From NCBI GenBank assembly GCA_902795345.1, contig CADBKO010000019.1, forward strand, positions 1 through 64,000: 64,000 nt of DNA, in the 5' to 3' direction. This DNA is from Oscillospiraceae bacterium. Lineage in GTDB: Bacteria > Bacillota > Clostridia > Oscillospirales > Oscillospiraceae. The translations under genes and the position numbers were made by a program. Position 1 is the first letter of the stretch, and each line of letters opens with the position of its first letter. Positions 1 to 64,000 of the stretch are shown here, one piece after another. A model generated the notes under the pieces. That model saw only the letters and a list, made by a program, of their open reading frames with translations. It made no database searches and was not told the origin of the DNA.

Positions 1-99
<99 letters not shown>

Positions 100-443
100 A
101 TGTTATCTCATGCTTCCAACGGAAGCCTGAAACCTTGAGAGAGTGAATCTCAGCTTCACTCAAATTCATTACGTTGCGATGTTTCCATCGCGCCCGTTCT
201 TTGGTGCGTTCGCTTAGCTTTGCATTGTTTAATTTACAAGGTACATCGTCGATGCAAGCTCCGTATCGTTCGCTCCGGCGCGAGCGCCTGAGCTCATTCA
301 CTTCGCTGCATCTCCTCTTCCTCGCGGACTTGCGTCCGCTCGGAGAAGGACGGGAGTTGCGGCGTTGTCGTCGCTTCTCCTCTTCTTCCTCGAGGACTGG
401 CGTCCGCTCGGATTTGGGGCTCACCTCAGCGGCGAGCTTGCCT
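100..443 (-). other. rRNA operon leader region (no protein gene)
   Basis: This 344-base stretch lies between the rRNA promoter and the mature 16S end and would be the transcribed leader. It is rich in short GC-rich direct and inverted repeats. One clear hairpin is at 141-161 (7-bp arms GAGTGAA/TTCACTC, 7-base loop), about 40 bases upstream of the 16S end, a plausible pre-rRNA processing structure. Open frames across it on both strands are arginine/serine-rich low-complexity translations without a supported start, so I do not call a gene here. Confidence 0.7.
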
Positions 444-472
444 AATATACCATCACCTCCTCCGTTTGTCAA
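444..472 (-). promoter_or_regulatory. rRNA operon promoter (sigma-A type)
   Basis: On the minus strand TTGACA (472-467), a 17-base spacer and TATATT (449-444) form a near-perfect sigma-A promoter pointing at the 16S gene. The -35 box and most of the spacer lie inside the last codons of gerAB (stop at 453), so the rRNA promoter is embedded in the 3' end of the germination operon and no terminator separates them. Confidence 0.85.
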
Positions 473-1577
473 CGCCTTTTTTCGAAAATTGCAAATTTTC
501 TTTTTTGGGCGGAAAGAGGGCGATCAAGGGCAGCAAAAGGAAGGCAAGACAAAGATTCACAGAGGGCGCCAGCCGCTCCGAGATCCAGGCAAAACGGAAA
601 GCGTCCCCTGCTCCGAAAACGGCGGACAGCAGCATCCCCGCAGCGCAGAACAGGACCCACGTCTCTCTGCGCCGGCTGCCGGAAAGCCGCTGGAATCCCA
701 CAGAGGCGGACAGCAGCAGCATGCCCACGAAAACATAGTCCGTCATCATCCACAGCGCCACGATCACCCCGTCGAAGCGCTCCATCACATTCAGCAAATG
801 CAGATTCTTGATCATGACATAAAAGGGGAACTGCTGGCGCAGCGCCAGCTCCGGCCCCAGGTCCCCGATGGTAGTCATCAAAAACACCGTCGTAAGCAGA
901 CAGAGACAGAACAGGCCCCGAAGAGCTCTAGGGAATGAACCCTCGTCCTCCGTCACGCTCCCCCGCAGGAAGGAGAACCATACCCAAGGGCTAAGCGCGT
1001 CCGCCACGGGCAGGGCAGCCCGACAGAGCCTAGGCCAGCGGCTCAGTTCCGGCGGCCAGAGATAGTCCCCATGGAGCGCGGGCAGGGCAGCGGCAAACAC
1101 CACAGCCAAAATGCCGCCGAAAAACAGCAGGGTTATAAAGGCGCTCCGGCCCGCCCATCGGATCCGCCCCAGAGCAAAGACCAGAGCCAGCAGGAGCCCG
1201 CCGCCCAGAAAGAGGGGCAGACCGGAGGTGGGATAAACGGTGGAGAGGATGCGCTCGCTGCCGGCGCGGAGGATCACGCCGCCATAAAACAGCAGCCACA
1301 GGGCAAGCACGGTCCCCACGATCCGGCCCGCCCAGGGCCCCAGGCGGGCCAGCAGCGCATCCACCAGTCCCACCTTTCTGCCATCCACCGTCAGCAGCCG
1401 CCCCGCCAGCCACAAAAGGCCCAGCAGAGGCAGCAGGGCCGGAAGCGGCGCAAGCCAGCCGGAAAAGCCCGCCCGTTCCAGCACGGCTTTGGGCAGCAGC
1501 CGGGTGACCGGGGAAAAGAGGGAGACCCCTGCGGCAGCCAGATACTGCCGGTAGCTCATGCCGTCCTCCCGCTTCAT
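453..1577 (-). CDS. gerAB: Spore germination receptor subunit B (GerAB/GerKB, endospore germination permease)
   Basis: The 374-residue protein is almost entirely hydrophobic with about ten membrane segments, the size and character of the GerAB family, which belongs to the amino acid/polyamine/organocation transporter superfamily and forms the germinant-binding subunit in the spore inner membrane. Its ATG overlaps the TGA of gerAC (ATGA), so it is the last gene of a gerAA-gerAC-gerAB operon. The order A-C-B, rather than the classical A-B-C of Bacillus, is common in clostridia. The C-terminus is a short basic tail. The rRNA promoter starts within its last codons. Family assignment is confident; the germinant cannot be predicted. 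Confidence 0.93.
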   Translation of the reverse strand: MKREDGMSYRQYLAAAGVSLFSPVTRLLPKAVLERAGFSGWLAPLPALLPLLGLLWLAGRLLTVDGRKVGLVDALLARLGPWAGRIVGTVLALWLLFYGGVILRAGSERILSTVYPTSGLPLFLGGGLLLALVFALGRIRWAGRSAFITLLFFGGILAVVFAAALPALHGDYLWPPELSRWPRLCRAALPVADALSPWVWFSFLRGSVTEDEGSFPRALRGLFCLCLLTTVFLMTTIGDLGPELALRQQFPFYVMIKNLHLLNVMERFDGVIVALWMMTDYVFVGMLLLSASVGFQRLSGSRRRETWVLFCAAGMLLSAVFGAGDAFRFAWISERLAPSVNLCLAFLLLPLIALFPPKKENLQFSKKGVDKRRR

Positions 1578-2725
1578 CTGGCTGCCCTTTCCCTGCCCGG
1601 CAGCGGCTCGATGGTCCTCTCATGCCCCCGCGCCAGCTTCACGGCGATCTCCACCTGGATGGGCAGCGTGTTGAACCGCTCCCGCCAGCCCACACGCATC
1701 CGGTCGAAACGCAGCGGGGCAGCCCGGCGCACCAGTTTTTCCAAGCCGCAGAAATCCGCTCCCAGCTCCCGGGAGATGCGCAGCACCTCCGACACCCGCC
1801 AAGCCTCCACATCCGCGATCCCCTTCTCCAGGGCCCTGACCGTGCTTTCCTCCCGAAGGGCCAAGGGTCTCTCCAACTCGCTCAGGGTGCAGCGGAGCTC
1901 CAGGCGGACCGTCAGGCTCTGCAATTCTCCCTCCGCAAAGACCGGCAGATACTCCGCCTTGCTGCCGGTGAGGGCGGCGGCGAACAGTCCCCCCTGCCCG
2001 TCGGGCGCTTCGATCACATCGCTGTCCGCCAGGCCCATGAGGAGATTGGCGCCCCGGGCTAGGTCCGGGTCCAGCCAGCCTGCCAGCTCCCCCTCCGCAA
2101 TAACGGCGTATCCGGCGCTGAGAAGGGTGCGCCCCCCGTCCAGGATGTTTTCCGGCTCGGCCAGGCGGACGGCGGAGATCAGGACGCTTCCCCGCTGTGC
2201 CAGGGCCTCCGCCGTTTCCCCGCAGGTGAAGACATGGCTATCGCTGAGAAGGGACACGTCCTTTTCCAGAGAATCCAGCGTTTCCCCCACGCTCACCTTC
2301 CCGCTGTCCGGCAGCGCCACTGCCTGCTCCGCCGGGCCGTCCCGAAGGGCATAGAGCTTCGTGTCCATCCGCAGCTCCCCATCCTGCTCCACAAATTCCA
2401 GGCAGCGGGCCAGATCGTGGGCCAGGACCGACGGCCCCAGGAGCAGATGCCGGGTATGCCCGTAGAAGATATACTTTTTCTCCGTGTAGTCCTGCATCTC
2501 CTTCAAAGCCCGGCTCAGGGTGACGGCGGGAGTTTTCAGCAGCACCTGCCCCTCCTCGGCGGCGGTGGAAATGGTGACGGTGAAAAGGTCCTCCGTCCGG
2601 TCCACCCCCATGGTCTGCACCAGCACCAGCTGGTCGATCTCCCGATGGTTGCCGAAATGCTGCTTCCCCGCGCAGCCGGACAGGAGCAGCGCCATAGGCA
2701 GCAGCCATATAAGGAGCTTCCTCAT
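1574..2725 (-). CDS. gerAC: Spore germination receptor lipoprotein subunit C (GerAC family)
   Basis: The 383-residue protein starts with a lipoprotein signal peptide; the lipobox LLSGC covers residues 14-18, with C18 as the lipidated cysteine. After it come the DQLVLVQTMGVDR-like segment and the body typical of Ger(x)C proteins, which cap the germinant receptor on the outer face of the spore inner membrane. An in-frame extension runs upstream to 2959, but the ATG at 2725 is chosen because it gives the signal peptide directly and overlaps the gerAA stop as ATGA. It overlaps gerAB by four bases at its own end, indicating translational coupling through the operon. Confidence 0.93.
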   Translation of the reverse strand: MRKLLIWLLPMALLLSGCAGKQHFGNHREIDQLVLVQTMGVDRTEDLFTVTISTAAEEGQVLLKTPAVTLSRALKEMQDYTEKKYIFYGHTRHLLLGPSVLAHDLARCLEFVEQDGELRMDTKLYALRDGPAEQAVALPDSGKVSVGETLDSLEKDVSLLSDSHVFTCGETAEALAQRGSVLISAVRLAEPENILDGGRTLLSAGYAVIAEGELAGWLDPDLARGANLLMGLADSDVIEAPDGQGGLFAAALTGSKAEYLPVFAEGELQSLTVRLELRCTLSELERPLALREESTVRALEKGIADVEAWRVSEVLRISRELGADFCGLEKLVRRAAPLRFDRMRVGWRERFNTLPIQVEIAVKLARGHERTIEPLPGRERAAR

Positions 2726-4230
2726 TTCTGATTCCTCACATCCTCCGGGTGCAGCGCCTTCGGACGCTCCTTGAGTTTCTTCAGGGGCAGCCGTATAAGG
2801 GCACGCAGCACCTCCCCCGCCGAGCCGCCGCAGAAGGGAGCCAGGTAGGGGGTGCCGAAGGATTCCAGCGTGCAGAGATAGTAGGTCAGCAGAATGAGGC
2901 CGAAAACCAGGCCGTAGATGCCCAGTCCCAGCCCCAGCAGTACCAGGGCAAAGCGGCACAGCCGCGCCGCGGCGGCCAGGTCCTGATTGGGGGTAGTGTA
3001 GCCGGTGATGCCGGCTATGGCCACCACGATGACCACGATGGGCGAGATCACCTTCGCCTCCACCGCCGACTGGCCCACGATCAGGGCGCCGATGATGCTG
3101 ACGGTCTCCCCCACGGACTCCGGCAGGCGCAACCCCGCCTCCTGCAGCAGCTCGAAGGCCAGCAGCATGCCCAGGGTCTCGGCTGCGGTGGAAAAAGGCA
3201 CGTCCTGTTTGGAACGGATGACGGAGAGGAGGAGCTTATCCGGCAGCATCTCCTGATGAAAGACGGTGACGACCACATAAAGGGCGGGCAGCAGCACCGA
3301 GAGGAACAGGGCGGCATAGCGCAGCAGCGTCAAAGCGGAAGCCGCCAGGGGGTGCCCCGCCCGGTCCTCCGTCACCTTCAGCTGCTGGGCCAGTGTCCCC
3401 TGCATCAGAAAGCCGAAGGGCAGCCCGTCCACCAGCAGCCCCGCCCGGCCCTCCAGCAGTTCAAGGGCAAAGCGGTCCGGCCGTTCCGTCACAGTGAGCT
3501 GGGGAAAGGGGGAATGGCGTTCCAGCAGGTATTCCTCCAGGCTGCCCGTGGTGAGGGCCCCGTCGATGTCAATTTCCGCGAGGCGTTCTTTCAATTCTTC
3601 CACCACGGAGGAATTGGTGAGGCCCCGGATATACGCCACTGCCGCCCTCGTCCGCGTCCGGCGGCCCAGGACGGCCTCCGACAGCTTCAGATCCGGGGTG
3701 CGCAGGCGCTGGCGCAGGAGGGCGGTGTTCTGCCGGTAGACCTCGGTGAAGGCGTCCTTGGCGCCCTTCACCGACTTCTCCATCTCCGCCTTCTCCACGC
3801 CCCGGCTCTGGGGTTGCTTCGTCTCGAAGGTCACAGCCGCGCCTCGGAAAACCACGGCGCAGCTGCCGCAAAGAAGGTCCTCCGTCACCTCCCCAAGGCT
3901 AGTGCGTTTCCGGGCGGCATAGAACCAGGCCAGGCCCGCAAGGAGCCTGTCCGCCGCCTCCGGTTCACTCGTCACGCCGCCGAAGCGCTCCTTCTCCGTG
4001 AGGGGGCGCAGCACGCTTTCGCTGACGGCGCTGCCGCTGACCATACCATCCAGGAAGCAGAGAGCGGCCTCCAGGCTGCCGGAAGCGCCCCCCAGCCGGA
4101 TGCGCCGGAGGCTGAAATCCTCGCAGTCCGCAAAGGTCCGCGCCAGGCTCTCTGCACACAGCGTTTCCCCGGCGGGCCCCGTTTCCGCCCCGCCGGTCTC
4201 CCGTATTTCTCTCCCAAGCTCATTCTTCAT
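2722..4230 (-). CDS. gerAA: Spore germination receptor subunit A (GerAA/GerKA family)
   Basis: The 502-residue protein has the GerAA layout: a hydrophilic N-terminal half (to about residue 285) with motifs such as RGLTNSSVVEELKERL and LLVDGLPFGFL, followed by about five membrane segments and a basic tail. GerAA proteins assemble into a pentameric channel in the spore inner membrane that passes cations during germination. It is first in gerAA-gerAC-gerAB. The ATG at 4230 lacks a convincing Shine-Dalgarno site. CATACTA at 4242-4236 matches the sigma-G -10 consensus (CATnnTA), but it lies very close to the ATG and no -35 at the right distance is evident, so forespore control is only a suggestion and the true start may be slightly downstream. 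Confidence 0.93.
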   Translation of the reverse strand: MKNELGREIRETGGAETGPAGETLCAESLARTFADCEDFSLRRIRLGGASGSLEAALCFLDGMVSGSAVSESVLRPLTEKERFGGVTSEPEAADRLLAGLAWFYAARKRTSLGEVTEDLLCGSCAVVFRGAAVTFETKQPQSRGVEKAEMEKSVKGAKDAFTEVYRQNTALLRQRLRTPDLKLSEAVLGRRTRTRAAVAYIRGLTNSSVVEELKERLAEIDIDGALTTGSLEEYLLERHSPFPQLTVTERPDRFALELLEGRAGLLVDGLPFGFLMQGTLAQQLKVTEDRAGHPLAASALTLLRYAALFLSVLLPALYVVVTVFHQEMLPDKLLLSVIRSKQDVPFSTAAETLGMLLAFELLQEAGLRLPESVGETVSIIGALIVGQSAVEAKVISPIVVIVVAIAGITGYTTPNQDLAAAARLCRFALVLLGLGLGIYGLVFGLILLTYYLCTLESFGTPYLAPFCGGSAGEVLRALIRLPLKKLKERPKALHPEDVRNQK

Positions 4231-4284
4231 GGACTTAGTATGCGCAGCCCCGGCGTATTCTTGCAGGATGCAGGCAATTTATAA

Positions 4285-4313
4285 TTGAAAAACCGGAGGA
4301 AACCATATATACT
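4285..4313 (+). promoter_or_regulatory. Promoter of cysS
   Basis: TTGAAA (4285-4290), a 17-base spacer and TATACT (4308-4313) lie 36 bases upstream of the cysS start codon, a good sigma-A match. No T-box or other leader is apparent in the short 5' untranslated region. Confidence 0.7.
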
Positions 4314-4348
4314 ATATAAATCTATTGAATCCACAGGGAGAACCGACG

Positions 4349-5755
4349 ATGAAGCTGTATAATTCCCTCACCCGCAGCGTTGACGAATTCCGGAGCGTGG
4401 AAGAAGGCAAGGTGCGCATGTATACCTGCGGCCCCACGGTCTATCATTTTGCCCATATCGGCAACCTCCGCACCTATATCATGGAGGACGTGCTGGAAAA
4501 GTATCTCCGCTGGAGCGGCTACCAGGTGGACCGGGTCATGAACATCACCGACGTGGGCCACCTCAGCTCCGACGCGGATACCGGCGAGGACAAGATGCTC
4601 AAGGGCGCGAGGCGGGAACACAAGACGGTCATGGAAGTGGCCAGGTTCTATACCGACGCCTTCTTTGCCGACTGCGAGAAGCTCCATATCCGCAAGCCGG
4701 ACACGGTGCAGCCCGCCACCGGCTGCATCGAGGATTTCATCCGGGTGATCTCCTCCCTGATCGACAAGGGCTACGCCTATCTTGCGGGGGGCAACGTGTA
4801 TTTCGACACCTCCAAGCTGGCGGAATACTATGTTTTCAACAAGCATGAGGAGGAGGACCTGCTGGTGGGCGTCCGGGACGGCGTGGAGGAGGACGTGAAC
4901 AAACGCAACAAGAATGATTTCGTTCTCTGGTTCACCAAGTCCAAATTCGAGGATCAGGCCCTGAAATGGGACAGTCCCTGGGGCGTGGGCTACCCCGGCT
5001 GGCATATCGAGTGCAGCTGCATCAGCATGAAATATCTGGGGGATTTCCTGGACATCCACTGCGGCGGCATCGACAACGCCTTCCCCCACCACACCAACGA
5101 GATCGCCCAGAGCGAGGCCTACCTGGGCCACAAGTGGTGCAACTGGTGGTTCCACGTGCTGCATCTGAACACCACGAGCGGCAAGATGAGCAAATCCAGC
5201 GGCGAATTCCTCACCGTCTCCCTTCTGGAGGAGAAGGGATATGACCCCCTGGCCTACCGTTTCTTCTGCCTCCAGAGCCATTACCGCAAATCCCTGGAAT
5301 TCAGCTGGGAGGCCCTGGACAACGCCGTGGCCGCCTATGACAAGCTGGTGGCGCGCATCGCCGCGCTGAAGGACGAGGGAGGCAGCGACGAGGAAGGGAA
5401 GAAAGCCCTGCGGGACGCCTTCGACCAGGCCATGGGCAGCGACCTCAACACCGCCATGGGCATCACCGCCCTTTACGACGTGCTGAAAGCCCCCATTTCC
5501 GACAGGGACAAGCTGGCGCTTATTGCGGATTTCGACCAGGTCCTTTCCCTGGGCCTGCTGGCAGCCGCCGAAAAGCTGCGCGCCAAAGCGCCGCAGCAGG
5601 AATCCGACCCGGAGATCGACGCGCTGGTGGCCGCCCGGACGGAGGCGCGGAAGGCGAAGAACTGGGCCGAGGCAGACCGCATCCGGGACGAGCTGAAGGC
5701 CCGGGGCATCGTGATCGAGGACACTAAGGACGGGGTCAAGTGGAAACGGGTGTAA
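4349..5755 (+). CDS. cysS: Cysteine--tRNA ligase
   Basis: Cytoplasmic class I aminoacyl-tRNA synthetase charging tRNA-Cys. The 468-residue protein has the usual length. Its HIGH-type signature HIGN is at residues 36-39, preceded by C27, one of the expected zinc ligands (the others in the HIECS and PHHTNE regions), and KMSKS is at 279-283. The C-terminal anticodon-binding domain ends with the typical GIVIEDTKDGVKWK. The ATG at 4349 is chosen over an in-frame ATG at 4325 because AGGGAG sits eight bases upstream of it. It stands alone between the divergent gerA operon and a convergent lipase-like gene. Confidence 0.97.
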   Translation: MKLYNSLTRSVDEFRSVEEGKVRMYTCGPTVYHFAHIGNLRTYIMEDVLEKYLRWSGYQVDRVMNITDVGHLSSDADTGEDKMLKGARREHKTVMEVARFYTDAFFADCEKLHIRKPDTVQPATGCIEDFIRVISSLIDKGYAYLAGGNVYFDTSKLAEYYVFNKHEEEDLLVGVRDGVEEDVNKRNKNDFVLWFTKSKFEDQALKWDSPWGVGYPGWHIECSCISMKYLGDFLDIHCGGIDNAFPHHTNEIAQSEAYLGHKWCNWWFHVLHLNTTSGKMSKSSGEFLTVSLLEEKGYDPLAYRFFCLQSHYRKSLEFSWEALDNAVAAYDKLVARIAALKDEGGSDEEGKKALRDAFDQAMGSDLNTAMGITALYDVLKAPISDRDKLALIADFDQVLSLGLLAAAEKLRAKAPQQESDPEIDALVAARTEARKAKNWAEADRIRDELKARGIVIEDTKDGVKWKRV

Positions 5756-5778
5756 GCGTTTCCCATAGAAAGCAGAAT

Positions 5779-5818
5779 ACGGGACGCGGCTCACATGGAG
5801 CCGCGTCCCGTTCCTTTT
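5779..5818. terminator. Terminator between convergent genes (cysS and lipase-like gene)
   Basis: A perfect 14-bp stem (5779-5792 with 5798-5811, 5-base loop) is followed on the plus strand by TCCTTTTAA, serving cysS. It begins a few bases beyond the stop of the minus-strand gene and could act for that gene too, although the T-tract on that side is weak. Confidence 0.8.
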
Positions 5819-6635
5819 AATAACCCCGGTCCTTCAGATCCCGCACCAGGTCCACATAGAAATCGCAGATATCCCCCACGCCCTCCCCTTTTCGCCGGGA
5901 CAGGGGTCCCCGGTACAGGTCGATGGCGTCCAGATGGGACAGGCCCCGGAAGCCCCGGGCGCGCAGCACATGGGCGGTCTCTCCCCAGAGGGCGGATTCC
6001 ACACTGACCAGCCCGTCGTTGGGACCCTCCAGGCGGTTCAGGATGAAATTGGCGGTGGACAGGTTGAGGTCCGAAAAGGGGTGCTTCATGACGCAGGCAA
6101 AGCTCTGGTAAAAGACGCCGGGAACATCGGGATTGGCCGCGTTGAACCTCGCCATGGCCTCGGTGGTCATTCCTTCGCAGAGCTTCATAAAATCCGGCTT
6201 CTTGTCCCCCACCAGCCTGATCCAGTTATCCACCGCGAAGGCGGCGGCGCTGAACGCGCCTCTTGCCGCCCGGAACAGCCGGTCCAGCGTCCGGGAGCCC
6301 CGGTGGGGCGTGCAGACGGTGGTGAGGCTGGCGATCTGCGGGCCGCAGCCCAGGGAGGAGGCTGCCATGCGGGCGTCCAGTCCGCCCTTGGAATGGGCGA
6401 TGATATTCACCTTATCTCTGCCCGATTCCGCCAGCACCTCCGCGATGCGCTCCCGGATCGCCTCCGCATTGGTCTCCACGCAGCCCCAGCAGTCCTGGTT
6501 GCCGAAATACACGCTCCCGCCCCGCTTTTCCAGCGCGCCGGGGATGCGCCCCCAATAGACGGGCAGCTTCAGGTCCCGAAAACCGGCGCCGTGGATCATC
6601 AGCAGGGGGTATCTCGTCGCGCAGCTCTCGTCCAT
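5817..6635 (-). CDS. Alpha/beta-hydrolase, triacylglycerol lipase-like
   Basis: The 272-residue protein has a lipase fold signature: an early LLMIHGAGF oxyanion-hole segment (residues 11-19) and the nucleophile elbow AHSKGG with Ser82, a variant of GxSxG, then MAASSLG and TVCTPHRGS, as in bacterial triacylglycerol lipases and LipA/EstA-like esterases. A late SHLDAIDL segment could supply the catalytic His. There is no signal peptide, so it is probably cytoplasmic. The start at 6635 is chosen because GGGGAGGG lies about five bases upstream; in-frame starts to 6692 lack this. The substrate is unknown. Confidence 0.8.
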   Translation of the reverse strand: MDESCATRYPLLMIHGAGFRDLKLPVYWGRIPGALEKRGGSVYFGNQDCWGCVETNAEAIRERIAEVLAESGRDKVNIIAHSKGGLDARMAASSLGCGPQIASLTTVCTPHRGSRTLDRLFRAARGAFSAAAFAVDNWIRLVGDKKPDFMKLCEGMTTEAMARFNAANPDVPGVFYQSFACVMKHPFSDLNLSTANFILNRLEGPNDGLVSVESALWGETAHVLRARGFRGLSHLDAIDLYRGPLSRRKGEGVGDICDFYVDLVRDLKDRGY

Positions 6636-6707
6636 GCTCTCCCTCCCCTTGCGGTTTTGCATCAGGATAGCATGCTCACCGGTCCCTGTCAAATGAAGGG
6701 AAGGGAC

Positions 6708-7031
6708 TCAGGCGGGGGAACAGAGGACGGCGTTCACCGCCGCGGCATAAGACTGCCATTCCTCCTCCTGCTGCCGGAGCCGCCCCCGGCCTCGGCGGGT
6801 GAGGCGATAGTAGCGCCGGGTGCGCCCCTCCTTCTTTTCCTCATAGGCAGTCACGGCTCCCTCCTTCTCCAGCCGGTGGAGCAGAGGATAGAGGGTGCCT
6901 TCCTTCATCTGAAAGACCGCATTGGAGCGGTTTGCCAGCTCCGTCACGATCTCATATCCGTACATTTCTCGCTCGCTGAGCAGGTGGAGGACCAGCAGAT
7001 CCAGGCCCCCAGGCGTCGCTTCACGCGCCAT
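6708..7031 (-). CDS. PadR-family transcriptional regulator
   Basis: The 107-residue protein is a compact PadR winged helix: LDLLVLHLLSEREMYGYEI, the EGTLYPLLHRLEKEG recognition segment and the RRYYRLTRRG wing. It is the last gene of the minus-strand cluster starting near 10965, overlaps the preceding gene by 11 bases, and has GGGAG eight bases upstream of its ATG. PadR proteins of this size usually repress the operon that encodes them; the inverted repeat over the cluster promoter (10989-11025) is the likely operator. A second, decayed copy of its C-terminus lies at 9341-9400. Confidence 0.92.
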   Translation of the reverse strand: MAREATPGGLDLLVLHLLSEREMYGYEIVTELANRSNAVFQMKEGTLYPLLHRLEKEGAVTAYEEKKEGRTRRYYRLTRRGRGRLRQQEEEWQSYAAAVNAVLCSPA

Positions 7032-7770
7032 GTTCTTCGCTCCCTTCCCTTTTTGTATCCATCTCCATCATATCAAAACTCTGCCGGTACAGTTCTTCGC
7101 CGCTGCCGTCATACCACACGATCTCCGCCTCCGCCGTGATGCCGGTAATCTCAGCGCCCAGGTTCGTCAGGCGATTGAGCACCCGCTGCGCAGTATCCGG
7201 GTCGCCCTCCGGCTTTACCCAGAAGGTGAAGAAGTGGGGATCGCTCCGCTCGGCAGCAGCCGAGCAGCTGTACGGAACATCTATGGGGGTGTCCCAGCCC
7301 CCGATATTGACTTCACCCCGCACCGTGAAATAGCCGGATGCGATGGCAGGGTCGTCATTCTTCACGAAAAGGGGCAGCTCGCCGTCCACAGGCATCCCCG
7401 GACAGCCCCAGCCCAGGCTCCGGCTGTCCCGCCACTGGATGCAGCGGTCATAGACCCGGACTACCGGCTCCTTTGCGGTCTCTCCGGGATGATAATCGAC
7501 ATTCTTGCGGTCAAGGCGGCTCCATAGGGCGGAATAGACCTGGATCTCCCCGGCGTCCCATACGGCGAAGAGCTGCTTGTTCCGATCATCCCAGCAGGCA
7601 GCCATTTCCACCGGCGGGCGGATATACCGCCGCTGGGCCCGCTGCAGGGCAGCCGCCGCAGAAAGCGCGGGGACCGGACCGCAAAACAGGCGGGCAAGGC
7701 CCAGTACCAGAAGGATGGCCAGCAGGCAGAGGATAATGTGGACGGGCCTAGCCAACCGTTTTTTTCTCAT
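7021..7770 (-). CDS. Single-pass membrane protein of the PadR cluster (copy B3), function unknown
   Basis: The 249-residue protein has a basic N-terminus (MRKKRLARPVHIILC), one membrane helix (about residues 9-32, ending LARLFCGP) and a large outside domain. It is a paralogue of the genes at 7767-8546 and 9404-10219: all share the helix ending in xLFCGP or RFTCGP, an AALxxAQRxY/S segment just after it, and a C-terminal EIxWYDxxGxELYRQ motif. The ATG at 7770 overlaps the previous stop as ATGA; an upstream in-frame start at 7800 is less likely. I know no function for the family. Position between permease-prefix proteins and PadR suggests an envelope or signalling role. Confidence 0.75.
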   Translation of the reverse strand: MRKKRLARPVHIILCLLAILLVLGLARLFCGPVPALSAAAALQRAQRRYIRPPVEMAACWDDRNKQLFAVWDAGEIQVYSALWSRLDRKNVDYHPGETAKEPVVRVYDRCIQWRDSRSLGWGCPGMPVDGELPLFVKNDDPAIASGYFTVRGEVNIGGWDTPIDVPYSCSAAAERSDPHFFTFWVKPEGDPDTAQRVLNRLTNLGAEITGITAEAEIVWYDGSGEELYRQSFDMMEMDTKREGSEEHGA

Positions 7771-8546
7771 GCACCCGCCTCCGTTTCTTCCTCCCGCCAA
7801 AAATCGATCGTCTGCCGGTACAGCTCCTGACCTTCGGCGTCATACCAGATCACTTCCCCATCCAATTCCACCTTCCAATCCAGATAACTGTAGCCTCCGG
7901 AACCGATGGCGACCAGGGCAGCCAGGCTTGCTTCGTTTACCCATTTTACGGAATCCTGCACATAAGTCAGGGTCAGGTCAAAGAGCCTGGGCGTCAGCCG
8001 TTCCGCCGATGCGCTCCATTTCCGAGCGTATGGCTCCTGGCCATCCCGACGGGAAACGCTGGTGCAATGGAATTCCGCCCTTTGCGCGGCCTGATCCCCG
8101 TTCTCCATGAGAAGGTGCGTCTCCTTGGCGGAATGCATGGAATCGTTTGTATACACAAAGCCGGACCAGGAGAACGACGCTCCGTCCCAGGGGACGTCCC
8201 CGCTGTCGGGCAAAAGCACGGCGGGGTCATAGAAATAAACCATGTAGCGTTTCTTCGGGTGCTGATCCGTACCGACAAACGTCTGATCGTTTGTATACTG
8301 TGTTTGGAACAACCGAAGCTGCCCGTCCTTTCCCCGGACGGCCATATAACTGTATCTCATGCGCTCCCAGGTGGTTTCAACTTCTCCGGGAAACAAGAGA
8401 TATTGTCTTTCCGCCTGCCGCAGGGCGGCCTTGGGGCTCCAGGCGGAGGGCGGACCGCAGAACAGGCGGAGGGCAAGGATGGTCAGCAGCATTGCCAGGA
8501 TGCAGAGGGCCCCGTGCATGGGTCGGGAAAGACGCAGTTTCTTCAT
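7767..8546 (-). CDS. Single-pass membrane protein of the PadR cluster (copy B2), function unknown
   Basis: This 259-residue protein has the same plan as its neighbours: short basic N-terminus (MKKLRLSRPMHG), one membrane helix ending LRLFCGP, then KAALRQAERQYLLFPGEVE and a C-terminal domain closing with GEVIWYDAEGQELYRQTIDF. It overlaps the genes on both sides by four bases, so it is translated from a coupled message. B2 and B3 are adjacent paralogues, most simply a local tandem duplication within the second cassette. Function unknown. Confidence 0.75.
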   Translation of the reverse strand: MKKLRLSRPMHGALCILAMLLTILALRLFCGPPSAWSPKAALRQAERQYLLFPGEVETTWERMRYSYMAVRGKDGQLRLFQTQYTNDQTFVGTDQHPKKRYMVYFYDPAVLLPDSGDVPWDGASFSWSGFVYTNDSMHSAKETHLLMENGDQAAQRAEFHCTSVSRRDGQEPYARKWSASAERLTPRLFDLTLTYVQDSVKWVNEASLAALVAIGSGGYSYLDWKVELDGEVIWYDAEGQELYRQTIDFWREEETEAGA

Positions 8547-9298
8547 TTCCCCGCTCCCTTCAGCCTTATGGGCATTTGGAAGCTCCGGTCCCCGGAATCA
8601 AAGTGCAGCACCGCCCACTCCGCCGCCGGATCGAAATCCTTGACGAAAACTAAAACCCTGCCGGCAAAGATCAGATCCAGTTCTCCCTGCATATATGCCG
8701 GATACGTTTTTCCCCCGCTGTCCTCCACCGTCAGGGTCCGGTATCCGAATAGCGGCGGGCCCAGATTGGGATCCCAGGTGAAGGTCCGCAGCTGCAGGAT
8801 GAGAAAAGTCCCGCTTGTCCGAAAATACCGCGCGTCCGCCGCAGGCTCCGGTCCCGTAAGCCCGGCCTTCACCAGGCGGAAGCGGTAGTCCCCCGCGGCG
8901 GCGGAGGCATGCTGGGGGATCCACGCCGGAACGCGGTCGTCGATCTCCCCGTTGAGCACCCGCAGATAAGGATAATCGAAGATTTCCTCGCCGTCTCTGA
9001 CGACGGACACCACCGCATAGAGGATGATCAGCACCAGCAGGATGCGCAGCACCCGGAGGCAATAGCCCCAGAAGGGTTTATGAACTTCCGCCAGGGCCTT
9101 TCCCACCTCCTCCGGGTCCCCCATGGCCTCGCACACCCGGCGGTCCGCCTCCTCCTCGGAGCAGCCTTCGTTCAAGAAATCCCGGTTGCGGGAGATCATA
9201 TGTTCATACAGCTCCTGCCGGACTTTGCGGCGGTCCGGCGGGAATTTGATGTATTTCACCGCGTCCCGCAGCCAGTATTCCCCTTCCTTCCAGCGCAC
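8543..9298 (-). CDS. Permease-prefix (HAAS-like) domain membrane protein, cassette copy A2
   Basis: The 251-residue protein begins VRWKEGEYWLRDAVKYIKFP and contains the EVGKALAEVHKPFWGY segment of the permease-prefix-1/HAAS helical domain, often encoded next to PadR regulators in Firmicutes, then one membrane helix (about 88-108) and an outside beta-rich domain ending in FDPAAEWAVLHFDSGDRSFQ. It starts at GTG 9298, with GGGAGG seven bases upstream. It is nearly identical in its first 90 residues to the gene at 10216-10965. Known family members are thought to transmit signals to PadR-like regulators; the exact role is unknown. Confidence 0.82.
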   Translation of the reverse strand: MRWKEGEYWLRDAVKYIKFPPDRRKVRQELYEHMISRNRDFLNEGCSEEEADRRVCEAMGDPEEVGKALAEVHKPFWGYCLRVLRILLVLIILYAVVSVVRDGEEIFDYPYLRVLNGEIDDRVPAWIPQHASAAAGDYRFRLVKAGLTGPEPAADARYFRTSGTFLILQLRTFTWDPNLGPPLFGYRTLTVEDSGGKTYPAYMQGELDLIFAGRVLVFVKDFDPAAEWAVLHFDSGDRSFQMPIRLKGAGK

Positions 9299-9340
9299 AC
9301 CTACACCTCCCAGCGGTCATGACCGCAGATACTTCGTTCC

Positions 9341-9403
9341 TCAGCAGAGGGCCGCGTTGACGGCTTCGCTCCGGCACTGCCGGGTCTCCGCCCCGCCGCC
9401 GCT
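9341..9403 (-). pseudogene. Remnant of a padR gene (C-terminal codons only)
   Basis: Between the two cassettes, minus-strand codons ending at a TGA at 9341 read ETRQCRSEAVNAALC. This aligns with the last residues of the intact PadR at 6708-7031 (WQSYAAAVNAVLCSPA): Q, AVNA and LC coincide. No winged-helix part remains, and the stop of the preceding gene (9404) directly abuts it. In the intact copy the same membrane-protein gene overlaps the padR start, so this is best read as an internal deletion that removed most of a second padR. Confidence 0.6.
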
Positions 9404-10219
9404 TCACGCGCCGCCCTCTTCGCTCCACAATCCCTGCTCGATCAGTTTGATCTCCTGCCGGTACAGCACCTTCCCGTTTTCGTCGTGCCAGCGGATCTCC
9501 GCCGCGGCTGCGCCGGGCCGGTAGCCGGGGCTGACGTTACCCAGCTTCCAGACGGAAATATCGGAGAGCACCCGGCGGGCCGCATCGTCCACCTCGTCGA
9601 TGGGCGTCTGGATCTCGAAGCAGACGCCGAAGGGGCTCGTTCGCCCGCCGCCCCAGGGCCAGGAAAACTCCGCGCCGCCGAGGCCGGTCTCCTTATCTGC
9701 GCCCTTTATGCCGTGGAGGTTGCAGACGCCGCCCGTGACGGCGGGATCGTCGTTGAGTACCAGCAGGGGCAGAAGGGAGACCAGCTTCGTCGTGCCGTTT
9801 GCCGTTTTATACCACGACAGCGGAACGCCGGGGCAGCCCCAGCCGTATTCGGCGCTGTCGTTCCAGAAATAACACCAGAAATACTCCCGGATCAGAGGTG
9901 TGCGCATGAGCCGGAAGCCGGTCTCCCCGTTTTCATTGTAGCTGTAGCCTTTGCGGAAGGGCCGCACCCACTGGGCCGTATAGGTATAGAGCTCCTGACC
10001 GTCCCACACGGCGAAAAACTGGCTGCCCGTGACATCGATCTTATAGACGGGCTCCCGGGGGATATGGAGACTCTGCCGCTGGGCCCGGCGAAGGGCCGCC
10101 TTTTCCGTCAGCAGCTGCGTGGGCCCGCAGGTGAAGCGGACGAAGACCAGGGTCAGCAGCACCGCCCCCAGGCAGAAGGCCCCATGGAGGAGCCGGGGCA
10201 GCCGTTTCCTTCTTTTCAT
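9404..10219 (-). CDS. Single-pass membrane protein of the PadR cluster (copy B1), function unknown
   Basis: The 271-residue paralogue of the genes at 7021 and 7767 starts MKRRKRLPRLLHGAFCLG, with one membrane helix ending VRFTCGP, followed by KAALRRAQRQSLHIPREP. The outside domain carries WGCPGVPLSW, also seen as WGCPGMPVDG in B3, and ends with AEIRWHDENGKVLYRQEI. The ATG overlaps the stop of the A1 gene as ATGA. A supposed N-terminal extension to 10288 is an artefact of the overlapping frame. Function unknown. Confidence 0.75.
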   Translation of the reverse strand: MKRRKRLPRLLHGAFCLGAVLLTLVFVRFTCGPTQLLTEKAALRRAQRQSLHIPREPVYKIDVTGSQFFAVWDGQELYTYTAQWVRPFRKGYSYNENGETGFRLMRTPLIREYFWCYFWNDSAEYGWGCPGVPLSWYKTANGTTKLVSLLPLLVLNDDPAVTGGVCNLHGIKGADKETGLGGAEFSWPWGGGRTSPFGVCFEIQTPIDEVDDAARRVLSDISVWKLGNVSPGYRPGAAAAEIRWHDENGKVLYRQEIKLIEQGLWSEEGGA

Positions 10220-10965
10220 TTCCCCACCTCCAGCTTGACGGGCAGGCGGAAGCTCTGCTCCCCGGAATCGTAGCTCAGCACCGCCCACTCCGCCGCCGGG
10301 TCGAAATCCCGCGCCTCGATCAGAATATCGCTGAACAGGATCCAGTCCATGGTCACAAGGACAAAGGTCTCATACCGGTTCCCCAGGCTGTCCTCCACCG
10401 CCAGCTTCCGGTGTTCCAGCCGGGGCGTGCCGAGACCGGGGTCCCGGGTGGAGGCCCGCAGCTCCAGCACCAGGTATTCCCCCTCCGGGATATACCGGTC
10501 TCCTTCCCCGGAGCTCGCTACCCCTGCCCGGCGGAGGCGGAAGCGATAGTCCCCGCACTTTTCGGCGGAGGACTGCCCGATCCACCGGTCCATATGGGCT
10601 TCAAACCCACTCCGGACGGCGGTATAGCGGCTGTAGATGCTCCCGGTATAAGAATCGCGCGTGCGAAGCACATGGACGGCCAGAAGCAGGAGCACGATCA
10701 CCGTGACGATGCGCAGCGCCCGGAGGAAATACCCCCAGAAGGGTTTATGGACTTCCGCCAGGGCCTTTCCCACTTCCTCCGGGTCCCCCATGGCCCGGCA
10801 GACCAGCTTATCCGCTTCCTCCTCAGTCGCGCCTTTAGCCAGGAAATCCAGGTTGCGGGAGATCATGTGTTCGTACAGCTCCTGCTGGACTTTGCGGCGG
10901 TCCGGCGGGAATTTGATGTATTTCACCGCGTCCCGCAGCCAGTATTCCCCTTCTTTCCACCGCAC
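10216..10965 (-). CDS. Permease-prefix (HAAS-like) domain membrane protein, cassette copy A1
   Basis: First gene of the cluster, 249 residues. The first 90 residues (VRWKEGEYWLRDAVKYIKFP, then ISRNLDFLAKGATEEEADKL and EVGKALAEVHKPFWGYFLRA) form the helical permease-prefix domain; a membrane helix follows, then an outside domain ending FDPAAEWAVLSYDSGEQSFR. The start is GTG 10965, preceded by AGGGAGG at a good distance; upstream in-frame codons to 11034 fall in the promoter and are not coding. With B1 it forms the first of two A-B cassettes; the second also has the surviving padR. Confidence 0.82.
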   Translation of the reverse strand: MRWKEGEYWLRDAVKYIKFPPDRRKVQQELYEHMISRNLDFLAKGATEEEADKLVCRAMGDPEEVGKALAEVHKPFWGYFLRALRIVTVIVLLLLAVHVLRTRDSYTGSIYSRYTAVRSGFEAHMDRWIGQSSAEKCGDYRFRLRRAGVASSGEGDRYIPEGEYLVLELRASTRDPGLGTPRLEHRKLAVEDSLGNRYETFVLVTMDWILFSDILIEARDFDPAAEWAVLSYDSGEQSFRLPVKLEVGK

Positions 10966-10988
10966 GGCCCTCGCCTCCCTCTTTTTCC

Positions 10989-11034
10989 CTTGTATTACTA
11001 GGTATACAATACATTGAAATACAAGGTTTGTCAA
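10989..11034 (-). promoter_or_regulatory. Promoter and probable PadR operator of the duplicated cassette
   Basis: On the minus strand TTGACA (11034-11029), 17 bases and TATTGT (11011-11006) form a promoter for the gene at 10965. An inverted repeat with 8-bp arms CTTGTATT (10989-10996) and AATACAAG (11018-11025) brackets the -10 region, with GTATAC at its centre (11002-11007). Dyads over the promoter are usual for PadR autorepression; the assignment to the PadR at 6708 is inference. Confidence 0.6.
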
Positions 11035-11044
11035 GGGAAATAAT

Positions 11045-11069
11045 ACGCGCCCCCGTTTCGGGGGCGCGT
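11045..11069 (-). terminator. Terminator of the MarR-family gene
   Basis: A perfect 11-bp stem (11045-11055 with 11059-11069, loop TTT) lies just after the stop of the gene at 11072 on the minus strand and is followed there by ATTATTTCCC. Confidence 0.75.
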
Positions 11070-11071
11070 TC

Positions 11072-11530
11072 TCACTGGCAGCAATCTTCTTCCGCTGTTT
11101 TCAGGGCCACCTTCAGCAGCCGCTTGAATTCTCTTGCTTCCTCCGGGGTCATGTCCTTGGAGAAATTCTCCTCCGCCTGAATGGCGCTTCGGCGCAGGTC
11201 CTCATACAGGGCCTCTCCTTTTGGCAGGGGCAGGAGGCGGCGGTAGCGGGCGTCCTTCTCGCTGCGGACGCGCTTGATGAATTCCTTTTCCTCCAGCCGG
11301 TCGATGATGCCGGAAACGGTGGGGTTCGTCAGCTTGAATACCGCCTGGATATCCAGCTGGTTGACCTCCTGGGACTGGTAGTTATTGAGTATGTACATGA
11401 GCACGTCCGCCTGGATGGAAGTCAGGTTATAGGCGCTCATGTTGCGGTTCTTCTGCTTGATCAACGCGTTGTTCAGGCGGAAGACATATACAATGATATG
11501 ATTCGGCTTTTTTTCCTCGGCCACGGTCAT
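11072..11530 (-). CDS. MarR-family transcriptional regulator
   Basis: The 152-residue protein has the MarR winged-helix plan: a dimerisation helix with RLNNALIKQKNRN, the helix-turn-helix region FKLTNPTVSGIIDRLEEKEFIKR and the wing SEKDARYRRLLPL, then a C-terminal helix with a CC pair near the end. The ATG at 11530 has its GGGAGG only two bases away, so the in-frame GTG at 11524 (eight bases from it) may be the real start. It is monocistronic, with its own terminator, and has no obvious target beyond the adjacent clusters. Confidence 0.88.
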   Translation of the reverse strand: MTVAEEKKPNHIIVYVFRLNNALIKQKNRNMSAYNLTSIQADVLMYILNNYQSQEVNQLDIQAVFKLTNPTVSGIIDRLEEKEFIKRVRSEKDARYRRLLPLPKGEALYEDLRRSAIQAEENFSKDMTPEEAREFKRLLKVALKTAEEDCCQ

Positions 11531-11628
11531 TTCCTCCCGTACTCTGAAATAGATAGCCTCTGAAACTATTTATAATTTAACCGAATCCCCGCAGAAAGTC
11601 AAGGAAAAACAGTTGGAATCCTTGGAAT

Positions 11629-11880
11629 TTAACCGATCAGACTGACGAAAGCCCACACCGCGCCGGTGAAGGCTGCCCCGGCCAGCAGCCAGAGCCAGGG
11701 GGGCCGCTGCCGGGTCCTCCGTCCTCCGCCCATGGTCTCGGAAGCGATCTCCCGCGCCTGCAGCAGCAGGTCCTCCGCGCTCTCGCTGTCCCCGTCCTTC
11801 AAGATGAAAATGGCCTTTTCAAAGCGCTGCCTGTCCGGGGAATCCACCAGGATCACCCGCCGCGTCACACCCTTCACCAT
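11629..11880 (-). CDS. Small tail-anchored-like membrane protein, function unknown
   Basis: The 83-residue protein has an N-terminal segment VKGVTRRVILVDSPDRQRFEKAIFIL, a helical middle (AEDLLLQAREIASETM) and one C-terminal membrane helix (PWLWLLAGAAFTGAVWAFV). It follows spoIIE by about 80 bases on the same strand. Small proteins beginning with a similar VKGVTRRV motif are, from memory, widespread in Oscillospirales genomes without an assigned function. The start ATG is preceded by AAAGGAGGC (11883-11891), a strong ribosome site. Confidence 0.7.
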   Translation of the reverse strand: MVKGVTRRVILVDSPDRQRFEKAIFILKDGDSESAEDLLLQAREIASETMGGGRRTRQRPPWLWLLAGAAFTGAVWAFVSLIG

Positions 11881-11959
11881 GCTTTCGCCTCCTTTGGTTT
11901 CCGCTCCTGTGATTTATTCCCATTATGCCCGGAAGGGGAAGCGAATATTCCGGTCCCTC

Positions 11960-14260
11960 TCAGGGGCTCCCGGAGGGCAGGGCTCCCGCTTTCTCCAGGC
12001 TCAGGGTCAGCACGGTCATATCGTCCTCCCAGCCGCCCCGGGCGGCGGCGTCCGTCAGGATGTTCCCCGCCAGTTCCCGCAGGGAACCGGGCGCGCAGGC
12101 GCGAAGCCGCTCCCCCACGTTCTCCGCCCGGGCCGCCCCGTCGCTGAGGATCACCGCGGCGCTCCCGGATTCCAGCTGCAAACGGATGCAATCGGGCCCC
12201 ACGTCGTCGGTGCCCGCGGCGGGGGTCCGGCCCTGCACGGCCCGGACCTGGCCGCCGCTGCGGACATAGGAGGGGGCCGCCCCGTACTTATACACGCAGG
12301 TCTCCCCGGTAAAGAGGTTGACGCTCATCAGGTCCAGGCTCAGGCTGCACATGCGCTTTTCGCTGCGCAGCAGCAGGGCCGTGTTGAGGGTGCGCAGCAC
12401 CGTTTCCGGCCCGATCCCGGCCCGGAGGAGTTTTTCCGCCAGGGCTGCGGCGGCGGTGCTGTCCTCCGAAGCCTCCTTCCCGCTGCCCATGCCGTCGGCC
12501 ACGATGAGATAGAGGACGCCCTCCGCCGATTTGAAGGAGCGGGCCACATCGCCGGAGGGGGCCTTCCCGCCCCGGCAGCAGGCAGCCACGCCCACCTCCG
12601 CCTCCAGGGGCTCCCGTTCATAGAGCTGCAGCCGCTCCCCATCCGGGTCCGGGCAGCTTAGGACCGTCTCCGACACCCGGGAAAGCTCCTCCAGCCAGCC
12701 GGGCTTTCGGGTGAGGGCCCGGCGTCCTACGCCGCTGAGCTCCACGTGGAGCCGCCCGTTGGAATCCCGAAAGGCGCAGCAGAGGGTGCCGGGCGCGTAA
12801 TCCCGCAGGAAATCCCCCAGCCGATGGGTGAGCTTCGTTTCCTCCCGGGCGGGGACGCCGGAAGCGCCGGTGAGGTCCCGCAGCACCGCCGCAAAATCCC
12901 CGTACTGCCGGTCCAGCAGGTCCCGGTCCGCCTCCAGCCGCTTCCGGGTCTGGCGGCGGCGGCGCAGGTCCTTCAGTTCGCTGCTCACGCTGGCGGTGAA
13001 GCCCCGCAGATCCAGGCACCGGTCCCGGAACCAGAGGGGAAAGTCCTCCGCCTCCGCGCTGCCTCTGTCCCGCATCTTTCCCCAAGCCTCCTGCATGGCC
13101 CCGCGGGTGCTCTCATATTCTCTGCCCCAGCAGCGTTCCCGCTCCCGGCACCGGCGGCAGACTGCCTCCGCCGCCACGTCGAAAACGATCATCCCGTCCT
13201 CGTCGCTGCGCTTCTCCTCCGGCTCCCTGCGCACCAGCGCCCCCAATTCCTCGAAAGCGGCAGCCGTCAGGGCGGCCCGCCCCCGGAAATAGGAGAGCAG
13301 CCCGCCGCCGGAAGCGGGGGCCTCCTCCCGGCGCAGGTTTTCAAAGAAGCGCTGGGTAGGCAGCATAAAGAGGACGGAGGCGATGAAGAATTCATACAGG
13401 AGCCCGCTGCGCAGGACGCCCGCCGCGGCCCAGAACACCGCGGCGGCATTCCCCAGCACACAGCCCAGCGCGGTGAGGAACCGCCCCTTCGCCGCGCCGA
13501 AACCGCCCAAAGCGCCGGCGCAGCCCAGGGCCATGGCGCAGACGCCCGGCGTGCCCCCGGCGGCATCCAGCCCCAGGCCCAGCACCAGCCCCGTGAGAGC
13601 GCCGGAAGCCGCCCCGCCCAGGTGGGCGGCGGTGAGCACCAGGAATGCCCCCACGCAGCGCCCCAGGGAAATGACCCCGGCCAGCTTCAGCGGGGCCATG
13701 GCCATGCAGAGGGTCGCGGCCAGCACCGCCCGGCCCAGGGCGCTCCCCTTCTCCTTCCGCCCCAGGCCCGCCCGATAGAGGACGCAGCCGAAGCCCGCCA
13801 GCACCATTTCGCAGAGCCAGGCGGCCCAATCCGCCGCGCTGCGGCCGGACCAGCGGAGATAGACCGCGCCGATGAGCCCGGTCATGAGAGCCGCCGCCAG
13901 CGGGGAAAAGAAGCGCCTTTGGCTCAGCTTCCAGTCCCGCAGGAGGAAGAGGGCGGAATAGATGAGCAGGACGGAAGCGGCAGGACGCAGTCCCGCCGTC
14001 AGCCCAAGGCCGGACACCGCCCCCAGCATGACCCCGGCGGCAGCGGCGGCCCCCCAGGGCAGCGCGCCGCAGGCGGCGGTGAAGGCCCCGCCCAGGGGCG
14101 AGATGCCCCCCGGCAGCTCCAGCCGCCCCAGCAGGAATCCCAGCCCCAGGCAGAGGACGCCCCGCAGGGCCTTCTTCCCAGGCTCGTCCAGATTTCCAAT
14201 CTTTTTCGCCGCCCTTCGGGCAGCCGATCCCAAATGCTCCGTTATCGGGATATGTTTCAT
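11960..14260 (-). CDS. spoIIE: Stage II sporulation protein E (SpoIIE) serine phosphatase
   Basis: The 766-residue protein has the SpoIIE architecture: about ten membrane helices (residues 30-310), a central regulatory region with Cys-rich segments (CRRCRERERCWG near 373) and a C-terminal PP2C-type phosphatase with DGMGSG at about 589-594 and SDGAA near 705, metal-binding motifs of the family. SpoIIE dephosphorylates SpoIIAA at the asymmetric septum and so activates sigma-F in the forespore. A strong GGAGGCGATAAAGC precedes the ATG. TATTAT or TATGAT about 20 bases further up could be the -10, but a -35 at standard spacing is not obvious, as in Spo0A-driven spoIIE promoters elsewhere. Confidence 0.96.
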   Translation of the reverse strand: MKHIPITEHLGSAARRAAKKIGNLDEPGKKALRGVLCLGLGFLLGRLELPGGISPLGGAFTAACGALPWGAAAAAGVMLGAVSGLGLTAGLRPAASVLLIYSALFLLRDWKLSQRRFFSPLAAALMTGLIGAVYLRWSGRSAADWAAWLCEMVLAGFGCVLYRAGLGRKEKGSALGRAVLAATLCMAMAPLKLAGVISLGRCVGAFLVLTAAHLGGAASGALTGLVLGLGLDAAGGTPGVCAMALGCAGALGGFGAAKGRFLTALGCVLGNAAAVFWAAAGVLRSGLLYEFFIASVLFMLPTQRFFENLRREEAPASGGGLLSYFRGRAALTAAAFEELGALVRREPEEKRSDEDGMIVFDVAAEAVCRRCRERERCWGREYESTRGAMQEAWGKMRDRGSAEAEDFPLWFRDRCLDLRGFTASVSSELKDLRRRRQTRKRLEADRDLLDRQYGDFAAVLRDLTGASGVPAREETKLTHRLGDFLRDYAPGTLCCAFRDSNGRLHVELSGVGRRALTRKPGWLEELSRVSETVLSCPDPDGERLQLYEREPLEAEVGVAACCRGGKAPSGDVARSFKSAEGVLYLIVADGMGSGKEASEDSTAAAALAEKLLRAGIGPETVLRTLNTALLLRSEKRMCSLSLDLMSVNLFTGETCVYKYGAAPSYVRSGGQVRAVQGRTPAAGTDDVGPDCIRLQLESGSAAVILSDGAARAENVGERLRACAPGSLRELAGNILTDAAARGGWEDDMTVLTLSLEKAGALPSGSP

Positions 14261-14352
14261 GCTTTATCGCCTCCTTCCAACATCATAATAGAGGAAGGCG
14301 TCCATATCCTGTCGGCTCCTGTCGCCGGGAGCGGACAAGAAAAAAAAGAATA

Positions 14353-14381
14353 TTGAACTGCCGGGACATTTGTCATAGAAT
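14353..14381 (+). promoter_or_regulatory. Promoter of the CYTH-like/M48 gene pair
   Basis: TTGAAC (14353-14358), a 17-base spacer and TAGAAT (14376-14381) sit 34 bases before the ATG at 14415, with AAAGGAG just upstream of the ATG. Confidence 0.65.
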
Positions 14382-14414
14382 ATAGGAAAAAGGAATGGGA
14401 AAGGAGCGACCGAT

Positions 14415-15047
14415 ATGCCGTCCGCCACCCGAATTCAATACGGGCTGCCCAGCGAGGCCTATATGGACCGGCTGCTGACCGACGACCTGATCCTCCGCTA
14501 TGTGAAGGACAATTACGAATACTCCAAGCACCTCACCGAGTTCTACGATACGCCGGACTGGCGGCTCACCCGGGCGACCTTCTCCATGGACGTGGACCGG
14601 GATCTGTCCATCCCCATCGTCCACCTGGCCCAGGCGCGCATCTCGCCGGACGACCTGCCCGGTCTCATGCACGGCGACACCTGGACCGCCCCCTTTGAAA
14701 GCGTGGACACCATGGTGGACGCCCTGGCCCACCGGGGCGCGCCGCTGGAATTCCTCTCCATCGCCCGGGGCGCCGAGCTGGTCTGCCATTTCAAGATCGC
14801 CCACAGCAGCCAATCCACCACCCTCTACCTGCCGGACCGGACCAGGATCTGCATGTCCTTCGACGCCAGCGTCCTCATGGCCGGCGGCAAGGAGGAACGG
14901 AGCTTTGAGCTGTGCATGGACCTGCTCTTCGGAGAGGAGCAGCAGCTCATCAACTACTGCCAGCAGATCCGGGATCGCTTCGACCTGCCGCCGGTGCTGC
15001 TGAGCCGGGAAATGAAGGCGCAGCGCCTGCTGGCGGAGAAGAATTGA
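14415..15047 (+). CDS. CYTH-like domain protein (putative triphosphate-binding), divergent
   Basis: The 210-residue protein carries FYDTPDWRLTRATFSMDVDRD at about residues 43-63, strongly reminiscent of the YxDTPDxxLxxxGxxLRxR strand pair of CYTH/triphosphate tunnel proteins, followed by further beta strands with charged residues and an LCMDLLFGEEQQL-type helix. The N-terminal ExExK motif of the family is not evident, so it is a divergent member and enzymatic activity is uncertain. VTC-like polyphosphate proteins are an alternative. It overlaps the downstream metallopeptidase gene by four bases (TTGA), implying coupled translation. Confidence 0.5.
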   Translation: MPSATRIQYGLPSEAYMDRLLTDDLILRYVKDNYEYSKHLTEFYDTPDWRLTRATFSMDVDRDLSIPIVHLAQARISPDDLPGLMHGDTWTAPFESVDTMVDALAHRGAPLEFLSIARGAELVCHFKIAHSSQSTTLYLPDRTRICMSFDASVLMAGGKEERSFELCMDLLFGEEQQLINYCQQIRDRFDLPPVLLSREMKAQRLLAEKN

Positions 15048-15613
15048 GCGTGGGAACGCCCTGCCGGGTCATTCGCAGCCGCCGCAGAACCCTGTCCCTG
15101 GAGATCACCCCCCGGGGCGAAGTGCTGGTGCGCGCGCCGCTCCGCACCTCCGAAGCCGTGATCCGGCGCTTCGTGGAGGGGAAACAGGGGTGGATCGAGA
15201 CCCACCTGGCCCTGGTGCGGGAGCGCATGGCGGCGGCCGACGCCCAGGAGCGCTTCACAGAGGCGGAGCGGAATGCGCTGCGGGAGCGGGCCAGGCCCGT
15301 CTTTGAAGCCAGGGTGGATCATTTCGCCTCCCTGCTGGGCATGAGCCGGGGGAAGATTACCATCCGCACCCAGCGCAGCCGCTGGGGCAGCTGCTCGGCC
15401 CAGGGCAATCTGAGCTTCAACGCCCTCCTGCTGCTGACGCCGCCGGAGGTGCTGGATTATGTGGTGGTCCACGAGCTGTGCCACCGCCGGGAGATGAACC
15501 ATTCTCCCCGCTTCTGGGCGGAGGTGGAACGGCTGGTCCCGGACTGGAAGACGCAGCGGCTCTGGCTGCGGACGAACGGCGGGGCGCTCATGGCCCGCCT
15601 GCCGGAAAAATGA
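15044..15613 (+). CDS. M48-type zinc metallopeptidase, YgjP/WLM-like (DUF45)
   Basis: The 189-residue protein contains the DUF45 signature: QRSRWGSCSAQGNLSFN, then VVHELCHRREMNHSPRFW, with the zinc motif HExxH plus a third His five residues on, the hallmark of YgjP-like proteins. The family is related to SprT/Wss1-type proteases; substrates in bacteria are not known. Start: the coding frame opens at TTG 15044 (overlapping the previous stop as TTGA, GGAG six bases upstream) or GTG 15050; TTG is chosen for coupling. It is cytoplasmic, with no signal peptide. Confidence 0.85.
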   Translation: MSVGTPCRVIRSRRRTLSLEITPRGEVLVRAPLRTSEAVIRRFVEGKQGWIETHLALVRERMAAADAQERFTEAERNALRERARPVFEARVDHFASLLGMSRGKITIRTQRSRWGSCSAQGNLSFNALLLLTPPEVLDYVVVHELCHRREMNHSPRFWAEVERLVPDWKTQRLWLRTNGGALMARLPEK

Positions 15614-15638
15614 ATACAACTCCCTACTGCATATCGGG

Positions 15639-15678
15639 ATAAAAACCGAAGGTGCTGTCCGCTTGGACAGCACCTTCG
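15639..15678 (-). terminator. Terminator of the 73-residue protein gene
   Basis: A perfect 14-bp stem (15647-15660 with 15665-15678, 4-base loop) is followed on the minus strand by GTTTTTATC, a proper T-tract, downstream of the gene ending at 15701. It may also stop plus-strand transcription from the M48 gene, although the T-tract there is poor. Confidence 0.85.
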
Positions 15679-15700
15679 TTCATTCCGGCAAATAAGGACG

Positions 15701-15922
15701 TTATCTGGAGAGAGCCACCAGGACGACCTCCCGGCCATTGCCGGAAAGCTCCTTCTCCAGCGCGTTGATCTTCGCCAGCTCTGCGTCGCTCAGCTGGGCG
15801 ATCTCGAACTTCTTTTCCACCGCCAGCAGCACGACCTGCTTGTCCTCGCCGGACAGCTTGGCCTGCAGCTTGTTCAGCTCATCCAGCTCGGCCTGGCTGA
15901 TCTTTGCATACTCGTACTTCAT
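15701..15922 (-). CDS. Small internally duplicated acidic protein, function unknown
   Basis: The 73-residue protein is built of two tandem copies of an approximately 31-residue unit: residues 8-38 (ISQAELDELNKLQAKLSGED, ending QVVLLAVEK) and 42-72 (LSDAELAKINALEKELSGNG, ending EVVLVALSR). The pattern SxAEL...N.L...LSG....VVL.A is kept in both. Each unit looks like a helix followed by a hydrophobic strand. It has its own strong promoter, a structured leader and a terminator, so it is probably a well-expressed independent gene. I do not recognise the family. Confidence 0.75.
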   Translation of the reverse strand: MKYEYAKISQAELDELNKLQAKLSGEDKQVVLLAVEKKFEIAQLSDAELAKINALEKELSGNGREVVLVALSR

Positions 15923-15960
15923 TTCATTTCCTCCCTTTCCTTGTCAGCGCGTCATCCGCG

Positions 15961-16002
15961 GCAATGGACCGTTTGCCATTGCGGAATCCCCGCTTCCGCA
16001 AT
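15961..16002 (-). promoter_or_regulatory. Mutually exclusive hairpins in the leader of the 73-residue protein gene
   Basis: In the untranslated leader two perfect hairpins overlap: GCAATGG (15961-15967) with CCATTGC (15976-15982), and ATTGCGGAA (15978-15986) with TTCCGCAAT (15994-16002). They share 15978-15982 and cannot form together. No T-tract follows, so transcription termination is not implied; translational or RNA-stability control is possible. Confidence 0.4.
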
Positions 16003-16026
16003 TTGTCGGGTACCATACCCGGTATC

Positions 16027-16055
16027 ATAATATACCCACTTTCTCTTCATGTCAA
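16027..16055 (-). promoter_or_regulatory. Promoter of the 73-residue protein gene
   Basis: Minus strand TTGACA (16055-16050), 17 bases, TATTAT (16032-16027): a near-consensus sigma-A promoter, about 105 bases upstream of the ATG at 15922. It directly follows the end of the DUF4097 gene. Confidence 0.75.
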
Positions 16056-16070
16056 GTAACCGCAGGCGCT

Positions 16071-17036
16071 TTAGCCCGCGATCTCGATCTCAAAGTCGCC
16101 GGTGTCGGATTTCAGCTCGCAGCGGCCGCCGGGCTCGCTGCTGGGCAGCTTGACCCTTCCCGTGTGCGTGTCGGCCTCAAAGGTTTTGGGGGTCAGCAGG
16201 GTGCCGGTCACGTCCCCGGTGTCCGTTTCCACGCGGATCTCCGGCGCGTCGGAGCGGTCAAAGCTCACATCCCCGGTGTCCGTCTCGATCCGGAGGGACT
16301 CCGAAGCCAACACGCGGGTGAGGTCCACTTCTCCCGTGGTGGTTTTCACCCGGGCGTCGGCGCAGTTCAGGTCGGTGAAGCCGACCTCGCCCGTGCTGGT
16401 CTGAACCTTCACGCTGCCCGCGATCACGCTGGCGCTCACCCGGATATGGCCGGTGCTGGCTGTCAGGTCCAGGGAATCCGCCTTAAGCCCGTCGAGGCTG
16501 ATATCCCCGGTGCTGGTCCGGATGCTGACGCTCCCTTCCGTGAAAGCCCGGAAGTCGATATCCGCCGTGCTGCCGGTCATCAGTACGCTCCGGAAGCGGA
16601 AGGCGGCGGGCACCGTCACATCGCCGGTGCTTGTTTTGAGGGTAAGGGCGCCGTATTCCTTCTTCGGCAGATAAACGGTGACGGAGGTCTTTTCACCGCC
16701 TACGCCGATCTTCTCATGCCAACGCTGAGTGTCCACCGCCTGGATGCTGAGGGTGCCGTCAGAGACGGCGACCACATGCTGCAGGCCTTCTTCCTCCACG
16801 CAGATCACCTTGAGCTTTCCGTCCTCCGAGGGAAGGAAGGTAAGCTCCGCCGTGTCGATGCCGATCAGGATATCCTCGAAATCCCCCGCCGGGGTATAGG
16901 TATTCGTCACGGTCCTTCTGGTGCCCAGCCGCCGAAAATCGAACTTCATGGAGAACATGGCGGCCACCATGATCAGCGCGCCCACCACCAGCAGGATCAA
17001 CGCCGCCGGGATCAGTTTTCTCAGTCTCCTATTCAT
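16071..17036 (-). CDS. DUF4097 beta-helix repeat protein, membrane-anchored
   Basis: The 321-residue protein has one N-terminal membrane helix (about residues 9-29) and then a run of short repeats of the form hxxxTSTGDVxh (LKTSTGDVTV, IRTSTGDISL, LTASTGHIRV, VQTSTGEVGF, VKTTTGEVDL, IETDTGDVSF, VETDTGDVTG), the DUF4097 beta-solenoid/adhesin-like fold. The family is typically the third gene of padR-DUF1700-DUF4097 operons, as here, and is thought to be an envelope-sensing or surface component. The ATG at 17036 overlaps the DUF1700 stop (ATGA); the upstream in-frame extension to 17126 is not used. Confidence 0.88.
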   Translation of the reverse strand: MNRRLRKLIPAALILLVVGALIMVAAMFSMKFDFRRLGTRRTVTNTYTPAGDFEDILIGIDTAELTFLPSEDGKLKVICVEEEGLQHVVAVSDGTLSIQAVDTQRWHEKIGVGGEKTSVTVYLPKKEYGALTLKTSTGDVTVPAAFRFRSVLMTGSTADIDFRAFTEGSVSIRTSTGDISLDGLKADSLDLTASTGHIRVSASVIAGSVKVQTSTGEVGFTDLNCADARVKTTTGEVDLTRVLASESLRIETDTGDVSFDRSDAPEIRVETDTGDVTGTLLTPKTFEADTHTGRVKLPSSEPGGRCELKSDTGDFEIEIAG

Positions 17037-17641
17037 TCCGCACCCTTCTTTCTCATCAGCAGGCTCTTGAAGCCCAGCACCAGCTTTTTCATCCCCTTGA
17101 CCAGGCCCTTCGCCAGGGCGTTGCATGCCGGGAACAGGAGGAGCCCCAGTCCGACGGCAGCCAGCCCCGCGCCGACGGCGAAGGCCGCGCCGGGGATATT
17201 GCCCCGGAGTATATAGATGACGGAGAAGGCGACGAAGGCGACGCCGCCCACCGACAGGCTCAGGGCCGCGGCATAGAGGGAGATCACCACCGACCAGGCG
17301 GCGGCTGCCAGGCTCAGGGCCACGGCGAAGGCCGCGATCAAAAGGCTCACCCAGATGGGGGACCCCAGCACCAGCAGCACCGTCGTCAGGCCCTTCCCGC
17401 TGCGCTTCCGCTCACTGCGGACCTTTTCCTTCACCAGCTTTACCAGGGGGGTATCGGCGGTGATCTGGACGATCACCGATTCCACGCTTCCCAGCTCCGC
17501 CAGGGCCTCTTCCTCCGTCAGCCCCTCTTCCATCCGGTCGTCGATCATCTCGTCGTAAAAGGCGATGCGCTCCTCGATGTCCGCCGGAGGCAGCCCCCGC
17601 AGCCCCTCCCGGAGCGACGCCAAGAATTCCTGTTTCGTCAT
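17033..17641 (-). CDS. DUF1700 (HAAS-domain) membrane protein
   Basis: The 202-residue protein starts MTKQEFLASLREGLRGLPPADIEERIAFYDEMIDDR, the helical DUF1700/HAAS N-terminus, with EEALAELGSVESV matching its conserved end, then about four membrane helices (100-185) and a basic tail. It sits between a PadR regulator and a DUF4097 protein with ATGA overlaps on both sides. The set is a widespread three-gene Firmicute operon implicated in envelope signalling, although its signal is unknown. Confidence 0.9.
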   Translation of the reverse strand: MTKQEFLASLREGLRGLPPADIEERIAFYDEMIDDRMEEGLTEEEALAELGSVESVIVQITADTPLVKLVKEKVRSERKRSGKGLTTVLLVLGSPIWVSLLIAAFAVALSLAAAAWSVVISLYAAALSLSVGGVAFVAFSVIYILRGNIPGAAFAVGAGLAAVGLGLLLFPACNALAKGLVKGMKKLVLGFKSLLMRKKGAE

Positions 17642-17955
17642 GGTTCCTCTCCCTCCCCGATGATGAAGCGGTAGATCGTCATGATCCCTTTCCACTCCTC
17701 TTTGAATTCCTCGATGCGCTTTAGACCAAGGGGTGTGATGTGGTAGTATTTTCGCAGCCTGCCCCCATGCTCCGCCGAGTAGACGGTGAGTGCTCCCCCG
17801 GCCTCCAGCCGCTTGAGGATGGTATAGAGGGTGGACTCCGACAGCTCCACGCAGGGCTTCACATCCTTGATGATCTGATACCCGTAGGAGTCCTTATCCC
17901 GGATGGCGGCCAGAACGCAGATATCCAGGATGCCCCGTTTCAGTTGCGCGTCCAC
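17638..17955 (-). CDS. PadR-family transcriptional regulator
   Basis: The 105-residue protein is a canonical small PadR: LKRGILDICVLAAIRDKDSYGYQII, the recognition segment ESTLYTILKRLEAGG and the wing RLRKYYHITPLG. The start codon is GTG at 17955, with GGGAGGT seven bases upstream. First gene of the padR-DUF1700-DUF4097 operon; the perfect inverted repeat over its promoter (18004-18032) is the expected autoregulatory operator. It is distinct in sequence from the PadR at 6708. Confidence 0.94.
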   Translation of the reverse strand: MDAQLKRGILDICVLAAIRDKDSYGYQIIKDVKPCVELSESTLYTILKRLEAGGALTVYSAEHGGRLRKYYHITPLGLKRIEEFKEEWKGIMTIYRFIIGEGEEP

Positions 17956-18003
17956 GTTATACCTCCCTTCGCAATATACTTCGCTTTGCGATGCTTCCCA
18001 TTA

Positions 18004-18040
18004 CGGGATACATCATAACGTGAGGTATCCCGTTTGTCAA
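18004..18040 (-). promoter_or_regulatory. Promoter and PadR-type operator of the DUF1700/DUF4097 operon
   Basis: Minus strand TTGACA (18040-18035), 17 bases, TATGAT (18017-18012). The -10 box lies between the arms of a perfect 8-bp inverted repeat, CGGGATAC (18004-18011) and GTATCCCG (18025-18032), spacer 13. A repressor bound here would occlude the -10; PadR at 17638 is the obvious candidate. Confidence 0.75.
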
Positions 18041-18072
18041 GCACTTTTGGAAAGTTTTTTCCGGGGATTTTT

Positions 18073-18110
18073 GCGCGCAAAAAAGCAGCCGGCGTTTTCG
18101 CGTCGGCTGC
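18073..18110 (-). terminator. Terminator of the blaI-blaR1-SDR operon
   Basis: Minus strand: GCAGCCGACG (18110-18101) pairs with CGCCGGCTGC (18094-18085) with one mismatch around a GAAAAC-type loop, followed by six T residues (18084-18079). It lies 25 bases beyond the SDR stop. Confidence 0.85.
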
Positions 18111-18135
18111 GGTGATGCGATTCATGCTTTGCCGG

Positions 18136-18927
18136 TCAGGTCAGGATCCTCCGGATCGCCCACAGCCGCATCCGCTGGGGCAGAAATCTAAACAGAAGCA
18201 GCAGAGGATTTCGGTTGAGGTGATACACCGGCCTGGGCCGGGGGGCGGCCAGCACCCCGGAAAGAAGGGCGGCCACCCTCTCCGGGGGAACGCTGCGGGC
18301 CTCCACCTTCTCCACGATCCGGCGGAAGCGGGCCGCGTTCATGGAATAGAGCTTCGTCTCTTCGCAGAACTTCGCCAGCTTTTCCGTGGAGACGGGGAGC
18401 ATCCCCGTGCGTACCGCGCCGGGACGGAGTACGATCACCGGATGGCCCAGGAGCTGCAGCTCCATGCGCAGGGCCTCGGCATATTTGTCCAGGGCCGCTT
18501 TCGTCACCGCGTAGATCCCGGTGAAGGGCAGGACCGGCAGGGGCGCAAGCTCGCTGGTGACGATGACGATTCTCCCGCCGGGCGCAAGCAGGGGAAGAAA
18601 AGCCCGGTTTACGCGGAAGGCGGCGAAGAGATTGACGTCGAAATCCCGGAGGAAATCCGCCTCCGGCATCTCCACAAGAGAGCCCAGGTCATAGATCCCC
18701 GCCGCGTGGACGATCCCGTCCAGAGTCCCCGCCTCCTCTTGCACGATGCGGAAGGCGGCCTCCACCTCCTCCGGCTTCGTCAGGTCCGCCGGGATCAGGG
18801 TCCAGCCCTCCGGCGAAGGGCCCGAAGCCCGGTCCAGGCCCCAGACCCGGTGGCCCTCCCCGGTCAGGGCGCGGCACAGGGCGCTGCCCATGCCTCCGGC
18901 GGCGCCGGTGATCAGATATTTTCCCAT
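18136..18927 (-). CDS. Short-chain dehydrogenase/reductase (SDR)
   Basis: The 263-residue classical SDR has the nucleotide-binding TGAAGGMG (residues 7-14), HAAG in place of NNAG, and the catalytic set with Ser in VTSELAPL and YAVTK. The C-terminal region is hydrophobic and basic. It probably oxidises or reduces an alcohol/ketone with NAD(P)(H); the substrate is unknown. It starts three bases after the stop of the M56 gene, with its ribosome site GGGGAG inside that gene's end, so it belongs to the blaI operon, an unusual partner for BlaR1-like genes. Confidence 0.9.
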   Translation of the reverse strand: MGKYLITGAAGGMGSALCRALTGEGHRVWGLDRASGPSPEGWTLIPADLTKPEEVEAAFRIVQEEAGTLDGIVHAAGIYDLGSLVEMPEADFLRDFDVNLFAAFRVNRAFLPLLAPGGRIVIVTSELAPLPVLPFTGIYAVTKAALDKYAEALRMELQLLGHPVIVLRPGAVRTGMLPVSTEKLAKFCEETKLYSMNAARFRRIVEKVEARSVPPERVAALLSGVLAAPRPRPVYHLNRNPLLLLFRFLPQRMRLWAIRRILT

Positions 18928-18930
18928 GCT

Positions 18931-21531
18931 CTACTCCCCTTCGTCCCCGGCTTCCGGCACCCAAAGGCGGAATACGCCGTCGTAACCGGCCTCCTCATAC
19001 CGTTCCGCCTCAGGGATATATTTCCCCCGCCGGTAGACGCCCAGGGCGCACCAATAGTCTCCGGGCGCAAGCCGGTAGAGAGCGTCCAGGCTGTCATCCT
19101 CCTGCTGCACCAGCAGGGTCAGATCTCCGTCGTAAACTCGGATGGGCCTACCGCAGCTGACGTTTTCTCCCAGGGTCAGGCTCAGCTCTCCCTCCAGGAT
19201 CAGGACGGGGATCTTGTCTCCATGCTCCTGAATATCATATTCCAAGGGCTCCCCGTCACCCGCAAGAAAGGCGTGTTCTTCCTCCAGCCAAGTCGTTTCA
19301 TAGCGGAGATGCAGATAAGGAACGATGGTCGCGCTGCCGCTTGTCACGGTGAGCAGCGGCGCTTCCCCGATGTCGGGTCCGTCAGGCTCGTCAGGCTGCG
19401 GCGCGGCAATGGCGGCGGACCCGAAAAACAGCTCCCGCAGCCACGTGCGGTATTCCTCGGTGATATTGTAAATGTAGCTGGAAACAGGGTGCAGGAAGGG
19501 CATGATGGAAATATCCTCCTCCGGGATGTCGTAGGTGGAGAGGATCCGCTTCATCTCCTCCACCGTCGCGCCCTGCAGGCTCCATATTTCTTCACTCGTC
19601 TTATTCCGGTTCGTCCCCCCCATGAGGCCGCAGCGCAGGACGCCCGGCCCCAGCTGCCAGACATAGAGCTCCAGCCCCTTGAAGGCGGACAGGCCGAAAT
19701 ACTCCGGGTATTTTTCCCGCAGGGCGTCCAAATTCAGCGCTTCCTCTGACGGCTCCTCCAGCGTGCCGGCCAGCCGGTACAGCCGATAGACCCGGCTGTC
19801 GTCGGAATAAGGATCCCCGGCCTCCCCAGCGTCATACCAGCCCGCACCCAGGAGGATATCCCCGTCGGCCTGCCAGAACAGATCATAAAACCGCGCGTCC
19901 GGTGCGTCCTCCGTGACCGCCCGCCAGGCCAACCGGTTCCGCTTCCGCAGAGCGGCGGCGGAAGCATAGGCGGCATAATACCCGTATTTGCCGTCAAAGC
20001 TGCTTTTCTCCGGCGTGAAGGGCTCCAGCCTGCCGATGCGCTGCCATTCTCTGCCCGCTTCCCCGGTGGAGATCAGCAGCTCATAGTTATCATTGATCGC
20101 GCAGCGGCGCAGCTCCGTCCGGGGATCGTCCCGGCCGCTGTCGTACAAAACGCCTTGCACCTCGTAATGCTTCCACATCCAGTCCAGGGCGTTTTCCTTC
20201 CGGGGGATCCAGCGGCTTTCCCACTCCATAAAGGCGTCGTCGAAGCTCTCCTCCATCCGCCAGGCCTTCCGGGCCTTTCCCGCGGCGTCGAAGCTGGTGA
20301 TAATCGTCCGGTAATCATCTTCCCTCCCCCGCAGGAGATCAAAGCCGCTGTAATACTGACAGTGCACCAGCAGGAGGCATCCGTCTTCGTACCACAGGCT
20401 GACGCTCCGGGACAGGGTGCCGGGATCGTCCGCCCCAACGGGGAACCGCCGCCCCCGATGATTCTCGATCAATTTGGTCAGCTCCGCCCAGGCTTCCGGA
20501 GGAAGGGGGATATTCTCCCCCAGCGAGGCATACTCCGCCGAGACGACGCTGCTCTCCCCGGGCAGGACGGCGGCCGGGTCCGTCAGGAAGCAAAGGGCCG
20601 CCAGAAGGCAGAGGAGCAGCGCCGCAGCCACGATCCAGAGGGCGGGTTTTTTATAGTTCAGTATTCCCTTCACCCGCTGCTTCACCCCCGCCTCCCCGAA
20701 GGCCAGGGGGCAGGCGGCGATCCCGCGGCGGCGGCTGAGGTCCAGCAGGGCCTGGGAGTAGTCCGCCCGCTCTGGCGCGCTCATTTCCCGCACCACCCGC
20801 TCGTCGCAGGCCAGCTCGATATCCCGGCACAGGAGGATATAGGCCAGCCAGAGGAGAGGGTTGAACCAGTGGACAGAAAGGAGCAGAAAGCCCAGAGGCT
20901 TCCACCAATGGTCCCGCCGCCGGAGATGGGCCCGCTCGTGGGCCAGCACAAAGGAAAGCCGGGACTCGTCCATGTGGGAGGGTATGCAGATGCGCGGGCG
21001 GAAAACGCCGAGAATAAAGGGCGTGTCGATTTCGTCGCAGAGGAACACGCCCTCCCGGAAGGGCGCGGAGGCCGCCGTCCGCCGCCGGAGGCGCAAATAG
21101 CTCCAAAGGGCATAGAGGAGCATCCCCAGGACGCCGAGGGCCCAGACCGGGGGCAGATACGCGCCGGGGGCCGCAGCAGAGCTGACCCGGACATTCTGCG
21201 CTGCCCCATGGCTTTCGTTTATCTCCCGATCCCGGGTCGTCTCCCATTCCGGCGCGGGCAGGCCCTCGTCCACCGCGGCGATCAGCCGCTGCTCCGAAGA
21301 TTTGAAAGCCTTCTCCCGGGGCATCAGGCTGAGCCGTCCCTCCGGCAGCACCGGGCAGAGCAGCCGCACCGCCACCAGCGCCCAAAGCAGACAGCGGGTC
21401 CACTTAGGCGCTTTGCGCAGCACCAGCCGCAGGGCCAGCGCCGCCGCCACCAGGATGCCGGCGGAGAAGCTCATGCGCAGCACCGCCCGGAACAGGCGCT
21501 GGATGTTCAGCAGCAAAAGCTCCATTCTCAT
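18931..21531 (-). CDS. BlaR1-like M56 membrane metallopeptidase with a large C-terminal sensor region
   Basis: The 866-residue protein has an N-terminal BlaR1/MecR1-type domain: membrane helices, the gluzincin motif HERAH (198-202) and the downstream ELACDERVV, and a further helix near 300-320 (LWIVAAALLLCLLAALCF). Known family members are activated from outside and cleave a BlaI-type repressor. Here the outside part (about 330-866) is not a penicillin-binding domain; no SxxK-type beta-lactam site is evident. The ligand is therefore something other than a beta-lactam, or unknown. ATG overlaps the blaI stop (ATGA). Confidence 0.88.
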   Translation of the reverse strand: MRMELLLLNIQRLFRAVLRMSFSAGILVAAALALRLVLRKAPKWTRCLLWALVAVRLLCPVLPEGRLSLMPREKAFKSSEQRLIAAVDEGLPAPEWETTRDREINESHGAAQNVRVSSAAAPGAYLPPVWALGVLGMLLYALWSYLRLRRRTAASAPFREGVFLCDEIDTPFILGVFRPRICIPSHMDESRLSFVLAHERAHLRRRDHWWKPLGFLLLSVHWFNPLLWLAYILLCRDIELACDERVVREMSAPERADYSQALLDLSRRRGIAACPLAFGEAGVKQRVKGILNYKKPALWIVAAALLLCLLAALCFLTDPAAVLPGESSVVSAEYASLGENIPLPPEAWAELTKLIENHRGRRFPVGADDPGTLSRSVSLWYEDGCLLLVHCQYYSGFDLLRGREDDYRTIITSFDAAGKARKAWRMEESFDDAFMEWESRWIPRKENALDWMWKHYEVQGVLYDSGRDDPRTELRRCAINDNYELLISTGEAGREWQRIGRLEPFTPEKSSFDGKYGYYAAYASAAALRKRNRLAWRAVTEDAPDARFYDLFWQADGDILLGAGWYDAGEAGDPYSDDSRVYRLYRLAGTLEEPSEEALNLDALREKYPEYFGLSAFKGLELYVWQLGPGVLRCGLMGGTNRNKTSEEIWSLQGATVEEMKRILSTYDIPEEDISIMPFLHPVSSYIYNITEEYRTWLRELFFGSAAIAAPQPDEPDGPDIGEAPLLTVTSGSATIVPYLHLRYETTWLEEEHAFLAGDGEPLEYDIQEHGDKIPVLILEGELSLTLGENVSCGRPIRVYDGDLTLLVQQEDDSLDALYRLAPGDYWCALGVYRRGKYIPEAERYEEAGYDGVFRLWVPEAGDEGE

Positions 21532-21893
21532 TCCTCCCGCCGCGCCGCGTCGATCAACCGCTGGATGGCGGCAGCCTCCTCCTCCGTGAGCTTATGCCCG
21601 GCGGTAAAGGCCGCCACGAAGGCAGGAAGAGAACCGTGGAAGGATTCCTCCACCACCTGCCTGCTCTTGGATGCATAAAAGGCATCCCGGGAGATCAGCG
21701 CAGAGACCACGCCCCCCTCGTTCCGAAACAGGCCCTTTTCGCAGAGCCTGCGGAGCACGGTATAGGTGGTGGGTTTCTTCCAGTTCAGTTCTTCCCGGCA
21801 GAGCTTCACCAGCTCGCCGGAGGCCACGGGCTCATGGGCCCACACGATGTCCGCGAACCGTTCCTGCACGGCTCCCAGCTCCATGTCGATCAT
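21528..21893 (-). CDS. blaI: BlaI/MecI/CopY-family repressor
   Basis: The 121-residue protein matches BlaI/MecI: an N-terminal winged helix (VWAHEPVASGELVKLC, then NWKKPTTYTVLRRLCEKGLF) and a C-terminal dimerisation helix with FHGSLPAFVAAFTAG. It is coupled to the M56 protease gene, and two dyads GTTTA-N6-TAAAC lie over its promoter. Expected role: represses its own operon until cleaved by, or released through, the BlaR1-like partner. The symbol denotes family only. Confidence 0.92.
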   Translation of the reverse strand: MIDMELGAVQERFADIVWAHEPVASGELVKLCREELNWKKPTTYTVLRRLCEKGLFRNEGGVVSALISRDAFYASKSRQVVEESFHGSLPAFVAAFTAGHKLTEEEAAAIQRLIDAARREE

Positions 21894-21910
21894 CCGAAAG
21901 CGCTCCTTTC

Positions 21911-21965
21911 GGTTTATTCCTGTAAACCCTTATCTTAGTTTATCGCAATAAACCGAGCTTGTCAA
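21911..21965 (-). promoter_or_regulatory. blaI operon promoter with two operator dyads
   Basis: Minus strand TTGACA (21965-21960), 17 bases, TAAACT (21942-21937). Two identical dyads of the form GTTTA-N6-TAAAC lie at 21912-21927 and 21938-21953, 26 bp centre to centre; the second covers the -10 and most of the spacer, the first lies in the transcribed leader. The classic BlaI operator is TACA/TGTA based, so the sequence differs, but the two-site arrangement fits a BlaI dimer pair. Confidence 0.75.
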
Positions 21966-22010
21966 GAGGCCGCTCACAACACAGGCGGCAGCCGGATCCC
22001 GGCGTGTCGA

Positions 22011-22039
22011 TTGAGTTTTCAGACCGGCTGTGGTATGAT
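22011..22039 (+). promoter_or_regulatory. Promoter of the moxR operon
   Basis: TTGAGT (22011-22016), 17 bases, TATGAT (22034-22039), 33 bases before the moxR ATG. It is back to back with the blaI promoter. Confidence 0.65.
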
Positions 22040-22072
22040 AGCCAAAACACACATGAATAAGGCGGTGATCCT

Positions 22073-23011
22073 ATGTCTGAACTCGCACTGGTGGAAAAAG
22101 TCAAGGAGAATATCTCGAAGGTGATCGTCGGCAAGGAGGAGCAGACGGAGCTGCTGCTGCTGGCTCTGGTCTGTGGGGGGCATGTGCTCATCGAGGACGT
22201 GCCCGGCCTGGGGAAGACCACCCTGGTCTCGGCCCTGGCCAAGTCCCTCAACTGCTCCTTTTCCCGCATCCAATTCACATCCGACCTGCTGCCCTCCGAC
22301 GTGACGGGTTACACGGCCTTCAACCCCAAGACCGGGGAACGGGAGGTCTGCTTCGGCGGCCTGATGTCCCAGATCGTGCTGGCGGACGAGATCAACCGCA
22401 CCAGCCCCAAGACCCAATCCAGCCTGCTGGAGGCCATGCAGGAGGGGCAGCTGACCATCGACGGCACCACCTATCCGCTGCCTGAGCCCTTCATCGTGCT
22501 GGCTACCCAGAACCCGGTGGAGCATACGGGCACCTATCCGCTGCCGGAGGCCCAGCTGGACCGTTTCTTCATGCTGCTCAGCCTGGGCTATCCCACCCAC
22601 AGCGAGGAGATCGACATCCTCAAGCGCAACATGCGCGCCCGCCCCATCGAGACCTTGGAGCCGGTGGCCTCCGCCGAGGACATCCTGGCCCTGCGGGAGG
22701 AGCGGACCAAGGTCCTCTGCGCCGACGCGGTGCTGGACTACATCGTCAAGATCGCGGAGGCCACCCGGCGGGATGAGCGCATCAGCCTGGGGATCAGCCC
22801 CCGGGGCTGCATCGCACTCACGGAGGCGGCCATGGCCTGCGCCATGTTCGCCAGGCGGAACTACACCCTGCCGGACGACGTGCAGAAGCTGGCCCTGCCG
22901 GTGCTGGCCCACCGCATCGTTCTGGACCGGCGCAGCGGCCTCCGGGGGGAGGACCGGCGGAGCGTCCTCAGCGCCATCATCCGGGAGCTCAAGGTCCCGG
23001 CGGTGTCATGA
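22073..23011 (+). CDS. MoxR-family AAA+ ATPase
   Basis: The 312-residue protein has the Walker A loop DVPGLGKTT (residues 42-50), Walker B ADEINR and the sensor TQNPVEHTGTYPLPEAQLDRF typical of MoxR ATPases. MoxR proteins act as chaperones for the maturation or regulation of partner complexes and are almost always encoded with DUF58 and transglutaminase-like proteins, as here. Its end overlaps the DUF58 gene by four bases. Confidence 0.95.
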   Translation: MSELALVEKVKENISKVIVGKEEQTELLLLALVCGGHVLIEDVPGLGKTTLVSALAKSLNCSFSRIQFTSDLLPSDVTGYTAFNPKTGEREVCFGGLMSQIVLADEINRTSPKTQSSLLEAMQEGQLTIDGTTYPLPEPFIVLATQNPVEHTGTYPLPEAQLDRFFMLLSLGYPTHSEEIDILKRNMRARPIETLEPVASAEDILALREERTKVLCADAVLDYIVKIAEATRRDERISLGISPRGCIALTEAAMACAMFARRNYTLPDDVQKLALPVLAHRIVLDRRSGLRGEDRRSVLSAIIRELKVPAVS

Positions 23012-24171
23012 AAGCGCTGCGGATCCTCTATTATCTGCTGATGCCGGTTTTCCTCGTTGCCGGACTGTATACGGGGATGCGGCTCTGGTTCATCCTGCTG
23101 CTGGCCCAGATCCTTCTGGTGCTGTTCATCTTCGCCCTGAACCAGTGGACGCTGCGCACCTTCGCCTATACCCAGAGCCTGGACGTGGCCGAGGCGGTGA
23201 AGGGCAGCGAGACGGCCCTTCACCTGTCCATCCGCAACGAGAAGCCCTTCCCTCTGAGCATGATGAAGGTGGACGTGGAGATGGCGGCCCCCAGCGAGAA
23301 TACCCAGGTCTCTTTCAGCCTGCTGCCCTTCACCGGCAAGGAATTCGACTTCAAGGTGGCCATGCCCTACCGCGGGGTCTATCCCATCGGCATCACCACC
23401 ATGCGCATCACGGATATATTCGGCCTGCTGCCCATGGGCTTCGACATGCGGAAGCTGAAATACTACCGGCAGCCGGAGCTCACCGTCTATCCCCGGGCCG
23501 AGACGCCGGATTCTCTCTATGCGGACATGGCGGACGAGAAGCTGTTCGGGGAGCGCTACCTGCATGCTTCCGAGAGCGGGAGCAGCATTTCCGGCGCGCG
23601 GGCCTACCGGCCCGGCGATCCGCTGAAGCAGATCCATTGGAAAAAGAGCGCCCAGCACGGGGAGCTGTTCGTCAAGCAGTATGAACAGCCCGCCCGGGAG
23701 AACGTGGCCGTTTTCATCGACAACTGCGCCCACGGCGAAGCCGGAGAGGCGGCTCTTGCCGCCGCGGACACGGTCTGCGAAGCTGCCGCCTGCATCACCC
23801 TCCACTGCCTGGCCCGGAACCGCAGCGCCCTTCTGCGGGCCCTGGGGGACACCAAGGGCGTCCGGCAGGGGGAGGAAGCCCCGGACATGGCGGATTTCGA
23901 GAAGGTCCGCCGGTGGCTGGCCCTGCTCCCCTTCGAGGACAAGGCTCCCGGCCCCCTGCCTCTGGAGGACTGCCGGGGCGGGAGCGCCCTCATCGTCATC
24001 ACCTCCGCCTGCAGCGAAGCCCTGGAAGCGAGCATCGCGGAGGCGGCGCCCTTTTTCAGCGCCGTCACCCTGGTGCTGGTGGGGGACGGTCATGCCGACA
24101 CGGGGCTGACGCCCACGCTCCGCCTGCCCGTCGGCTGCGACGTGGCGGCCGAGCTGGTCGCGCTGGAATGA
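23008..24171 (+). CDS. DUF58 (von Willebrand A-like) domain protein
   Basis: The 387-residue protein begins with two membrane helices (5-45) and has the DUF58 core with GERYLHASESGSSISGARAYRPGDPLKQIHWKKSAQ... around residues 170-220; the RxYxPGDxxxxIxWKxSA segment is the family hallmark. DUF58 proteins are partners of MoxR ATPases. Start ATG overlaps the moxR stop (ATGA), and the transglutaminase gene follows after 12 bases. Confidence 0.93.
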   Translation: MKALRILYYLLMPVFLVAGLYTGMRLWFILLLAQILLVLFIFALNQWTLRTFAYTQSLDVAEAVKGSETALHLSIRNEKPFPLSMMKVDVEMAAPSENTQVSFSLLPFTGKEFDFKVAMPYRGVYPIGITTMRITDIFGLLPMGFDMRKLKYYRQPELTVYPRAETPDSLYADMADEKLFGERYLHASESGSSISGARAYRPGDPLKQIHWKKSAQHGELFVKQYEQPARENVAVFIDNCAHGEAGEAALAAADTVCEAAACITLHCLARNRSALLRALGDTKGVRQGEEAPDMADFEKVRRWLALLPFEDKAPGPLPLEDCRGGSALIVITSACSEALEASIAEAAPFFSAVTLVLVGDGHADTGLTPTLRLPVGCDVAAELVALE

Positions 24172-24183
24172 GGGGGTGACGGG

Positions 24184-26514
24184 ATGAAAAAAGAAAGCGG
24201 GAAATACTCCCTTGCCCTGATCGCCGAGCTGGTCTGCTGCCTGCTGGGCGGCTGCGCCTTCTGCTGCGCCCTCCTGCCCGCCATGGGCCAGGATGCGGGG
24301 CTGATGGACTGTCTGCTCTATGTCTTCGTGGACCTGTCCCTGATCTTCCTTCTGAGCCGCCGCTGGTGGATCGCCCCGGCGCTGATCGGCGCCGTCGCCG
24401 TTCTTGGGGCGAGCGTCGTGTATATCTTCCATTTCTGGGAGCCGGTCAAGGAATACTGCCGGGGCTTTATCGAGTGGTATAACGCGGCTTATCCCTATAC
24501 GCTGCCCTATTCGGAAAACGGGAGCCTGTTTTTGATCCATCTGGCCTTCGCTTTCCCCGTGACCCTGATCCTCTATATCTTCTTCCGGCGCATTGCCTTC
24601 CTGCCGCTGTGGGTCCTGCTCAGCGGCGCTCTTCTCTATTGGATGCATGTCTCCGGCTCGAAGCAGATGCTGGCGGCCGCGGCCCTGCTGCTCATCGCCA
24701 CGCTGGTGCTCCTGGCCCGGACCAACGCCCACAGCATCAACCGGAAGCTGGGGCGCAGCGAGAAGATACCCTCGGCCTCCATGCAGCTCACCGCTCTGGT
24801 GCTGGCGCCGCTGGTGACTCTCTTTGCCTTCGCCTTCGGGCCGAAAACGGAGGGGGCCTGGCAGTCCCACGGCCTGGTGAATCTGGTGCAGGACGTGCGG
24901 GACGTGTTCTCCTTCTACGGGGAGGGCACCTACGGAGAAGGGAGCTTCGACCTGGGCTATTCCGGCCTCGCCCCCCACGGCATGACCCTGGGCGGCGACA
25001 TCGACCCCAACAACCGCACGGTCATGCGGGTCAAGACCTCCACCCCCATCCTGCTGGCGGGGGCGGTCTACGACAGCTACAACGGCTACGGCTGGTATGA
25101 TACTGGCGCCGGCGGGCGCTTCCGCTTCGTAAGCCCCCTCTGGCGGGGCAAGCGGCGGGAGGTTTTCGCCGTGGGCAAGCCCTCCAGCCGCAAGGCCGCC
25201 GAGCCCTATGGGAAAGTCACCCGGGTCGCTTCCCTGGAGATCTCCCTGTCGGGCAGGCTCCGTTCCCTCTTCTCCGGCGGCAAGCTGGAGGGCGTCACCA
25301 TGCCCGTCTATGGGGATGTGACCGACGTCTATTTCAACTCCCAGGGGGAACTGTTCACTCTGGAGCTTCCGGACATCAGCATGAATTACGTCATCAAGAC
25401 CCGTGTCTTTGACCGGGAGCGGGAGGATTTCGACGAGAACATGCGGAAGCTGGTGATCGCGGCGGCCTCCTCCCGGGACCGGGATTATGACGAGATCGCA
25501 GAGGTCAACACCGTGGTCTCCGAGATGGTGGAGCCCTTTGTATGGGAGCTGGCGGCCCGGATCACGGAGGGCTGCGACAACGACTATGACAAGGCCCTGG
25601 CCATCGAAAAGTGGATCGCGGACAACTGCCGGTATACGAAAAATCCGGGGGACGGACCCCTGGACCGGGATTTCCTCTCCGCCTTCCTGGAAACGCGGGA
25701 GGGCTACTGCACCTATTACGCCACCGCCATGACCATCCTGGCCCGCATCTGCGGCCTCCCGGCTCGCTACGTCACCGGCTATGGCCTGAAGCAAGCGGAC
25801 AGGAAGCCCAACACCACCAACTATATCGCCACCAACGCAACGGCCCACGCCTGGTCCCAGGTCTATTTCTACGGCGTGGGCTGGGTGGATTTCGACCCCA
25901 CGGAATGGGAAGCCTTTGAGCTGGTGGAGATGGACGCCCCCATCGTCCGGGATCCCAAGCCCGCGGAGACGCCGGTCACGCCGGAGATCCCGAAGCTGGA
26001 GCTCCCGGAGCCGGAGCAGGAGGAAGAAGAGGAGAGCATCGAGGAGCCGGAGAAGCCCGCCATCAGCAAAACATGGCGGATCGTACTGCTCGTGCTCCTG
26101 GGCGACCTGGCCGCTTTCCTGATCTTCCTGGGGGCCCGCGCCGTCCTGCTGATCTTCAAGGTGGAGAATTTCTACTATCGCCTCATCCGCCGCTATCCCG
26201 ACAACCGGACGCGGGCCGACGAATGTTATCGCCGCATCATCCGGCAGCTGGGCTTCCTGGGGCTGGAAATGCAGCCCTCGGATACCATCTTGAGCTTTTC
26301 CGCCCGGGCGGATGAGCTGCTGGGCAGCGCGCCGGGGCACGAGCCCATGCAGAAGGCCTGCCGGCCCGTGGTGCTCTCCCGCTTCGCCATGCGGAAGCCC
26401 ACGGATGGGGAACTGAAGCGGATGTGCGATTTCTATGTTTACCTGGAGAAGGAGCTGCGGCAGAAGCTGGGCTTCAAGAACTACATCCTCCGCCGGATGA
26501 TCCTGGGGCACTAG
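24184..26514 (+). CDS. Membrane-anchored transglutaminase-like protein (TgpA type)
   Basis: The 776-residue protein has about six N-terminal membrane helices (10-225), an outside transglutaminase-like domain with the triad Cys about 509 (REGYCTYYATAM), His about 555 (TAHAWSQVYF) and Asp about 570 (WVDFDPTEW), an acidic Pro/Glu linker, another helix (about 637-660) and a cytosolic C-terminal domain. This TgpA-like layout is typical of the third gene of moxR-DUF58 operons. It probably cleaves or cross-links peptides at the cell surface; the substrate is unknown. Confidence 0.92.
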   Translation: MKKESGKYSLALIAELVCCLLGGCAFCCALLPAMGQDAGLMDCLLYVFVDLSLIFLLSRRWWIAPALIGAVAVLGASVVYIFHFWEPVKEYCRGFIEWYNAAYPYTLPYSENGSLFLIHLAFAFPVTLILYIFFRRIAFLPLWVLLSGALLYWMHVSGSKQMLAAAALLLIATLVLLARTNAHSINRKLGRSEKIPSASMQLTALVLAPLVTLFAFAFGPKTEGAWQSHGLVNLVQDVRDVFSFYGEGTYGEGSFDLGYSGLAPHGMTLGGDIDPNNRTVMRVKTSTPILLAGAVYDSYNGYGWYDTGAGGRFRFVSPLWRGKRREVFAVGKPSSRKAAEPYGKVTRVASLEISLSGRLRSLFSGGKLEGVTMPVYGDVTDVYFNSQGELFTLELPDISMNYVIKTRVFDREREDFDENMRKLVIAAASSRDRDYDEIAEVNTVVSEMVEPFVWELAARITEGCDNDYDKALAIEKWIADNCRYTKNPGDGPLDRDFLSAFLETREGYCTYYATAMTILARICGLPARYVTGYGLKQADRKPNTTNYIATNATAHAWSQVYFYGVGWVDFDPTEWEAFELVEMDAPIVRDPKPAETPVTPEIPKLELPEPEQEEEEESIEEPEKPAISKTWRIVLLVLLGDLAAFLIFLGARAVLLIFKVENFYYRLIRRYPDNRTRADECYRRIIRQLGFLGLEMQPSDTILSFSARADELLGSAPGHEPMQKACRPVVLSRFAMRKPTDGELKRMCDFYVYLEKELRQKLGFKNYILRRMILGH

Positions 26515-26575
26515 AAGGCCGAAGAACCGTGTGAATGAGTCGGCAATCATGATAGCCGCTAAGGGAGGGAAAGCA

Positions 26576-27349
26576 ATGAACCAGACGGAAAGACGGGAAT
26601 ACCTGATCCGGGAGCTTTTGAAGGAGGAGCCGCGCTATCGGCGCATGTCCGTTCCGGGCAGCGCACAGGAGCAGAAGGACCTGCTGCGCTCCCTCATGAA
26701 CGTGCGGCGGCCCCGCGCCGCCAGCCGTGAGTTCCTGGCCGTGCAGGACGACTATCTGAAGGAAGCCATTGCGGAAAAGGGGATCACCCTCCTGGCCGAT
26801 CTGACGCCGGTGGAGGTTGACCTCTATCTCTGGCAGGGGGACATCACGACGCTGGAGTGCGACGCCATCGTGAACGCCGCCAACAGCGGCATGCTGGGCT
26901 GTTTCCGGCCTCTCCACAACTGCATCGACAATTGCATTCATACCTTCTCAGGCGTCCAATTGCGGCTCAAATGCGCGGAAATCATGGACGCGCAGGGCTG
27001 CGAGGAACCCACCGGGCAGGCCAAGATCACCCCGGCCTACAACCTGCCCAGCAAGTATGTGATCCATACCGTCGGGCCCATCGTGGACGGCGCTCTGACG
27101 CAGGAGCACCGGGACCTTCTCGCCTCCAGCTACCGCGCCTGCCTGGACGTCGCCGCGGAAAGCGGTTGTGATAGCATCGCCTTCTGCTGCATCTCCACCG
27201 GCGTCTTCGGTTTCCCCAAGCAGGCGGCGGCGGAGATCGCGGTGCAGACCGTGAAGGATTGGAAAAGCGGGAAAAACAGCGCCCTCAAGGTCATCTTCAA
27301 CGTGTTCGGAGACGAGGACTTTGCTATTTACCGGCACATTTTGGAGTAG
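26576..27349 (+). CDS. Zinc-type macrodomain protein-ADP-ribose hydrolase
   Basis: The 257-residue protein has an N-terminal helical extension (1-70) and a macrodomain with WQGDITTLECDAIVNAANSGMLGCF, then HNCIDNCIH and CCISTGVFGFPKQAAA. The Cys/His-rich insert after the NAAN motif is that of the zinc-containing macrodomains that remove ADP-ribose from proteins in operons with SirTM sirtuins and lipoate-like carrier proteins. Neither partner is found here, so its ADP-ribosylated target is unknown. GGGAGGGA precedes the ATG. It is separated from the TGase gene by 61 bases and may be cotranscribed. Confidence 0.9.
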   Translation: MNQTERREYLIRELLKEEPRYRRMSVPGSAQEQKDLLRSLMNVRRPRAASREFLAVQDDYLKEAIAEKGITLLADLTPVEVDLYLWQGDITTLECDAIVNAANSGMLGCFRPLHNCIDNCIHTFSGVQLRLKCAEIMDAQGCEEPTGQAKITPAYNLPSKYVIHTVGPIVDGALTQEHRDLLASSYRACLDVAAESGCDSIAFCCISTGVFGFPKQAAAEIAVQTVKDWKSGKNSALKVIFNVFGDEDFAIYRHILE

Positions 27350-27430
27350 TATTGCAACTACTATGAACGGCATCCGGGAACGGGTCGAAGAGGCGATCCT
27401 GCAGGAGCTGATTTACGCGTAATAATCGCA

Positions 27431-27467
27431 GGCGGTGAGGACAGGGACGTCCTCACCGCCGTTTTTA
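27431..27467 (+). terminator. Terminator after the macrodomain gene
   Basis: A 12-bp perfect stem (27431-27442 with 27449-27460, 6-base loop) is followed by GTTTTTATG. Confidence 0.9.
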
Positions 27468-27492
27468 TGCGTTTACGAAAGGATCGGCTTTC

Positions 27493-28164
27493 TCATTGAT
27501 TCAATAACGTAAACTTAAGCGCCAAGCCTCCCTTTGCCGTCATCGCGAAGCCAGTGCGCACACTGGCTGTGGCGATCCGTACCCCCGTCTTGTTCCCGTT
27601 AAGGCTGAAAATGGACGAAGAAACGGATTGCCACGACCGCTCTGCGGTCTCGCAATGACGGAGAATGGATGGTTCCTGCCTTAAGCCGGATATGCGCGCC
27701 TGGATATAATTCGGGACCTCCTCCGGCGGGATGCCCAGCGATACGCTCAGCTCCCCGAACAGCAGCGATTCTCCCTCCCGCAGGAAGCGTTCATCAATGG
27801 CGCCGAGCTTTTTCTTGTTTTTTATAGCCAGTTGCTTTTTCGCATAAATGGACATGGTCATCGCCAGCAGCTCCGCCGCATCGCAGGTGTTGACCGAGTC
27901 GAGATAGTGATTGATCAGCTCCCGCAGGGCATGACACTCAACCGGATTGACAGTCACAGATGGTATGCTGTCGATGAGCCTGTCTGCCTCTTCTCGGGAC
28001 AGGACCGGACGCATGAGGACCTTGCCGTTCACAGGAGCGCGGATCATGCAGGTCTGATAAAGCGCCTGCAGGCAGTAATACTGGCGATCGTCCTGCACTT
28101 CGATCCTCTCCACGCGGCAGACGCCTGTGCGTCCGTAAATGATCAGATCTCCGGGCTGGAACAT
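27493..28164 (-). CDS. CarD-family transcription regulator with a repeat-derived C-terminal extension
   Basis: The 223-residue protein begins MFQPGDLIIYGRTGVCRVERI, the CarD/CdnL RNA-polymerase-interaction domain, followed by the helical C-terminal domain (about 60-165) with REELINHYL-like and ERFLREGESLLFGELSVSLG segments. Such proteins bind the RNA polymerase beta subunit and tune promoter opening. A normal member ends near residue 167; here the frame continues for about 56 codons through two interspersed palindromic repeats (27537-27661), reading RHCETAERSWQS and similar. The tail is therefore probably a repeat insertion that removed the original stop. Its start overlaps the MATE gene by 22 bases. 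Confidence 0.88.
   Translation of the reverse strand: MFQPGDLIIYGRTGVCRVERIEVQDDRQYYCLQALYQTCMIRAPVNGKVLMRPVLSREEADRLIDSIPSVTVNPVECHALRELINHYLDSVNTCDAAELLAMTMSIYAKKQLAIKNKKKLGAIDERFLREGESLLFGELSVSLGIPPEEVPNYIQARISGLRQEPSILRHCETAERSWQSVSSSIFSLNGNKTGVRIATASVRTGFAMTAKGGLALKFTLLNQ
27537..27579 (+). repeat. Interspersed palindromic repeat unit, first of a pair
   Basis: The unit reads CGTCATCGCGA, then a stem GCCAGTG-CGCA-CACTGGC, then GTGGCGATCCG. It is imperfectly palindromic overall. A unit with the same framework (CGTCATTCCCAG, GCCAGCG-CGCA-CGCCGGC, GGATTCC) lies at 43409-43445. It lies inside the last codons of the CarD gene. Confidence 0.75.
27624..27661 (-). repeat. Interspersed palindromic repeat unit, second of the pair (inverted)
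   Basis: On the plus strand it reads CGGATTGCCAC, stem GACCGC-TCT-GCGGTC, then TCGCAATGACGG: the reverse orientation of the unit at 27537, with the same end motifs (CGTCATTGCGA and GTGGCAATCCG on the complement). The pair is separated by 44 bases. A sister unit is at 43579-43604. Confidence 0.75.
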
Positions 28165-29582
28165 GACGGCACCTCGCTTTCTCTGGTAATCGGCGTACTC
28201 AATTCCCGCAGCGTCCCGCGGATGACAAAGGCTGCGATGACAAAGGTCAGAAGATCGGAGACGGGCATGGAGTAGAGTACGCCGTCAAGGCCGAAAAACA
28301 GCGGCAGACAGATCGCAAAACCCACGCCGAACACGACCTCGCGGATCATGGAGATCATGGTGGAAGCAAGGGCCTTGCCGATGGCCTGAAGGTAGATGAA
28401 CGTTCCTTTGTTGACGGTGGCGAGCGGCATCATGCACAGGTATAGGCGGAAAGACTTGATGGCAAAGGCGGTATAGTAGCTGCTTTCGTTGGACGCGCCG
28501 AACAGGGTGATGAGCTGCTTCGGAAACAATTCAACGACGGCAAGCGCAATGAGCCCCAGCAGGGCTTCAAATTTCAGCAGGAGAAGGAACAGCGATTTTG
28601 CCCGGTCTCGCCGCCCCGCCCCGATGTTGTAGCCGGCGACGGGGATGCAGCCCGCAGCCATGCCGACGGCGACGGAAATCACGATCTGGAAGAACTTCAT
28701 CACAATGCCGACGACCGCCATGGGGATCTGGGCAAAAGCCGCCTGGGAGAACACTTCATCCATAGCGCCGTACTTGCGGATCATATTGTTGATCGCCGCC
28801 ATTGCCGCGACCAGGGAAAGCTGGGAAAGCAGGCTTGTGAGGCCGAGGGGAATAAATTTGCGGATCAAGGCTCCCCTGAGCCGGAAGGACCGCCCGGAAA
28901 GCCGCACGGCCTTCATATGGACGAGATACCGGATCGCCAGCACAGCGGTTATGATCTGTCCCAGTATGGTGGCGACCGCCGCGCCCATCATGCCCCAGCG
29001 CAGACCATAGATCAGGATCGGATCGAAAATGACGTTGAACAGCGCGCCCGCGAGCGTGGATACCATGGCGAATTTCGGACTGCCGTCCGAGCGGATGATG
29101 GGGTTCATCGCCTGCCCGAACATATAAAACGGGATGCCGAGTGTGATCCAGAAAAAGTATTGCCGGGATTGGCGGAAGGTCTCCTCGTTGACTGTGCCGC
29201 CAAACAGGGATAGGATCTGATCTGCAAACAGAAGATAGACGATGGTGACGACGAAACCGCCTGCAAGAGAAAGCACAATCGCATTCCCGATGGTCGTCCC
29301 CGCGTCTTCCTTCTTTCCCCGTCCCAGGAGTATACTGACAAACGCGCACGCCCCGTCGCCGATCATGACGGCCACAGCCAGCGCAACAACGGTCAGCGGA
29401 AACACCACGGTGTTGGCAGCGTTGCCGTAGGAGCCGAGATAATCGGCATTTGCAATGAAAATCTGATCGACGATGTTATAGAGCGCGGCGACCAGCAGCG
29501 AAATGATGCAGGGGACGGCGTATTTTCGCATCAGCGTACCGACGGGCTCGGTTTCGAGATGACGATTGGCTTTTGGTTCCAA
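28143..29582 (-). CDS. MATE-family multidrug/metabolite efflux transporter
   Basis: The 479-residue protein has the twelve-helix MATE layout with two homologous halves; LMRKYAVPCIISLLVAALYNIVDQIFIA at the N-terminus and the pseudo-repeat IRKFIPLGLTSLLSQL near 230 are typical. It probably exports cationic drugs or metabolites using a Na+ or H+ gradient in the cytoplasmic membrane. A strong terminator-like hairpin precedes it in the leader (29605-29660), and carD is coupled to its 3' end. The ATG is preceded by CCGGAGGTG. Confidence 0.95.
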   Translation of the reverse strand: MEPKANRHLETEPVGTLMRKYAVPCIISLLVAALYNIVDQIFIANADYLGSYGNAANTVVFPLTVVALAVAVMIGDGACAFVSILLGRGKKEDAGTTIGNAIVLSLAGGFVVTIVYLLFADQILSLFGGTVNEETFRQSRQYFFWITLGIPFYMFGQAMNPIIRSDGSPKFAMVSTLAGALFNVIFDPILIYGLRWGMMGAAVATILGQIITAVLAIRYLVHMKAVRLSGRSFRLRGALIRKFIPLGLTSLLSQLSLVAAMAAINNMIRKYGAMDEVFSQAAFAQIPMAVVGIVMKFFQIVISVAVGMAAGCIPVAGYNIGAGRRDRAKSLFLLLLKFEALLGLIALAVVELFPKQLITLFGASNESSYYTAFAIKSFRLYLCMMPLATVNKGTFIYLQAIGKALASTMISMIREVVFGVGFAICLPLFFGLDGVLYSMPVSDLLTFVIAAFVIRGTLRELSTPITRESEVPSCSSPEI

Positions 29583-29604
29583 GCTGAAGCACCTCCGGTA
29601 ATAG

Positions 29605-29660
29605 AAAAACGAGCGGCAGATCGCGCCGGATAAAGCCGGACTTACGCAATCTGCTGCTCG
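29605..29660 (-). promoter_or_regulatory. Terminator-like hairpin in the leader of the MATE gene (possible attenuator)
   Basis: On the minus strand GAGCAGCAGAT (29659-29649) pairs with ATCTGCCGCTC (29621-29611) at 10 of 11 positions, with an inner CCGG/CCGG hairpin, and five T residues follow (29609-29605). It begins within a few bases of the predicted transcription start and lies 23 bases before the MATE ATG, so most transcripts should stop here unless something prevents it. Confidence 0.6.
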
Positions 29661-29669
29661 CTTTGTTTT

Positions 29670-29698
29670 ATATTACCGCGTTTTCTCGCTCTTTTCAA
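29670..29698 (-). promoter_or_regulatory. Promoter of the MATE-carD unit
   Basis: Minus strand TTGAAA (29698-29693), 17 bases, TAATAT (29675-29670), placing the start close to 29663, immediately before the leader hairpin. Confidence 0.55.
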
Positions 29699-29825
29699 AG
29701 GGCTTTTTCACCAAAAATCCGGCTCAGGCCATACTATTTCTGGTTTTTTCAAGCAAGGATCAGATCCAGCAGGGCGATTCTCCCCCGCCTGCGAATCGTG
29801 TTTCGTTCGTTGTCGGACCGAATAA

Positions 29826-29915
29826 TCAAGGATAATTCTCCGCCGGATCTGCCGCAGCGCAGGACGAAAGCAGGAGCGCCGTCACAAGAAATGCGGCCAG
29901 CAGCGCCGGTTTCAC
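29826..29915 (-). pseudogene. Truncated lipoprotein gene (signal peptide only)
   Basis: A 29-codon frame starting at GTG 29915 overlaps the stop of the acetyltransferase gene (GTGA) and reads [20 protein letters not shown], then AADPAENYP and a stop. It is a complete lipoprotein signal peptide with lipobox LLSSC and only nine residues beyond the cysteine. No continuation in other frames is evident in the next 150 bases. It looks like the 5' stub of a lipoprotein gene that once completed this operon. Confidence 0.5.
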
Positions 29916-30475
29916 GCTTCTTCTGCCTCGATCCTTCGGATGACTTTCGCGGGGTTTCCGCCGACGATGGTATCCGCCGGCACGTCCTTCGTCACCACCG
30001 CGCCTCCGGCGATCACGGCATTGTCCCCGATGTGGACGCCGGGCATGATGCTGACCCCTGCGCCGATCCAGACGTTGTTTCCGATCACGACCCTGCGGCA
30101 TTTCAGCACATAGCGGTTTTTCAGGTCATGGTTGTCCGTCACGATGGTCACATGGGGCCCGATCTGGACGTTGTCGCCGAAGTCGATCCCGCCGATGGAC
30201 ATAGCCGTGAAGCTGTGGTTGATGAACACGTGCTTTCCGAAGGTGATCTGTTTGGGGAAATCGATCTGTGTCGGGGTGAAGATGCTGAGGCCCTCCGGCA
30301 TCGGTCCGTCAAAGAGCTCTTCGAAGGCCCTTTTCTGCTCTTCGGACTGCGGCTCTGCGTGGTTCAGGTGAAACAGCGCCCGGTCCGCCCGCAGGAGTTC
30401 TTCTATGGCCGGGCGGTATTCTTCGGACATCATGTCCACGCTCTCTCCGTTTTTCAGCTTCTCAAATACGTTCAT
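29912..30475 (-). CDS. Maltose/galactoside O-acetyltransferase-like hexapeptide acetyltransferase
   Basis: The 187-residue protein has the LbH_MAT_GAT layout: an N-terminal helical region with [13 protein letters not shown], then hexapeptide repeats forming a left-handed beta-helix ([66 protein letters not shown]). The catalytic His is in TDNH. Such enzymes transfer acetyl from acetyl-CoA to sugars. ATG overlaps the aldo/keto reductase stop (ATGA), so it is the third gene of flavodoxin-AKR-acetyltransferase. Confidence 0.92.
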
Positions 30476-31314
30476 TTCTTCTCGAACTCCGGTCTCCAGG
30501 CCGCGAACTGGACGAGCTGTTCATCGGTGCGGTGGTAGTAGCGAACGCCCTTGTCCAGCTTTGCGATCTCGGCCATCTCTGCGTCGGTGAGCGTAAAGTC
30601 CAGGATATCCAGGTTGTCCCGGATGTGATCCACGTTGCGGCTGCCGGGGATCACGGCGAAGCCCATTTGGGTGTGCCAGCGGAGGATGACCTGTGCCGGA
30701 GTCTTGCCGTATTTTCTGCCCAGCTCCGCGAATACGGGCTCGTTCCGGAGGGACTTGTCCCCGTGACCCAGGGGATACCAGCTCATGAGCCTGATGCCGT
30801 ACTTGTCCAGGGTCCTGCGAAGCTCCGTCTGGGTGAAGTAAGGATGCGCCTCCACCTGGATGAACTGAGGCGCGATCTCCCACTTGGTTTCCAACTCGGC
30901 AATGTACTTGCCCTCAAAGTTGGAAATGCCGATGGACTTTGCTTTGCCTTCTTTATACGCCTTTTCCAGCTGCCGGTAGCCTGCAAGCCAGTTGCCCGCG
31001 GGCTGATGGATGTAGAGCAGATCCACATAGTCCACGCCCAGGCGCTCCAGGGTCTCGTCCACCGCGTTCTCGTTCTCATATTCACTTGGCCAGAGCTTGG
31101 TGGAGAGGAAGATCTCCTCCCGCCTGACGCCGCTGGCCTTCATGCCCCTGCCGACGGCGCGCTCGTTGACGTAGGCGTTGGCGGTATCTACAAGAGAATA
31201 GCCCATCTTCAGGGCCTCCCGGACGCTGTTTTCGGCGTCCGCCGGGGAAAGCATATAGGTGCCGATGCCCACGACCGGGCATTTGATCCCGTTGTTCAGT
31301 ACGATGTATTCCAT
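30472..31314 (-). CDS. Aldo/keto reductase
   Basis: The 280-residue TIM-barrel reductase has the family motifs [18 protein letters not shown] with catalytic Asp and Tyr, [10 protein letters not shown] with the catalytic Lys, YIHQPAG with His, GISNF, and [10 protein letters not shown] for NADPH binding. It reduces aldehydes or ketones with NAD(P)H. It lies 19 bases after a flavodoxin gene and is coupled to the acetyltransferase; the divergent LysR regulator probably controls the set. Flavodoxin/AKR/LysR clusters are common in gut anaerobes. Confidence 0.95.
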
Positions 31315-31333
31315 GATGATCTCCTTTCTGACA

Positions 31334-31855
31334 TTAGAGCAGTCCGTTGGCTGAGAGCCACTTCTGTACGCTGGCCGTTGAATTTGCCGCCTGGCTTCCG
31401 GTGATGGAAAGACCCTTCTTTACATCTGCGCCGGGGCAGGCCTTTTTGATGTCCCGCTCGCTGGAACCCATGCCGCTGCCCTCGTTGGTGCAGAGAGGCA
31501 GGATCGTCTTGCCGGTGAAATCGAAGGCCTCCAGGAAGGTGAACACCGCCATGGGCATCGTTCCCCAGTAGTTGGGATAGGCCAGAACGACGGTGTCATA
31601 CTCGTCAATGGACTCCGGCAGGGAGACAAGCTCCGGTCTGGCCTTCGCTCTCAGATCCTTCTTCGCTTCCTCAATGCAGGTCATATAGACCGGGGAGTAA
31701 GGGTTCTTCATCTCGATCTTGAAGGTGTCGGCATCGATCAGTTCTTTCATCCCGTTTACCACGATCTCCGTGTTGCCGACCTTCACGTAGCGCATCGCGC
31801 CGCCGAAGTAGTTCTCGTCCGCTCTGGAGAAAAATGCGATCAGTGTTTTGGCCAT
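31334..31855 (-). CDS. Flavodoxin
   Basis: The 173-residue protein begins KTLIAFFSRADENYFGG, a long-chain flavodoxin-like phosphate-binding loop (the SxxxN variant used in the flavodoxin_4 group), with LAYPNYWGTMPMAVFTFLEAFDF and CTNEGSGMGSSERDIKKACP closing the FMN site. It is expected to carry electrons in the cytoplasm. It heads the operon with the AKR and acetyltransferase and is divergent from lysR. GGAGGAACC lies just before the ATG. Confidence 0.92.
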   Translation of the reverse strand: MAKTLIAFFSRADENYFGGAMRYVKVGNTEIVVNGMKELIDADTFKIEMKNPYSPVYMTCIEEAKKDLRAKARPELVSLPESIDEYDTVVLAYPNYWGTMPMAVFTFLEAFDFTGKTILPLCTNEGSGMGSSERDIKKACPGADVKKGLSITGSQAANSTASVQKWLSANGLL

Positions 31856-31908
31856 GGTTGGTTCCTCCTGTTGTTCTGATTCGGTTGGTTGTTTCTTTTT
31901 CTGGCTTT

Positions 31909-31955
31909 ATTCTACCAAGGACATATTGCAAAGTCCAATCGAAACATGTTATACT
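31909..31955. promoter_or_regulatory. Overlapping divergent promoters (flavodoxin operon and lysR)
   Basis: Minus strand: TTGGAC (31938-31933), 18 bases, TAGAAT (31914-31909) for the flavodoxin operon. Plus strand: TTGCAA (31926-31931), 18 bases, TATACT (31950-31955) for lysR. The -35 regions interleave, the usual place for LysR binding, so one bound regulator could control both directions. Confidence 0.6.
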
Positions 31956-31986
31956 TGATTTAACTTTTAAATAGCAGGAACAGGCC

Positions 31987-32874
31987 ATGACCACGAAACA
32001 GATCGATTACTGCATCGAGCTTGCCCATACCCTGAACTTCAGCCGGGCAGCCGACAATATGTTCGTCAGCCAGCCCACCTTTTCCTATCAGATCAAGCTG
32101 CTGGAGGAGGAGATCGGCTTCGCAGTCTTTGAGCGGAGCGGCAAGGGCGCCGCGCTGACGCCGGCCGGAGCGCAGTTCGTTTCCTTCCTGACCGGCATGC
32201 GGGAGGATCTGAAGCGCGCCATCGAGCAGGGGCAGAATTTCAGCGCCAAGTATCAGGACAGCATCTCCATCGGCTTGATGGTCTGGCAGGCCGTTTACTT
32301 TCTTCCGGAGGCCATACGCCTGTTTGCGGAGACTGAGCCGAACGTGCAGATCACCCCGGTCTTTCGGTATGAGAACAGCATGGAGGCATTTCTTCGGAAT
32401 GAAACGGATATGGTCTTTGCCCTGAAGGAGCAGACGCGGCAGGTGCCCGGCATCCAGGTCCACGACCTTTTTGAGAGCCGGATCTACCTGATCGCGAACC
32501 GGGATGATCCCCTGGCGGACAAGAATCTGATCCGCGAAGAGGACCTTTATGGCCGGACGCTGATGGTGGGCGGCGGTTCCCCCCAGGCGCTCCGGGCGGT
32601 CCAGCACCGGTTGATCGGTTCCGGAAAGATCCATTACTTCAACAGCGCCGACCATGATACGACGAGGATCAATGTGGCGGCCGGGCGGGGCGTCTGCCTC
32701 GCGCCGGGATTCCTGAACGATCACAGCGGACAGTTTGCCTGGATCCCCTTTGACTGCGCCGAGAGCTTCTCCTGCGTCCTTTGTACGCATAAGGAGGATA
32801 ATCGTCCATCCCTCAAGGCGTTCCTTGACGTGCTGAAGGGCTTGTATCGGGATGCCGTAGCATTTCCCCTGTGA
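31987..32874 (+). CDS. LysR-family transcriptional regulator
   Basis: The 295-residue protein has the LysR winged helix at the N-terminus (QIDYCIELAHTLNFSRAADNMFVSQPTFSYQIKLLEEEIGFAVFER) and a co-inducer-binding domain with VFRYENSMEAFL and FDCAESFSC. It is transcribed away from the flavodoxin-AKR-acetyltransferase operon and is its likely regulator. The inducer is unknown. Confidence 0.95.
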   Translation: MTTKQIDYCIELAHTLNFSRAADNMFVSQPTFSYQIKLLEEEIGFAVFERSGKGAALTPAGAQFVSFLTGMREDLKRAIEQGQNFSAKYQDSISIGLMVWQAVYFLPEAIRLFAETEPNVQITPVFRYENSMEAFLRNETDMVFALKEQTRQVPGIQVHDLFESRIYLIANRDDPLADKNLIREEDLYGRTLMVGGGSPQALRAVQHRLIGSGKIHYFNSADHDTTRINVAAGRGVCLAPGFLNDHSGQFAWIPFDCAESFSCVLCTHKEDNRPSLKAFLDVLKGLYRDAVAFPL

Positions 32875-32920
32875 GGATGATACACAGGTTGAAAAACAAT
32901 TATTTGACAGCTTGAACAGG

Positions 32921-32959
32921 AAAAACACCTCTGAACCGGATCGGCTCGGAGGTGTTTTT
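32921..32959 (+). terminator. Terminator of lysR
   Basis: AAAAACACCTC (32921-32931) pairs with GAGGTGTTTTT (32949-32959), with a smaller CCG/CGG pairing inside. The A-tract and T-tract flanks make it work in both directions. Confidence 0.85.
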
Positions 32960-32998
32960 GATTGGAATTATGCTGTTCTGACGATTGGATCCACGTTT

Positions 32999-33034
32999 GC
33001 GCGGGAGTGCAGCAATGCCCTCCCGCGCTTTTTT
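32999..33034 (+). terminator. Second plus-strand terminator in tandem
   Basis: GCGCGGGAG (32999-33007) pairs with CTCCCGCGC (33020-33028), followed by six T residues (33029-33034). No gene is recognised between this and the lysR terminator 40 bases upstream, so it is either a back-up terminator or the 3' end of a lost gene. Confidence 0.75.
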
Positions 33035-33069
33035 CGCACATTCGTTTTTTAAATTCGGAGCTGCTCTGC

Positions 33070-33612
33070 TCAAAAGGGTGTCGAGGCAAAAAAGAAGCGG
33101 CTGACATCTTCTGCGGAATACTGCTCGTGCTTCATCCACCAGCGCACCGTCTCCGCAAAATCGCAAACCATGTGATTGAGCATGTATTCCCGCGGCACGT
33201 CGGAGTTATGCTTCACCAGTTCCCCCGAAAACAGCTGCACCAGGTATTCCTTAAAGTATCTCATAAACATCTCTCCGCTTTCGCAGGAGAGGATGCTTTT
33301 GATATATGGACGGCTGTCATTCAAATGGTACAGGATATGGGTGATTTCACCCACGATATCTTTCTTCCTCGACGAGAAATCGTGGGTGCTTTCCTCGTGC
33401 AGATCATCGGAAAAGACATGCTCGAAGATTTCCGTACACATGGCGCGAAGCAGCTCGTCTTTCGTCTCGAAATGAGCATAAAAGGTACTGCGCCCTATGT
33501 TCGCCGCATCTATGATTTCCTGAACCGATATATTGGAATAGGACTTTACTTCGAGAAGGCTCGTGAATGCTTCAAACACGGCCTTCCTTGTTTTTTTCTG
33601 ACGTCGATCCAT
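33070..33612 (-). CDS. TetR/AcrR-family transcriptional regulator
   Basis: The 180-residue protein has the TetR helix-turn-helix (VKSYSNISVQEIIDAANIGRSTFYAHFETKDELL) and an all-helical ligand domain of the Firmicute TetR_C_33 kind (FMRYFKEYLVQLFSGELVK, FAETVRWWMK). Two ATGs are adjacent; the second (33612) has the better distance from GGGAGG. It is divergent from the P1B ATPase gene with a 160-base intergenic region, making that gene its probable target. Confidence 0.92.
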   Translation of the reverse strand: MDRRQKKTRKAVFEAFTSLLEVKSYSNISVQEIIDAANIGRSTFYAHFETKDELLRAMCTEIFEHVFSDDLHEESTHDFSSRKKDIVGEITHILYHLNDSRPYIKSILSCESGEMFMRYFKEYLVQLFSGELVKHNSDVPREYMLNHMVCDFAETVRWWMKHEQYSAEDVSRFFFASTPF

Positions 33613-33674
33613 CATGACCTCCCGGACAATTCGGCCAAAAAGTTCGGTAACGTACTCTTGAAAGGATTTGCTTC

Positions 33675-33703
33675 TTGAAGCGGGCTTCGCCGGCCCGTAT
33701 AGT
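33675..33703 (+). promoter_or_regulatory. Probable promoter of the metal ATPase gene
   Basis: TTGAAG (33675-33680), 17 bases, TATAGT (33698-33703), about 75 bases before the ATG at 33777. A clear TetR-type palindrome was not identified in the interval. Confidence 0.5.
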
Positions 33704-33776
33704 CATAACCGTACAATGTGTTTCTTATGGAATGGATCATATCGTTTTAAACACGGCTTGTCAAGGAGGCACGGTC

Positions 33777-35705
33777 ATGATCTCGAAATGGCTTGAGAAC
33801 GAGGCTAAGGAAACCCTGGTCTGCGCCGTCATTTCGGCAATCGCGCTGGTATTGAGCATCACGGGGGCGCTGAAAAACACCCTGCCGTTCGATATCGCAT
33901 GGGTAGCCATCATCCTTTGCGGCATGCCGATCCTGACAGGCGCATACAAAGGCGTCATCATGGAACGCGACATCAAAGCAGACCTGCTTGTATCGCTGGC
34001 GCTGATTGCTTCCGTAGCGACCGGGGAATTCTTTGCCGCCGGCGAAGTCGCGCTCATTATGCAGATCGGCTCTCTCCTGGAGGATTATACCTCCGGAAAA
34101 GCAAGGGAGGGCATCGAAAAGCTCATAAAGATCAGCCCGCAGAAAGCACGTGTGATGCGGGACGGCGCGGCAGTCGAACTCCCGGTGGAGGAAGTCAAAG
34201 CCGGCGACATTCTCAGCGTTCTCGCTGGAGAAACCATACCGGTAGACGGTACGATCCTGGAAGGCGAAACCTCCATTGACCAGTCGGTCATGACCGGCGA
34301 AAGTATTCCCGTGGACAAGACCGTGGGAGATACCGTCTCCAGCGGTACGCTCAACCAGTTCGGCGCCTTTACGATGCGGGCCGATTCCGTCAGCGCAGAC
34401 AGCTCCCTGCAGCGGATGGTACGGCTGGCGGAGGAGGCCGAAGAAAACAAGGCGCCCATCGTGACTGCGGCTGACCGCTGGGCGACCTGGCTGGTGGTGA
34501 TTGCCCTTTCCTGTGCGGTCCTTACATGGATCCTCACCGGAGAGTTTATGAGAGCGGTCACGGTGCTGGTCGTCTTCTGCCCCTGCGCCTTTATCCTGGC
34601 GACGCCCACGGCCGTTCTCGCCGGTATCGGAAACGCGGCCAAATATGGCATCATCGTCCGTTCCGGCAGCGCGCTGGAACGGCTCTCGAAAATCCGGCGC
34701 GTTGCTTTCGACAAAACCGGGACCCTTACTTACGGTAAACCGCAGGTGACGGCAAGTGCTGCCGTCTCGGATCGTTACTCGGATTCCGACGTCCTGCGCA
34801 TGGCTGCCCTGGCGGAGCAGCGATCCGAGCATCCCCTGGGCAAAGCCATCTGGTCTGCGTATGAAAAAACAGGCGGAAAAAGCGAGGCCGCAAACGAATT
34901 CAAGATGATCGCCGGGCAGGGCGTTTCTGCCATCGTCGATGGCAAAACCGTTCTCGCCGGGAAGGAAGATTTCATGCAGGCCCAGGGGATCGACATCCGT
35001 GCATATGCTTATCCCCTGGCTTCCGAACGCAGCAAAGGAGCTACCGTCGTCTGCGTGGCGGCGGACAAGGAGCTCATCGGCTTTATCGCCCTTCGGGATA
35101 CGCTGCGCGAAGATGCGAAAACGACGGTCGAAAGGCTTCAATCCTTGGGCATCACGCCGATGCTTCTGACGGGAGACAATGAACAGGCCGCGTCTGCGGT
35201 CGCGGAAAGTGCCGGGATCCGCGACATCCGTTCCGATCTTCTTCCCGAGGAGAAGATGAATATCGTGAAAGGCTTTGCCGGTGGGACTGAACCGATCTGC
35301 ATGATCGGCGACGGCGTCAACGACGCTCTGGCCCTCGCAAGCGCCGACGCCGGGATCGCTATGGGCGGGATCGGCTCCGATATCGCGGTGGAGTCCGCAG
35401 ATGCGGTTCTTGTAAGCGATGAACTCAAGCGGCTGCCATATCTGTTCAGCCTCATGCAAAAGGTCATGAAGAAAGTGCATGTCAACATCATCGCTTCCCT
35501 GTTCATCAATCTGACGGCAGTGGTATTGTCGGCGCTCAGCGTCCTGAGTCCCGTCACGGGAGCGTTATGGCACAACTGCGGTTCTGTGTTCGTGGTGGTG
35601 AACGCAGCCCTGCTGCTGCGGCTGAAGGACGAATACCCGGATCAAAGGCCGGATATTCCTGATACTCTGAAAACAAGCAGCCGCAAGCTCTATTCCCCAA
35701 AATAG
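33777..35705 (+). CDS. P1B-type heavy-metal-transporting ATPase without an N-terminal metal-binding domain
   Basis: The 642-residue P-type ATPase has TGES (173-176, actuator), CPC (268-270) in the ion-binding helix, DKTGTLT with the phosphorylated Asp312, the EHPLGKA nucleotide-binding segment and GDGVNDA. The first membrane helices begin at residue 10, so the N-terminal HMA domain of CadA/ZntA/CopA is absent. The last helices carry HNCGSVFVVVNAALLL in place of the Asp of Zn/Cd pumps, so specificity is uncertain (Mn, Fe, Zn and Cd all possible). The ATG at 33777 follows AAGGAGG by seven bases; the in-frame extension to 33675 overlaps the promoter. Its codon use is less GC-extreme than that of flanking genes. 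Confidence 0.95.
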   Translation: MISKWLENEAKETLVCAVISAIALVLSITGALKNTLPFDIAWVAIILCGMPILTGAYKGVIMERDIKADLLVSLALIASVATGEFFAAGEVALIMQIGSLLEDYTSGKAREGIEKLIKISPQKARVMRDGAAVELPVEEVKAGDILSVLAGETIPVDGTILEGETSIDQSVMTGESIPVDKTVGDTVSSGTLNQFGAFTMRADSVSADSSLQRMVRLAEEAEENKAPIVTAADRWATWLVVIALSCAVLTWILTGEFMRAVTVLVVFCPCAFILATPTAVLAGIGNAAKYGIIVRSGSALERLSKIRRVAFDKTGTLTYGKPQVTASAAVSDRYSDSDVLRMAALAEQRSEHPLGKAIWSAYEKTGGKSEAANEFKMIAGQGVSAIVDGKTVLAGKEDFMQAQGIDIRAYAYPLASERSKGATVVCVAADKELIGFIALRDTLREDAKTTVERLQSLGITPMLLTGDNEQAASAVAESAGIRDIRSDLLPEEKMNIVKGFAGGTEPICMIGDGVNDALALASADAGIAMGGIGSDIAVESADAVLVSDELKRLPYLFSLMQKVMKKVHVNIIASLFINLTAVVLSALSVLSPVTGALWHNCGSVFVVVNAALLLRLKDEYPDQRPDIPDTLKTSSRKLYSPK

Positions 35706-35814
35706 ACTGGCAATAATAATTCTTAAGTAAGGAATAGCCGGATCGAACGGATCGGAACCCGGCAAAGCGCTTGGAGCTATTCCGAAAAACAAAAATCGGA
35801 GGAACGTATTCCGT

Positions 35815-36687
35815 ATGTCTAAACTACTCAAAAAAGCATTCGGGGGCATCGACTTAACCTGGCCGAAGCTGATCCTGGCCGCTGTCATCGCGGGCGTCTT
35901 CACCGCTGCGATGGCGATCATTCCGGCGCTTCACTATACTTCTTTCAACGCGATCACCGTCACGTTTGAAGTATGGATCCTGTTTGGTATCCTCATAATC
36001 ATGAACAGCAAGTCCAATCTCGATTCTGCTCTGAAATGCTTTGTTTTCTTTCTCATCAGCCAGCCTCTTGTCTATCTGCTTCAAGTCCCCTTCAGCTGGC
36101 AGGACTGGGGCTTGTTCGGTTATTATAAATACTGGTTTATCTGGACCGTTCTCTGCCTCCCGATGGGGTTCATAGGCTATTATTTGAAGAAGGGCAAGTG
36201 GTGGGGATACCTGATCCTCCTGCCGATGATCCTCCTGACCGCTTATTCTTATTTCACCTATTTTTCGGATTTTCTGTTTTCCAGACCCCGCTATATTCTG
36301 ATCTCCCTCTTCTGCATCTGCGCGATGATCCTCTATCCTGCTGCGATCTTTGAAAACAAGAAGATCCGCAGGGTGGGAACCGCGGTGAGCGCCGTCGCCA
36401 TCGTCTGCGTCACGATCCTGTGTCTGCTGAACCCGCCGGTTTACAGCACGGAAATCATGGGAAGCGGGGATGAATGTGCATTTGACGACACCTATTCGGT
36501 CTCTCTGTCCGACGACAGCTATGGCGGCGTGGAAATACGCTATATCGAAAGCATAGAGATTTTCATGGTTCACGCCGATTTCAGAAGAGCCGGAAAAACG
36601 ATCCTGACCTTGGAAGCTCCGAATGGAGAAAAGACAGACTATGATCTCTCCATCGAAAGGGATCGGTATGAGATTACAAAGCGATGA
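35815..36687 (+). CDS. Polytopic membrane protein with a C-terminal outside domain, function unknown
   Basis: The 290-residue protein has about seven membrane helices in residues 15-215 and then an approximately 75-residue outside domain (STEIMGSGDECAFDDTYSVS to the end) with an acidic beta-rich composition. It is preceded by CGGAGGAACG and lies 110 bases after the metal ATPase gene, on the same strand. An 8-bp inverted repeat (35731-35738 with 35776-35783) in the gap could be a weak attenuator. Related proteins without assigned function occur in clostridia, to my recollection. Base composition is lower in GC than the window average. Confidence 0.75.
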   Translation: MSKLLKKAFGGIDLTWPKLILAAVIAGVFTAAMAIIPALHYTSFNAITVTFEVWILFGILIIMNSKSNLDSALKCFVFFLISQPLVYLLQVPFSWQDWGLFGYYKYWFIWTVLCLPMGFIGYYLKKGKWWGYLILLPMILLTAYSYFTYFSDFLFSRPRYILISLFCICAMILYPAAIFENKKIRRVGTAVSAVAIVCVTILCLLNPPVYSTEIMGSGDECAFDDTYSVSLSDDSYGGVEIRYIESIEIFMVHADFRRAGKTILTLEAPNGEKTDYDLSIERDRYEITKR

Positions 36688-37025
36688 TTTGAGAAACGCA
36701 TTAATCGGTCAGTTCGTTCATGTGCCGCTGCATGCTGATAAGAAGTTGTGATTGCAGAAATGCTGCAGTTTTCAGAATCAGGAGCCCCGCGCCGCAGCGC
36801 AGGGCTCCTGATCCGTATCGTGAAAGGAGCCCATGGCGCCCGCAAGCCGTTACCCATCTGGGTAAAGACCTTGACCTTGCAGCCCTATTCCTTGCATATA
36901 TCCTTGTACTGCCGCACCATATTCTATGCTTATTCACTTTTCTCTCTATTCTTACCCCTGCAAAAGGGCGGAAGGCATATCGGCGCCTTCCGTCCTTTTG
37001 TATATAACACTGGAATGGTTCCCGG
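36688..37025. other. Intergenic region (338 bases) with one strong hairpin
   Basis: No supported gene. A stable hairpin lies at 36777-36812: ATCAGGAGCCC pairs with GGGCTCCTGAT around a GC-rich loop that itself pairs; neither side has a T-tract, so it is not a standard terminator. After it comes an AAAGGAG followed by a ten-codon frame (36833-36865) that I do not consider a gene. The rest, 36870-37010, is AT-richer and shows nothing I recognise; a CGGAAGGC...GCGCCTTCCG repeat near 36970-36992 could end the minus-strand SLH gene transcript. Confidence 0.6.
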
Positions 37026-39137
37026 TCAATCCCCGCGCTTAACGTAGCTGATCGTACCGTCGGCAGCATAGAGCGTCAGCACCGTCCGGCCCTGCTCATT
37101 TTGCTGCAAGGTGTAGTCGGCGCCCTCTGCTTCGCCGTCCGATATTTCAAAAGCGACGTAGATGCCTTTTCCCGCTTCGCTCTCATAGGCATACACATCA
37201 AATTCGGAGGTGTTCACACCGTTCATATAGGTCATGCCATGGCCGGTTTCATCCACAATGAAATAGAGGGAGACATCCGAATAGGCCTCTCCGAAGGCGC
37301 TCAGATCCGCGTCCCAGGTGCCTATAAAATCGGTGATCTGCGCCAGCGTGTCTTCACTGCGCTGGGAATAATCCATATTCTCCAAGCAGAAGAGCCAAAT
37401 CACCTGCTTGATGGTCTGCTCATCCGCGTCCGCGTCGATCGCGGCGGTCAGCCAGTAAGCATAAGGGCCCTTCATATAGCTTAAAACAGCATCCAGGTCA
37501 CTGCCATAGCGGAATTCCAAATGATAGGACGTCGCCATGGTGTCCGGCAGGAAGAACAGATAGGTGAACTCCCCGGCATCCTCCGTGCTGCGGTACAGCT
37601 CCCCTTCCGTGGCCATGGGGATCTCCATTCCCTGATAGAGGATCGTCTCCTCCGCGCCCATCACGGCAGTTCCCATGGATTCATAATGATAGGTCTGCTG
37701 CGAACCATCCGACATGGTGACGGTGGCGCTGTGATCCGGCCAAAATGTGAACTGCTGCGCGCCGTTGATGAACCAGCAATCGAAGGCATACCCGCCGGAA
37801 GCGGCATAGGCCTCCACAGCGTCAGCTCCGTACAAATCAGAGCTGATGGAGCTTTTGAGCATCTCCACGACCCCATCCGCCTGCTGCTCACCGACGACAG
37901 CGGCGCAGGCGTCATGCCAGATGGCGTCATAACGCTCGTCCAGAATCACGGAAAACAGATTGTCATAGGAGGTGCCCGACTCGCCCGCGATGGCGGCAAA
38001 GGCGTCGGTCTCCACTGCTTCTCCCAGGTTTTCCGTAACGAAAAGGGTGACGCAGTCCCTCATCAGCCGGTCGTCGTAATCCGCAGGGATCGCGGAAGCC
38101 AGCCAGTAGGCGTATTCCCCCTCCGTGTAGTCGGTGAGGTTTTCCTTGGAGCCGCCGTAGCGGAACTCCAGATGATAGGTTTCTTCGGGGGTGTCGTCGC
38201 TGAAGGCGAAGTAGCGGAAGGCATCCTCCGCGCCATCGTCGCTTTCATAGACATGCATGGAAATGGGCAGCTCCATCCCGAAGTATGTGACCGGCATGTC
38301 CTCCACATAATGATAGCTGTGGCGGAACAACTCACGGCCCTGGGTGTCGGCACCGCTGATCGTGTTTCCTTCCACGGTAAAAACGGCTACGTCATGAAGG
38401 AAAAAGCAGTTGAACAGGGCATTCTCCGGATCCCCGGCATAGGTTTTGACGGCTTCATCTCCGTAAAGCTCGCTCATGAACCTCTCGGTAAACATCTGAT
38501 AGTAGACGCTCAGCTCCTCCGCGCTGCTGCAATAGGGCAGCAGCACTTCACTCCAGAGGGGAAAATACTTGTCCAGGCACATTTCCGGGAAAAGCTCGAT
38601 ATAGCTGCCGGCAAGCTGAGACAGCAGTTCATCGGTTCCGGCAAGTCGGGACAGCATGGCTTGCAGATCGGAAAGATAGACTTCAGCCTTTGGGGAAAAC
38701 ACAGTTTCAGTGGTATCCAGCAGCCCGGCACTCAGAGCCCAGCGCACAGCGGGAGCATACCAGGCAGTCCGCGCCACATCCGAATAAGGGATCTCCTCCC
38801 CCGCCGCGTCCGGCTTCTCTGCCCGCTTCCACAAAAAAGCGATCAATTGCGCCCGATCCAATTTCGCGTCTGGCGAGAACTTTCCGCCGCCGGTCCCGTC
38901 CGTCAGTCCTTTCTCCGCTGCCCAAAGGACGGCGGGATAGTATGCATCTCCCTCGTCCACGTCGGAAAACGGATTCTGTACCATGGTCGGTTCCGGGCTG
39001 CCGGCCTCTCTCCACAGGCAGACGACAGCTTCACTGCGTCGCAGCGGCAGCTCGTCCGCCGCCGCAGCGGTCAGCGGGAGCACACCGACAAGGACAGCCA
39101 GCGCCATCAACAGCATAAGGATTCTCGATCTTTTCAT
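37026..39137 (-). CDS. SLH-domain surface protein with two ZinT-like repeats
   Basis: The 703-residue exported protein has a signal peptide (MKRSRILMLLMALAVLVGVL to TAAAA), S-layer homology segments over about 30-180 (FSDVDEGDAYYPAVLWAAEKGLTDGTGGGKFSPDAKLDRAQL; YSDVARTAWYAPAVRWALSAGLL) and then two homologous approximately 190-residue modules with a lipocalin/ZinT-like pattern: (a) SYIELFPEMCLDKYFPLW to TYHLEFRYGG and EYAYWLASAIPAD; (b) DERYDAIWHDACAAVV to SYHLEFRYGS and PYAYWLTAAIDAD. ZinT proteins bind zinc; only one His of the metal site (in YHLEF) is clearly kept in each module. A third, shorter beta domain ends the protein. The ATG at 39137 has AAAGGAG seven bases upstream. Zinc or other metal capture at the cell wall is the inference. 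Confidence 0.8.
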   Translation of the reverse strand: MKRSRILMLLMALAVLVGVLPLTAAAADELPLRRSEAVVCLWREAGSPEPTMVQNPFSDVDEGDAYYPAVLWAAEKGLTDGTGGGKFSPDAKLDRAQLIAFLWKRAEKPDAAGEEIPYSDVARTAWYAPAVRWALSAGLLDTTETVFSPKAEVYLSDLQAMLSRLAGTDELLSQLAGSYIELFPEMCLDKYFPLWSEVLLPYCSSAEELSVYYQMFTERFMSELYGDEAVKTYAGDPENALFNCFFLHDVAVFTVEGNTISGADTQGRELFRHSYHYVEDMPVTYFGMELPISMHVYESDDGAEDAFRYFAFSDDTPEETYHLEFRYGGSKENLTDYTEGEYAYWLASAIPADYDDRLMRDCVTLFVTENLGEAVETDAFAAIAGESGTSYDNLFSVILDERYDAIWHDACAAVVGEQQADGVVEMLKSSISSDLYGADAVEAYAASGGYAFDCWFINGAQQFTFWPDHSATVTMSDGSQQTYHYESMGTAVMGAEETILYQGMEIPMATEGELYRSTEDAGEFTYLFFLPDTMATSYHLEFRYGSDLDAVLSYMKGPYAYWLTAAIDADADEQTIKQVIWLFCLENMDYSQRSEDTLAQITDFIGTWDADLSAFGEAYSDVSLYFIVDETGHGMTYMNGVNTSEFDVYAYESEAGKGIYVAFEISDGEAEGADYTLQQNEQGRTVLTLYAADGTISYVKRGD

Positions 39138-39159
39138 ACATCTTCTCCTTTCCAGTGTA

Positions 39160-39239
39160 GTTAGCATTTGCTAACTTTTGGGTGTTTATTATTCCCCTTT
39201 CCATAAAGAGAGGGGAATAATATGATTAGCATCTGCTAA
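39160..39239 (-). promoter_or_regulatory. Two palindromic operators and a hairpin in the leader of the SLH/ZinT-like gene
   Basis: GTTAGCATTTGCTAAC (39160-39175) and TTAGCATCTGCTAA (39226-39239) are near-perfect palindromes of one pattern, TTAGCA-N2-TGCTAA, 65 bp centre to centre. Between them a perfect 12-bp inverted repeat (39187-39198 with 39211-39222) would form a hairpin in the transcript. The upper operator lies right after the predicted start site, so a bound repressor would block initiation or elongation. MarR-type metal regulators such as AdcR use TTAAC/GTTAA palindromes of similar size. Confidence 0.7.
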
Positions 39240-39249
39240 CTTCAAGCAG

Positions 39250-39278
39250 ATTATAGAGCATGTTTTGCCTGATGTCAA
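39250..39278 (-). promoter_or_regulatory. Consensus promoter of the SLH/ZinT-like gene
   Basis: Minus strand TTGACA (39278-39273), 17 bases, TATAAT (39255-39250): a perfect sigma-A match, implying very high expression when not repressed. Confidence 0.85.
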
Positions 39279-39331
39279 GCGCCACAAGCGTGATCCTTCT
39301 ATCACATTTTGAGAAAAAACCGTAATTGGGG

Positions 39332-39398
39332 TTGAAATAATCACCGCTGTGGCGTATAATCGAAAACAAGAGTTGTGCGCAATATGACGTTGCGCAAC
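39332..39398 (+). promoter_or_regulatory. ohrR operon promoter with palindromes just downstream
   Basis: TTGAAA (39332-39337), 17 bases, TATAAT (39355-39360). At +6 to +32 lie TTGTGCGCAA (39373-39382) and the perfect palindrome GTTGCGCAAC (39389-39398), candidates for the OhrR operator, although they differ from the TACAATT-type site of other OhrR proteins. Confidence 0.65.
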
Positions 39399-39562
39399 CA
39401 TATCGCAACGGAATCGGCAAGGGAAGCGGGCCGATGCAAGATGCTGTCCTGCATGGATGCCCCCGCAAAGAAAACACTGCCGCCATGACAGAAGCAAAAA
39501 CGGGAGGCAAGGCTCGCTTCGATCAGCGCCTTTGCCGAAAAGCTCTGAGGAGGATGCTTGCT

Positions 39563-40024
39563 GTGACGGAACATTCACAAAAAACGAGCAAATTTGACTG
39601 TATCAAGCTGAGCAATCAGCTTTGTTTTCCCCTTTATGCCTGCGCAAAGGAAGTGATCCGGCAGTATCGGGGGCCGCTGGAGGAGCTGGGACTGACATAC
39701 ACGCAGTACGTCGTGATGATGGTGCTCTGGGAGTTCGGCGGCATGACGGAGGGAGAGCTTGGCAGGAAGGTGTACCTGGATTCCGGGACCCTGGCTCCCC
39801 TTTTGAAAAGGCTGGAAAAACAGGGCCTGCTCACCCGCGCCCGGTTGGAGGGCAACGAGCGGAAGCTCTATATTTCCCTGACGGCGCAGGGCGAGGCGCT
39901 CAAGGAAAAAGCGATCCTGGTCCCGCCCGCCATGCAGGGCTGCATCGACCTTTCCCAGGAGGAACTCATGGAGCTGAAACGGCTTCTGGACAAGGCCCTG
40001 CTCCGGATGGAGGCGCATACATGA
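39563..40024 (+). CDS. ohrR: OhrR-type MarR-family peroxide/thiol sensor
   Basis: The 153-residue protein closely follows Bacillus OhrR: FDCIKLSNQLCFPLYACAKE near the N-terminus, where the Cys of NQLCF is the reactive cysteine of the family, LTYTQYVVMMVLWE, and YLDSGTLAPLLKRLEKQGLLTR. OhrR is released from DNA when this cysteine is oxidised by organic peroxides. The start is taken as GTG 39563, nine bases after GAGGAGG; the ATG at 39554 touches that site. No ohr gene is adjacent; instead the radical SAM gene is coupled to it (ATGA). Confidence 0.92.
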   Translation: MTEHSQKTSKFDCIKLSNQLCFPLYACAKEVIRQYRGPLEELGLTYTQYVVMMVLWEFGGMTEGELGRKVYLDSGTLAPLLKRLEKQGLLTRARLEGNERKLYISLTAQGEALKEKAILVPPAMQGCIDLSQEELMELKRLLDKALLRMEAHT

Positions 40025-41130
40025 ACAAAACAGACAACGATTTTGACCTGCAGGAATACCTGACAAAAGGCGTAGAGGGCGTGATCGCCGACGCCGTCAG
40101 GGCGACGTTGCGGAACCCAAGGGAAAGCGCGTTCATGCTGAAATTCGCAGCTGCGAGCAAGGCGGCCTCCAAACGCCGCAGGAAGCTGGAGGACAGCGGA
40201 GAGCATGTCCCCTCTTTCCTGATCGCCAGCATCACCAGCAAATGCAATCTGCACTGTGCGGGCTGCTATTCCCGCTGCAATCACGCGACCGTCGATGCGG
40301 AGCCGGTCAGTCAGCTGACAAGCGAGGAGTGGCTCCGGATCTTTGACGAGGCGGAGGAACTGGGGATCAGCTTTATCCTCCTGGCAGGGGGCGAGCCGAT
40401 GCTTCGGCGGGACATCCTCGAGGCGGCGGGAAAGAAACAGAATATCATGTTCCCCATCTTTACGAACGGGACCTTTATGGATGAGCGGTATTTCGAGCTT
40501 TTTGACCGCTGCCGGAATCTCCTCCCGATCATGAGCATCGAGGGGGAACGTGCGATCACGGACGCCAGGCGCGGCAAGGGCATTTATGACCGCCTGATTG
40601 CCAACATGGAGGAGCTGAACCGGCGGGAGCTGATCTTCGGGGCTTCGGTCACGGTGACGACGGAGAATATCCACGAGGTCACATCCGTGGATTTCCTGGA
40701 TTCCCTCTCGGAGCGCGGATGCAGAGTCGTGATCTATGTGGAATTTGTGCCCGTCACAGAGGAGAGCAAGGAACTGGCGCCGGGAGACAAGGAGCGGGAA
40801 TACTTGATCGGAGAGCTGAAGAGGCTCCGCACGGAGCATCCGGAAATGGTCTACATCTCCTTCCCCGGTGATGAAAAGAGTTCCGGGGGCTGCGTGGCGG
40901 CAGGACGCGGCTTTTTCCACATCAATTCTCATGGCGGAGCGGAGCCGTGCCCCTTCTCCCCCTATTCGGATATAAACGTCCGGCGTTCGTCTCTCCGCGA
41001 GGCGCTTCACTCGCCGCTCTTTACGGCGCTGCGTGATGGAGGCATTCTGATGGACGATCATGAGGGCGGCTGTGTCCTTTATGAAAAGCGTGAACTTGTG
41101 GAAAACATTCTGGCGGGAAAGCAGATCTAA
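40021..41130 (+). CDS. Radical SAM protein with SPASM-like C-terminus, function unknown
   Basis: The 369-residue protein has the [4Fe-4S]/SAM motif C75-x3-C79-x2-C82 (SKCNLHCAGCYSRC), the GGEP motif (LLAGGEPML) and a shortened SPASM-like end with GCVAAGRGFFHINSHGGAEPCPFSP. It is translated through the ohrR stop (ATGA). The N-terminal 60 residues are helical and basic. It may modify a peptide or protein, or mature a cofactor; no precursor peptide was seen nearby. Context implies a role in the oxidative/thiol stress response. Confidence 0.9.
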   Translation: MNKTDNDFDLQEYLTKGVEGVIADAVRATLRNPRESAFMLKFAAASKAASKRRRKLEDSGEHVPSFLIASITSKCNLHCAGCYSRCNHATVDAEPVSQLTSEEWLRIFDEAEELGISFILLAGGEPMLRRDILEAAGKKQNIMFPIFTNGTFMDERYFELFDRCRNLLPIMSIEGERAITDARRGKGIYDRLIANMEELNRRELIFGASVTVTTENIHEVTSVDFLDSLSERGCRVVIYVEFVPVTEESKELAPGDKEREYLIGELKRLRTEHPEMVYISFPGDEKSSGGCVAAGRGFFHINSHGGAEPCPFSPYSDINVRRSSLREALHSPLFTALRDGGILMDDHEGGCVLYEKRELVENILAGKQI

Positions 41131-41193
41131 GAAGATACGCGCCATGGCAGACGGCGGCCTGTGTGAAAACATTACTGAAAGGAGATTCTTCAA

Positions 41194-42135
41194 ATGGAAA
41201 TCAAAGCAGTTAAATTCAGAAAAGACGGATTCTACACCCAGCCCTTCGCTTTCGGCGGAGAAGAAGGCCCGGACAAATTTGACCAGAACATCCGCTACCG
41301 CGGCAGCCTGCAGAATTACCTTATCGACACCGGGGACGAGGTGATCCTGGTGGACACCGGCCTGCCCGCCGGGACGCCGGAGGAAACGCCGGATGAAAAC
41401 AGCTTCGGTTTTACCGGCAAGGATATTTGCAGCTATATGGAGGCCTTCGCCGCCCTGGGCTACAAGCCGGAGCAGGTGACGAAGATACTGCTGACCCATC
41501 GCCACAGCGATCATTCCGGCGAGCTGAAGAGCTTCCCCAACGCAAAGATCTACGTAAATGCCGAGGAGGTTTCCGCTGTGGAGCTGCAGGGCCTCGGGAA
41601 CATCGTCCCCGTGACCTTCACCGACGGCGCTTACTTCAACTTCCCCGAGAGTCAGAAGATCATCCCCGGCGTGACTTACATCAAGGCGAAGGGCCATACT
41701 AACGGCAACAGCATCGTCATCGTGGAAAACGAGGGCCTGTTCTATATGTTCCACGGAGATATCACCTATATAGACGAGGCGCTCTATGCCGACAAGCTGT
41801 CCACGGTTTTCGACGATCTTTCCGCCGCCCGCGAAACGCAGGATCGGGTGCGGGAATTCATCCGCAGCCATCCCACGGTCTACTGCGGCACCCACACGCC
41901 CCAGGGCTATGAAAACCTGGAGGCAAAACGCGTCATGGATCTGGACGACCCCGTCCCCACCGTCTATGCCGAAGTGGATTTTTCCGCGAAGGAGGCCAGC
42001 GGCAAATACGTCTGCTCCATCTGCGGCTATGTCTACGATCCCGCCGAGCATGACGGCGTCGCTTTTGAGGATCTGCCGGAGGATTGGAAATGCCCCCGCT
42101 GCAAGCAGGGCAAAGAGAAATTCAACCGTGCCTGA
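41194..42135 (+). CDS. MBL-fold metallohydrolase fused to a C-terminal rubredoxin domain
   Basis: The 313-residue protein has the MBL motif THRHSDH (101-107), a later GHTNGNS and HGD for metal binding, and at residues 272-313 a complete rubredoxin (C274-x2-C277 and C300-x2-C303; [12 protein letters not shown]). There is no flavodoxin domain between them, unlike flavodiiron proteins, and the MBL part resembles the hydrolase branch. An electron-accepting rubredoxin on an MBL domain in a thioredoxin operon suggests a redox-linked or redox-switched hydrolase or reductase. GAAAGGAG precedes the ATG. Confidence 0.93.
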
Positions 42136-42194
42136 GTTGTGGAACGGCCCGGCTGCCGTCGGGACGGCAGCCGGTAAAACAGAGGAGAGATTTT

Positions 42195-43007
42195 ATGGCT
42201 TATGATGTGATCGTGATCGGCGGCGGGCCCGCGGGTTTGTCCGCAGCCGTGAATGTGCGTGCCAGAGGGCGCAGCGTTCTGGTGGTCTCCAATCCTTTGG
42301 AGGAAAACCCCCTTTGGAAAGCGGAGCGGGTGGACAATTACCTGGGGCTCCCCGGCCTCAGCGGGGCGGAGCTGCTGGAGCGCTTTCAAGCCCATGCCCT
42401 GCAGGCCGGAGCCGAATTCCGGACCGGGCGGGTCCTCAATGCGCTCGCCATGGGCAGCGACTGGTATGTCAGCATCGGCAGCGACGTGGAAAGCGCCAAG
42501 GCCATCGTCCTGGCGGGAGGCGTGGCCCGGGCGAAAAAGTTTCCGGGGGAGGCGGAGTACCTGGGCAAGGGCGTCAGCTACTGCGCCACCTGCGACGGGA
42601 TGCTCTACCGGAATAAGCCCGTGGCCGTGGTGGGTTACAGCGAAAGCGCCAAAAAGGAAGCGGAGTTCCTCGCCTCGATCGGCTGCACCGTCACCTATTT
42701 TGACCGCCCGAAACAGTGCGAGATCACCGGCGGGGAGAAGGCGGAACGCCTGAAGTGCGACGGGCAGACTGTGGAAGCGGCCTGCATTTTCCTCCTCCGC
42801 CCGGCCCTGGCTCCCACGGACGTGTTCCCCGGCATCGGGATGGAAAACGGCTATGTGCTCGTGGACCGGACCATGGCCACGAACCTGCCCGGCGTTTTTG
42901 CGGCGGGAGACTGCACCGGCACGCCCCTCCAGGTGTCCAGCGCCGCAGGAGAAGGCCTTGTGGCGGGGCAGAGCGCCGCGAAATACGCCGCCGAGCAAAT
43001 GAAATAA
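42195..43007 (+). CDS. Thioredoxin reductase-like flavoprotein lacking the NADPH motifs
   Basis: The 270-residue flavoprotein has an N-terminal FAD loop GGGPAG (9-14), the redox pair C130-A-T-C133 (SYCATCDG) and a C-terminal FAD segment FAAGDCTG. At the NADPH site the usual GxGxxA is replaced by VVGYSESA (147-152) and the HRRxxxR motif is absent (VTYFDRPKQCE). Short reductases of this kind in clostridia take electrons from ferredoxin (FFTR/DFTR types). AGAGGAGAG lies just before the ATG. Next gene: thioredoxin. Confidence 0.93.
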   Translation: MAYDVIVIGGGPAGLSAAVNVRARGRSVLVVSNPLEENPLWKAERVDNYLGLPGLSGAELLERFQAHALQAGAEFRTGRVLNALAMGSDWYVSIGSDVESAKAIVLAGGVARAKKFPGEAEYLGKGVSYCATCDGMLYRNKPVAVVGYSESAKKEAEFLASIGCTVTYFDRPKQCEITGGEKAERLKCDGQTVEAACIFLLRPALAPTDVFPGIGMENGYVLVDRTMATNLPGVFAAGDCTGTPLQVSSAAGEGLVAGQSAAKYAAEQMK

Positions 43008-43048
43008 GCAGAAATAAAACGGAATCTATATTACAAAGGAGAGAAAAA

Positions 43049-43366
43049 ATGGCATTGCAGCATCTGACTGCGGAAGGCTTCGACGAAGCGATCAGCGCGG
43101 CGCCCCTGGCCATGGTGGACTTCTGGGCAACCTGGTGCGGTCCCTGCAAGATCCTGAGCCCCGTAGTTGAAAAACTGGCAGAGGAATACGACGGAAAGGC
43201 TTTGGTGGGAAAGGTTGACACGGACAGCGAAATGTCCCTGGCGCAGAGATTCGGCATCTCCGCCATTCCTACCCTGATCTTCTTCAAGAACGGCGCGGAG
43301 CTGAAGCGTTCCGTCGGCGTCGTATCGGAAGATGCGCTGAAGGCGATCCTGGAAGAAAACCTTTGA
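43049..43366 (+). CDS. trxA: Thioredoxin
   Basis: The 105-residue protein is a standard thioredoxin with MVDFWATWCGPCK (active site W29-C30-G31-P32-C33), the cis-Pro in ISAIPTLIFFKNG and the typical end. It is a cytoplasmic dithiol donor, presumably reduced by the adjacent flavoprotein. Last gene of the ohrR operon; AAAGGAGAG precedes the ATG. Confidence 0.97.
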   Translation: MALQHLTAEGFDEAISAAPLAMVDFWATWCGPCKILSPVVEKLAEEYDGKALVGKVDTDSEMSLAQRFGISAIPTLIFFKNGAELKRSVGVVSEDALKAILEENL

Positions 43367-43400
43367 TCCCATAGGCGGCAGGGCGCACCGCAACATGCAG

Positions 43401-43625
43401 TTACCGCCCGTCATTCCCAGCCAGCGCGCACGCCGGCGAGGGATTCCTTCCTCTCGTCCTTATTCGCTGAAATAGCGGGTATCAGCGCGAGCGCCAATAC
43501 CCGCAAGATTCCGGCGAAACATCCTCTCCAAAACGTGACCGTTTCCCTGGGCCGCGTTTTGGTTTTATGGGGGAAGGGCGGATTGCCACACCCGCTTCGC
43601 GGGTTCATTCCGCGCGAGGGGAAGC
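43401..43625. repeat. Interspersed palindromic repeat pair (second locus)
   Basis: The unit at 43409-43445 (CGTCATTCCCA, stem GCCAGCG-CGCA-CGCCGGC, GGATTCC) and the inverted unit at 43579-43604 (CGGATTGCCAC, stem ACCCGC-TTC-GCGGGT) repeat the arrangement found at 27537-27661: opposite orientation, unrelated DNA between. The loop CGCA and the end motifs are shared. No gene is seen in this interval. Confidence 0.65.
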
Positions 43626-43662
43626 CGGCGGGGACCCCTGAAAGATGAAACGGAGCGAAAAC

Positions 43663-44361
43663 ATGGCGTATGATTTCTATGTGCGGACATTGCAGGACCT
43701 GATCGATGCAGTCCGGGAGTTCGGCATCGTCCCATATTTTGCAACAATGATCCCCGGTTTTTCTCTGGAAGACCATTGCAGCCCGCAGACGCTGTTCAAC
43801 GACACCGAGGACAACACCTGGTTCTGGAAGGGGCCGGTGATCCGGGCGACAGGCTGCGCTTACGGGAAATTCTTCGGGAAGAAAGCCGCATACGTCCGAA
43901 AGGACCTCTTCCTGGACCTTGCAAATTACCGGCGGGATGGTTACGATTTCGACGCGAGATATGAGGAGGGGCTGGCTAAGCATCAAGACAAGCAGCTGTT
44001 TGACCTGATTGACGAAAACGCACCTGTGACGTCCAAGGCGCTGCGGAAGATCGGGGGGTATGCCTATCACGGGCGCTGGCAGAAAACCGAGGGCGTCAAG
44101 GGCTTTGATACGTCCGTTACCCGCCTTCAGGAACAGTGCTATGTGATCACCAGCGGCTTTGTCTTCACAAGGGACAAATCCGGGCGTCTGCGCGGCTGGG
44201 GCGCTGCGGAATACTCGACGCCGGAACGCTTCTTCGGAAATGATTTTACTGACAATGTATATAAGCGAACGCCGGAAGAATCCTACCAGCGGCTCATGGC
44301 ACATATGCGCACCCTGCTCCCGGATGTGCAGGAGGAAAGGATAAAGAAATTCATTCATTAA
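43663..44361 (+). CDS. AlkZ-related protein (YcaQ-like), putative
   Basis: The 232-residue protein has a segment NDTEDNTWFWKGPVIRATG followed by YGKFFGKKAAYVRKDLF and a RLQEQCYVITSGF region, similar to proteins annotated as AlkZ-related. AlkZ/YcaQ are DNA glycosylases acting on alkylated bases and crosslinks; whether this short relative keeps the catalytic residues I cannot tell. The ATG at 43663 has GGAG about eight bases upstream; an ATG at 43645 is the alternative. It stands alone after the repeat region. Confidence 0.55.
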   Translation: MAYDFYVRTLQDLIDAVREFGIVPYFATMIPGFSLEDHCSPQTLFNDTEDNTWFWKGPVIRATGCAYGKFFGKKAAYVRKDLFLDLANYRRDGYDFDARYEEGLAKHQDKQLFDLIDENAPVTSKALRKIGGYAYHGRWQKTEGVKGFDTSVTRLQEQCYVITSGFVFTRDKSGRLRGWGAAEYSTPERFFGNDFTDNVYKRTPEESYQRLMAHMRTLLPDVQEERIKKFIH

Positions 44362-44370
44362 CAAATTAGT

Positions 44371-44414
44371 GACCGGAGAGATCATTTGTCAAAAGGCAAA
44401 CGGTCCCTCCGGTC
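44371..44414. terminator. Possible terminator between convergent genes
   Basis: GACCGGAG (44371-44378) pairs with CTCCGGTC (44407-44414) over a 28-base loop; T-tracts are weak on both sides, so termination efficiency is doubtful. Confidence 0.4.
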
Positions 44415-44428
44415 CAATCTTCTTCCGC

Positions 44429-44947
44429 TCATATTCTGTGGACTTTTCCCCAATCCGCGTCGGACAAAGCGTGCGCCTTCGCTTCTTCTGCCGGAATACC
44501 CATGGCCAGGATGCCGGCAATACGGAATCCGGCCGGCACATCCAGGATCTCCCGCACATTCTCCTCCGCCTCTTTTCCGGAGGCGTCCGTCCGAAAATGG
44601 ATCTGCACCCAGCAGCAGCCCACGCCCTTTTCCTCCGCCATGAGCATCATAAAGGACATGGCGATGGAGCAGTCCTCGACCCAGGTGTCCGCCTTTTCGC
44701 TGTCGGCAAATACGGCGATCGCCGCACTGCACTGCGCCAGCATCCCGCCGCCTGCGTTTTTCGCCGCGGAGAGCTTCCGTAGAGTGTCCTTATCCTGGAC
44801 CACATAAAACTCCCAGGGCCTGAGATTGCGGCTGGTCGGCGCAAGGAGCCCCGCCTGAAGGATCTGCCGCAGCGTTTCTTCCGGGATGTCCCCGCCCGCA
44901 TACTTCCGTATGCTTCTTCGTTTCAGGATCACGTCCATCAATTCCAT
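44429..44947 (-). CDS. Nitroreductase-family FMN oxidoreductase
   Basis: The 172-residue protein begins MELMDVILKRRSIRKYAGGDIPEETLRQILQAGLLAPTSRNLRPWEF, the FMN-binding N-terminus of the nitroreductase family, with AEEKGVGCCWVQIHFR and ILAMGIPAEEAKA further on. It is shorter than typical NfsB proteins. Substrate unknown; likely an NAD(P)H-dependent flavin enzyme in the cytoplasm. The ATG at 44947 lies eight bases after AGAGG; a GTG at 44956 is possible. It follows the ACT gene by about ten bases. Confidence 0.93.
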   Translation of the reverse strand: MELMDVILKRRSIRKYAGGDIPEETLRQILQAGLLAPTSRNLRPWEFYVVQDKDTLRKLSAAKNAGGGMLAQCSAAIAVFADSEKADTWVEDCSIAMSFMMLMAEEKGVGCCWVQIHFRTDASGKEAEENVREILDVPAGFRIAGILAMGIPAEEAKAHALSDADWGKVHRI

Positions 44948-44958
44948 AACCCGCACCT

Positions 44959-45324
44959 CTACTCTATGGTATACCCGGCTTCGGCAAGGACGGCCAATGC
45001 CCGCGCAAAGGCTTCCCCTTTCACCAGGATGTAGTCCGTATTGAAGGTCGATACGGCGAAGATCCCGATCCCGTTTTCGGCAAGGATGCCCGAAATCTTC
45101 GACAGGATCCCGACGAGAGAAAAGTCGAGGACGCCTTGGATACGAAACGCCCGCCAGCCGTCCGAACGTTCAACGGCGTCGCCCGGGGCGTCTTCCGTCC
45201 TGCATACCAGCGAGAGTTCTTCGTCGGTCCGGGCGATGAAACAGAATCCTGAATACAAGCCGATATCTGCATCCCTTTGCAGCTTACAGATCGTCAGATC
45301 GCAGGACAGCTTCTTCAGTTCCAT
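44959..45324 (-). CDS. ACT-domain protein (CASTOR/ACT_7 type)
   Basis: The 121-residue protein contains an N-terminal strand set (CDLTICKLQRDAD, FCFIARTDEELSLVC) and an ACT-type segment FRIQGVLDFSLVGILSKISGILAENGIGIFAVSTFNTDYILV, matching the small amino-acid-binding proteins of the ACT_7/CASTOR group. It probably binds an amino acid; the role is unknown. GGGGAG precedes the ATG at 45324. The in-frame extension to 45519 is not supported. Confidence 0.88.
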   Translation of the reverse strand: MELKKLSCDLTICKLQRDADIGLYSGFCFIARTDEELSLVCRTEDAPGDAVERSDGWRAFRIQGVLDFSLVGILSKISGILAENGIGIFAVSTFNTDYILVKGEAFARALAVLAEAGYTIE

Positions 45325-45419
45325 AATTACACTCCCCTCAGCAAAGGATTTTCGCTTTGGACGGCTTTTTCTGCGTCGTAAAGGACTTTCACGCCAGAAC
45401 CCTTGCCCGGAACAGGGCT

Positions 45420-46676
45420 TCACGCTCTGGCTTCCAAAACCTTCTTTTCGTATGCCCGGATCTCCGGGAACCATTCGCCGTCCGCGGGCTTTCCGCAGCG
45501 GCGGCAGTATTCCTCCCACACTTCCCCGAAGGGAGCGGTTTTGAGCTCCTCCTGCATCACCATAAGCTGCGTGAAATCGCCGGTATCCTGCAGGGCTTTC
45601 AGCTCTGTATTCGGCTGCAGCAGGGCGAAAAGCAGCGCTTTCTGCATATTGCGGTAGCCCGTGACCCAGGCGCTGATGCGGTTGATGGAGGCGTCGAAAT
45701 AATCCAGGGCGATATGGACGCGCCCGTCCAGCCCGCCGCAGCGGACGATCTCCCGGGCGATCTCCTTCGTTTCATCGTCAAAGAGCACCACATGGTCGCT
45801 GTCCCAGCGGATGGGGCGGGTGACATGGAGGGCGATCTCCGGGAAGAAGGCCAGCAGCGCGGGGATCTTGTCGGAAACCACCTCGGTGGGGTGATAGTGC
45901 CCGTTGTCCATGAGGGGGATGCATTTATCCCGGTTCACGGCGGCATAGGAGAGTGCAAATTCCCCGCTGCCCACGGTGTAGGCTTCCACGCCGATGCCGA
46001 ACACCTTCGACTCGATGCAGGGCTTCACCTTGCGGAAATCGTAGGGTTCGGAGAGGATGGCGTCGATGCTCTCCTTATACCGCAGCCGCGGCCCCATCCG
46101 GTCGGCGGGGATGTCCTTGAAGCCGTCGCCGGTCCAGATGTTCATGATGCAGCTCTCCCCCAGCTGTTCCGCCAGGAAAGCGGAAATGCGGATGCTTGCT
46201 TTTCCGTGCTCGATCCAGAAGCGGCGGGTCTCTTCATCGGGAGAGCTCAGGGTCAGCGGGTCGCATTTGGGGTGGGAGAAGAAGGTGGGATTGAAGTCGC
46301 AGCCCAGCTTCCGCTCCCTGCAGAAATCCACCCACTTTTGAAAATGCTTCGGCTCCAGCCTGTCCCGGTCAGCCCACTGTCCATCCCCGAAGATGGCATA
46401 GCTGGCGTGGAGGTTCATTTTGGGCCTGCCGGGGATCAGCTTCAGGGCCATATCCAGGTCGGCCATCAGTTCCTCCGGCGTGCGCGCCCTGCCGGGGTAA
46501 TCCCCCGTGGTCTGGATGCCGCCGGTGAGGGGCTTGGCCGGATCCGTGTCGAAGCCGCGCACATCGTCCCCCTGCCAGCAGTGGAGGGAGACGGGGACGG
46601 TTTTCAGCTTTTCCATCGCCGCCTCGGTGTCAATCCCGAGAGCGGCGTATTTTTCTTGTGCCTCCGGATAGCTCAT
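45420..46676 (-). CDS. rhaA: L-rhamnose isomerase
   Basis: The 418-residue enzyme converts L-rhamnose to L-rhamnulose in the cytoplasm with Mn2+. Family landmarks are SLHCWQGDDVRGF near the N-terminus, GDYPGRARTPEEL, MNIWTGDGFKDIPADR, VFGIGVEAYTVGS, MDNGHYHPTE and the metal-site segment IALDYFDASINRISAWVTG. Length matches E. coli RhaA (419). It is coupled to rhaB by ATGA. No rhaD aldolase or rhamnose transporter is in the window, so the pathway is completed elsewhere. Confidence 0.97.
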   Translation of the reverse strand: MSYPEAQEKYAALGIDTEAAMEKLKTVPVSLHCWQGDDVRGFDTDPAKPLTGGIQTTGDYPGRARTPEELMADLDMALKLIPGRPKMNLHASYAIFGDGQWADRDRLEPKHFQKWVDFCRERKLGCDFNPTFFSHPKCDPLTLSSPDEETRRFWIEHGKASIRISAFLAEQLGESCIMNIWTGDGFKDIPADRMGPRLRYKESIDAILSEPYDFRKVKPCIESKVFGIGVEAYTVGSGEFALSYAAVNRDKCIPLMDNGHYHPTEVVSDKIPALLAFFPEIALHVTRPIRWDSDHVVLFDDETKEIAREIVRCGGLDGRVHIALDYFDASINRISAWVTGYRNMQKALLFALLQPNTELKALQDTGDFTQLMVMQEELKTAPFGEVWEEYCRRCGKPADGEWFPEIRAYEKKVLEARA

Positions 46677-47950
46677 TTGTCCGCCTCCATCTGTACCTTA
46701 AGGTTGCCCAGGGCCGTAGCCTCGATGGGCAGGGCGACCACCTGTTTTCCGGTGGTCCACTCGGTCAGCTCGTTCAGGAATGTATTTTTGGCTCCGCCGC
46801 CCACGATGTAAAGGCGGTCATAGTTCCTGCCGGTGTTCTGTTCCAGCTCCCGGACGGCATCCCGGTAAGCAAAGGCCAGGCTGCGGCAAGCGCATCGGAA
46901 ATAATCGCCCGCGGTCGGCAGCTGCCTGCCCAGCGCCTCGTCGAAGGCCGCCTTCATGCCGGCAGGCGCCAGGAAGCCCTCGGCGTTGGCGTCCACGATC
47001 CCGGCGAATGTGCTTTCTTCCGCCTCGGCCATGATCTCCGAGAAGGGTTTTTCCGGGCAAAGCTCCTCCCGAAGCCGGTTTATTAGCCACATCCCCATGA
47101 TGTTCTTCTGATAGCGGTTGTAGCCCACGCCGCCCTCGTTGGACCAGTTGGCAGCCTGTGAAGCCTTGCCGGTGATGGGCTTCGGCGTCTTAACCCCCAG
47201 CAGGGACCAGGTGCCGCTGGAGATGTAGGGCTGAGTCCCCTCCATGGGGATGCCCTCCACGGCGGAGCCGGTGTCGTGGGTGGCGCAGAGGACGACCCGG
47301 ATGCCCGCATATTCTCCCAGCGCCGTTCCCGGCTGCTGCAAAGGGCGGAACAGGTGCCCGGGCAGACCCAGCGCCCGGATGACGTCGGGGTCATACTCCC
47401 CCGTTGCTGCGCTCACCATGCCGGTGGTGGTGGCGTTGGTGTATTCGTGGGCCTTGACGCCGCAGAGCTTCCACAGAAGGTACTCCGGGATCATGAGGAA
47501 ATCTGTGACGCCGTCCAGCCGCCCGGCCAGCTGGTCCGCATAGAGCTGATAGACCGTGTTGAAGGGCTGGAACTGGGTGCCCGTATGCCGGTAGAGCGCG
47601 GAGAAGTCCATCCTTTCGTGGACCTTCGGGATGACCGCCTCCGTGCGGCCGTCCCGGTAGGCATAGCAGGGGCGCGCTTCCCCGTCCCGGCGCAGCAGGA
47701 CATAATCCACGCCCCAGGTGTCGATGGACAGGCTTTCGATCCTCCCGAAGCGCTCTCCGGCCTTGCCGATGCCCGCTTTCACATGGGCAACCAGCGCGTC
47801 CACATCCCAGGTGAGGTGCCCGGCCTTATCCGTCACGCCGTTGGGGAAGCGGTAGACCTCCTCCGTTTTCAGCTTGCCGCCCTCCGTCCAGCCTACGATG
47901 TGCCGCCCGGAGGAAGCCCCGATGTCGATGGCAAGATAGTATTTCGGCAT
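46673..47950 (-). CDS. rhaB: Rhamnulokinase
   Basis: The 425-residue FGGY-family kinase phosphorylates L-rhamnulose. It has the N-terminal phosphate-binding YYLAIDIGASSGRHIVG, CATHDTGSAVEGIP, SSGTWSLLGV and YIVGGGAKNTFLNELTEW. The ATG at 47950 follows GGAGG by about eight bases; the extension to 47983 is not needed. It lies 29 bases after the LTA-synthase-like gene on the same strand and overlaps rhaA. Confidence 0.96.
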   Translation of the reverse strand: MPKYYLAIDIGASSGRHIVGWTEGGKLKTEEVYRFPNGVTDKAGHLTWDVDALVAHVKAGIGKAGERFGRIESLSIDTWGVDYVLLRRDGEARPCYAYRDGRTEAVIPKVHERMDFSALYRHTGTQFQPFNTVYQLYADQLAGRLDGVTDFLMIPEYLLWKLCGVKAHEYTNATTTGMVSAATGEYDPDVIRALGLPGHLFRPLQQPGTALGEYAGIRVVLCATHDTGSAVEGIPMEGTQPYISSGTWSLLGVKTPKPITGKASQAANWSNEGGVGYNRYQKNIMGMWLINRLREELCPEKPFSEIMAEAEESTFAGIVDANAEGFLAPAGMKAAFDEALGRQLPTAGDYFRCACRSLAFAYRDAVRELEQNTGRNYDRLYIVGGGAKNTFLNELTEWTTGKQVVALPIEATALGNLKVQMEADK

Positions 47951-47979
47951 ATGCGATCCTCCGTTTTTCCTGTCGGCGG

Positions 47980-49953
47980 TCACGGTCTCCCGCCCGCCGT
48001 GCTGAGGATGACCCTGTCCTCTCCCGTCTGGCAGACGCGGATCTCCGCATCCGGGCGCAGCAGACGGGGATTGTTGGGAATGAGCAGCCTTTCCGGCGAA
48101 TCGAAGGCGGTGTTCTCATTCCGCTTTCCGTTTATGTATACGACGCTGTATTCCGTAAAGCCCGATCCCAGGATCTCAACGGTCGTGTCCCCGAAAACCA
48201 CTTCGTTTACGGTGATCTCTTCCAGGCCCATCTTCATATCCGTTTTTTCGTATGGGCTGACTCCGCCATAGGCGATCTGATCTCCGTAAAGCAGGTCATA
48301 CTCCAGGAGCTCCAGCCCCTCCTGGTAGTTCTCCATTCCCCTGTGTTCCCGGTGATAGTCCGTGATGACGCCGCCTTGGATCCCAACGGCATCCAGCAAG
48401 CGGGCCGTCAGCTGATATGCCCACAGATCCGCATCCTCCCCGCCGATCCCGATGCCGCAATTGCTCCAAAGGAAATACTGGGTCTCAAACAGGCTCCCGT
48501 TCACCAGGTCCTCTTCGGTCAGATCCAGGGTGGGCAGATGATCGCCATACGCGACGACGACCGTTTCCTCGTCACAGTCCTTCAGGGCTGCGATCAGATC
48601 CCCCAGGAACTGGTCTGTACCCTGCAGCTGGCTCGCAAAATACAGGAACTGCTCGGAAGCGCCGCCCTCGAAGACCTCGTTGCCCCGAAAGGCGATGTCC
48701 TCGATCCCGCCGTCATCCGGGTATTTCCCGTGACACTGCACCGTGACGGTGAAGATGAAATCCGGCGTCTCCGTTTTTTCCATCGCCTTCAGGATATATT
48801 TCGTCAGCACAGCGTCCTTCGGCCAGTCTTTTCCCGTGAATTCGAGGCCATCCATGTACTCGACCGAGGTGAAATCGTCAAAGCCCAGATTGGGATATAC
48901 CTCGTTCCGGCCATAGAAAGAACCCGCGTAGTCGTGGATCGCGTGGGTCCCGTATCCCAGTCCCTTCAGATAATACGCGATGCTTTCACAGGTATTGTCA
49001 CGGAGTATGGATTCGTAGGGATATTCGCTGAGGCCGAAGAAATCCAGGCTCATACCGGTCAAGACCTCGAACTCGGCATTGACGGTCCCGGCCCCCAGCG
49101 TCGGCATGCGCAAAAAACCGGAAGTGCAGGAATCCCGCAGAGAGGTGAAGTTCGGGATCGGGTTTTCGCTGAGCTCGACGCCCTTGATGAGGGCCGGATC
49201 AAAGAAGGACTCCAGCTGCACCAGGATGATGTTCGGCCTTTTTGCCGCCGTCACGGCGGGGTCCACGTCCAGCCCGTTCACCGCTTCTTCCGAGTAGTCC
49301 ACCGGACGGCTCACGCCGCTTTTGAAAAGGCTTTGCACGAAGCAGTAGGGAAATCCCCGCATTTCAAAGGCTTCGTTGATGCTTTCATACTGCTCGGTAA
49401 GGTTGCTGTGCCTGCTTCCGAAGAAGCCGAACAGCCCAAGGGCGACGGCGACAGAGGCCACGAACACGATCTCTTTTTTCAGATCCGGCGCCTTTTGGCT
49501 GCGGGGCGCGCGGGCATAGAGAAAAACGACGAACAGGGCAAAAGCTGCCGCCGCCCCACAGAGCAGGGCGATCTCCCAGGGGGAGAAGTACACGTCCGCG
49601 ATCAGGAGTCCCGACGCGGCGATGGACAAGTCTCTGGCGGAAAAGGGCGTCGCGCGCATGGTAAGCATAGCCAGGTTCACGATACCGAAAACGACCCAGA
49701 TCAGCGTGACCAGTATGCTGTAAAACGCTTTCCGCCTCAGCAGCATGGTGAACATCAGCGTCGAGAAAATGATCGCCGTATTCAGCAAATAGATATGCGG
49801 GCTCCTGACAAGGAAAAGCAAAGCCTGTGCAGGCTCCCGGTGCCCAAGCAGTTCGATGAACAGTTCTATGGCCGCCGACAGCACGGCAAGGGCTGCGACG
49901 GGCCTGGTATTGAGAAGTTCGTTCCATGACGACAGCAGCTTTGATCGCTTCAT
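47980..49953 (-). CDS. LTA-synthase/phosphoglycerol-transferase family membrane sulfatase-fold protein
   Basis: The 657-residue protein has about five N-terminal membrane helices (20-205) and an outside alkaline-phosphatase-superfamily domain: NIILVQLESFFDPALI for metal binding, GAGTVNAEFEVLTG with the nucleophilic Thr, DYAGSFYGRNEVYPNLGFDDF and YGDHLPTLD. Such enzymes polymerise or transfer glycerol phosphate onto membrane or wall glycans. After the catalytic domain there is an extra 80-residue beta domain (EEITVNEVVFGDTTVEILGS to the end) resembling an IPT/TIG fold. The ribosome site TGGGAGGATAC directly abuts the MITE-like element at 49966. Confidence 0.93.
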   Translation of the reverse strand: MKRSKLLSSWNELLNTRPVAALAVLSAAIELFIELLGHREPAQALLFLVRSPHIYLLNTAIIFSTLMFTMLLRRKAFYSILVTLIWVVFGIVNLAMLTMRATPFSARDLSIAASGLLIADVYFSPWEIALLCGAAAAFALFVVFLYARAPRSQKAPDLKKEIVFVASVAVALGLFGFFGSRHSNLTEQYESINEAFEMRGFPYCFVQSLFKSGVSRPVDYSEEAVNGLDVDPAVTAAKRPNIILVQLESFFDPALIKGVELSENPIPNFTSLRDSCTSGFLRMPTLGAGTVNAEFEVLTGMSLDFFGLSEYPYESILRDNTCESIAYYLKGLGYGTHAIHDYAGSFYGRNEVYPNLGFDDFTSVEYMDGLEFTGKDWPKDAVLTKYILKAMEKTETPDFIFTVTVQCHGKYPDDGGIEDIAFRGNEVFEGGASEQFLYFASQLQGTDQFLGDLIAALKDCDEETVVVAYGDHLPTLDLTEEDLVNGSLFETQYFLWSNCGIGIGGEDADLWAYQLTARLLDAVGIQGGVITDYHREHRGMENYQEGLELLEYDLLYGDQIAYGGVSPYEKTDMKMGLEEITVNEVVFGDTTVEILGSGFTEYSVVYINGKRNENTAFDSPERLLIPNNPRLLRPDAEIRVCQTGEDRVILSTAGGRP

Positions 49954-49965
49954 GTATCCTCCCAG

Positions 49966-50124
49966 TAACCGATGATTCAATCGGCGTGTGCGGATTGTCG
50001 AGCAGATTTTTCGCCTGAGGAAGGCGAAAAATCGCAGGAATACTTTGTGTATTGCAAGAATTTTCGACAAAATCAGGCGGAAAATATGCCGGCAAGACGT
50101 GCGCGGTGATTGAATCATCGGTTA
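49966..50124. mobile_element. MITE-like element with 17-bp terminal inverted repeats and nested palindromes
   Basis: TAACCGATGATTCAATC (49966-49982) is repeated in perfect inversion at 50108-50124, enclosing a 159-base unit. Inside are a perfect 12-bp hairpin (50005-50016 with 50022-50033, loop GAGGA) and a second inverted pair TTGTCGA/TCGACAA (49995-50001 and 50064-50070). There is no coding capacity. The ends start and finish with TA, compatible with TA target duplication as for IS630/mariner-type elements. It lies immediately upstream of the ribosome site of the LTA-synthase-like gene. Confidence 0.7.
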
Positions 50125-50420
50125 CGTCAGGGATCCGCAAGGTGCTTCGGCGGCAGCGCGGGTCATTCTCCGGTATCCGATCCGTCGGCACGTCCGCAAT
50201 GACGGATCCGGTCTTTTTCTGCCAGCAGGAGGGATTATAACTCGAATCGGCGCATTATTCCAGCCTGAACTTGTATTTCTTCATTATTCCGCGATCGCAG
50301 GTCTCTCCCGCCTCCGCTTCTGCGGGACCTCGCCGGTCATAGGCGCGGCTTTATTCCCGGGAGCTTACTTTACTTGCAACCTGCTTTTGTCTGTCAGTCC
50401 GCCCTTCCTGCAATTATCTC
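50125..50420. other. Intergenic region between the MITE-like element and the aromatic operon promoter
   Basis: No gene is supported. At 50150-50215 the sequence contains CGCAATGACGGATCC and a GGATCCG-type inverted partner (GGGATCCGC near 50128), resembling the end motifs of the palindromic repeats at 27624 and 43579, so a degenerate repeat unit may be present. 50220-50420 shows nothing I recognise. Confidence 0.5.
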
Positions 50421-50449
50421 TTGACAAAGAACGTTAATGGTTTTATAAT
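50421..50449 (+). promoter_or_regulatory. Consensus promoter of the aromatic amino acid operon
   Basis: TTGACA (50421-50426), 17 bases, TATAAT (50444-50449): a perfect sigma-A promoter. The transcript would start near 50456, just before the ribosome site of the leader peptide, leaving a leader of about 180 bases before the DAHP synthase ATG. Confidence 0.9.
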
Positions 50450-50481
50450 GCCACCAATCCAAAAAGGAGATGCGACCTGAC

Positions 50482-50538
50482 ATGACGTTCCGCGCTGCTT
50501 ACTACTTTTATTATAGCTTTACCGTCCCGACACGGTAG
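50482..50538 (+). CDS. Leader peptide of the aromatic operon (Phe/Tyr-rich)
   Basis: An 18-residue frame, MTFRAAYYFYYSFTVPTR, starts at ATG 50482, 12 bases after AAGGAG (50464-50469); an in-frame ATG at 50470 touches that site. Seven of 18 residues are Phe or Tyr (F3, Y7, Y8, F9, Y10, Y11, F13), a density not expected by chance. It has no other role evident than to sense charged tRNA-Phe and tRNA-Tyr. The TAG stop is followed by the antiterminator strand and a terminator, the arrangement of ribosome-mediated attenuation. Confidence 0.85.
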   Translation: MTFRAAYYFYYSFTVPTR

Positions 50539-50541
50539 GGC

Positions 50542-50619
50542 TGATTTGTGATGCAGGCGGAAAGACAAGATGAGGATTCCGATGTGCGGCACAGATTGAC
50601 CCTGTGCCGCACGTTTTTT
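50542..50619 (+). terminator. Attenuator: antiterminator and intrinsic terminator of the aromatic operon
   Basis: Terminator (3:4): GTGCGGCACAG (50584-50594) pairs perfectly with CTGTGCCGCAC (50602-50612), followed by six T residues (50614-50619). Antiterminator (2:3): TGATTTGTGATGC (50542-50554) can pair with GCGGCACAGATTG (50586-50598) at 12 of 13 positions including G-T pairs, destroying the terminator. Protector (1:2): TTCCGCGCTGC (50488-50498), in the leader peptide codons just before the Tyr/Phe run, can pair with GCAGGCGGAA (50553-50562) with a single bulged G. A ribosome stalled on the aromatic codons would mask strand 1 and favour read-through; one that reaches the stop codon would mask strand 2 and favour termination. 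Confidence 0.85.
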
Positions 50620-50638
50620 ATCCAAGGAGGGCATACCG

Positions 50639-51640
50639 ATGATCGTAGTAATCAAAAAAGACGCAGACAAGGAAAAGCAGGACCGGCTGGTGGACTGGCT
50701 CAAGAGCATGGGCCTGGGCATCCACGTTTCGGTGGGAGAGTATCAGACGGTGCTGGGCCTGATCGGAGACACCAGCAAGGTGGACATGGACCTGCTGGAA
50801 AGCCTGGATATCGTGGATTCCGTGAAGCGGGTTTCGGAGACCTTCAAATGCGTCAACCGCAAATTCCACCCCGACGACAGCGTGGTGGAGATCGGCAGCG
50901 TGAAGGTGGGCGGCGGCCACTTCTGCATGATCGCCGGTCCCTGCTCCGTGGAAACGGAGGAACAGATCGTCACCGTAGCCAGGGCGGTGAAGGCCGCCGG
51001 CGCGAACATGCTGCGGGGCGGCGCCTTCAAGCCCCGCACCTCCCCCTATGACTTCCAGGGCCTGAAGGCCCAGGGGCTGGAGCTGCTGAAGATCGCCCGG
51101 GCGGAAACGGGCCTGCCCATCGTGACGGAGATCATGAGCGCCGACGCCCTGCCCCTGTTCGAGGATGTGGACCTGCTGCAGGTGGGCGCCCGGAACATGC
51201 AGAATTTCGACCTGCTGAAGGAGCTGGGCCACTTCGGCAAGCCGGTGCTGCTGAAGCGGGGCCTGGCCAACACGCTGAAGGAGCTGCTGATGAGCGCGGA
51301 ATACATCATGGCCAGCGGCAACGAGCAGGTGATCCTCTGCGAGCGGGGCATCCGCACTTACAGCGATTACCTGCGCAACACCCTGGACCTGGCAGCGGTG
51401 CCCATGCTCCATGAGCTGAGCCACCTGCCGGTCATCGTGGATCCCAGCCACGCCACTGGCATCGCCCGCATGGTGCCGCCCATGGCCCTGGCCGCCGCGG
51501 CCTGCGGGGCGGACGGAATCATGATCGAAGTGCACAACGATCCCATCCACGCCCTCTGCGACGGGGCCCAGTCCCTGAAGCCGGAGGAATACGCGGCCCT
51601 GGCAAAGAAGGTCCAGGCGGTGCGGGAGGTGCTGGCATGA
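50639..51640 (+). CDS. aroF: 3-deoxy-7-phosphoheptulonate (DAHP) synthase, type I-beta with N-terminal regulatory domain
   Basis: First committed step of the shikimate pathway: phosphoenolpyruvate plus erythrose 4-phosphate to DAHP. The 333-residue protein has an N-terminal ferredoxin-like domain (MIVVIKKDADKEKQDRLVDW, about 1-70), the feedback module in Thermotoga-like enzymes, and a KDO8P/DAHP barrel with MIAGPCSVETEEQI, RGGAFKPRTSPY, KRGLANTLKE and DPSHATG. It is first in the operon, after the attenuator, with AAGGAGG eight bases before the ATG, and is coupled to tyrA (ATGA). Confidence 0.97.
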   Translation: MIVVIKKDADKEKQDRLVDWLKSMGLGIHVSVGEYQTVLGLIGDTSKVDMDLLESLDIVDSVKRVSETFKCVNRKFHPDDSVVEIGSVKVGGGHFCMIAGPCSVETEEQIVTVARAVKAAGANMLRGGAFKPRTSPYDFQGLKAQGLELLKIARAETGLPIVTEIMSADALPLFEDVDLLQVGARNMQNFDLLKELGHFGKPVLLKRGLANTLKELLMSAEYIMASGNEQVILCERGIRTYSDYLRNTLDLAAVPMLHELSHLPVIVDPSHATGIARMVPPMALAAAACGADGIMIEVHNDPIHALCDGAQSLKPEEYAALAKKVQAVREVLA

Positions 51641-52470
51641 CGGTGGGCATCCTGGGGCTCGGGCTCATCGGCGGTTCCTTTGCGCGTGCATACTCTGCCG
51701 AAGGGCACACGGTCCTGGCCCGGGACACGGACCAGACGGTTTATTCCTTTGCCCGCCTCTGCGGGGCGGTCTCCGGAGAGCTGAACGCCGAGACCGCAGC
51801 CTGCTGCGACCTCATCCTGCTGTGTGTTTATCCCGGGGCGGCCATCGCCTGGCTGCGGGAGATGGGGGACCGTTTCGGCCCCGGTCCCCTGGTCATCGAC
51901 TGCTGCGGCACCAAGCGGGGCATCTTCGCGGAGGGCGTCGCCCTGGCGGAGCAGCATGGCTTCACTTACCTGGGCGGGCACCCCATGGCCGGCACCCAGT
52001 ATTCCGGCTTCAAGTATTCCCGCGCCAACCTTTTCCACGGCGCGCCCATGGTGCTGGTGCCCGCGGATCACGACGACATCGCCCTGCTGAGCCGGGCGCG
52101 GGAGCTGCTGCAGCCGGCGGGCTTCGGCAGCGTCACCGTCACCACGGCGGAGAAGCACGATGAGATGATCGCCTTCACCTCCCAGCTGGCCCATGTGGTG
52201 TCCTCCGCCTATATCAAGAGCCCCACGGCCCTGAACCACAAGGGGTTTTCCGCTGGCAGCTACCGGGATATGACCCGAGTGGCCTGGCTGAACCCGGAGA
52301 TGTGGGCGGAGCTGTTCCTGGACAACCGGGACAATCTGCTGCGGGAGCTGGATATCCTGGCGGAAAACCTGGACGCCTACCGCAAAGCCCTCCGGGAAGG
52401 GGACCGGGAGGCGCTCACAAGGCTGCTGCAGGAGGGCAAGGAGCGAAAGGAAGCGGTGGACGGGAAATGA
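51637..52470 (+). CDS. tyrA: Prephenate dehydrogenase
   Basis: The 277-residue enzyme oxidatively decarboxylates prephenate to 4-hydroxyphenylpyruvate for tyrosine, using NAD(P)+. The Rossmann motif GILGLGLIGGSFARAY is at the N-terminus; the substrate-site segment HPMAGTQYSGF and ITFTSQLAHVVSS-like helix (MIAFTSQLAHVVSSAY) are typical. It lacks a C-terminal ACT domain, so feedback inhibition, if any, must be elsewhere. ATG overlaps the aroF stop, and its own TGA overlaps the aroB ATG. Confidence 0.95.
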   Translation: MTVGILGLGLIGGSFARAYSAEGHTVLARDTDQTVYSFARLCGAVSGELNAETAACCDLILLCVYPGAAIAWLREMGDRFGPGPLVIDCCGTKRGIFAEGVALAEQHGFTYLGGHPMAGTQYSGFKYSRANLFHGAPMVLVPADHDDIALLSRARELLQPAGFGSVTVTTAEKHDEMIAFTSQLAHVVSSAYIKSPTALNHKGFSAGSYRDMTRVAWLNPEMWAELFLDNRDNLLRELDILAENLDAYRKALREGDREALTRLLQEGKERKEAVDGK

Positions 52471-53525
52471 ATACCATCCGAATCGACGCCTCCCGCAGCT
52501 ATGACGTGGTGATCTCCTCCGGTCTGCTGGCGGAGGCGGGAAGGCGCATCGCCGCTCTGACGGGCAAAGTCCGCGCCATGGTCGTCTCCGACGACCGGGT
52601 CTTTCCCCTCTACGGAGAGACGCTCACAGAAAGCCTGCGCGATGCAGGTCTGGAACCGGCGCAGTTCGTGTTCCCCCAGGGGGAGAGCGAGAAGAACCTG
52701 GCCACCTACGGGCTTCTGCTGGAGGAGCTTTGCCGCCTTCGATTTACCCGCAGCGACCTGATCGTCGCCCTGGGCGGCGGCGTGGTGGGGGACCTGGCGG
52801 GCTTTGCCGCCGCCACCTATCAACGGGGCATCCCCTTTGTCCAGCTGCCCACAACACTGCTGGCCGCCGTGGACGCCTCCGTGGGCGGGAAAACGGCAGT
52901 GGACCTGGCCGGAGGGAAAAACCAGGCGGGCGCCTTCTATCAGCCGGCCCTGGTGCTCTGCGATACGGACTGCCTGCGCACCCTCACGGAGGAGGAATAC
53001 CGCTGCGGCTGTGCCGAGATCATCAAATATGCCATGATCGGCAGCCCGGAACTCTTTGAAGAACTCGTCCAAACGCCGGTCCGGGACCGCTATGAGGACG
53101 TGATCGCCGCCTGCGTTGCCATGAAAAGGGATTTCGTGCAGGCGGACGAATACGACACGGGAGCCCGGATGCTGCTGAACTTCGGCCACAGCTTCGGCCA
53201 CGCCGCTGAAAAATGCAGCGGCTATACGCTCCCCCACGGGCTGGCGGTGGCCATGGGCATGGCGGCCATGACCCGGAGCGCGGCAAAAGCCGGGCTCTGT
53301 CCTCCGGAGACGGCGGAGGCTCTGGAAGGGCTGCTGCGCGCATACCGGCTGCCCACGGCGCTTCCCTATTCTGCGGAAGCCCTGGCGGAAGCCGCCCGGG
53401 CAGACAAAAAAGCCGCGGGGGACCGTCTAAGGATCGTGGTGCCGGAGGCCGTGGGCCGCTGCCGCATCCAGTCCATCCCCGCCGGGGAACTCCTCCTCTG
53501 GCTGAAACGGGGTGGCGCGGCATGA
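52467..53525 (+). CDS. aroB: 3-dehydroquinate synthase
   Basis: The 352-residue enzyme converts DAHP to 3-dehydroquinate with NAD+ and a divalent metal. Motifs: IVALGGGVVGDLAGFAAATYQRGIPFVQLPTTLLAAVDASVGGKTAVDLAGGKN, then EIIKYAMI, LLNFGHSFGHAAE (metal-binding His residues) and LPHGLAVAMGM. The start is the ATG at 52467 overlapping the tyrA stop; the in-frame extension to 52302 lies inside tyrA in another frame and is not used. Coupled to aroA. Confidence 0.97.
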   Translation: MNTIRIDASRSYDVVISSGLLAEAGRRIAALTGKVRAMVVSDDRVFPLYGETLTESLRDAGLEPAQFVFPQGESEKNLATYGLLLEELCRLRFTRSDLIVALGGGVVGDLAGFAAATYQRGIPFVQLPTTLLAAVDASVGGKTAVDLAGGKNQAGAFYQPALVLCDTDCLRTLTEEEYRCGCAEIIKYAMIGSPELFEELVQTPVRDRYEDVIAACVAMKRDFVQADEYDTGARMLLNFGHSFGHAAEKCSGYTLPHGLAVAMGMAAMTRSAAKAGLCPPETAEALEGLLRAYRLPTALPYSAEALAEAARADKKAAGDRLRIVVPEAVGRCRIQSIPAGELLLWLKRGGAA

Positions 53526-54772
53526 ATAAGCTCGTTACTCCCGGAGCACGCCGGGGCAGCGTCACCGTGCCCGCCTCCAAATCCCAGGCCCACCGGCTGC
53601 TGATCTGCGCCGCCCTGGGGACGGAGGAGACCCGGATCCGCTGCGACGGCATCTCCGACGACATCGCCGCCACCGTCCGCTGCCTGAACGCCATCGGCGC
53701 AGACATCCGGGAGACGGCGGAGGGGCTGCTGGTCCGGCCCCGGACCGGCCCGGCGGAGGCGGCGGAGCTTCCCTGCGGGGAAAGCGGCTCCACCCTCCGC
53801 TTCCTGATCCCGGTTTTGGGCGCCCTGGGACAATCCGGCGCTTTCCGCATGGAAGGAAAGCTCCCGTCCCGGCCCCTGAGCCCCCTGAAAGAGCTGTGCT
53901 GCGAAAAGGGCATGACGATCCGGGCGGAAGGGACGCTGCTCCATTGTGCGGGGCAGCTCCGGCCCGGGGACTATGAGATCCCCGGGGACATCTCCTCCCA
54001 ATATATCTCCGGGCTGCTGATGGCCCTGCCCCTGCTGCCGGGAGACAGCCGCCTGCGGGTGACGGGGAACGTGGAATCGGCGGACTACATCGCCATGACG
54101 GAGGACGCCTTGAGCGCAAGCGGCATCCGCTGGGAAAAAGAGGGCTGGATTTACCGCATCCCCGGAGATCAGAAGCCCGCTCTGCCGCCGGAGCTCACCG
54201 TGGAGCGGGACTGGTCCGCCGCCGCCTTCTTCCTGGTGATGGGGGCCATGAGCCCGGCGGGGATCACCCTGCGGGGACTGGACGCCGCCTCCCGGCAGGG
54301 GGACAAACGGGTGCTTTCGATCCTCCGGGAATTCGGTGCGGAAATCACGGAAGGCCCGGCGTGCATCACCGTCCGCCGGGGACAACTCCGGGGCCTCACC
54401 CTGGACGCTTCCCAGATCCCGGACCTGGTGCCGGTGCTGAGCGTCCTGGCCGCCGCCTCGGAAGGAGAAACGCGGATAATCAGAGCCGGGCGTCTCCGGC
54501 TGAAGGAATCTGACCGGCTGGAGACCACATCGGCTATGCTCCGCGCTCTGGGGGCCCGGATCCGGGAAACGGAGGACGGGCTGGTGATCCTCGGGAGTCC
54601 GGCCCTGGCCGGCGGCACCGCAGACGCCGCCGGAGACCACCGCATCGCCATGTCCGCCGCCGCAGCCGCCGCAGCCGCGGAAAGCGCGGTGACGGTCCTG
54701 GGCGCGGAATGTGTGAAGAAATCCTATCCCCGCTTCTGGGAGGACCTGGAAGCCTTGGAGGTAATGGCATGA
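53522..54772 (+). CDS. aroA: 3-phosphoshikimate 1-carboxyvinyltransferase (EPSP synthase)
   Basis: The 416-residue enzyme joins shikimate 3-phosphate with phosphoenolpyruvate. Motifs: VTVPASKSQAHRLLICAAL (substrate loop with Lys; the Ser-Gln-Ala variant of SKSxxxR), GESGSTLRFLIPVLGALG, IPGDISSQYISGLLMALPLL and RLRLKESDRLETTSAMLRALG. The start ATG overlaps the aroB stop; it is also coupled to aroC. Residues around the phosphoenolpyruvate site include the segment LGALGQSGAFRMEG instead of the usual NAGT-type loop, so the class cannot be settled by eye. Confidence 0.96.
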   Translation: MNKLVTPGARRGSVTVPASKSQAHRLLICAALGTEETRIRCDGISDDIAATVRCLNAIGADIRETAEGLLVRPRTGPAEAAELPCGESGSTLRFLIPVLGALGQSGAFRMEGKLPSRPLSPLKELCCEKGMTIRAEGTLLHCAGQLRPGDYEIPGDISSQYISGLLMALPLLPGDSRLRVTGNVESADYIAMTEDALSASGIRWEKEGWIYRIPGDQKPALPPELTVERDWSAAAFFLVMGAMSPAGITLRGLDAASRQGDKRVLSILREFGAEITEGPACITVRRGQLRGLTLDASQIPDLVPVLSVLAAASEGETRIIRAGRLRLKESDRLETTSAMLRALGARIRETEDGLVILGSPALAGGTADAAGDHRIAMSAAAAAAAAESAVTVLGAECVKKSYPRFWEDLEALEVMA

Positions 54773-55839
54773 GCAGCAGCATCGGAGAGAACATACGCCT
54801 CACCATTTTCGGGGAATCCCACGGGAAGGCCGTCGGCATGACCCTGGAGGGCATCCCGGCGGGGCTGCGGCTGGACATGGAAGCCTTGCAGCGTTTTCTG
54901 GACCGGCGGGCGCCGGGACGGAGCGACGCTTCCACCGCCCGGCGGGAGGCGGACAAGCCGGAATTTCTCAGCGGCGTCAAGGACGGCACCGTGACCGGCA
55001 GCCCCATCGCCGCCGTCATCCGCAATACCGACACCCGCTCCGGAGATTATGAATCCCTGCGGACCGTGCCCCGGCCCGGCCACGCGGACTACACCGCCCA
55101 GGTGAAATACTTCGGGCACCAGGACGCCGCAGGGGGCGGCCACTTCTCCGGGCGGCTCACCGCCCCCCTCTGCATCGCCGGGGGCATCTGCCTGCAGCTG
55201 CTGGCCCGGGAGGGCATCCGGGTCCTCTCCCGCATCGCCGCCATCGGCGGCGTGGAGGACGAAGGAGAACTGACGGTCTCCACGGCGGACCGGGACTTCC
55301 CCACCGTCAGCGAAGAACGGGGCCAGGCCATGCTCGCCGCCATCCGGGAGGCCAAAGCAGCGGGGGATTCCCTGGGCGGCATCGTGGAATGTGCCGTGCT
55401 GGGGCTGCCTGCCGGGCTGGGGGACCCCATCTTCGGGGGCATGGAGAACCGGATCGCCGCCCTTGCCTTCGGCATACCTGCCGTGAAGGGCGTGGAATTC
55501 GGCGCGGGCTTCGCCGCCGCCGGGATGCGCGGCAGCGAGCATAACGATCCCTTCACGCTGAAAGACGGGCAGGTCGTCACCGCCGCGAACCGGGCGGGCG
55601 GCATCCTGGGTGGCATCACCACGGGTATGCCCCTTCGTTTCCGGGCAGCCGTCAAGCCCACGCCCTCCATCGCCATGCCCCAGCACACCCTGGACCTGGC
55701 CAGTGGGAAGGAAACGACCCTTCAAATAACGGGGCGGCACGACCCCTGCATCGTGCCCCGGGCAGTGCCCTGCGTGGAGGCTGCGGCGGCCCTCGCCGTG
55801 ACAGACGCCCTGCTGGGCAGGCGAAAAGAAAGGAGCTGA
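54769..55839 (+). CDS. aroC: Chorismate synthase
   Basis: The 356-residue FMN-dependent enzyme converts EPSP to chorismate. Motifs: RLTIFGESHGKAVGMTLEGIPAGL at the N-terminus, RRAPGRSDASTARREADKPEFLSGVKDGTVTGSPIA, ARPGHADYTAQVKYF-type substrate segment (PRPGHADYTAQVKYFGHQDAAGGGHFSGR) and GGILGGITTGMP. The ATG overlaps the aroA stop; an in-frame ATG at 54709 lies within aroA. Five bases separate it from pheA. Confidence 0.97.
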   Translation: MSSSIGENIRLTIFGESHGKAVGMTLEGIPAGLRLDMEALQRFLDRRAPGRSDASTARREADKPEFLSGVKDGTVTGSPIAAVIRNTDTRSGDYESLRTVPRPGHADYTAQVKYFGHQDAAGGGHFSGRLTAPLCIAGGICLQLLAREGIRVLSRIAAIGGVEDEGELTVSTADRDFPTVSEERGQAMLAAIREAKAAGDSLGGIVECAVLGLPAGLGDPIFGGMENRIAALAFGIPAVKGVEFGAGFAAAGMRGSEHNDPFTLKDGQVVTAANRAGGILGGITTGMPLRFRAAVKPTPSIAMPQHTLDLASGKETTLQITGRHDPCIVPRAVPCVEAAAALAVTDALLGRRKERS

Positions 55840-55844
55840 AGGAC

Positions 55845-56987
55845 ATGGAAGGAAGCACCTACCGGGACAGGATCGACGAGATCGACCGGCAGATGGTGGA
55901 ACTCTTCGCCCGGCGCATGGAGGTCGCGGCGGAGATTGCCCGATATAAAAAAGAAAAGGGCCTGCCGGTGCAGGACCTCCGCCGGGAGAAAGAAAAGCTG
56001 CTGGCGGTGGCGGAGGCCTCTCCGCAGGCCATCCGGGAGTACACCCCCCGGCTCTACACGGTGATGATGGAGCTGAGCCGCAGCTATCAGCAGCACATCC
56101 TGGGGCGGGAAGACGCTCTGACCGGGCGCATCCGCGACGCCATCCAGAATACCGGCGCTCTTTTCCCGGACCGGGTCAGCGTGGCCTGTCAGGGGGTGGA
56201 GGGGGCTAATTCCCAGATCGCCTGCGAGCGGCTTTTCGCCAGTCCCTCCATCCTCTATTTTGCCGATTTCGGGGCGGTCTTCACCGCCGTGGAAAAGGGG
56301 CTGTGCCGCTATGGGGTCATTCCCGTGGAAAACAGCACCGCCGGCAGCGTCAACACGGTCTACGACCTGATGATGCGCCATGAATTCAGCATCGTGCGCA
56401 GCATCCGGCTGAAGGTGGACCACAATCTGCTGGCAAAGCCCGGCGTGAAGCTGGAGGAGATCCGGGAGGTCTATTCCCATGAGCAGGCCATCAGCCAGTG
56501 CTCCGAATTTCTCCGCTCCCTGCCGGGAGTGAAGGTGATCCCCTGCGAAAACACCGCCGTGGCCGCGAAGATGGCCGCCCAGTCCCCGGATAAGGGCGTC
56601 GCCGCCCTCTCCAGCCGGCTTTGCATGAAGTATTACAGCCTGGAATGTCTGCGGGAGAACGTGCAGGACAAGGTCAGCAATTACACCCGCTTTATCGTCA
56701 TCTCCCGGGATCTGGAGATCTACCCCGGCGCGGACCGCACCAGCCTCATGGTGACCCTGCCCAACGAGCGGGGCTCCCTCTACCGCCTGCTGGGGCGCTT
56801 CAACGCCCTGGGCGTCAACCTGCTGAAGCTGGAGAGCCGCCCCCTGCCGGATCGGGAATTTGAATTCATGTTCTATTTCGATCTGGATATCCCGGTCTAT
56901 GCCCCGGAGCTTTTGCAGCTCATGGGCGAGCTTCCGGAGGCCTGCGAGCAGTTCCACTATCTGGGCAGCTACCGGGAGGTGCTGTGA
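55845..56987 (+). CDS. pheA: Bifunctional chorismate mutase/prephenate dehydratase with ACT domain
   Basis: The 380-residue protein has three modules: an AroQ-type chorismate mutase (about 5-85, RIDEIDRQMVELFARRMEVAAEIARYKKEKGLPVQD), a prephenate dehydratase (about 108-285, with VACQGVEGANSQIA, VIPVENSTAGSV, VYSHEQAISQCSEFL and NYTRFIVISR containing the catalytic TRF) and an ACT domain (about 295-375, ESRPLPDREFEFMFYFDL), the Phe-feedback site. It turns chorismate into phenylpyruvate; its mutase also supplies prephenate to TyrA. GTG/ATG of the next gene overlaps the stop. Confidence 0.97.
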   Translation: MEGSTYRDRIDEIDRQMVELFARRMEVAAEIARYKKEKGLPVQDLRREKEKLLAVAEASPQAIREYTPRLYTVMMELSRSYQQHILGREDALTGRIRDAIQNTGALFPDRVSVACQGVEGANSQIACERLFASPSILYFADFGAVFTAVEKGLCRYGVIPVENSTAGSVNTVYDLMMRHEFSIVRSIRLKVDHNLLAKPGVKLEEIREVYSHEQAISQCSEFLRSLPGVKVIPCENTAVAAKMAAQSPDKGVAALSSRLCMKYYSLECLRENVQDKVSNYTRFIVISRDLEIYPGADRTSLMVTLPNERGSLYRLLGRFNALGVNLLKLESRPLPDREFEFMFYFDLDIPVYAPELLQLMGELPEACEQFHYLGSYREVL

Positions 56988-58201
56988 TGAAGTGCGGGCT
57001 GCTGGGGAAGACCCTCCGGCACAGCTATTCACCGGCGATCCACGCCCAGCTGGGGGATTACGACTACGACCTGTTTGAAAAAAAGGAATCGGAGCTGGCA
57101 TCGTTTCTGGAATCCGGGGACTGGGACGGGCTGAACGTCACCATTCCCTACAAGAAGGCCGCGCTGCCCTTCTGCGATACCCTCAGCGGGGATGCCCGGC
57201 GGACGGGGAGCGTCAACACCCTGGTACGGCGGGGCGGAAACATTTTCGGAGACAACACGGATGTGGCTGGCTTCCGGGCCCTGGCGGAAAGCTCCGGTCT
57301 CTCCTTCGGGGGCAAAAAGGCCCTGGTGCTGGGCTCCGGCGGCGCTTCCGCCGCCGTCTGCGCCGCTCTGGAGGACCTGGGGGCCAAGCCCACGGTCATC
57401 AGCCGCAAGGGGGAGGACAATTACGGGAACCTGGAGCGGCATCTTGACGCAAGGCTGATCGTCAACGCCACGCCCCTGGGCATGTTCCCCGGCAACGGCA
57501 CCTCTCCTTTGGACCCGGAACGCTTTGAGGCCTGCGAGGCCATATTCGACGTGGTATACAACCCGGCCCGCACCGCCCTGATGCTCCGGGCGGAGGAGCT
57601 GGGCATCCCCTGCTTCGGGGGCCTTCGGATGCTGGTGGCCCAGGCCAGACGTTCCAGCGAGGATTTCACCGGCGAAACCATTCCCGAAACCGTCCTCGAC
57701 CCGATCCAGCGCTCTCTGGAAAAGGAGATGCGGAACATCATCCTCATCGGCATGCCAGGCTGCGGGAAAAGCACCCTGGCGTCGATGCTGAGCGCAGTCA
57801 CGGGCAGGCCCTTCCGGGATTCGGACAGCCTGGTGGAGGAAAGGACGGGCAGGCGCATCCGGGACATCCTCATGCAGGACGGGGAAGATAGCTTCCGGAT
57901 GCTGGAGACCGCCGCCCTGCGGGAGCTGGGGAAGCTCTCCGGCCGGATCATCGCCACAGGGGGCGGCTGCATCACCCGGACGGAGAATTATCCTCTGCTG
58001 CATCAGAACGGCATCATCCTCTGGATCCGGCGGGACCTGAGACATCTGCCGAAAAACGGGCGGCCCCTGTCTCAGAGCGGGGACCTGGCGGACATGTACC
58101 GGCACCGGGAGCCCTTGTACCGCTTCTTCTCCGACGGGGAGATCGACAACAACGGCACGCCGGAGGAATCGCTCCGGCAGATCCTGGAGGTGATCGGATG
58201 A
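56987..58201 (+). CDS. aroE-aroK: Fused shikimate dehydrogenase - shikimate kinase
   Basis: The 404-residue protein joins two consecutive-step enzymes. Residues 1 to about 245 are shikimate dehydrogenase: SYSPAIHAQLGDYDYDLF, NVTIPYKK with catalytic Lys56, GDNTDVAGF with Asp92 and the NADP loop VLGSGGASAAV. Residues about 250-404 are shikimate kinase: Walker A GMPGCGKST (255-263), FRDSDSLVEERTGRRI, TGGGCITR, and the lid RPL. The kinase begins after a short linker without an internal stop or ribosome site. ATG 56987 (seven bases after GGGAGG) is preferred to GTG 56984. It is coupled to aroQ. The order of domains is the order of reactions (dehydroshikimate to shikimate to shikimate 3-phosphate). 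Confidence 0.95.
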   Translation: MKCGLLGKTLRHSYSPAIHAQLGDYDYDLFEKKESELASFLESGDWDGLNVTIPYKKAALPFCDTLSGDARRTGSVNTLVRRGGNIFGDNTDVAGFRALAESSGLSFGGKKALVLGSGGASAAVCAALEDLGAKPTVISRKGEDNYGNLERHLDARLIVNATPLGMFPGNGTSPLDPERFEACEAIFDVVYNPARTALMLRAEELGIPCFGGLRMLVAQARRSSEDFTGETIPETVLDPIQRSLEKEMRNIILIGMPGCGKSTLASMLSAVTGRPFRDSDSLVEERTGRRIRDILMQDGEDSFRMLETAALRELGKLSGRIIATGGGCITRTENYPLLHQNGIILWIRRDLRHLPKNGRPLSQSGDLADMYRHREPLYRFFSDGEIDNNGTPEESLRQILEVIG

Positions 58202-58635
58202 AGCTGCTCATCATCAACGGCCCCAATCTGAATCTGCTTGGCCTGCGGGAACCGGAGATCTACGGGAAGCAGGACTATGCCGCCCTGCTGGACTTCCTGC
58301 AAGCCAGTGCGGAGGAGGCCGGGGTGGAGATCGAGTGTTTCCAGTCCAACCACGAGGGGGCCATCGTGGACGCGATCCAGGCTGCTTACGGGGTGTTCGA
58401 CGGCATCGTCATCAACCCCGCCGCCTATACCCACACCAGCGTCGCCATTCTGGATGCGCTGAAGGCCGTGGCCCTTCCGGCGGTGGAGGTCCATCTTTCC
58501 GACGTATCCCTTCGGGAGGACTTCCGCCGGATCTCCTACGCGGGCATGGCCTGTCAGAAGACCTTTATGGGCCTGGGCTTCGAAGGCTACCGGCAGGCGA
58601 TCCTGTTTCTGAAGGACAGACTGAGCTCTCGCTGA
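58198..58635 (+). CDS. aroQ: 3-dehydroquinate dehydratase, type II
   Basis: The 145-residue type II dehydroquinase removes water from dehydroquinate to give 3-dehydroshikimate. Motifs: LLIINGPNLNLLGLREPEIYG at the N-terminus with the catalytic Tyr further on (YGKQDY), EIECFQSNHEGAIVDAIQ, IVINPAAYTHTSVAILDAL and VEVHLSD. The ATG overlaps the aroE-aroK stop. Last gene of the operon; the usual homododecamer is expected. Confidence 0.97.
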   Translation: MKLLIINGPNLNLLGLREPEIYGKQDYAALLDFLQASAEEAGVEIECFQSNHEGAIVDAIQAAYGVFDGIVINPAAYTHTSVAILDALKAVALPAVEVHLSDVSLREDFRRISYAGMACQKTFMGLGFEGYRQAILFLKDRLSSR

Positions 58636-58700
58636 AAAGGTGCGGGAGATGCTTCGCCGGGATCGCCGGCTGCACCGGAAAACGGTCCCTGCGCAAATAG

Positions 58701-58736
58701 CAGCGGCCGGGTCCGTGATCGGACCCGGCCGCTGTT
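58701..58736. terminator. Terminator between the aromatic operon and the convergent HD-GYP gene
   Basis: A perfect 14-bp stem (58701-58714 with 58721-58734, 6-base loop) lies between the convergent genes. T-tracts are modest on both sides (TTCGTCACATTTT on the plus strand). Confidence 0.75.
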
Positions 58737-58759
58737 CGTCACATTTTAGGGATTTCCCG

Positions 58760-60919
58760 TTATCCGTTTTCTTCCTGCTGCTCCGCGGCGGTGTTCTCCT
58801 CAGCCACCCTGCGCACCTTCTCCTCCGCGTCCAGGAATGCCTGGGCCACTTGGGGATCGAACTGCGTGCCGACGCCCTCCCGGATGATGGCCAGGGCCTT
58901 TTCGATGGGGAAGCCCTCCTTGTAGCTGCGCTTGGAGACCAGGGCGTCGAACACGTCCGCCACCGCCATGACCCGGGCGGACAGCGGGATCTCATCCCCC
59001 TTCATGCCGTGGGGATAGCCCTTCCCGTCCCAGCGCTCGTGGTGGAATTCCGCCAGCCGCTCCGCTTCGTCCAGGTAATGGGATTCCGCCACCGCCTCGG
59101 CGGAGCGGGCGATGATCTTCTTCCCCGCCAGGGTATGGTTCTTCATCTGGGCATATTCTTCGTCCGTAAGCTTGCCGGGCTTGTTCAGCAGGGCGTCGGG
59201 AACCTCGATCTTGCCCACGTCATGGAGAGGGGCGGAGTGGACCACATCGTCCATATACTCGTCGGTCAGCTCTTCGGCGTGGATGCCTTCGTCCCGCATC
59301 TGCTCCATAATGATGCGGGCATAGGCTGCCGTCTTTTTAATGTGATGTCCGGTGTGCTTGTCCCGGCTCTCCACCATGTCCGCCAGCACGGCGATGAGGC
59401 TGTCCTGCATGCGGGTGATGGTGGCGTTTTTCTCCTCCACGTCCTTGACATACTGCGCCATATCTGCCGAGGTCTTGGCAAAGGCCCGGTAGAGGGTCTC
59501 GATCTCGTCCCCGGTGCGGATGTCCAGGCTGCGGATGGTCTCCACGTTCATCCCCTCGTCCACGTTCTCACCGAAGGCGAACTTTTCAGCCGCCAGGGTC
59601 ATGGAGTTGAGGGGCAGGATCAGATGGCCGTCCGCCAGCCAGAGGCCGACGGCAATGATGAGCAGAGCGAAGGAAACAAAGAGGGACAGCGTCTTTGCGA
59701 TGAAGCTGCTCTCGTTGTTGATCAGGTCGATCATGGAGATGTCCACGCCCACATAGCAGACGCATCTCCCCGTGGAATCATACAGGGGGCGGTAGACGGT
59801 GAGGAGCCAGCCATAAGAATCGTTGGAGACGATGGGCTCGATCTCTTTCCCTGCCAGCAGCTCATCCTTCATGGGTAGGAAGCTCTCGTCGAAGGGGATC
59901 ACCGTGCCGGGCTCCTCGCCGGGCAGATCCGGCGTATCCGGGTCGAAGACCACGTGGCAGCCGTCCTCCCGGATCAGATAGGCATAGACATATTCGATGT
60001 CCGCGGAGCTGTCCCGGATGCTGATGAGGCGCTCCTCCGTCTCATCGTAGTCCGGCGCGGCATGCCCGCGGGTCATAAAGTCCCCCACCCGGTCGGCGTC
60101 GATGGCGTCCGCCGCCACATTGGCCACGCCCATGGCCATATAGGATTCGTTTTCCATGGTGGCGTCGTGGTAAAGCGCAAAACAGATACCCATCGTCACC
60201 GCCACCACGATCACCAGGGCGGCAGTGAGGAGGACGATGATCCTTGTGCGCAGAGAGGGGCCCCGCGTGCGCATATGCCGCGCCTGGGCCTGCTCCTCCC
60301 GGCTCAGGGGCCGCTGCCGCCAGAGGATCACCCGCATCCGCCTTCCCCATTCTTCCGGGATGAAATGCAGGATGGTCGCCGCCAGGACCACGATGATCGC
60401 CTTGTCCAGCAGGTCCACCAGGAAATCCGCAATGAATTGGGAGAAGAATACGCTTCCCAGGCCGCCGTCATAGAACATATGGGCCAGTTCGGCGCTGACC
60501 CCATCCCCGAAGCCCATGCCATAGAGGAACCAGGTGAGCACGCTGCCCAGGCCGCCGCCGATCAAGGCATAGAGCACGATGGCCCCCAGACAGCCTGCCG
60601 GCTTGCGGAACCAGTCCTTCTCGGAGATGATGACGGTGACTACCGCGATCATGACGCTCAGCACGCCGTAATAAGCGGAGGACCCGTCGCTGATGCCGTT
60701 GATGAGGTTGATGAGATAACCTACCACGATGCCGGGGATATAGCCCCCCAGGGCGGCCACCAGCACGGTGCCCAACCCGTCCAGATACAGGGGCAGGCCC
60801 AGCCGGGCAGCCAGGATGCTGCCCAGGCGGTTGATCAATATGCCGATGGCGCAGAGGAGCAGCAGCTGCAAAAGGCGTGTTCGCGTGCTCGGCCCGAGTT
60901 TCTGATTATGCTTTTCCAT
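58760..60919 (-). CDS. HD-GYP phosphodiesterase with a multi-helix N-terminal membrane domain and outside sensor
   Basis: The 719-residue protein has six to seven N-terminal helices (13-195) reminiscent of an ECF-transporter S or LytS-like input domain, a second membrane anchor (about 225-245), an outside CACHE-like sensor (about 250-390, YVYAYLIREDGCHVVFDPDTPD), another helix (about 393-415), a HAMP-like linker and coiled coil, and an HD-GYP domain with KHTGHHIKKTAAYA, PLHDVGKIEVPDALL and HHERWDGKGYPHG, the residues for cyclic-di-GMP hydrolysis. The ATG at 60919 follows GAGG; an in-frame ATG at 60949 is less likely. Predicted role: ligand-controlled c-di-GMP breakdown. Confidence 0.9.
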   Translation of the reverse strand: MEKHNQKLGPSTRTRLLQLLLLCAIGILINRLGSILAARLGLPLYLDGLGTVLVAALGGYIPGIVVGYLINLINGISDGSSAYYGVLSVMIAVVTVIISEKDWFRKPAGCLGAIVLYALIGGGLGSVLTWFLYGMGFGDGVSAELAHMFYDGGLGSVFFSQFIADFLVDLLDKAIIVVLAATILHFIPEEWGRRMRVILWRQRPLSREEQAQARHMRTRGPSLRTRIIVLLTAALVIVVAVTMGICFALYHDATMENESYMAMGVANVAADAIDADRVGDFMTRGHAAPDYDETEERLISIRDSSADIEYVYAYLIREDGCHVVFDPDTPDLPGEEPGTVIPFDESFLPMKDELLAGKEIEPIVSNDSYGWLLTVYRPLYDSTGRCVCYVGVDISMIDLINNESSFIAKTLSLFVSFALLIIAVGLWLADGHLILPLNSMTLAAEKFAFGENVDEGMNVETIRSLDIRTGDEIETLYRAFAKTSADMAQYVKDVEEKNATITRMQDSLIAVLADMVESRDKHTGHHIKKTAAYARIIMEQMRDEGIHAEELTDEYMDDVVHSAPLHDVGKIEVPDALLNKPGKLTDEEYAQMKNHTLAGKKIIARSAEAVAESHYLDEAERLAEFHHERWDGKGYPHGMKGDEIPLSARVMAVADVFDALVSKRSYKEGFPIEKALAIIREGVGTQFDPQVAQAFLDAEEKVRRVAEENTAAEQQEENG

Positions 60920-60996
60920 GTCCTCACCTCTGGTCAGGTCGCGCCACAAGGCGCACAGGAAGCCGAAGGAATAGGGAAGGATTCTTCGCCGATGTT

Positions 60997-61025
60997 ATTA
61001 TACATCATGCGGTTAGCAGACGCAA
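60997..61025 (-). promoter_or_regulatory. Promoter of the HD-GYP gene
   Basis: Minus strand TTGCGT (61025-61020), 17 bases, TATAAT (61002-60997), about 80 bases before the ATG. Confidence 0.6.
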
Positions 61026-61113
61026 TCCTCTTTTGGTCCCCTACGGGGTATACAAGCCGGGGGCGGCTATGGTATATTAGTTTTATAATGCTTTCCGGAG
61101 GAGGCAGGCGGAT

Positions 61114-62196
61114 ATGCCGCGAAAACAGCACAAAAATCGGAGGATGCGCCGGGGAGCCGTTCTGCTGCCGGCTCTGTTTTGTTCTCTGCTCCTGACGGGC
61201 TGCGGCCTGGGAAACCTGCTCTCCGGCCTGCAGGGTCAGCTGGGCGCCGCCCAGGAGGGCGAGACGCCCCAGCCCTCCGAATACGTCCACTTCAACCTCA
61301 TCGGCTCGGAAACGCCGGAGCCCGGCCAAACGCCCCAACTCTCCCCCGATCCGGCCGCTGCGCCGGTCATGACTCTGGAAGAGGCCCTGGCCGCAGACAG
61401 CTGGGGGCTGCTTTACCCCCATCCCCGGGAGAGCTTCGTGGGCCGGGAATACTACGACGTCAGCGACGAGAAGGAACTGATCCTCAGCGTATCCGACGGG
61501 CTGGCCCGGGGCATCCCGGGCATCGTGATCCGGTATTCCAACCATGATTGCAATTACTGGCTGAAGGCGCTGGAAGCCAACGTCAACCGCAGCGAGCTCT
61601 CGGGGCAGACCGGCGGCTCCTTTACCGTCATCGACGAGGGCGGCGGGACGATGGGCGTCTATCCCATCTACAAGCAGGCAGCGCAGGCTTTCACCTACTA
61701 TCGCTTCCTGGAGCCGGAGATATCCGGGGAGACCATGGATCTGCTCCGGGCCGCCTACGATCTGGCGGCGGAGGCTGTGCAGAAATACCCCGGCGATGAA
61801 TACGGCATCCTGCTGTATCTCAACGACCGGCTGGCTGCCATGGCGGAATACGCAGAACCCATCCCTTCCGGCCTGAGCATCCCGGAGCGGGACGCCACCG
61901 GCGTCTTTTTCAAGGGCCGGGCCGTCTGCGCCGGTTACACCGCGGCCTATCAGCTGGTGCTGAATATCCTGGGCATCGAAAACAAGGCTGTCACCAACAA
62001 CAAGGATTCCGGGAGCGACGCCGCCCATATCTGGAACTATGTGAAATTCGGCGGGCAGTGGTACCATGTGGACGTGACCTGGAACCGGAGCGACGACCCC
62101 GAATACCGGGACGAATACTTCCTTCTCACCGACGAGGAGCTGGCCGAGCTTAACGGCGGCAGCAGCACCCACGCATGGATCCCCTTCCTCAACTGA
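61114..62196 (+). CDS. Lipoprotein with a transglutaminase-like domain
   Basis: The 360-residue lipoprotein has a signal peptide with lipobox LLTGC at about residues 26-30, a Pro/Thr-rich linker, a beta domain (about 80-250) and a transglutaminase-like C-terminal domain: Cys in RAVCAGYTAAYQLVLNILGIE, His in AAHIWNYVKFGGQWYHVDVTWN and Asp in the same segment, the Cys-His-Asp triad. It is anchored outside the cell membrane and may process wall or surface peptides. It is divergent from the HD-GYP gene. GGAGGAGGC lies about ten bases before the ATG. Confidence 0.88.
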   Translation: MPRKQHKNRRMRRGAVLLPALFCSLLLTGCGLGNLLSGLQGQLGAAQEGETPQPSEYVHFNLIGSETPEPGQTPQLSPDPAAAPVMTLEEALAADSWGLLYPHPRESFVGREYYDVSDEKELILSVSDGLARGIPGIVIRYSNHDCNYWLKALEANVNRSELSGQTGGSFTVIDEGGGTMGVYPIYKQAAQAFTYYRFLEPEISGETMDLLRAAYDLAAEAVQKYPGDEYGILLYLNDRLAAMAEYAEPIPSGLSIPERDATGVFFKGRAVCAGYTAAYQLVLNILGIENKAVTNNKDSGSDAAHIWNYVKFGGQWYHVDVTWNRSDDPEYRDEYFLLTDEELAELNGGSSTHAWIPFLN

Positions 62197-62213
62197 CTCC
62201 CCAAAGACAGCAA

Positions 62214-62258
62214 GGCGCCGGACAGAGCAGATCGTTCCGTCCGGCGCCGGTTTGTTTA
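62214..62258 (+). terminator. Terminator of the lipoprotein gene
   Basis: A 10-bp perfect stem (62214-62223 with 62239-62248) is followed by GGTTTGTTTA. Confidence 0.75.
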
Positions 62259-62266
62259 TCGGGGTT

Positions 62267-62470
62267 TCAGTCGGTGAAACCGGTATCCTTGCTGACCCAG
62301 TAATAGTCGGAGGTATGGCTGGTGACGCCCGTTACCTCCGCCTTGGTGACGAAGTTCATCAGCAGATAGCAGAAGTAGATGGCGCAGCTGTCGTCCATCA
62401 GATGCTGCTCGATCTCCTTGATGAGCTGCACCCGCTTATTGTTGTCGCAAGCATCTATTGTTTCATAGTG
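62267..62470 (-). pseudogene. C-terminal remnant of a family 5 (peptide) ABC-transporter solute-binding protein
   Basis: About 65 codons on the minus strand read IDACDNNKRVQLIKEIEQHL, MDDSCAIYFCYLLMNFVTKA and VTSHTSDYYWVSKDTGF. The pattern (KRxxLIKEIxxxLMDDxxxIxF, then VxGxxxHxSDYYW) is the C-terminal end of dipeptide/oligopeptide-binding proteins. The rest of the gene, its signal peptide and transporter genes are absent; upstream codons run into the cstA-family gene's downstream region in an unrelated composition. It is a decayed fragment. Confidence 0.65.
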
Positions 62471-62513
62471 CGAGTAACTCAATGCACTGTCCGATCTGTC
62501 AAGGGCAGTTTCT

Positions 62514-63935
62514 CTACTTTCCGCGTCCCCTGGCATTCCGGGATGCCAGTACGGAGTAGAGGGCGAACAAAGCCGCGGCAAATACAATTCCAGCGGGATA
62601 GGCGACGGACGAGGAGAGGCGGAAGCCCTCCTTCGCCATAAGAATATAGGTGAGGCTCACGGCGGACATGAAGGCGGCGGGCAGGGCGGTCAACAGGCTT
62701 TTCAGGGGCTTGCCGCCCTGCTTGACCAGATAGGCCGTGGCAACCCAGAGGGAGATCATGGCCAAGGTCTGATTGGACCAGGAGAAATAACGCCAAAGCA
62801 CGTTGAAATCCAGCTGGGTCAGCACCGCCCCCAGCCCCAGGAGGGGAATGGTGATCAGTAGGCGGCCGCGGATCTTCTTCTGGTCCAGACCGGTGATCTC
62901 CGCCAGGATCAGCCGGGCGGAACGGAAGGCCGTGTCCCCGGAGGTGATGGGACAGGCGATGACCCCCACGATGGCGAGGACCCCGCCCACGGTGCCCAGC
63001 ATGCCGGTGGAGATCTCGTAAACCACGCCAGACTGGCCCAGGGAACTGAGGGCGCTCTGCAAGCCTTCGGTGGCCCCGTAAAAGGCGACGCCTCCGGCTG
63101 CCCACACCAGGGCAATGACGGATTCTGCCAGCATAGCCCCGTAGAAGATGGTCCTTCCCTGCTTCTCTGAGACGATGCACTTGGCTACCATGGGGGACTG
63201 GGTGGCGTGAAAGCCGGAAATGGCCCCGCAGGCCACAGTGACGAACATGTAGGGCCAGACGGGCAGCCCCTCCGGATGAAGGTTGCGGAGAGTCAGCTCC
63301 GGCACGGTATAGCCCCCCTTGACGATGCCAAATAGGATGCCCAGAGCCATAACGATCAGCACCACGCCGAAGACAGGATAGAGCCGCCCGATAATCTTGT
63401 CGATGGGCAGCAGGGTCGCCAGCACATAGTAGATCAGGATCACCACGATCCAGAAGGTGCTGCCCAGAAAATGCGGGGTCAGCCGGGCCAGCAGGGCGGC
63501 GGGGCTGGTGACGAAAACGGTGCCGGTCAGAAGCAGGAGCAGCACGGAGAAGATGCGCATGACCCACTTTGCGCCCTTTCCCAGATAAATGCCGCTGAGT
63601 TCGGCAATGGAAGCCCCGTCGTGCCGTTCAGAGACCATGCCGCTCATGTAATCGTGGACGGCGCCTCCCAGGATCGCGCCGAAAACGATCCACAGAAAGA
63701 CCACGGGGCCGAAACAGGCGCCCATGAGGGCCCCGAAGATGGGGCCGGTGCCCGCAATGTTCAGCAGCTGCACAAGGAATGCCTTCCATGTCTTCATGGG
63801 CACGAAATCCACCCCGTCCTCCAGCCGGTAGGCGGGAGTCTGCCGGCCGTCCGGCCCGAACACCTTTTCGACAGTACGGCCATAGAACAGGTAGCCGCAG
63901 ACCAGCACGGCCAGGGCAGACAAGATCGAGATCAT
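62514..63935 (-). CDS. cstA: CstA-family carbon starvation/peptide or pyruvate transporter (short form)
   Basis: The 473-residue protein has about twelve to fourteen membrane helices and the CstA motifs GVDFVPMKTWKAFLVQLLNIAGTGPIFGALMGACFGP, VHDYMSGMVSERHDGAS, SGFHATQSPMVAKC and TSGDTAFRSARL. CstA proteins take up peptides or pyruvate under carbon limitation. At 473 residues it lacks the C-terminal part of the 700-residue E. coli CstA, as in the short Firmicute form. GGGTGATCCC surrounds the start region; a GGAGGGTGATCCC-type ribosome site precedes the ATG at 63935. Confidence 0.93.
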   Translation of the reverse strand: MISILSALAVLVCGYLFYGRTVEKVFGPDGRQTPAYRLEDGVDFVPMKTWKAFLVQLLNIAGTGPIFGALMGACFGPVVFLWIVFGAILGGAVHDYMSGMVSERHDGASIAELSGIYLGKGAKWVMRIFSVLLLLLTGTVFVTSPAALLARLTPHFLGSTFWIVVILIYYVLATLLPIDKIIGRLYPVFGVVLIVMALGILFGIVKGGYTVPELTLRNLHPEGLPVWPYMFVTVACGAISGFHATQSPMVAKCIVSEKQGRTIFYGAMLAESVIALVWAAGGVAFYGATEGLQSALSSLGQSGVVYEISTGMLGTVGGVLAIVGVIACPITSGDTAFRSARLILAEITGLDQKKIRGRLLITIPLLGLGAVLTQLDFNVLWRYFSWSNQTLAMISLWVATAYLVKQGGKPLKSLLTALPAAFMSAVSLTYILMAKEGFRLSSSVAYPAGIVFAAALFALYSVLASRNARGRGK

Positions 63936-64000
63936 GGGATCACCCTCCGCTTTATTCGTTCATTCCGGATCGGATGCGATCGCGCCGGGAAGGTCCTCCG

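Follow-up and report, generated by a model that had tools for sequence, protein, structure and literature searches.

A cell-wall-anchored protein with two ZinT-like modules as a candidate member of an iron-starvation regulon in an Oscillospiraceae bacterium

Introduction

In a 64-kb stretch of DNA from a rumen member of the Oscillospiraceae (64,000 nucleotides, hereafter the window), a consensus promoter followed by two palindromic operators precedes a gene for a predicted surface protein (P0001). The locus raises the question of which metal such a protein might gather and which repressor would hold its promoter shut. An earlier note, made from the letters alone, had read it as a repressor-controlled cell-wall metal scavenger, with ZinT as the structural relative and zinc as the metal in view. 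The logic of that reading and the surface anchoring stand, but in place of zinc the most likely metal is iron (or manganese).

Gene and protein architecture

37026..39137, minus strand: gene for the SLH/double ZinT-like surface protein P0001, 703 aa (open reading frame, ATG at 39137, Shine-Dalgarno AAAGGAG)
39057..39137, minus strand: signal peptide, residues 1-27 (sequence inspection by eye)
38643..39050, minus strand: SLH region, residues 30-165, predicted cell-wall anchor (PF00395)
38022..38636, minus strand: ZinT-like module 1, residues 168-372, candidate metal ligands D315, H322 and E324 (AlphaFold2 model, Foldseek, invariance)
37368..37991, minus strand: ZinT-like module 2, residues 383-590, candidate metal ligands D532, H539 and E541 (identity to module 1, AdcA-matching profile)
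37029..37310, minus strand: C-terminal domain, residues 610-703, predicted all-beta (from a model of low confidence)

A signal peptide (by inspection) and SLH repeats (by Pfam) mark P0001 as the SLH-anchored surface protein that the earlier note had described, with PF00395 matching in two stretches (E=7.4e-17; E=6.2e-18 for residues 1-225 alone). SLH proteins usually carry three repeats; only two were recognised here, though a degenerate third may exist. Each about 205 residues long, the two modules are indeed homologous to each other, as had been read from the sequence (32% identity, E=1e-27). They are followed by a C-terminal domain of about 95 residues, for which a search with the low-confidence model of module 2 and the C-terminus gave no database match below 1e-3. 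Full-length homologues with 84% and 70% identity to P0001 are present in related genomes. Several homologues lack SLH repeats and carry an apparent lipoprotein signal instead (judged by eye), and retention at the surface looks like a theme common to the family members.

Fold of the modules

SLH is the sole domain that Pfam recognised in P0001; the ZinT model (PF09223) gave no match at E<=1, short of its curated cut-off, and a weak match (E=0.057) in only 1 of the 11 modules of the module set. As Pfam is blind to the ZinT part of P0001, the question of a ZinT relationship needed profile and fold searches. A profile (A1) built from 11 modules, module 2 included, and searched against all PDB sequences retrieved the ZinT domain of AdcA (7jja, E=1.4e-5; 7jj9, 6.8e-5) and no further entry below 0.7. 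For module 1, an AlphaFold2 model (pLDDT 78.8, pTM 0.77) matched nine ZinT/AdcA structures in Foldseek (E 7.7e-9 to 3.1e-6, probability 1.00), with no other kind of entry below 1e-3 and the next match at 0.08. TM-scores against ZinT/AdcA ranged from 0.54 to 0.63, except for full-length AdcA when normalised by target length (0.28), at 16-17% identity to the solved structures. The predicted model of module 1 thus has the lipocalin-like fold of ZinT, and the resemblance noticed earlier in the order of segments is borne out both by this match and by the AdcA profile match (7jja, E=1.4e-5), a profile search without ZinT similarity being the outcome that the earlier note had named as contrary to its reading. 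The model of module 2 with the C-terminus was of low confidence, and no usable fold match was found with so poor a model. Most likely, the module has a ZinT fold and is a distant ZinT homologue, though Pfam does not recognise it and the zinc ligands are not all kept.

Promoter, operators and neighbouring genes

39250..39278, minus strand: sigma-70 type consensus promoter TTGACA-N17-TATAAT (12/12 matches; TTGACA at 39278, TATAAT at 39250)
39225..39240, minus strand: operator 1, GTTAGCAGATGCTAAT (pattern search)
39187..39222, minus strand: 12-bp hairpin between the operators in the leader (-19.2 kcal/mol, z -4.7)
39160..39175, minus strand: operator 2, GTTAGCAAATGCTAAC (pattern search)
36777..36921, minus strand: DUF2325 gene remnant with its inverted repeat, located downstream of the SLH gene (91% identical to L004:10657-10750 and 96% to L004:10393-10445)
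39563..40024, plus strand: divergent MarR-family regulator (PF01047, E=8e-16)

The promoter reported as perfect matches the consensus at every position, and the 12-bp hairpin reported between the palindromes is present at 39222-39187. Counted from a transcription start assumed 7 nt past the -10 box, the operators would span roughly +4 to +19 and +69 to +84. Both contain the TTAGCA-N2-TGCTAA first described, free of mismatches, and are the sole matches to it in the 64-kb window with up to two mismatches (0.68 expected); three sites only match with at most one mismatch in the 2.75-Mb genome. Their true extent is longer than this, with the pattern GTTAGC-N4-GCTAAY and the box GTTAG-N6-CTAAC. A hairpin resembling that of P0001 is also found in the leader of the 84%-identical homologue (L076). 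The two operator copies can pair in the leader RNA and enclose the hairpin, here (39138-39243) as well as at L076:2401-2498 and L089:1947-2050 (z -5.8, -6.7 and -2.7, respectively), a pairing that may be the mere result of two similar palindromes.

The region 39332-39398 holds a promoter for the divergent MarR gene (11/12 matches), followed by the palindrome GTTGTGCGCAA-N7-TTGCGCAAC, which is likely the MarR operator. The OhrR-like MarR gene is followed, up to 43370, by radical SAM, beta-lactamase-fold/rubredoxin, thioredoxin reductase-like and thioredoxin-like genes. At 1.3 kb from the SLH gene, a P-type ATPase gene (E1-E2_ATPase domain, 33675-35705) adjoins a TetR-family gene (33070-33615).

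A box shared with ferrous-iron import genes

Exact copies of GTTAG-N6-CTAAC occur at five sites in the 2.75-Mb genome, namely operator 2 and four sites on a second contig (C18). Two of these four are at feoA-feoA-feoB (one ahead of feoA, one between feoA and feoB), one is ahead of a DUF2325 gene, and one is ahead of a DtxR-family repressor gene that is followed by a gene for a ZIP-family transporter. Six further boxes have one mismatch, four of them at the same places as exact sites (operator 1 included) and two isolated (C28:39748 and C34:23281). Since the count at up to one mismatch is not above that of the reversed control pattern (11 versus 20), the argument rests on the exact sites and their positions; looser searches with two mismatches (100 sites versus 361 for the control) were dismissed as noise. 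FeoB is present in the genome, and the operator stands before iron-uptake genes, as in DtxR/IdeR iron regulons, both here and in six relatives (feoA-feoA-feoB in each case). The SLH/ZinT-like gene itself lies on a separate contig from the feo locus, and its place in a conserved box regulon containing feo is well supported by sequence and by comparison across genomes. Control by a metal-responsive repressor, as first proposed, gains support because the same box precedes feo and the DtxR/ZIP locus here and the feo loci of six relatives. The genome-wide scan, in which operators missing from all metal-transport genes would have spoken against such control, located boxes at feo and ZIP. The DUF2325 remnant that follows the SLH gene is 91-96% identical to the intact locus on C18, which hints at a former link of this region with the feo-associated genes.

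The module family was found in 18 of 400 genomes of the taxonomic family, and a class-wide search of 291 genomes gave only two weak partial matches (5e-4 to 6e-4) beyond the source genome, so the module family seems narrow. In ten genomes with a homologue, exact boxes number 78 against 7 for the reversed pattern; they stand ahead of feoA-feoA-feoB in six of the ten, and also at or near flavodoxin, ZIP, DtxR and DUF3793 genes. Across 19 homologue loci (193.6 kb), 28 exact boxes compare with a mean of 0.03 for 29 permuted palindromes of equal composition, and a box precedes the homologue or its operon in 14 of the 19 loci, two of the other five having no upstream sequence. In L076, L089 and L051, with differing core sequences, and in L084, with closer spacing, the promoter is likewise followed at once by one box, and another box precedes the ribosome site. 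The box thus accompanies homologues in other genomes too, and frequent neighbours there are flavodoxin, Feo-associated genes or ABC transporters; L081 and L049 have a flavodoxin gene upstream of the homologue, apparently in one operon. Flavodoxin has an iron-sparing function, and its presence in the operon is fitting for iron starvation.

Several of these loci show further features. In L081:3833-10910, four boxes separate a flavodoxin/ZinT-like/ABC operon from a divergently oriented NifH/CfbC-like gene, which is accompanied by an iron-chelate-type ABC importer; this is possibly an iron-regulated nitrogenase-like cluster. In L082, L085, L079 and L050 the homologue is beside or near fused ABC transporter pairs, and in L082 and L085 an AraC-type gene adjoins it, with methyltransferase-like genes further along; ABC-pair loci with such genes could possibly encode a metallophore system. 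DUF3793 genes lie directly behind an iron-type box in two relatives (L137:1480-2037, L050:4435-5019).

Candidate repressors

Two DtxR-family proteins of this genome score above the PF01325 cut-off, one encoded beside the C18 boxes (L004:11160-11546) and one at L093:1468-1857. Both keep the Cys-x-x-Glu-His metal-site motif in alignment with IdeR (EDYLKTI...DACEIEH in the box-linked paralogue, EMYLETI...DACRIEH in the second). The first metal ligand position holds Asp in the box-linked paralogue and Met in the other, Met being the residue of IdeR; we take the Asp to be a manganese-regulator feature as in MntR and the Met to resemble DtxR. The closest PDB entry to the box-linked paralogue is MntR (2h09, E=2e-16). 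Because the recognition helices are almost identical, either paralogue could bind the box, and a division of labour between manganese and iron on one box is possible.

A putative recast metal site

Zinc in AdcA is bound by His452, His461 and His463 (PMC7858048). Each module of P0001 keeps one of these three His, in agreement with the single metal-site His per module reported before. Aligned by hhalign with seven ZinT/AdcA sequences (E=1.2e-4, probability 55%), the modules pair SDD with SDH and TYHLE with SSHFH, which would make Asp315, His322 and Glu324 the ligands. The HMMER alignment to AdcA gives the same Asp and slides the second part by two residues, placing the kept His opposite the third ligand. 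A single ligand His is kept in either register, and the Asp-His-Glu assignment hinges on how a weak alignment is registered. All 24 modules covering the region have Asp315, His322, Glu324 and Arg326 without exception, a constancy that speaks for a functional site and against decay.

Fe(II) or Mn(II) is more typically bound by an Asp-His-Glu set than zinc is, and the putative site of P0001 would be suited to either of the two. As the metal-binding histidines are mostly replaced by acidic residues, and as the gene appears to be under iron-shortage control along with a ferrous-iron importer, P0001 is probably an iron (or manganese) scavenger and not a zinc scavenger.

Alternative explanations

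A zinc scavenger under zinc control, induced by zinc shortage like ZinT and AdcA, would be in line with the fold, with the one ligand His that is kept and with the ZIP transporter of the regulon, which matches a zinc-transporter model below its cut-off. However, no FUR-family protein (hence no Zur), no ZnuA/AdcA/MntA-type binding protein and no classical ZinT (PF09223) were detected in the genome, which at 91% completeness and 66 contigs leaves a small doubt on each absence; a ZnuA-type protein is the partner served by ZinT elsewhere. Judged by the missing FUR family and by a box common to feo, a zinc-responsive repressor is not indicated either. A reading of the operator as a Zur box was dropped on these same two grounds, and a zinc regulon was rejected because FUR, ZnuA and classical ZinT all went undetected. 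With boxes at the ferrous-iron import genes, and carboxylates (Asp and Glu) at two of the three zinc ligand positions in 24 of 24 modules, the zinc angle of the earlier note did not hold up, and this explanation is quite improbable. More remote still is the idea that the divergent MarR-family regulator (39563-40024) owns both operators: no other regulator gene is nearer, and divergent promoters are frequent targets of MarR proteins, but the box also occurs at feo on another contig and in relatives, and the MarR promoter carries a different palindrome of its own, GTTGTGCGCAA-N7-TTGCGCAAC (39372-39398), immediately past the -10 box. MarR was thus rejected as the repressor, given its own TTGCGCAA palindrome and the recurrence of the box at feo.

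The regulon might instead sense manganese and the protein gather Mn(II), as the nearness of the box-linked DtxR paralogue to MntR (2h09), its Asp where IdeR has Met and the suitability of an Asp-His-Glu site for Mn(II) would allow. This is improbable in view of the boxes ahead of feoA-feoA-feoB here and in six relatives and ahead of flavodoxin genes, of the Cys of iron-type DtxR kept in the box-linked repressor, and of the undetected ZnuA/MntA-type binding protein. Perhaps, under iron regulation, the ligand of the barrels is not the bare ion but an iron complex, be it a metallophore, haem or a small organic ligand. Lipocalins commonly bind small organic ligands or complexes, the usual zinc triad is lost, homologues lie beside fused ABC transporter pairs (L082, L085, L079), and the homologue in L081 has in its vicinity an ABC importer of the iron-chelate type that weakly matches the haem-binding IsdE. 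Yet the barrels of ZinT and AdcA take bare ions, the invariant Asp, His and Glu align with the ion site, and no such importer adjoins the gene in this genome, which leaves an iron complex as a rather unlikely ligand.

Proposed function

The explanation we favour, with moderate confidence, is that the gene belongs to a DtxR/IdeR-type iron-starvation regulon and that its ZinT-type barrels gather ferrous iron at the surface. With iron (less likely manganese) in ample supply, a metal-loaded DtxR-type repressor on the two operators would block a strong transcript, stopping initiation or elongation from about +4 to +19 and +69 to +84. Upon iron shortage, the gene would be derepressed together with feoA-feoA-feoB and the ZIP transporter, and the product would be exported and held on the cell wall by its SLH repeats, displaying two ZinT-type barrels. 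In each barrel the three-His zinc site of ZinT would be recast as Asp-His-Glu for Fe(II) or Mn(II), and the barrels would raise the local Fe(II) concentration at the wall for import by FeoB, possibly with ZIP. The fold family, the SLH region, the regulation and membership in the box regulon are well supported by sequence evidence and comparison, while the choice of DtxR paralogue, metal binding by the predicted site, the identity of the metal and the hand-over to FeoB are steps that we infer.

We know of no established surface receptor or ion-gathering protein for FeoB uptake in Gram-positive anaerobes. P0001 is a concrete candidate for such a FeoB-linked ion gatherer, given its apparent co-regulation with feo, its putatively recast metal site and its predicted retention at the surface by SLH repeats. 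Targeted literature searches did not find a report of an iron-regulated ZinT-like protein; a Bifidobacterium ZinT in a low-iron secretome was set aside as an ordinary zinc protein. We advance only tentatively, leaning slightly towards doubt, the wider proposal that a branch of the ZinT fold changed its metal and, through an invariant Asp-His-Glu Fe(II) site, DtxR/Feo control, duplication and wall attachment, became a wall-bound scavenger for free Fe(II) among gut/rumen Clostridia. If true, a zinc-binding fold would have been re-used for another metal, which cautions against calling such proteins zinc-binding by fold alone.

Comparison with known systems

With ZinT (YodA, PF09223) and the C-terminal ZinT domain of streptococcal AdcA, P0001 shares the fold (best Foldseek match 7.7e-9), the order of segments and the profile match (1.4e-5), and it is likewise predicted to be an exported metal-starvation protein. 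It differs from them in its tandem modules and SLH anchor, in its low identity to the solved structures (16-17%), in having Asp-His-Glu in place of the His-His-His zinc triad, and in belonging to a DtxR/Feo regulon in a genome where ZnuA and Zur went undetected. BslK of Bacillus anthracis combines SLH repeats with a haem-binding NEAT domain (PMC4143258). Both proteins would thus hold an iron-related binding module on the cell wall via SLH repeats, whereas the module is a haem-binding NEAT fold in BslK and a ZinT barrel in P0001.

As in the DtxR/IdeR/MntR regulons, two DtxR-family repressors occur here together with a palindromic box at ferrous-iron and ZIP transporter genes. The DtxR/IdeR box has the sequence TTAGGTTAGSCTAACCTAA and differs from the GTTAG-N6-CTAAC of this genome, for which a DtxR-family protein is the candidate binder. 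The SLH/ZinT-like gene is outside the feo operon, on another contig, in contrast to feoA, feoB and their DUF2325 and DUF3793 neighbours, but it has the box in common with the Feo locus and retains a DUF2325 remnant just downstream.
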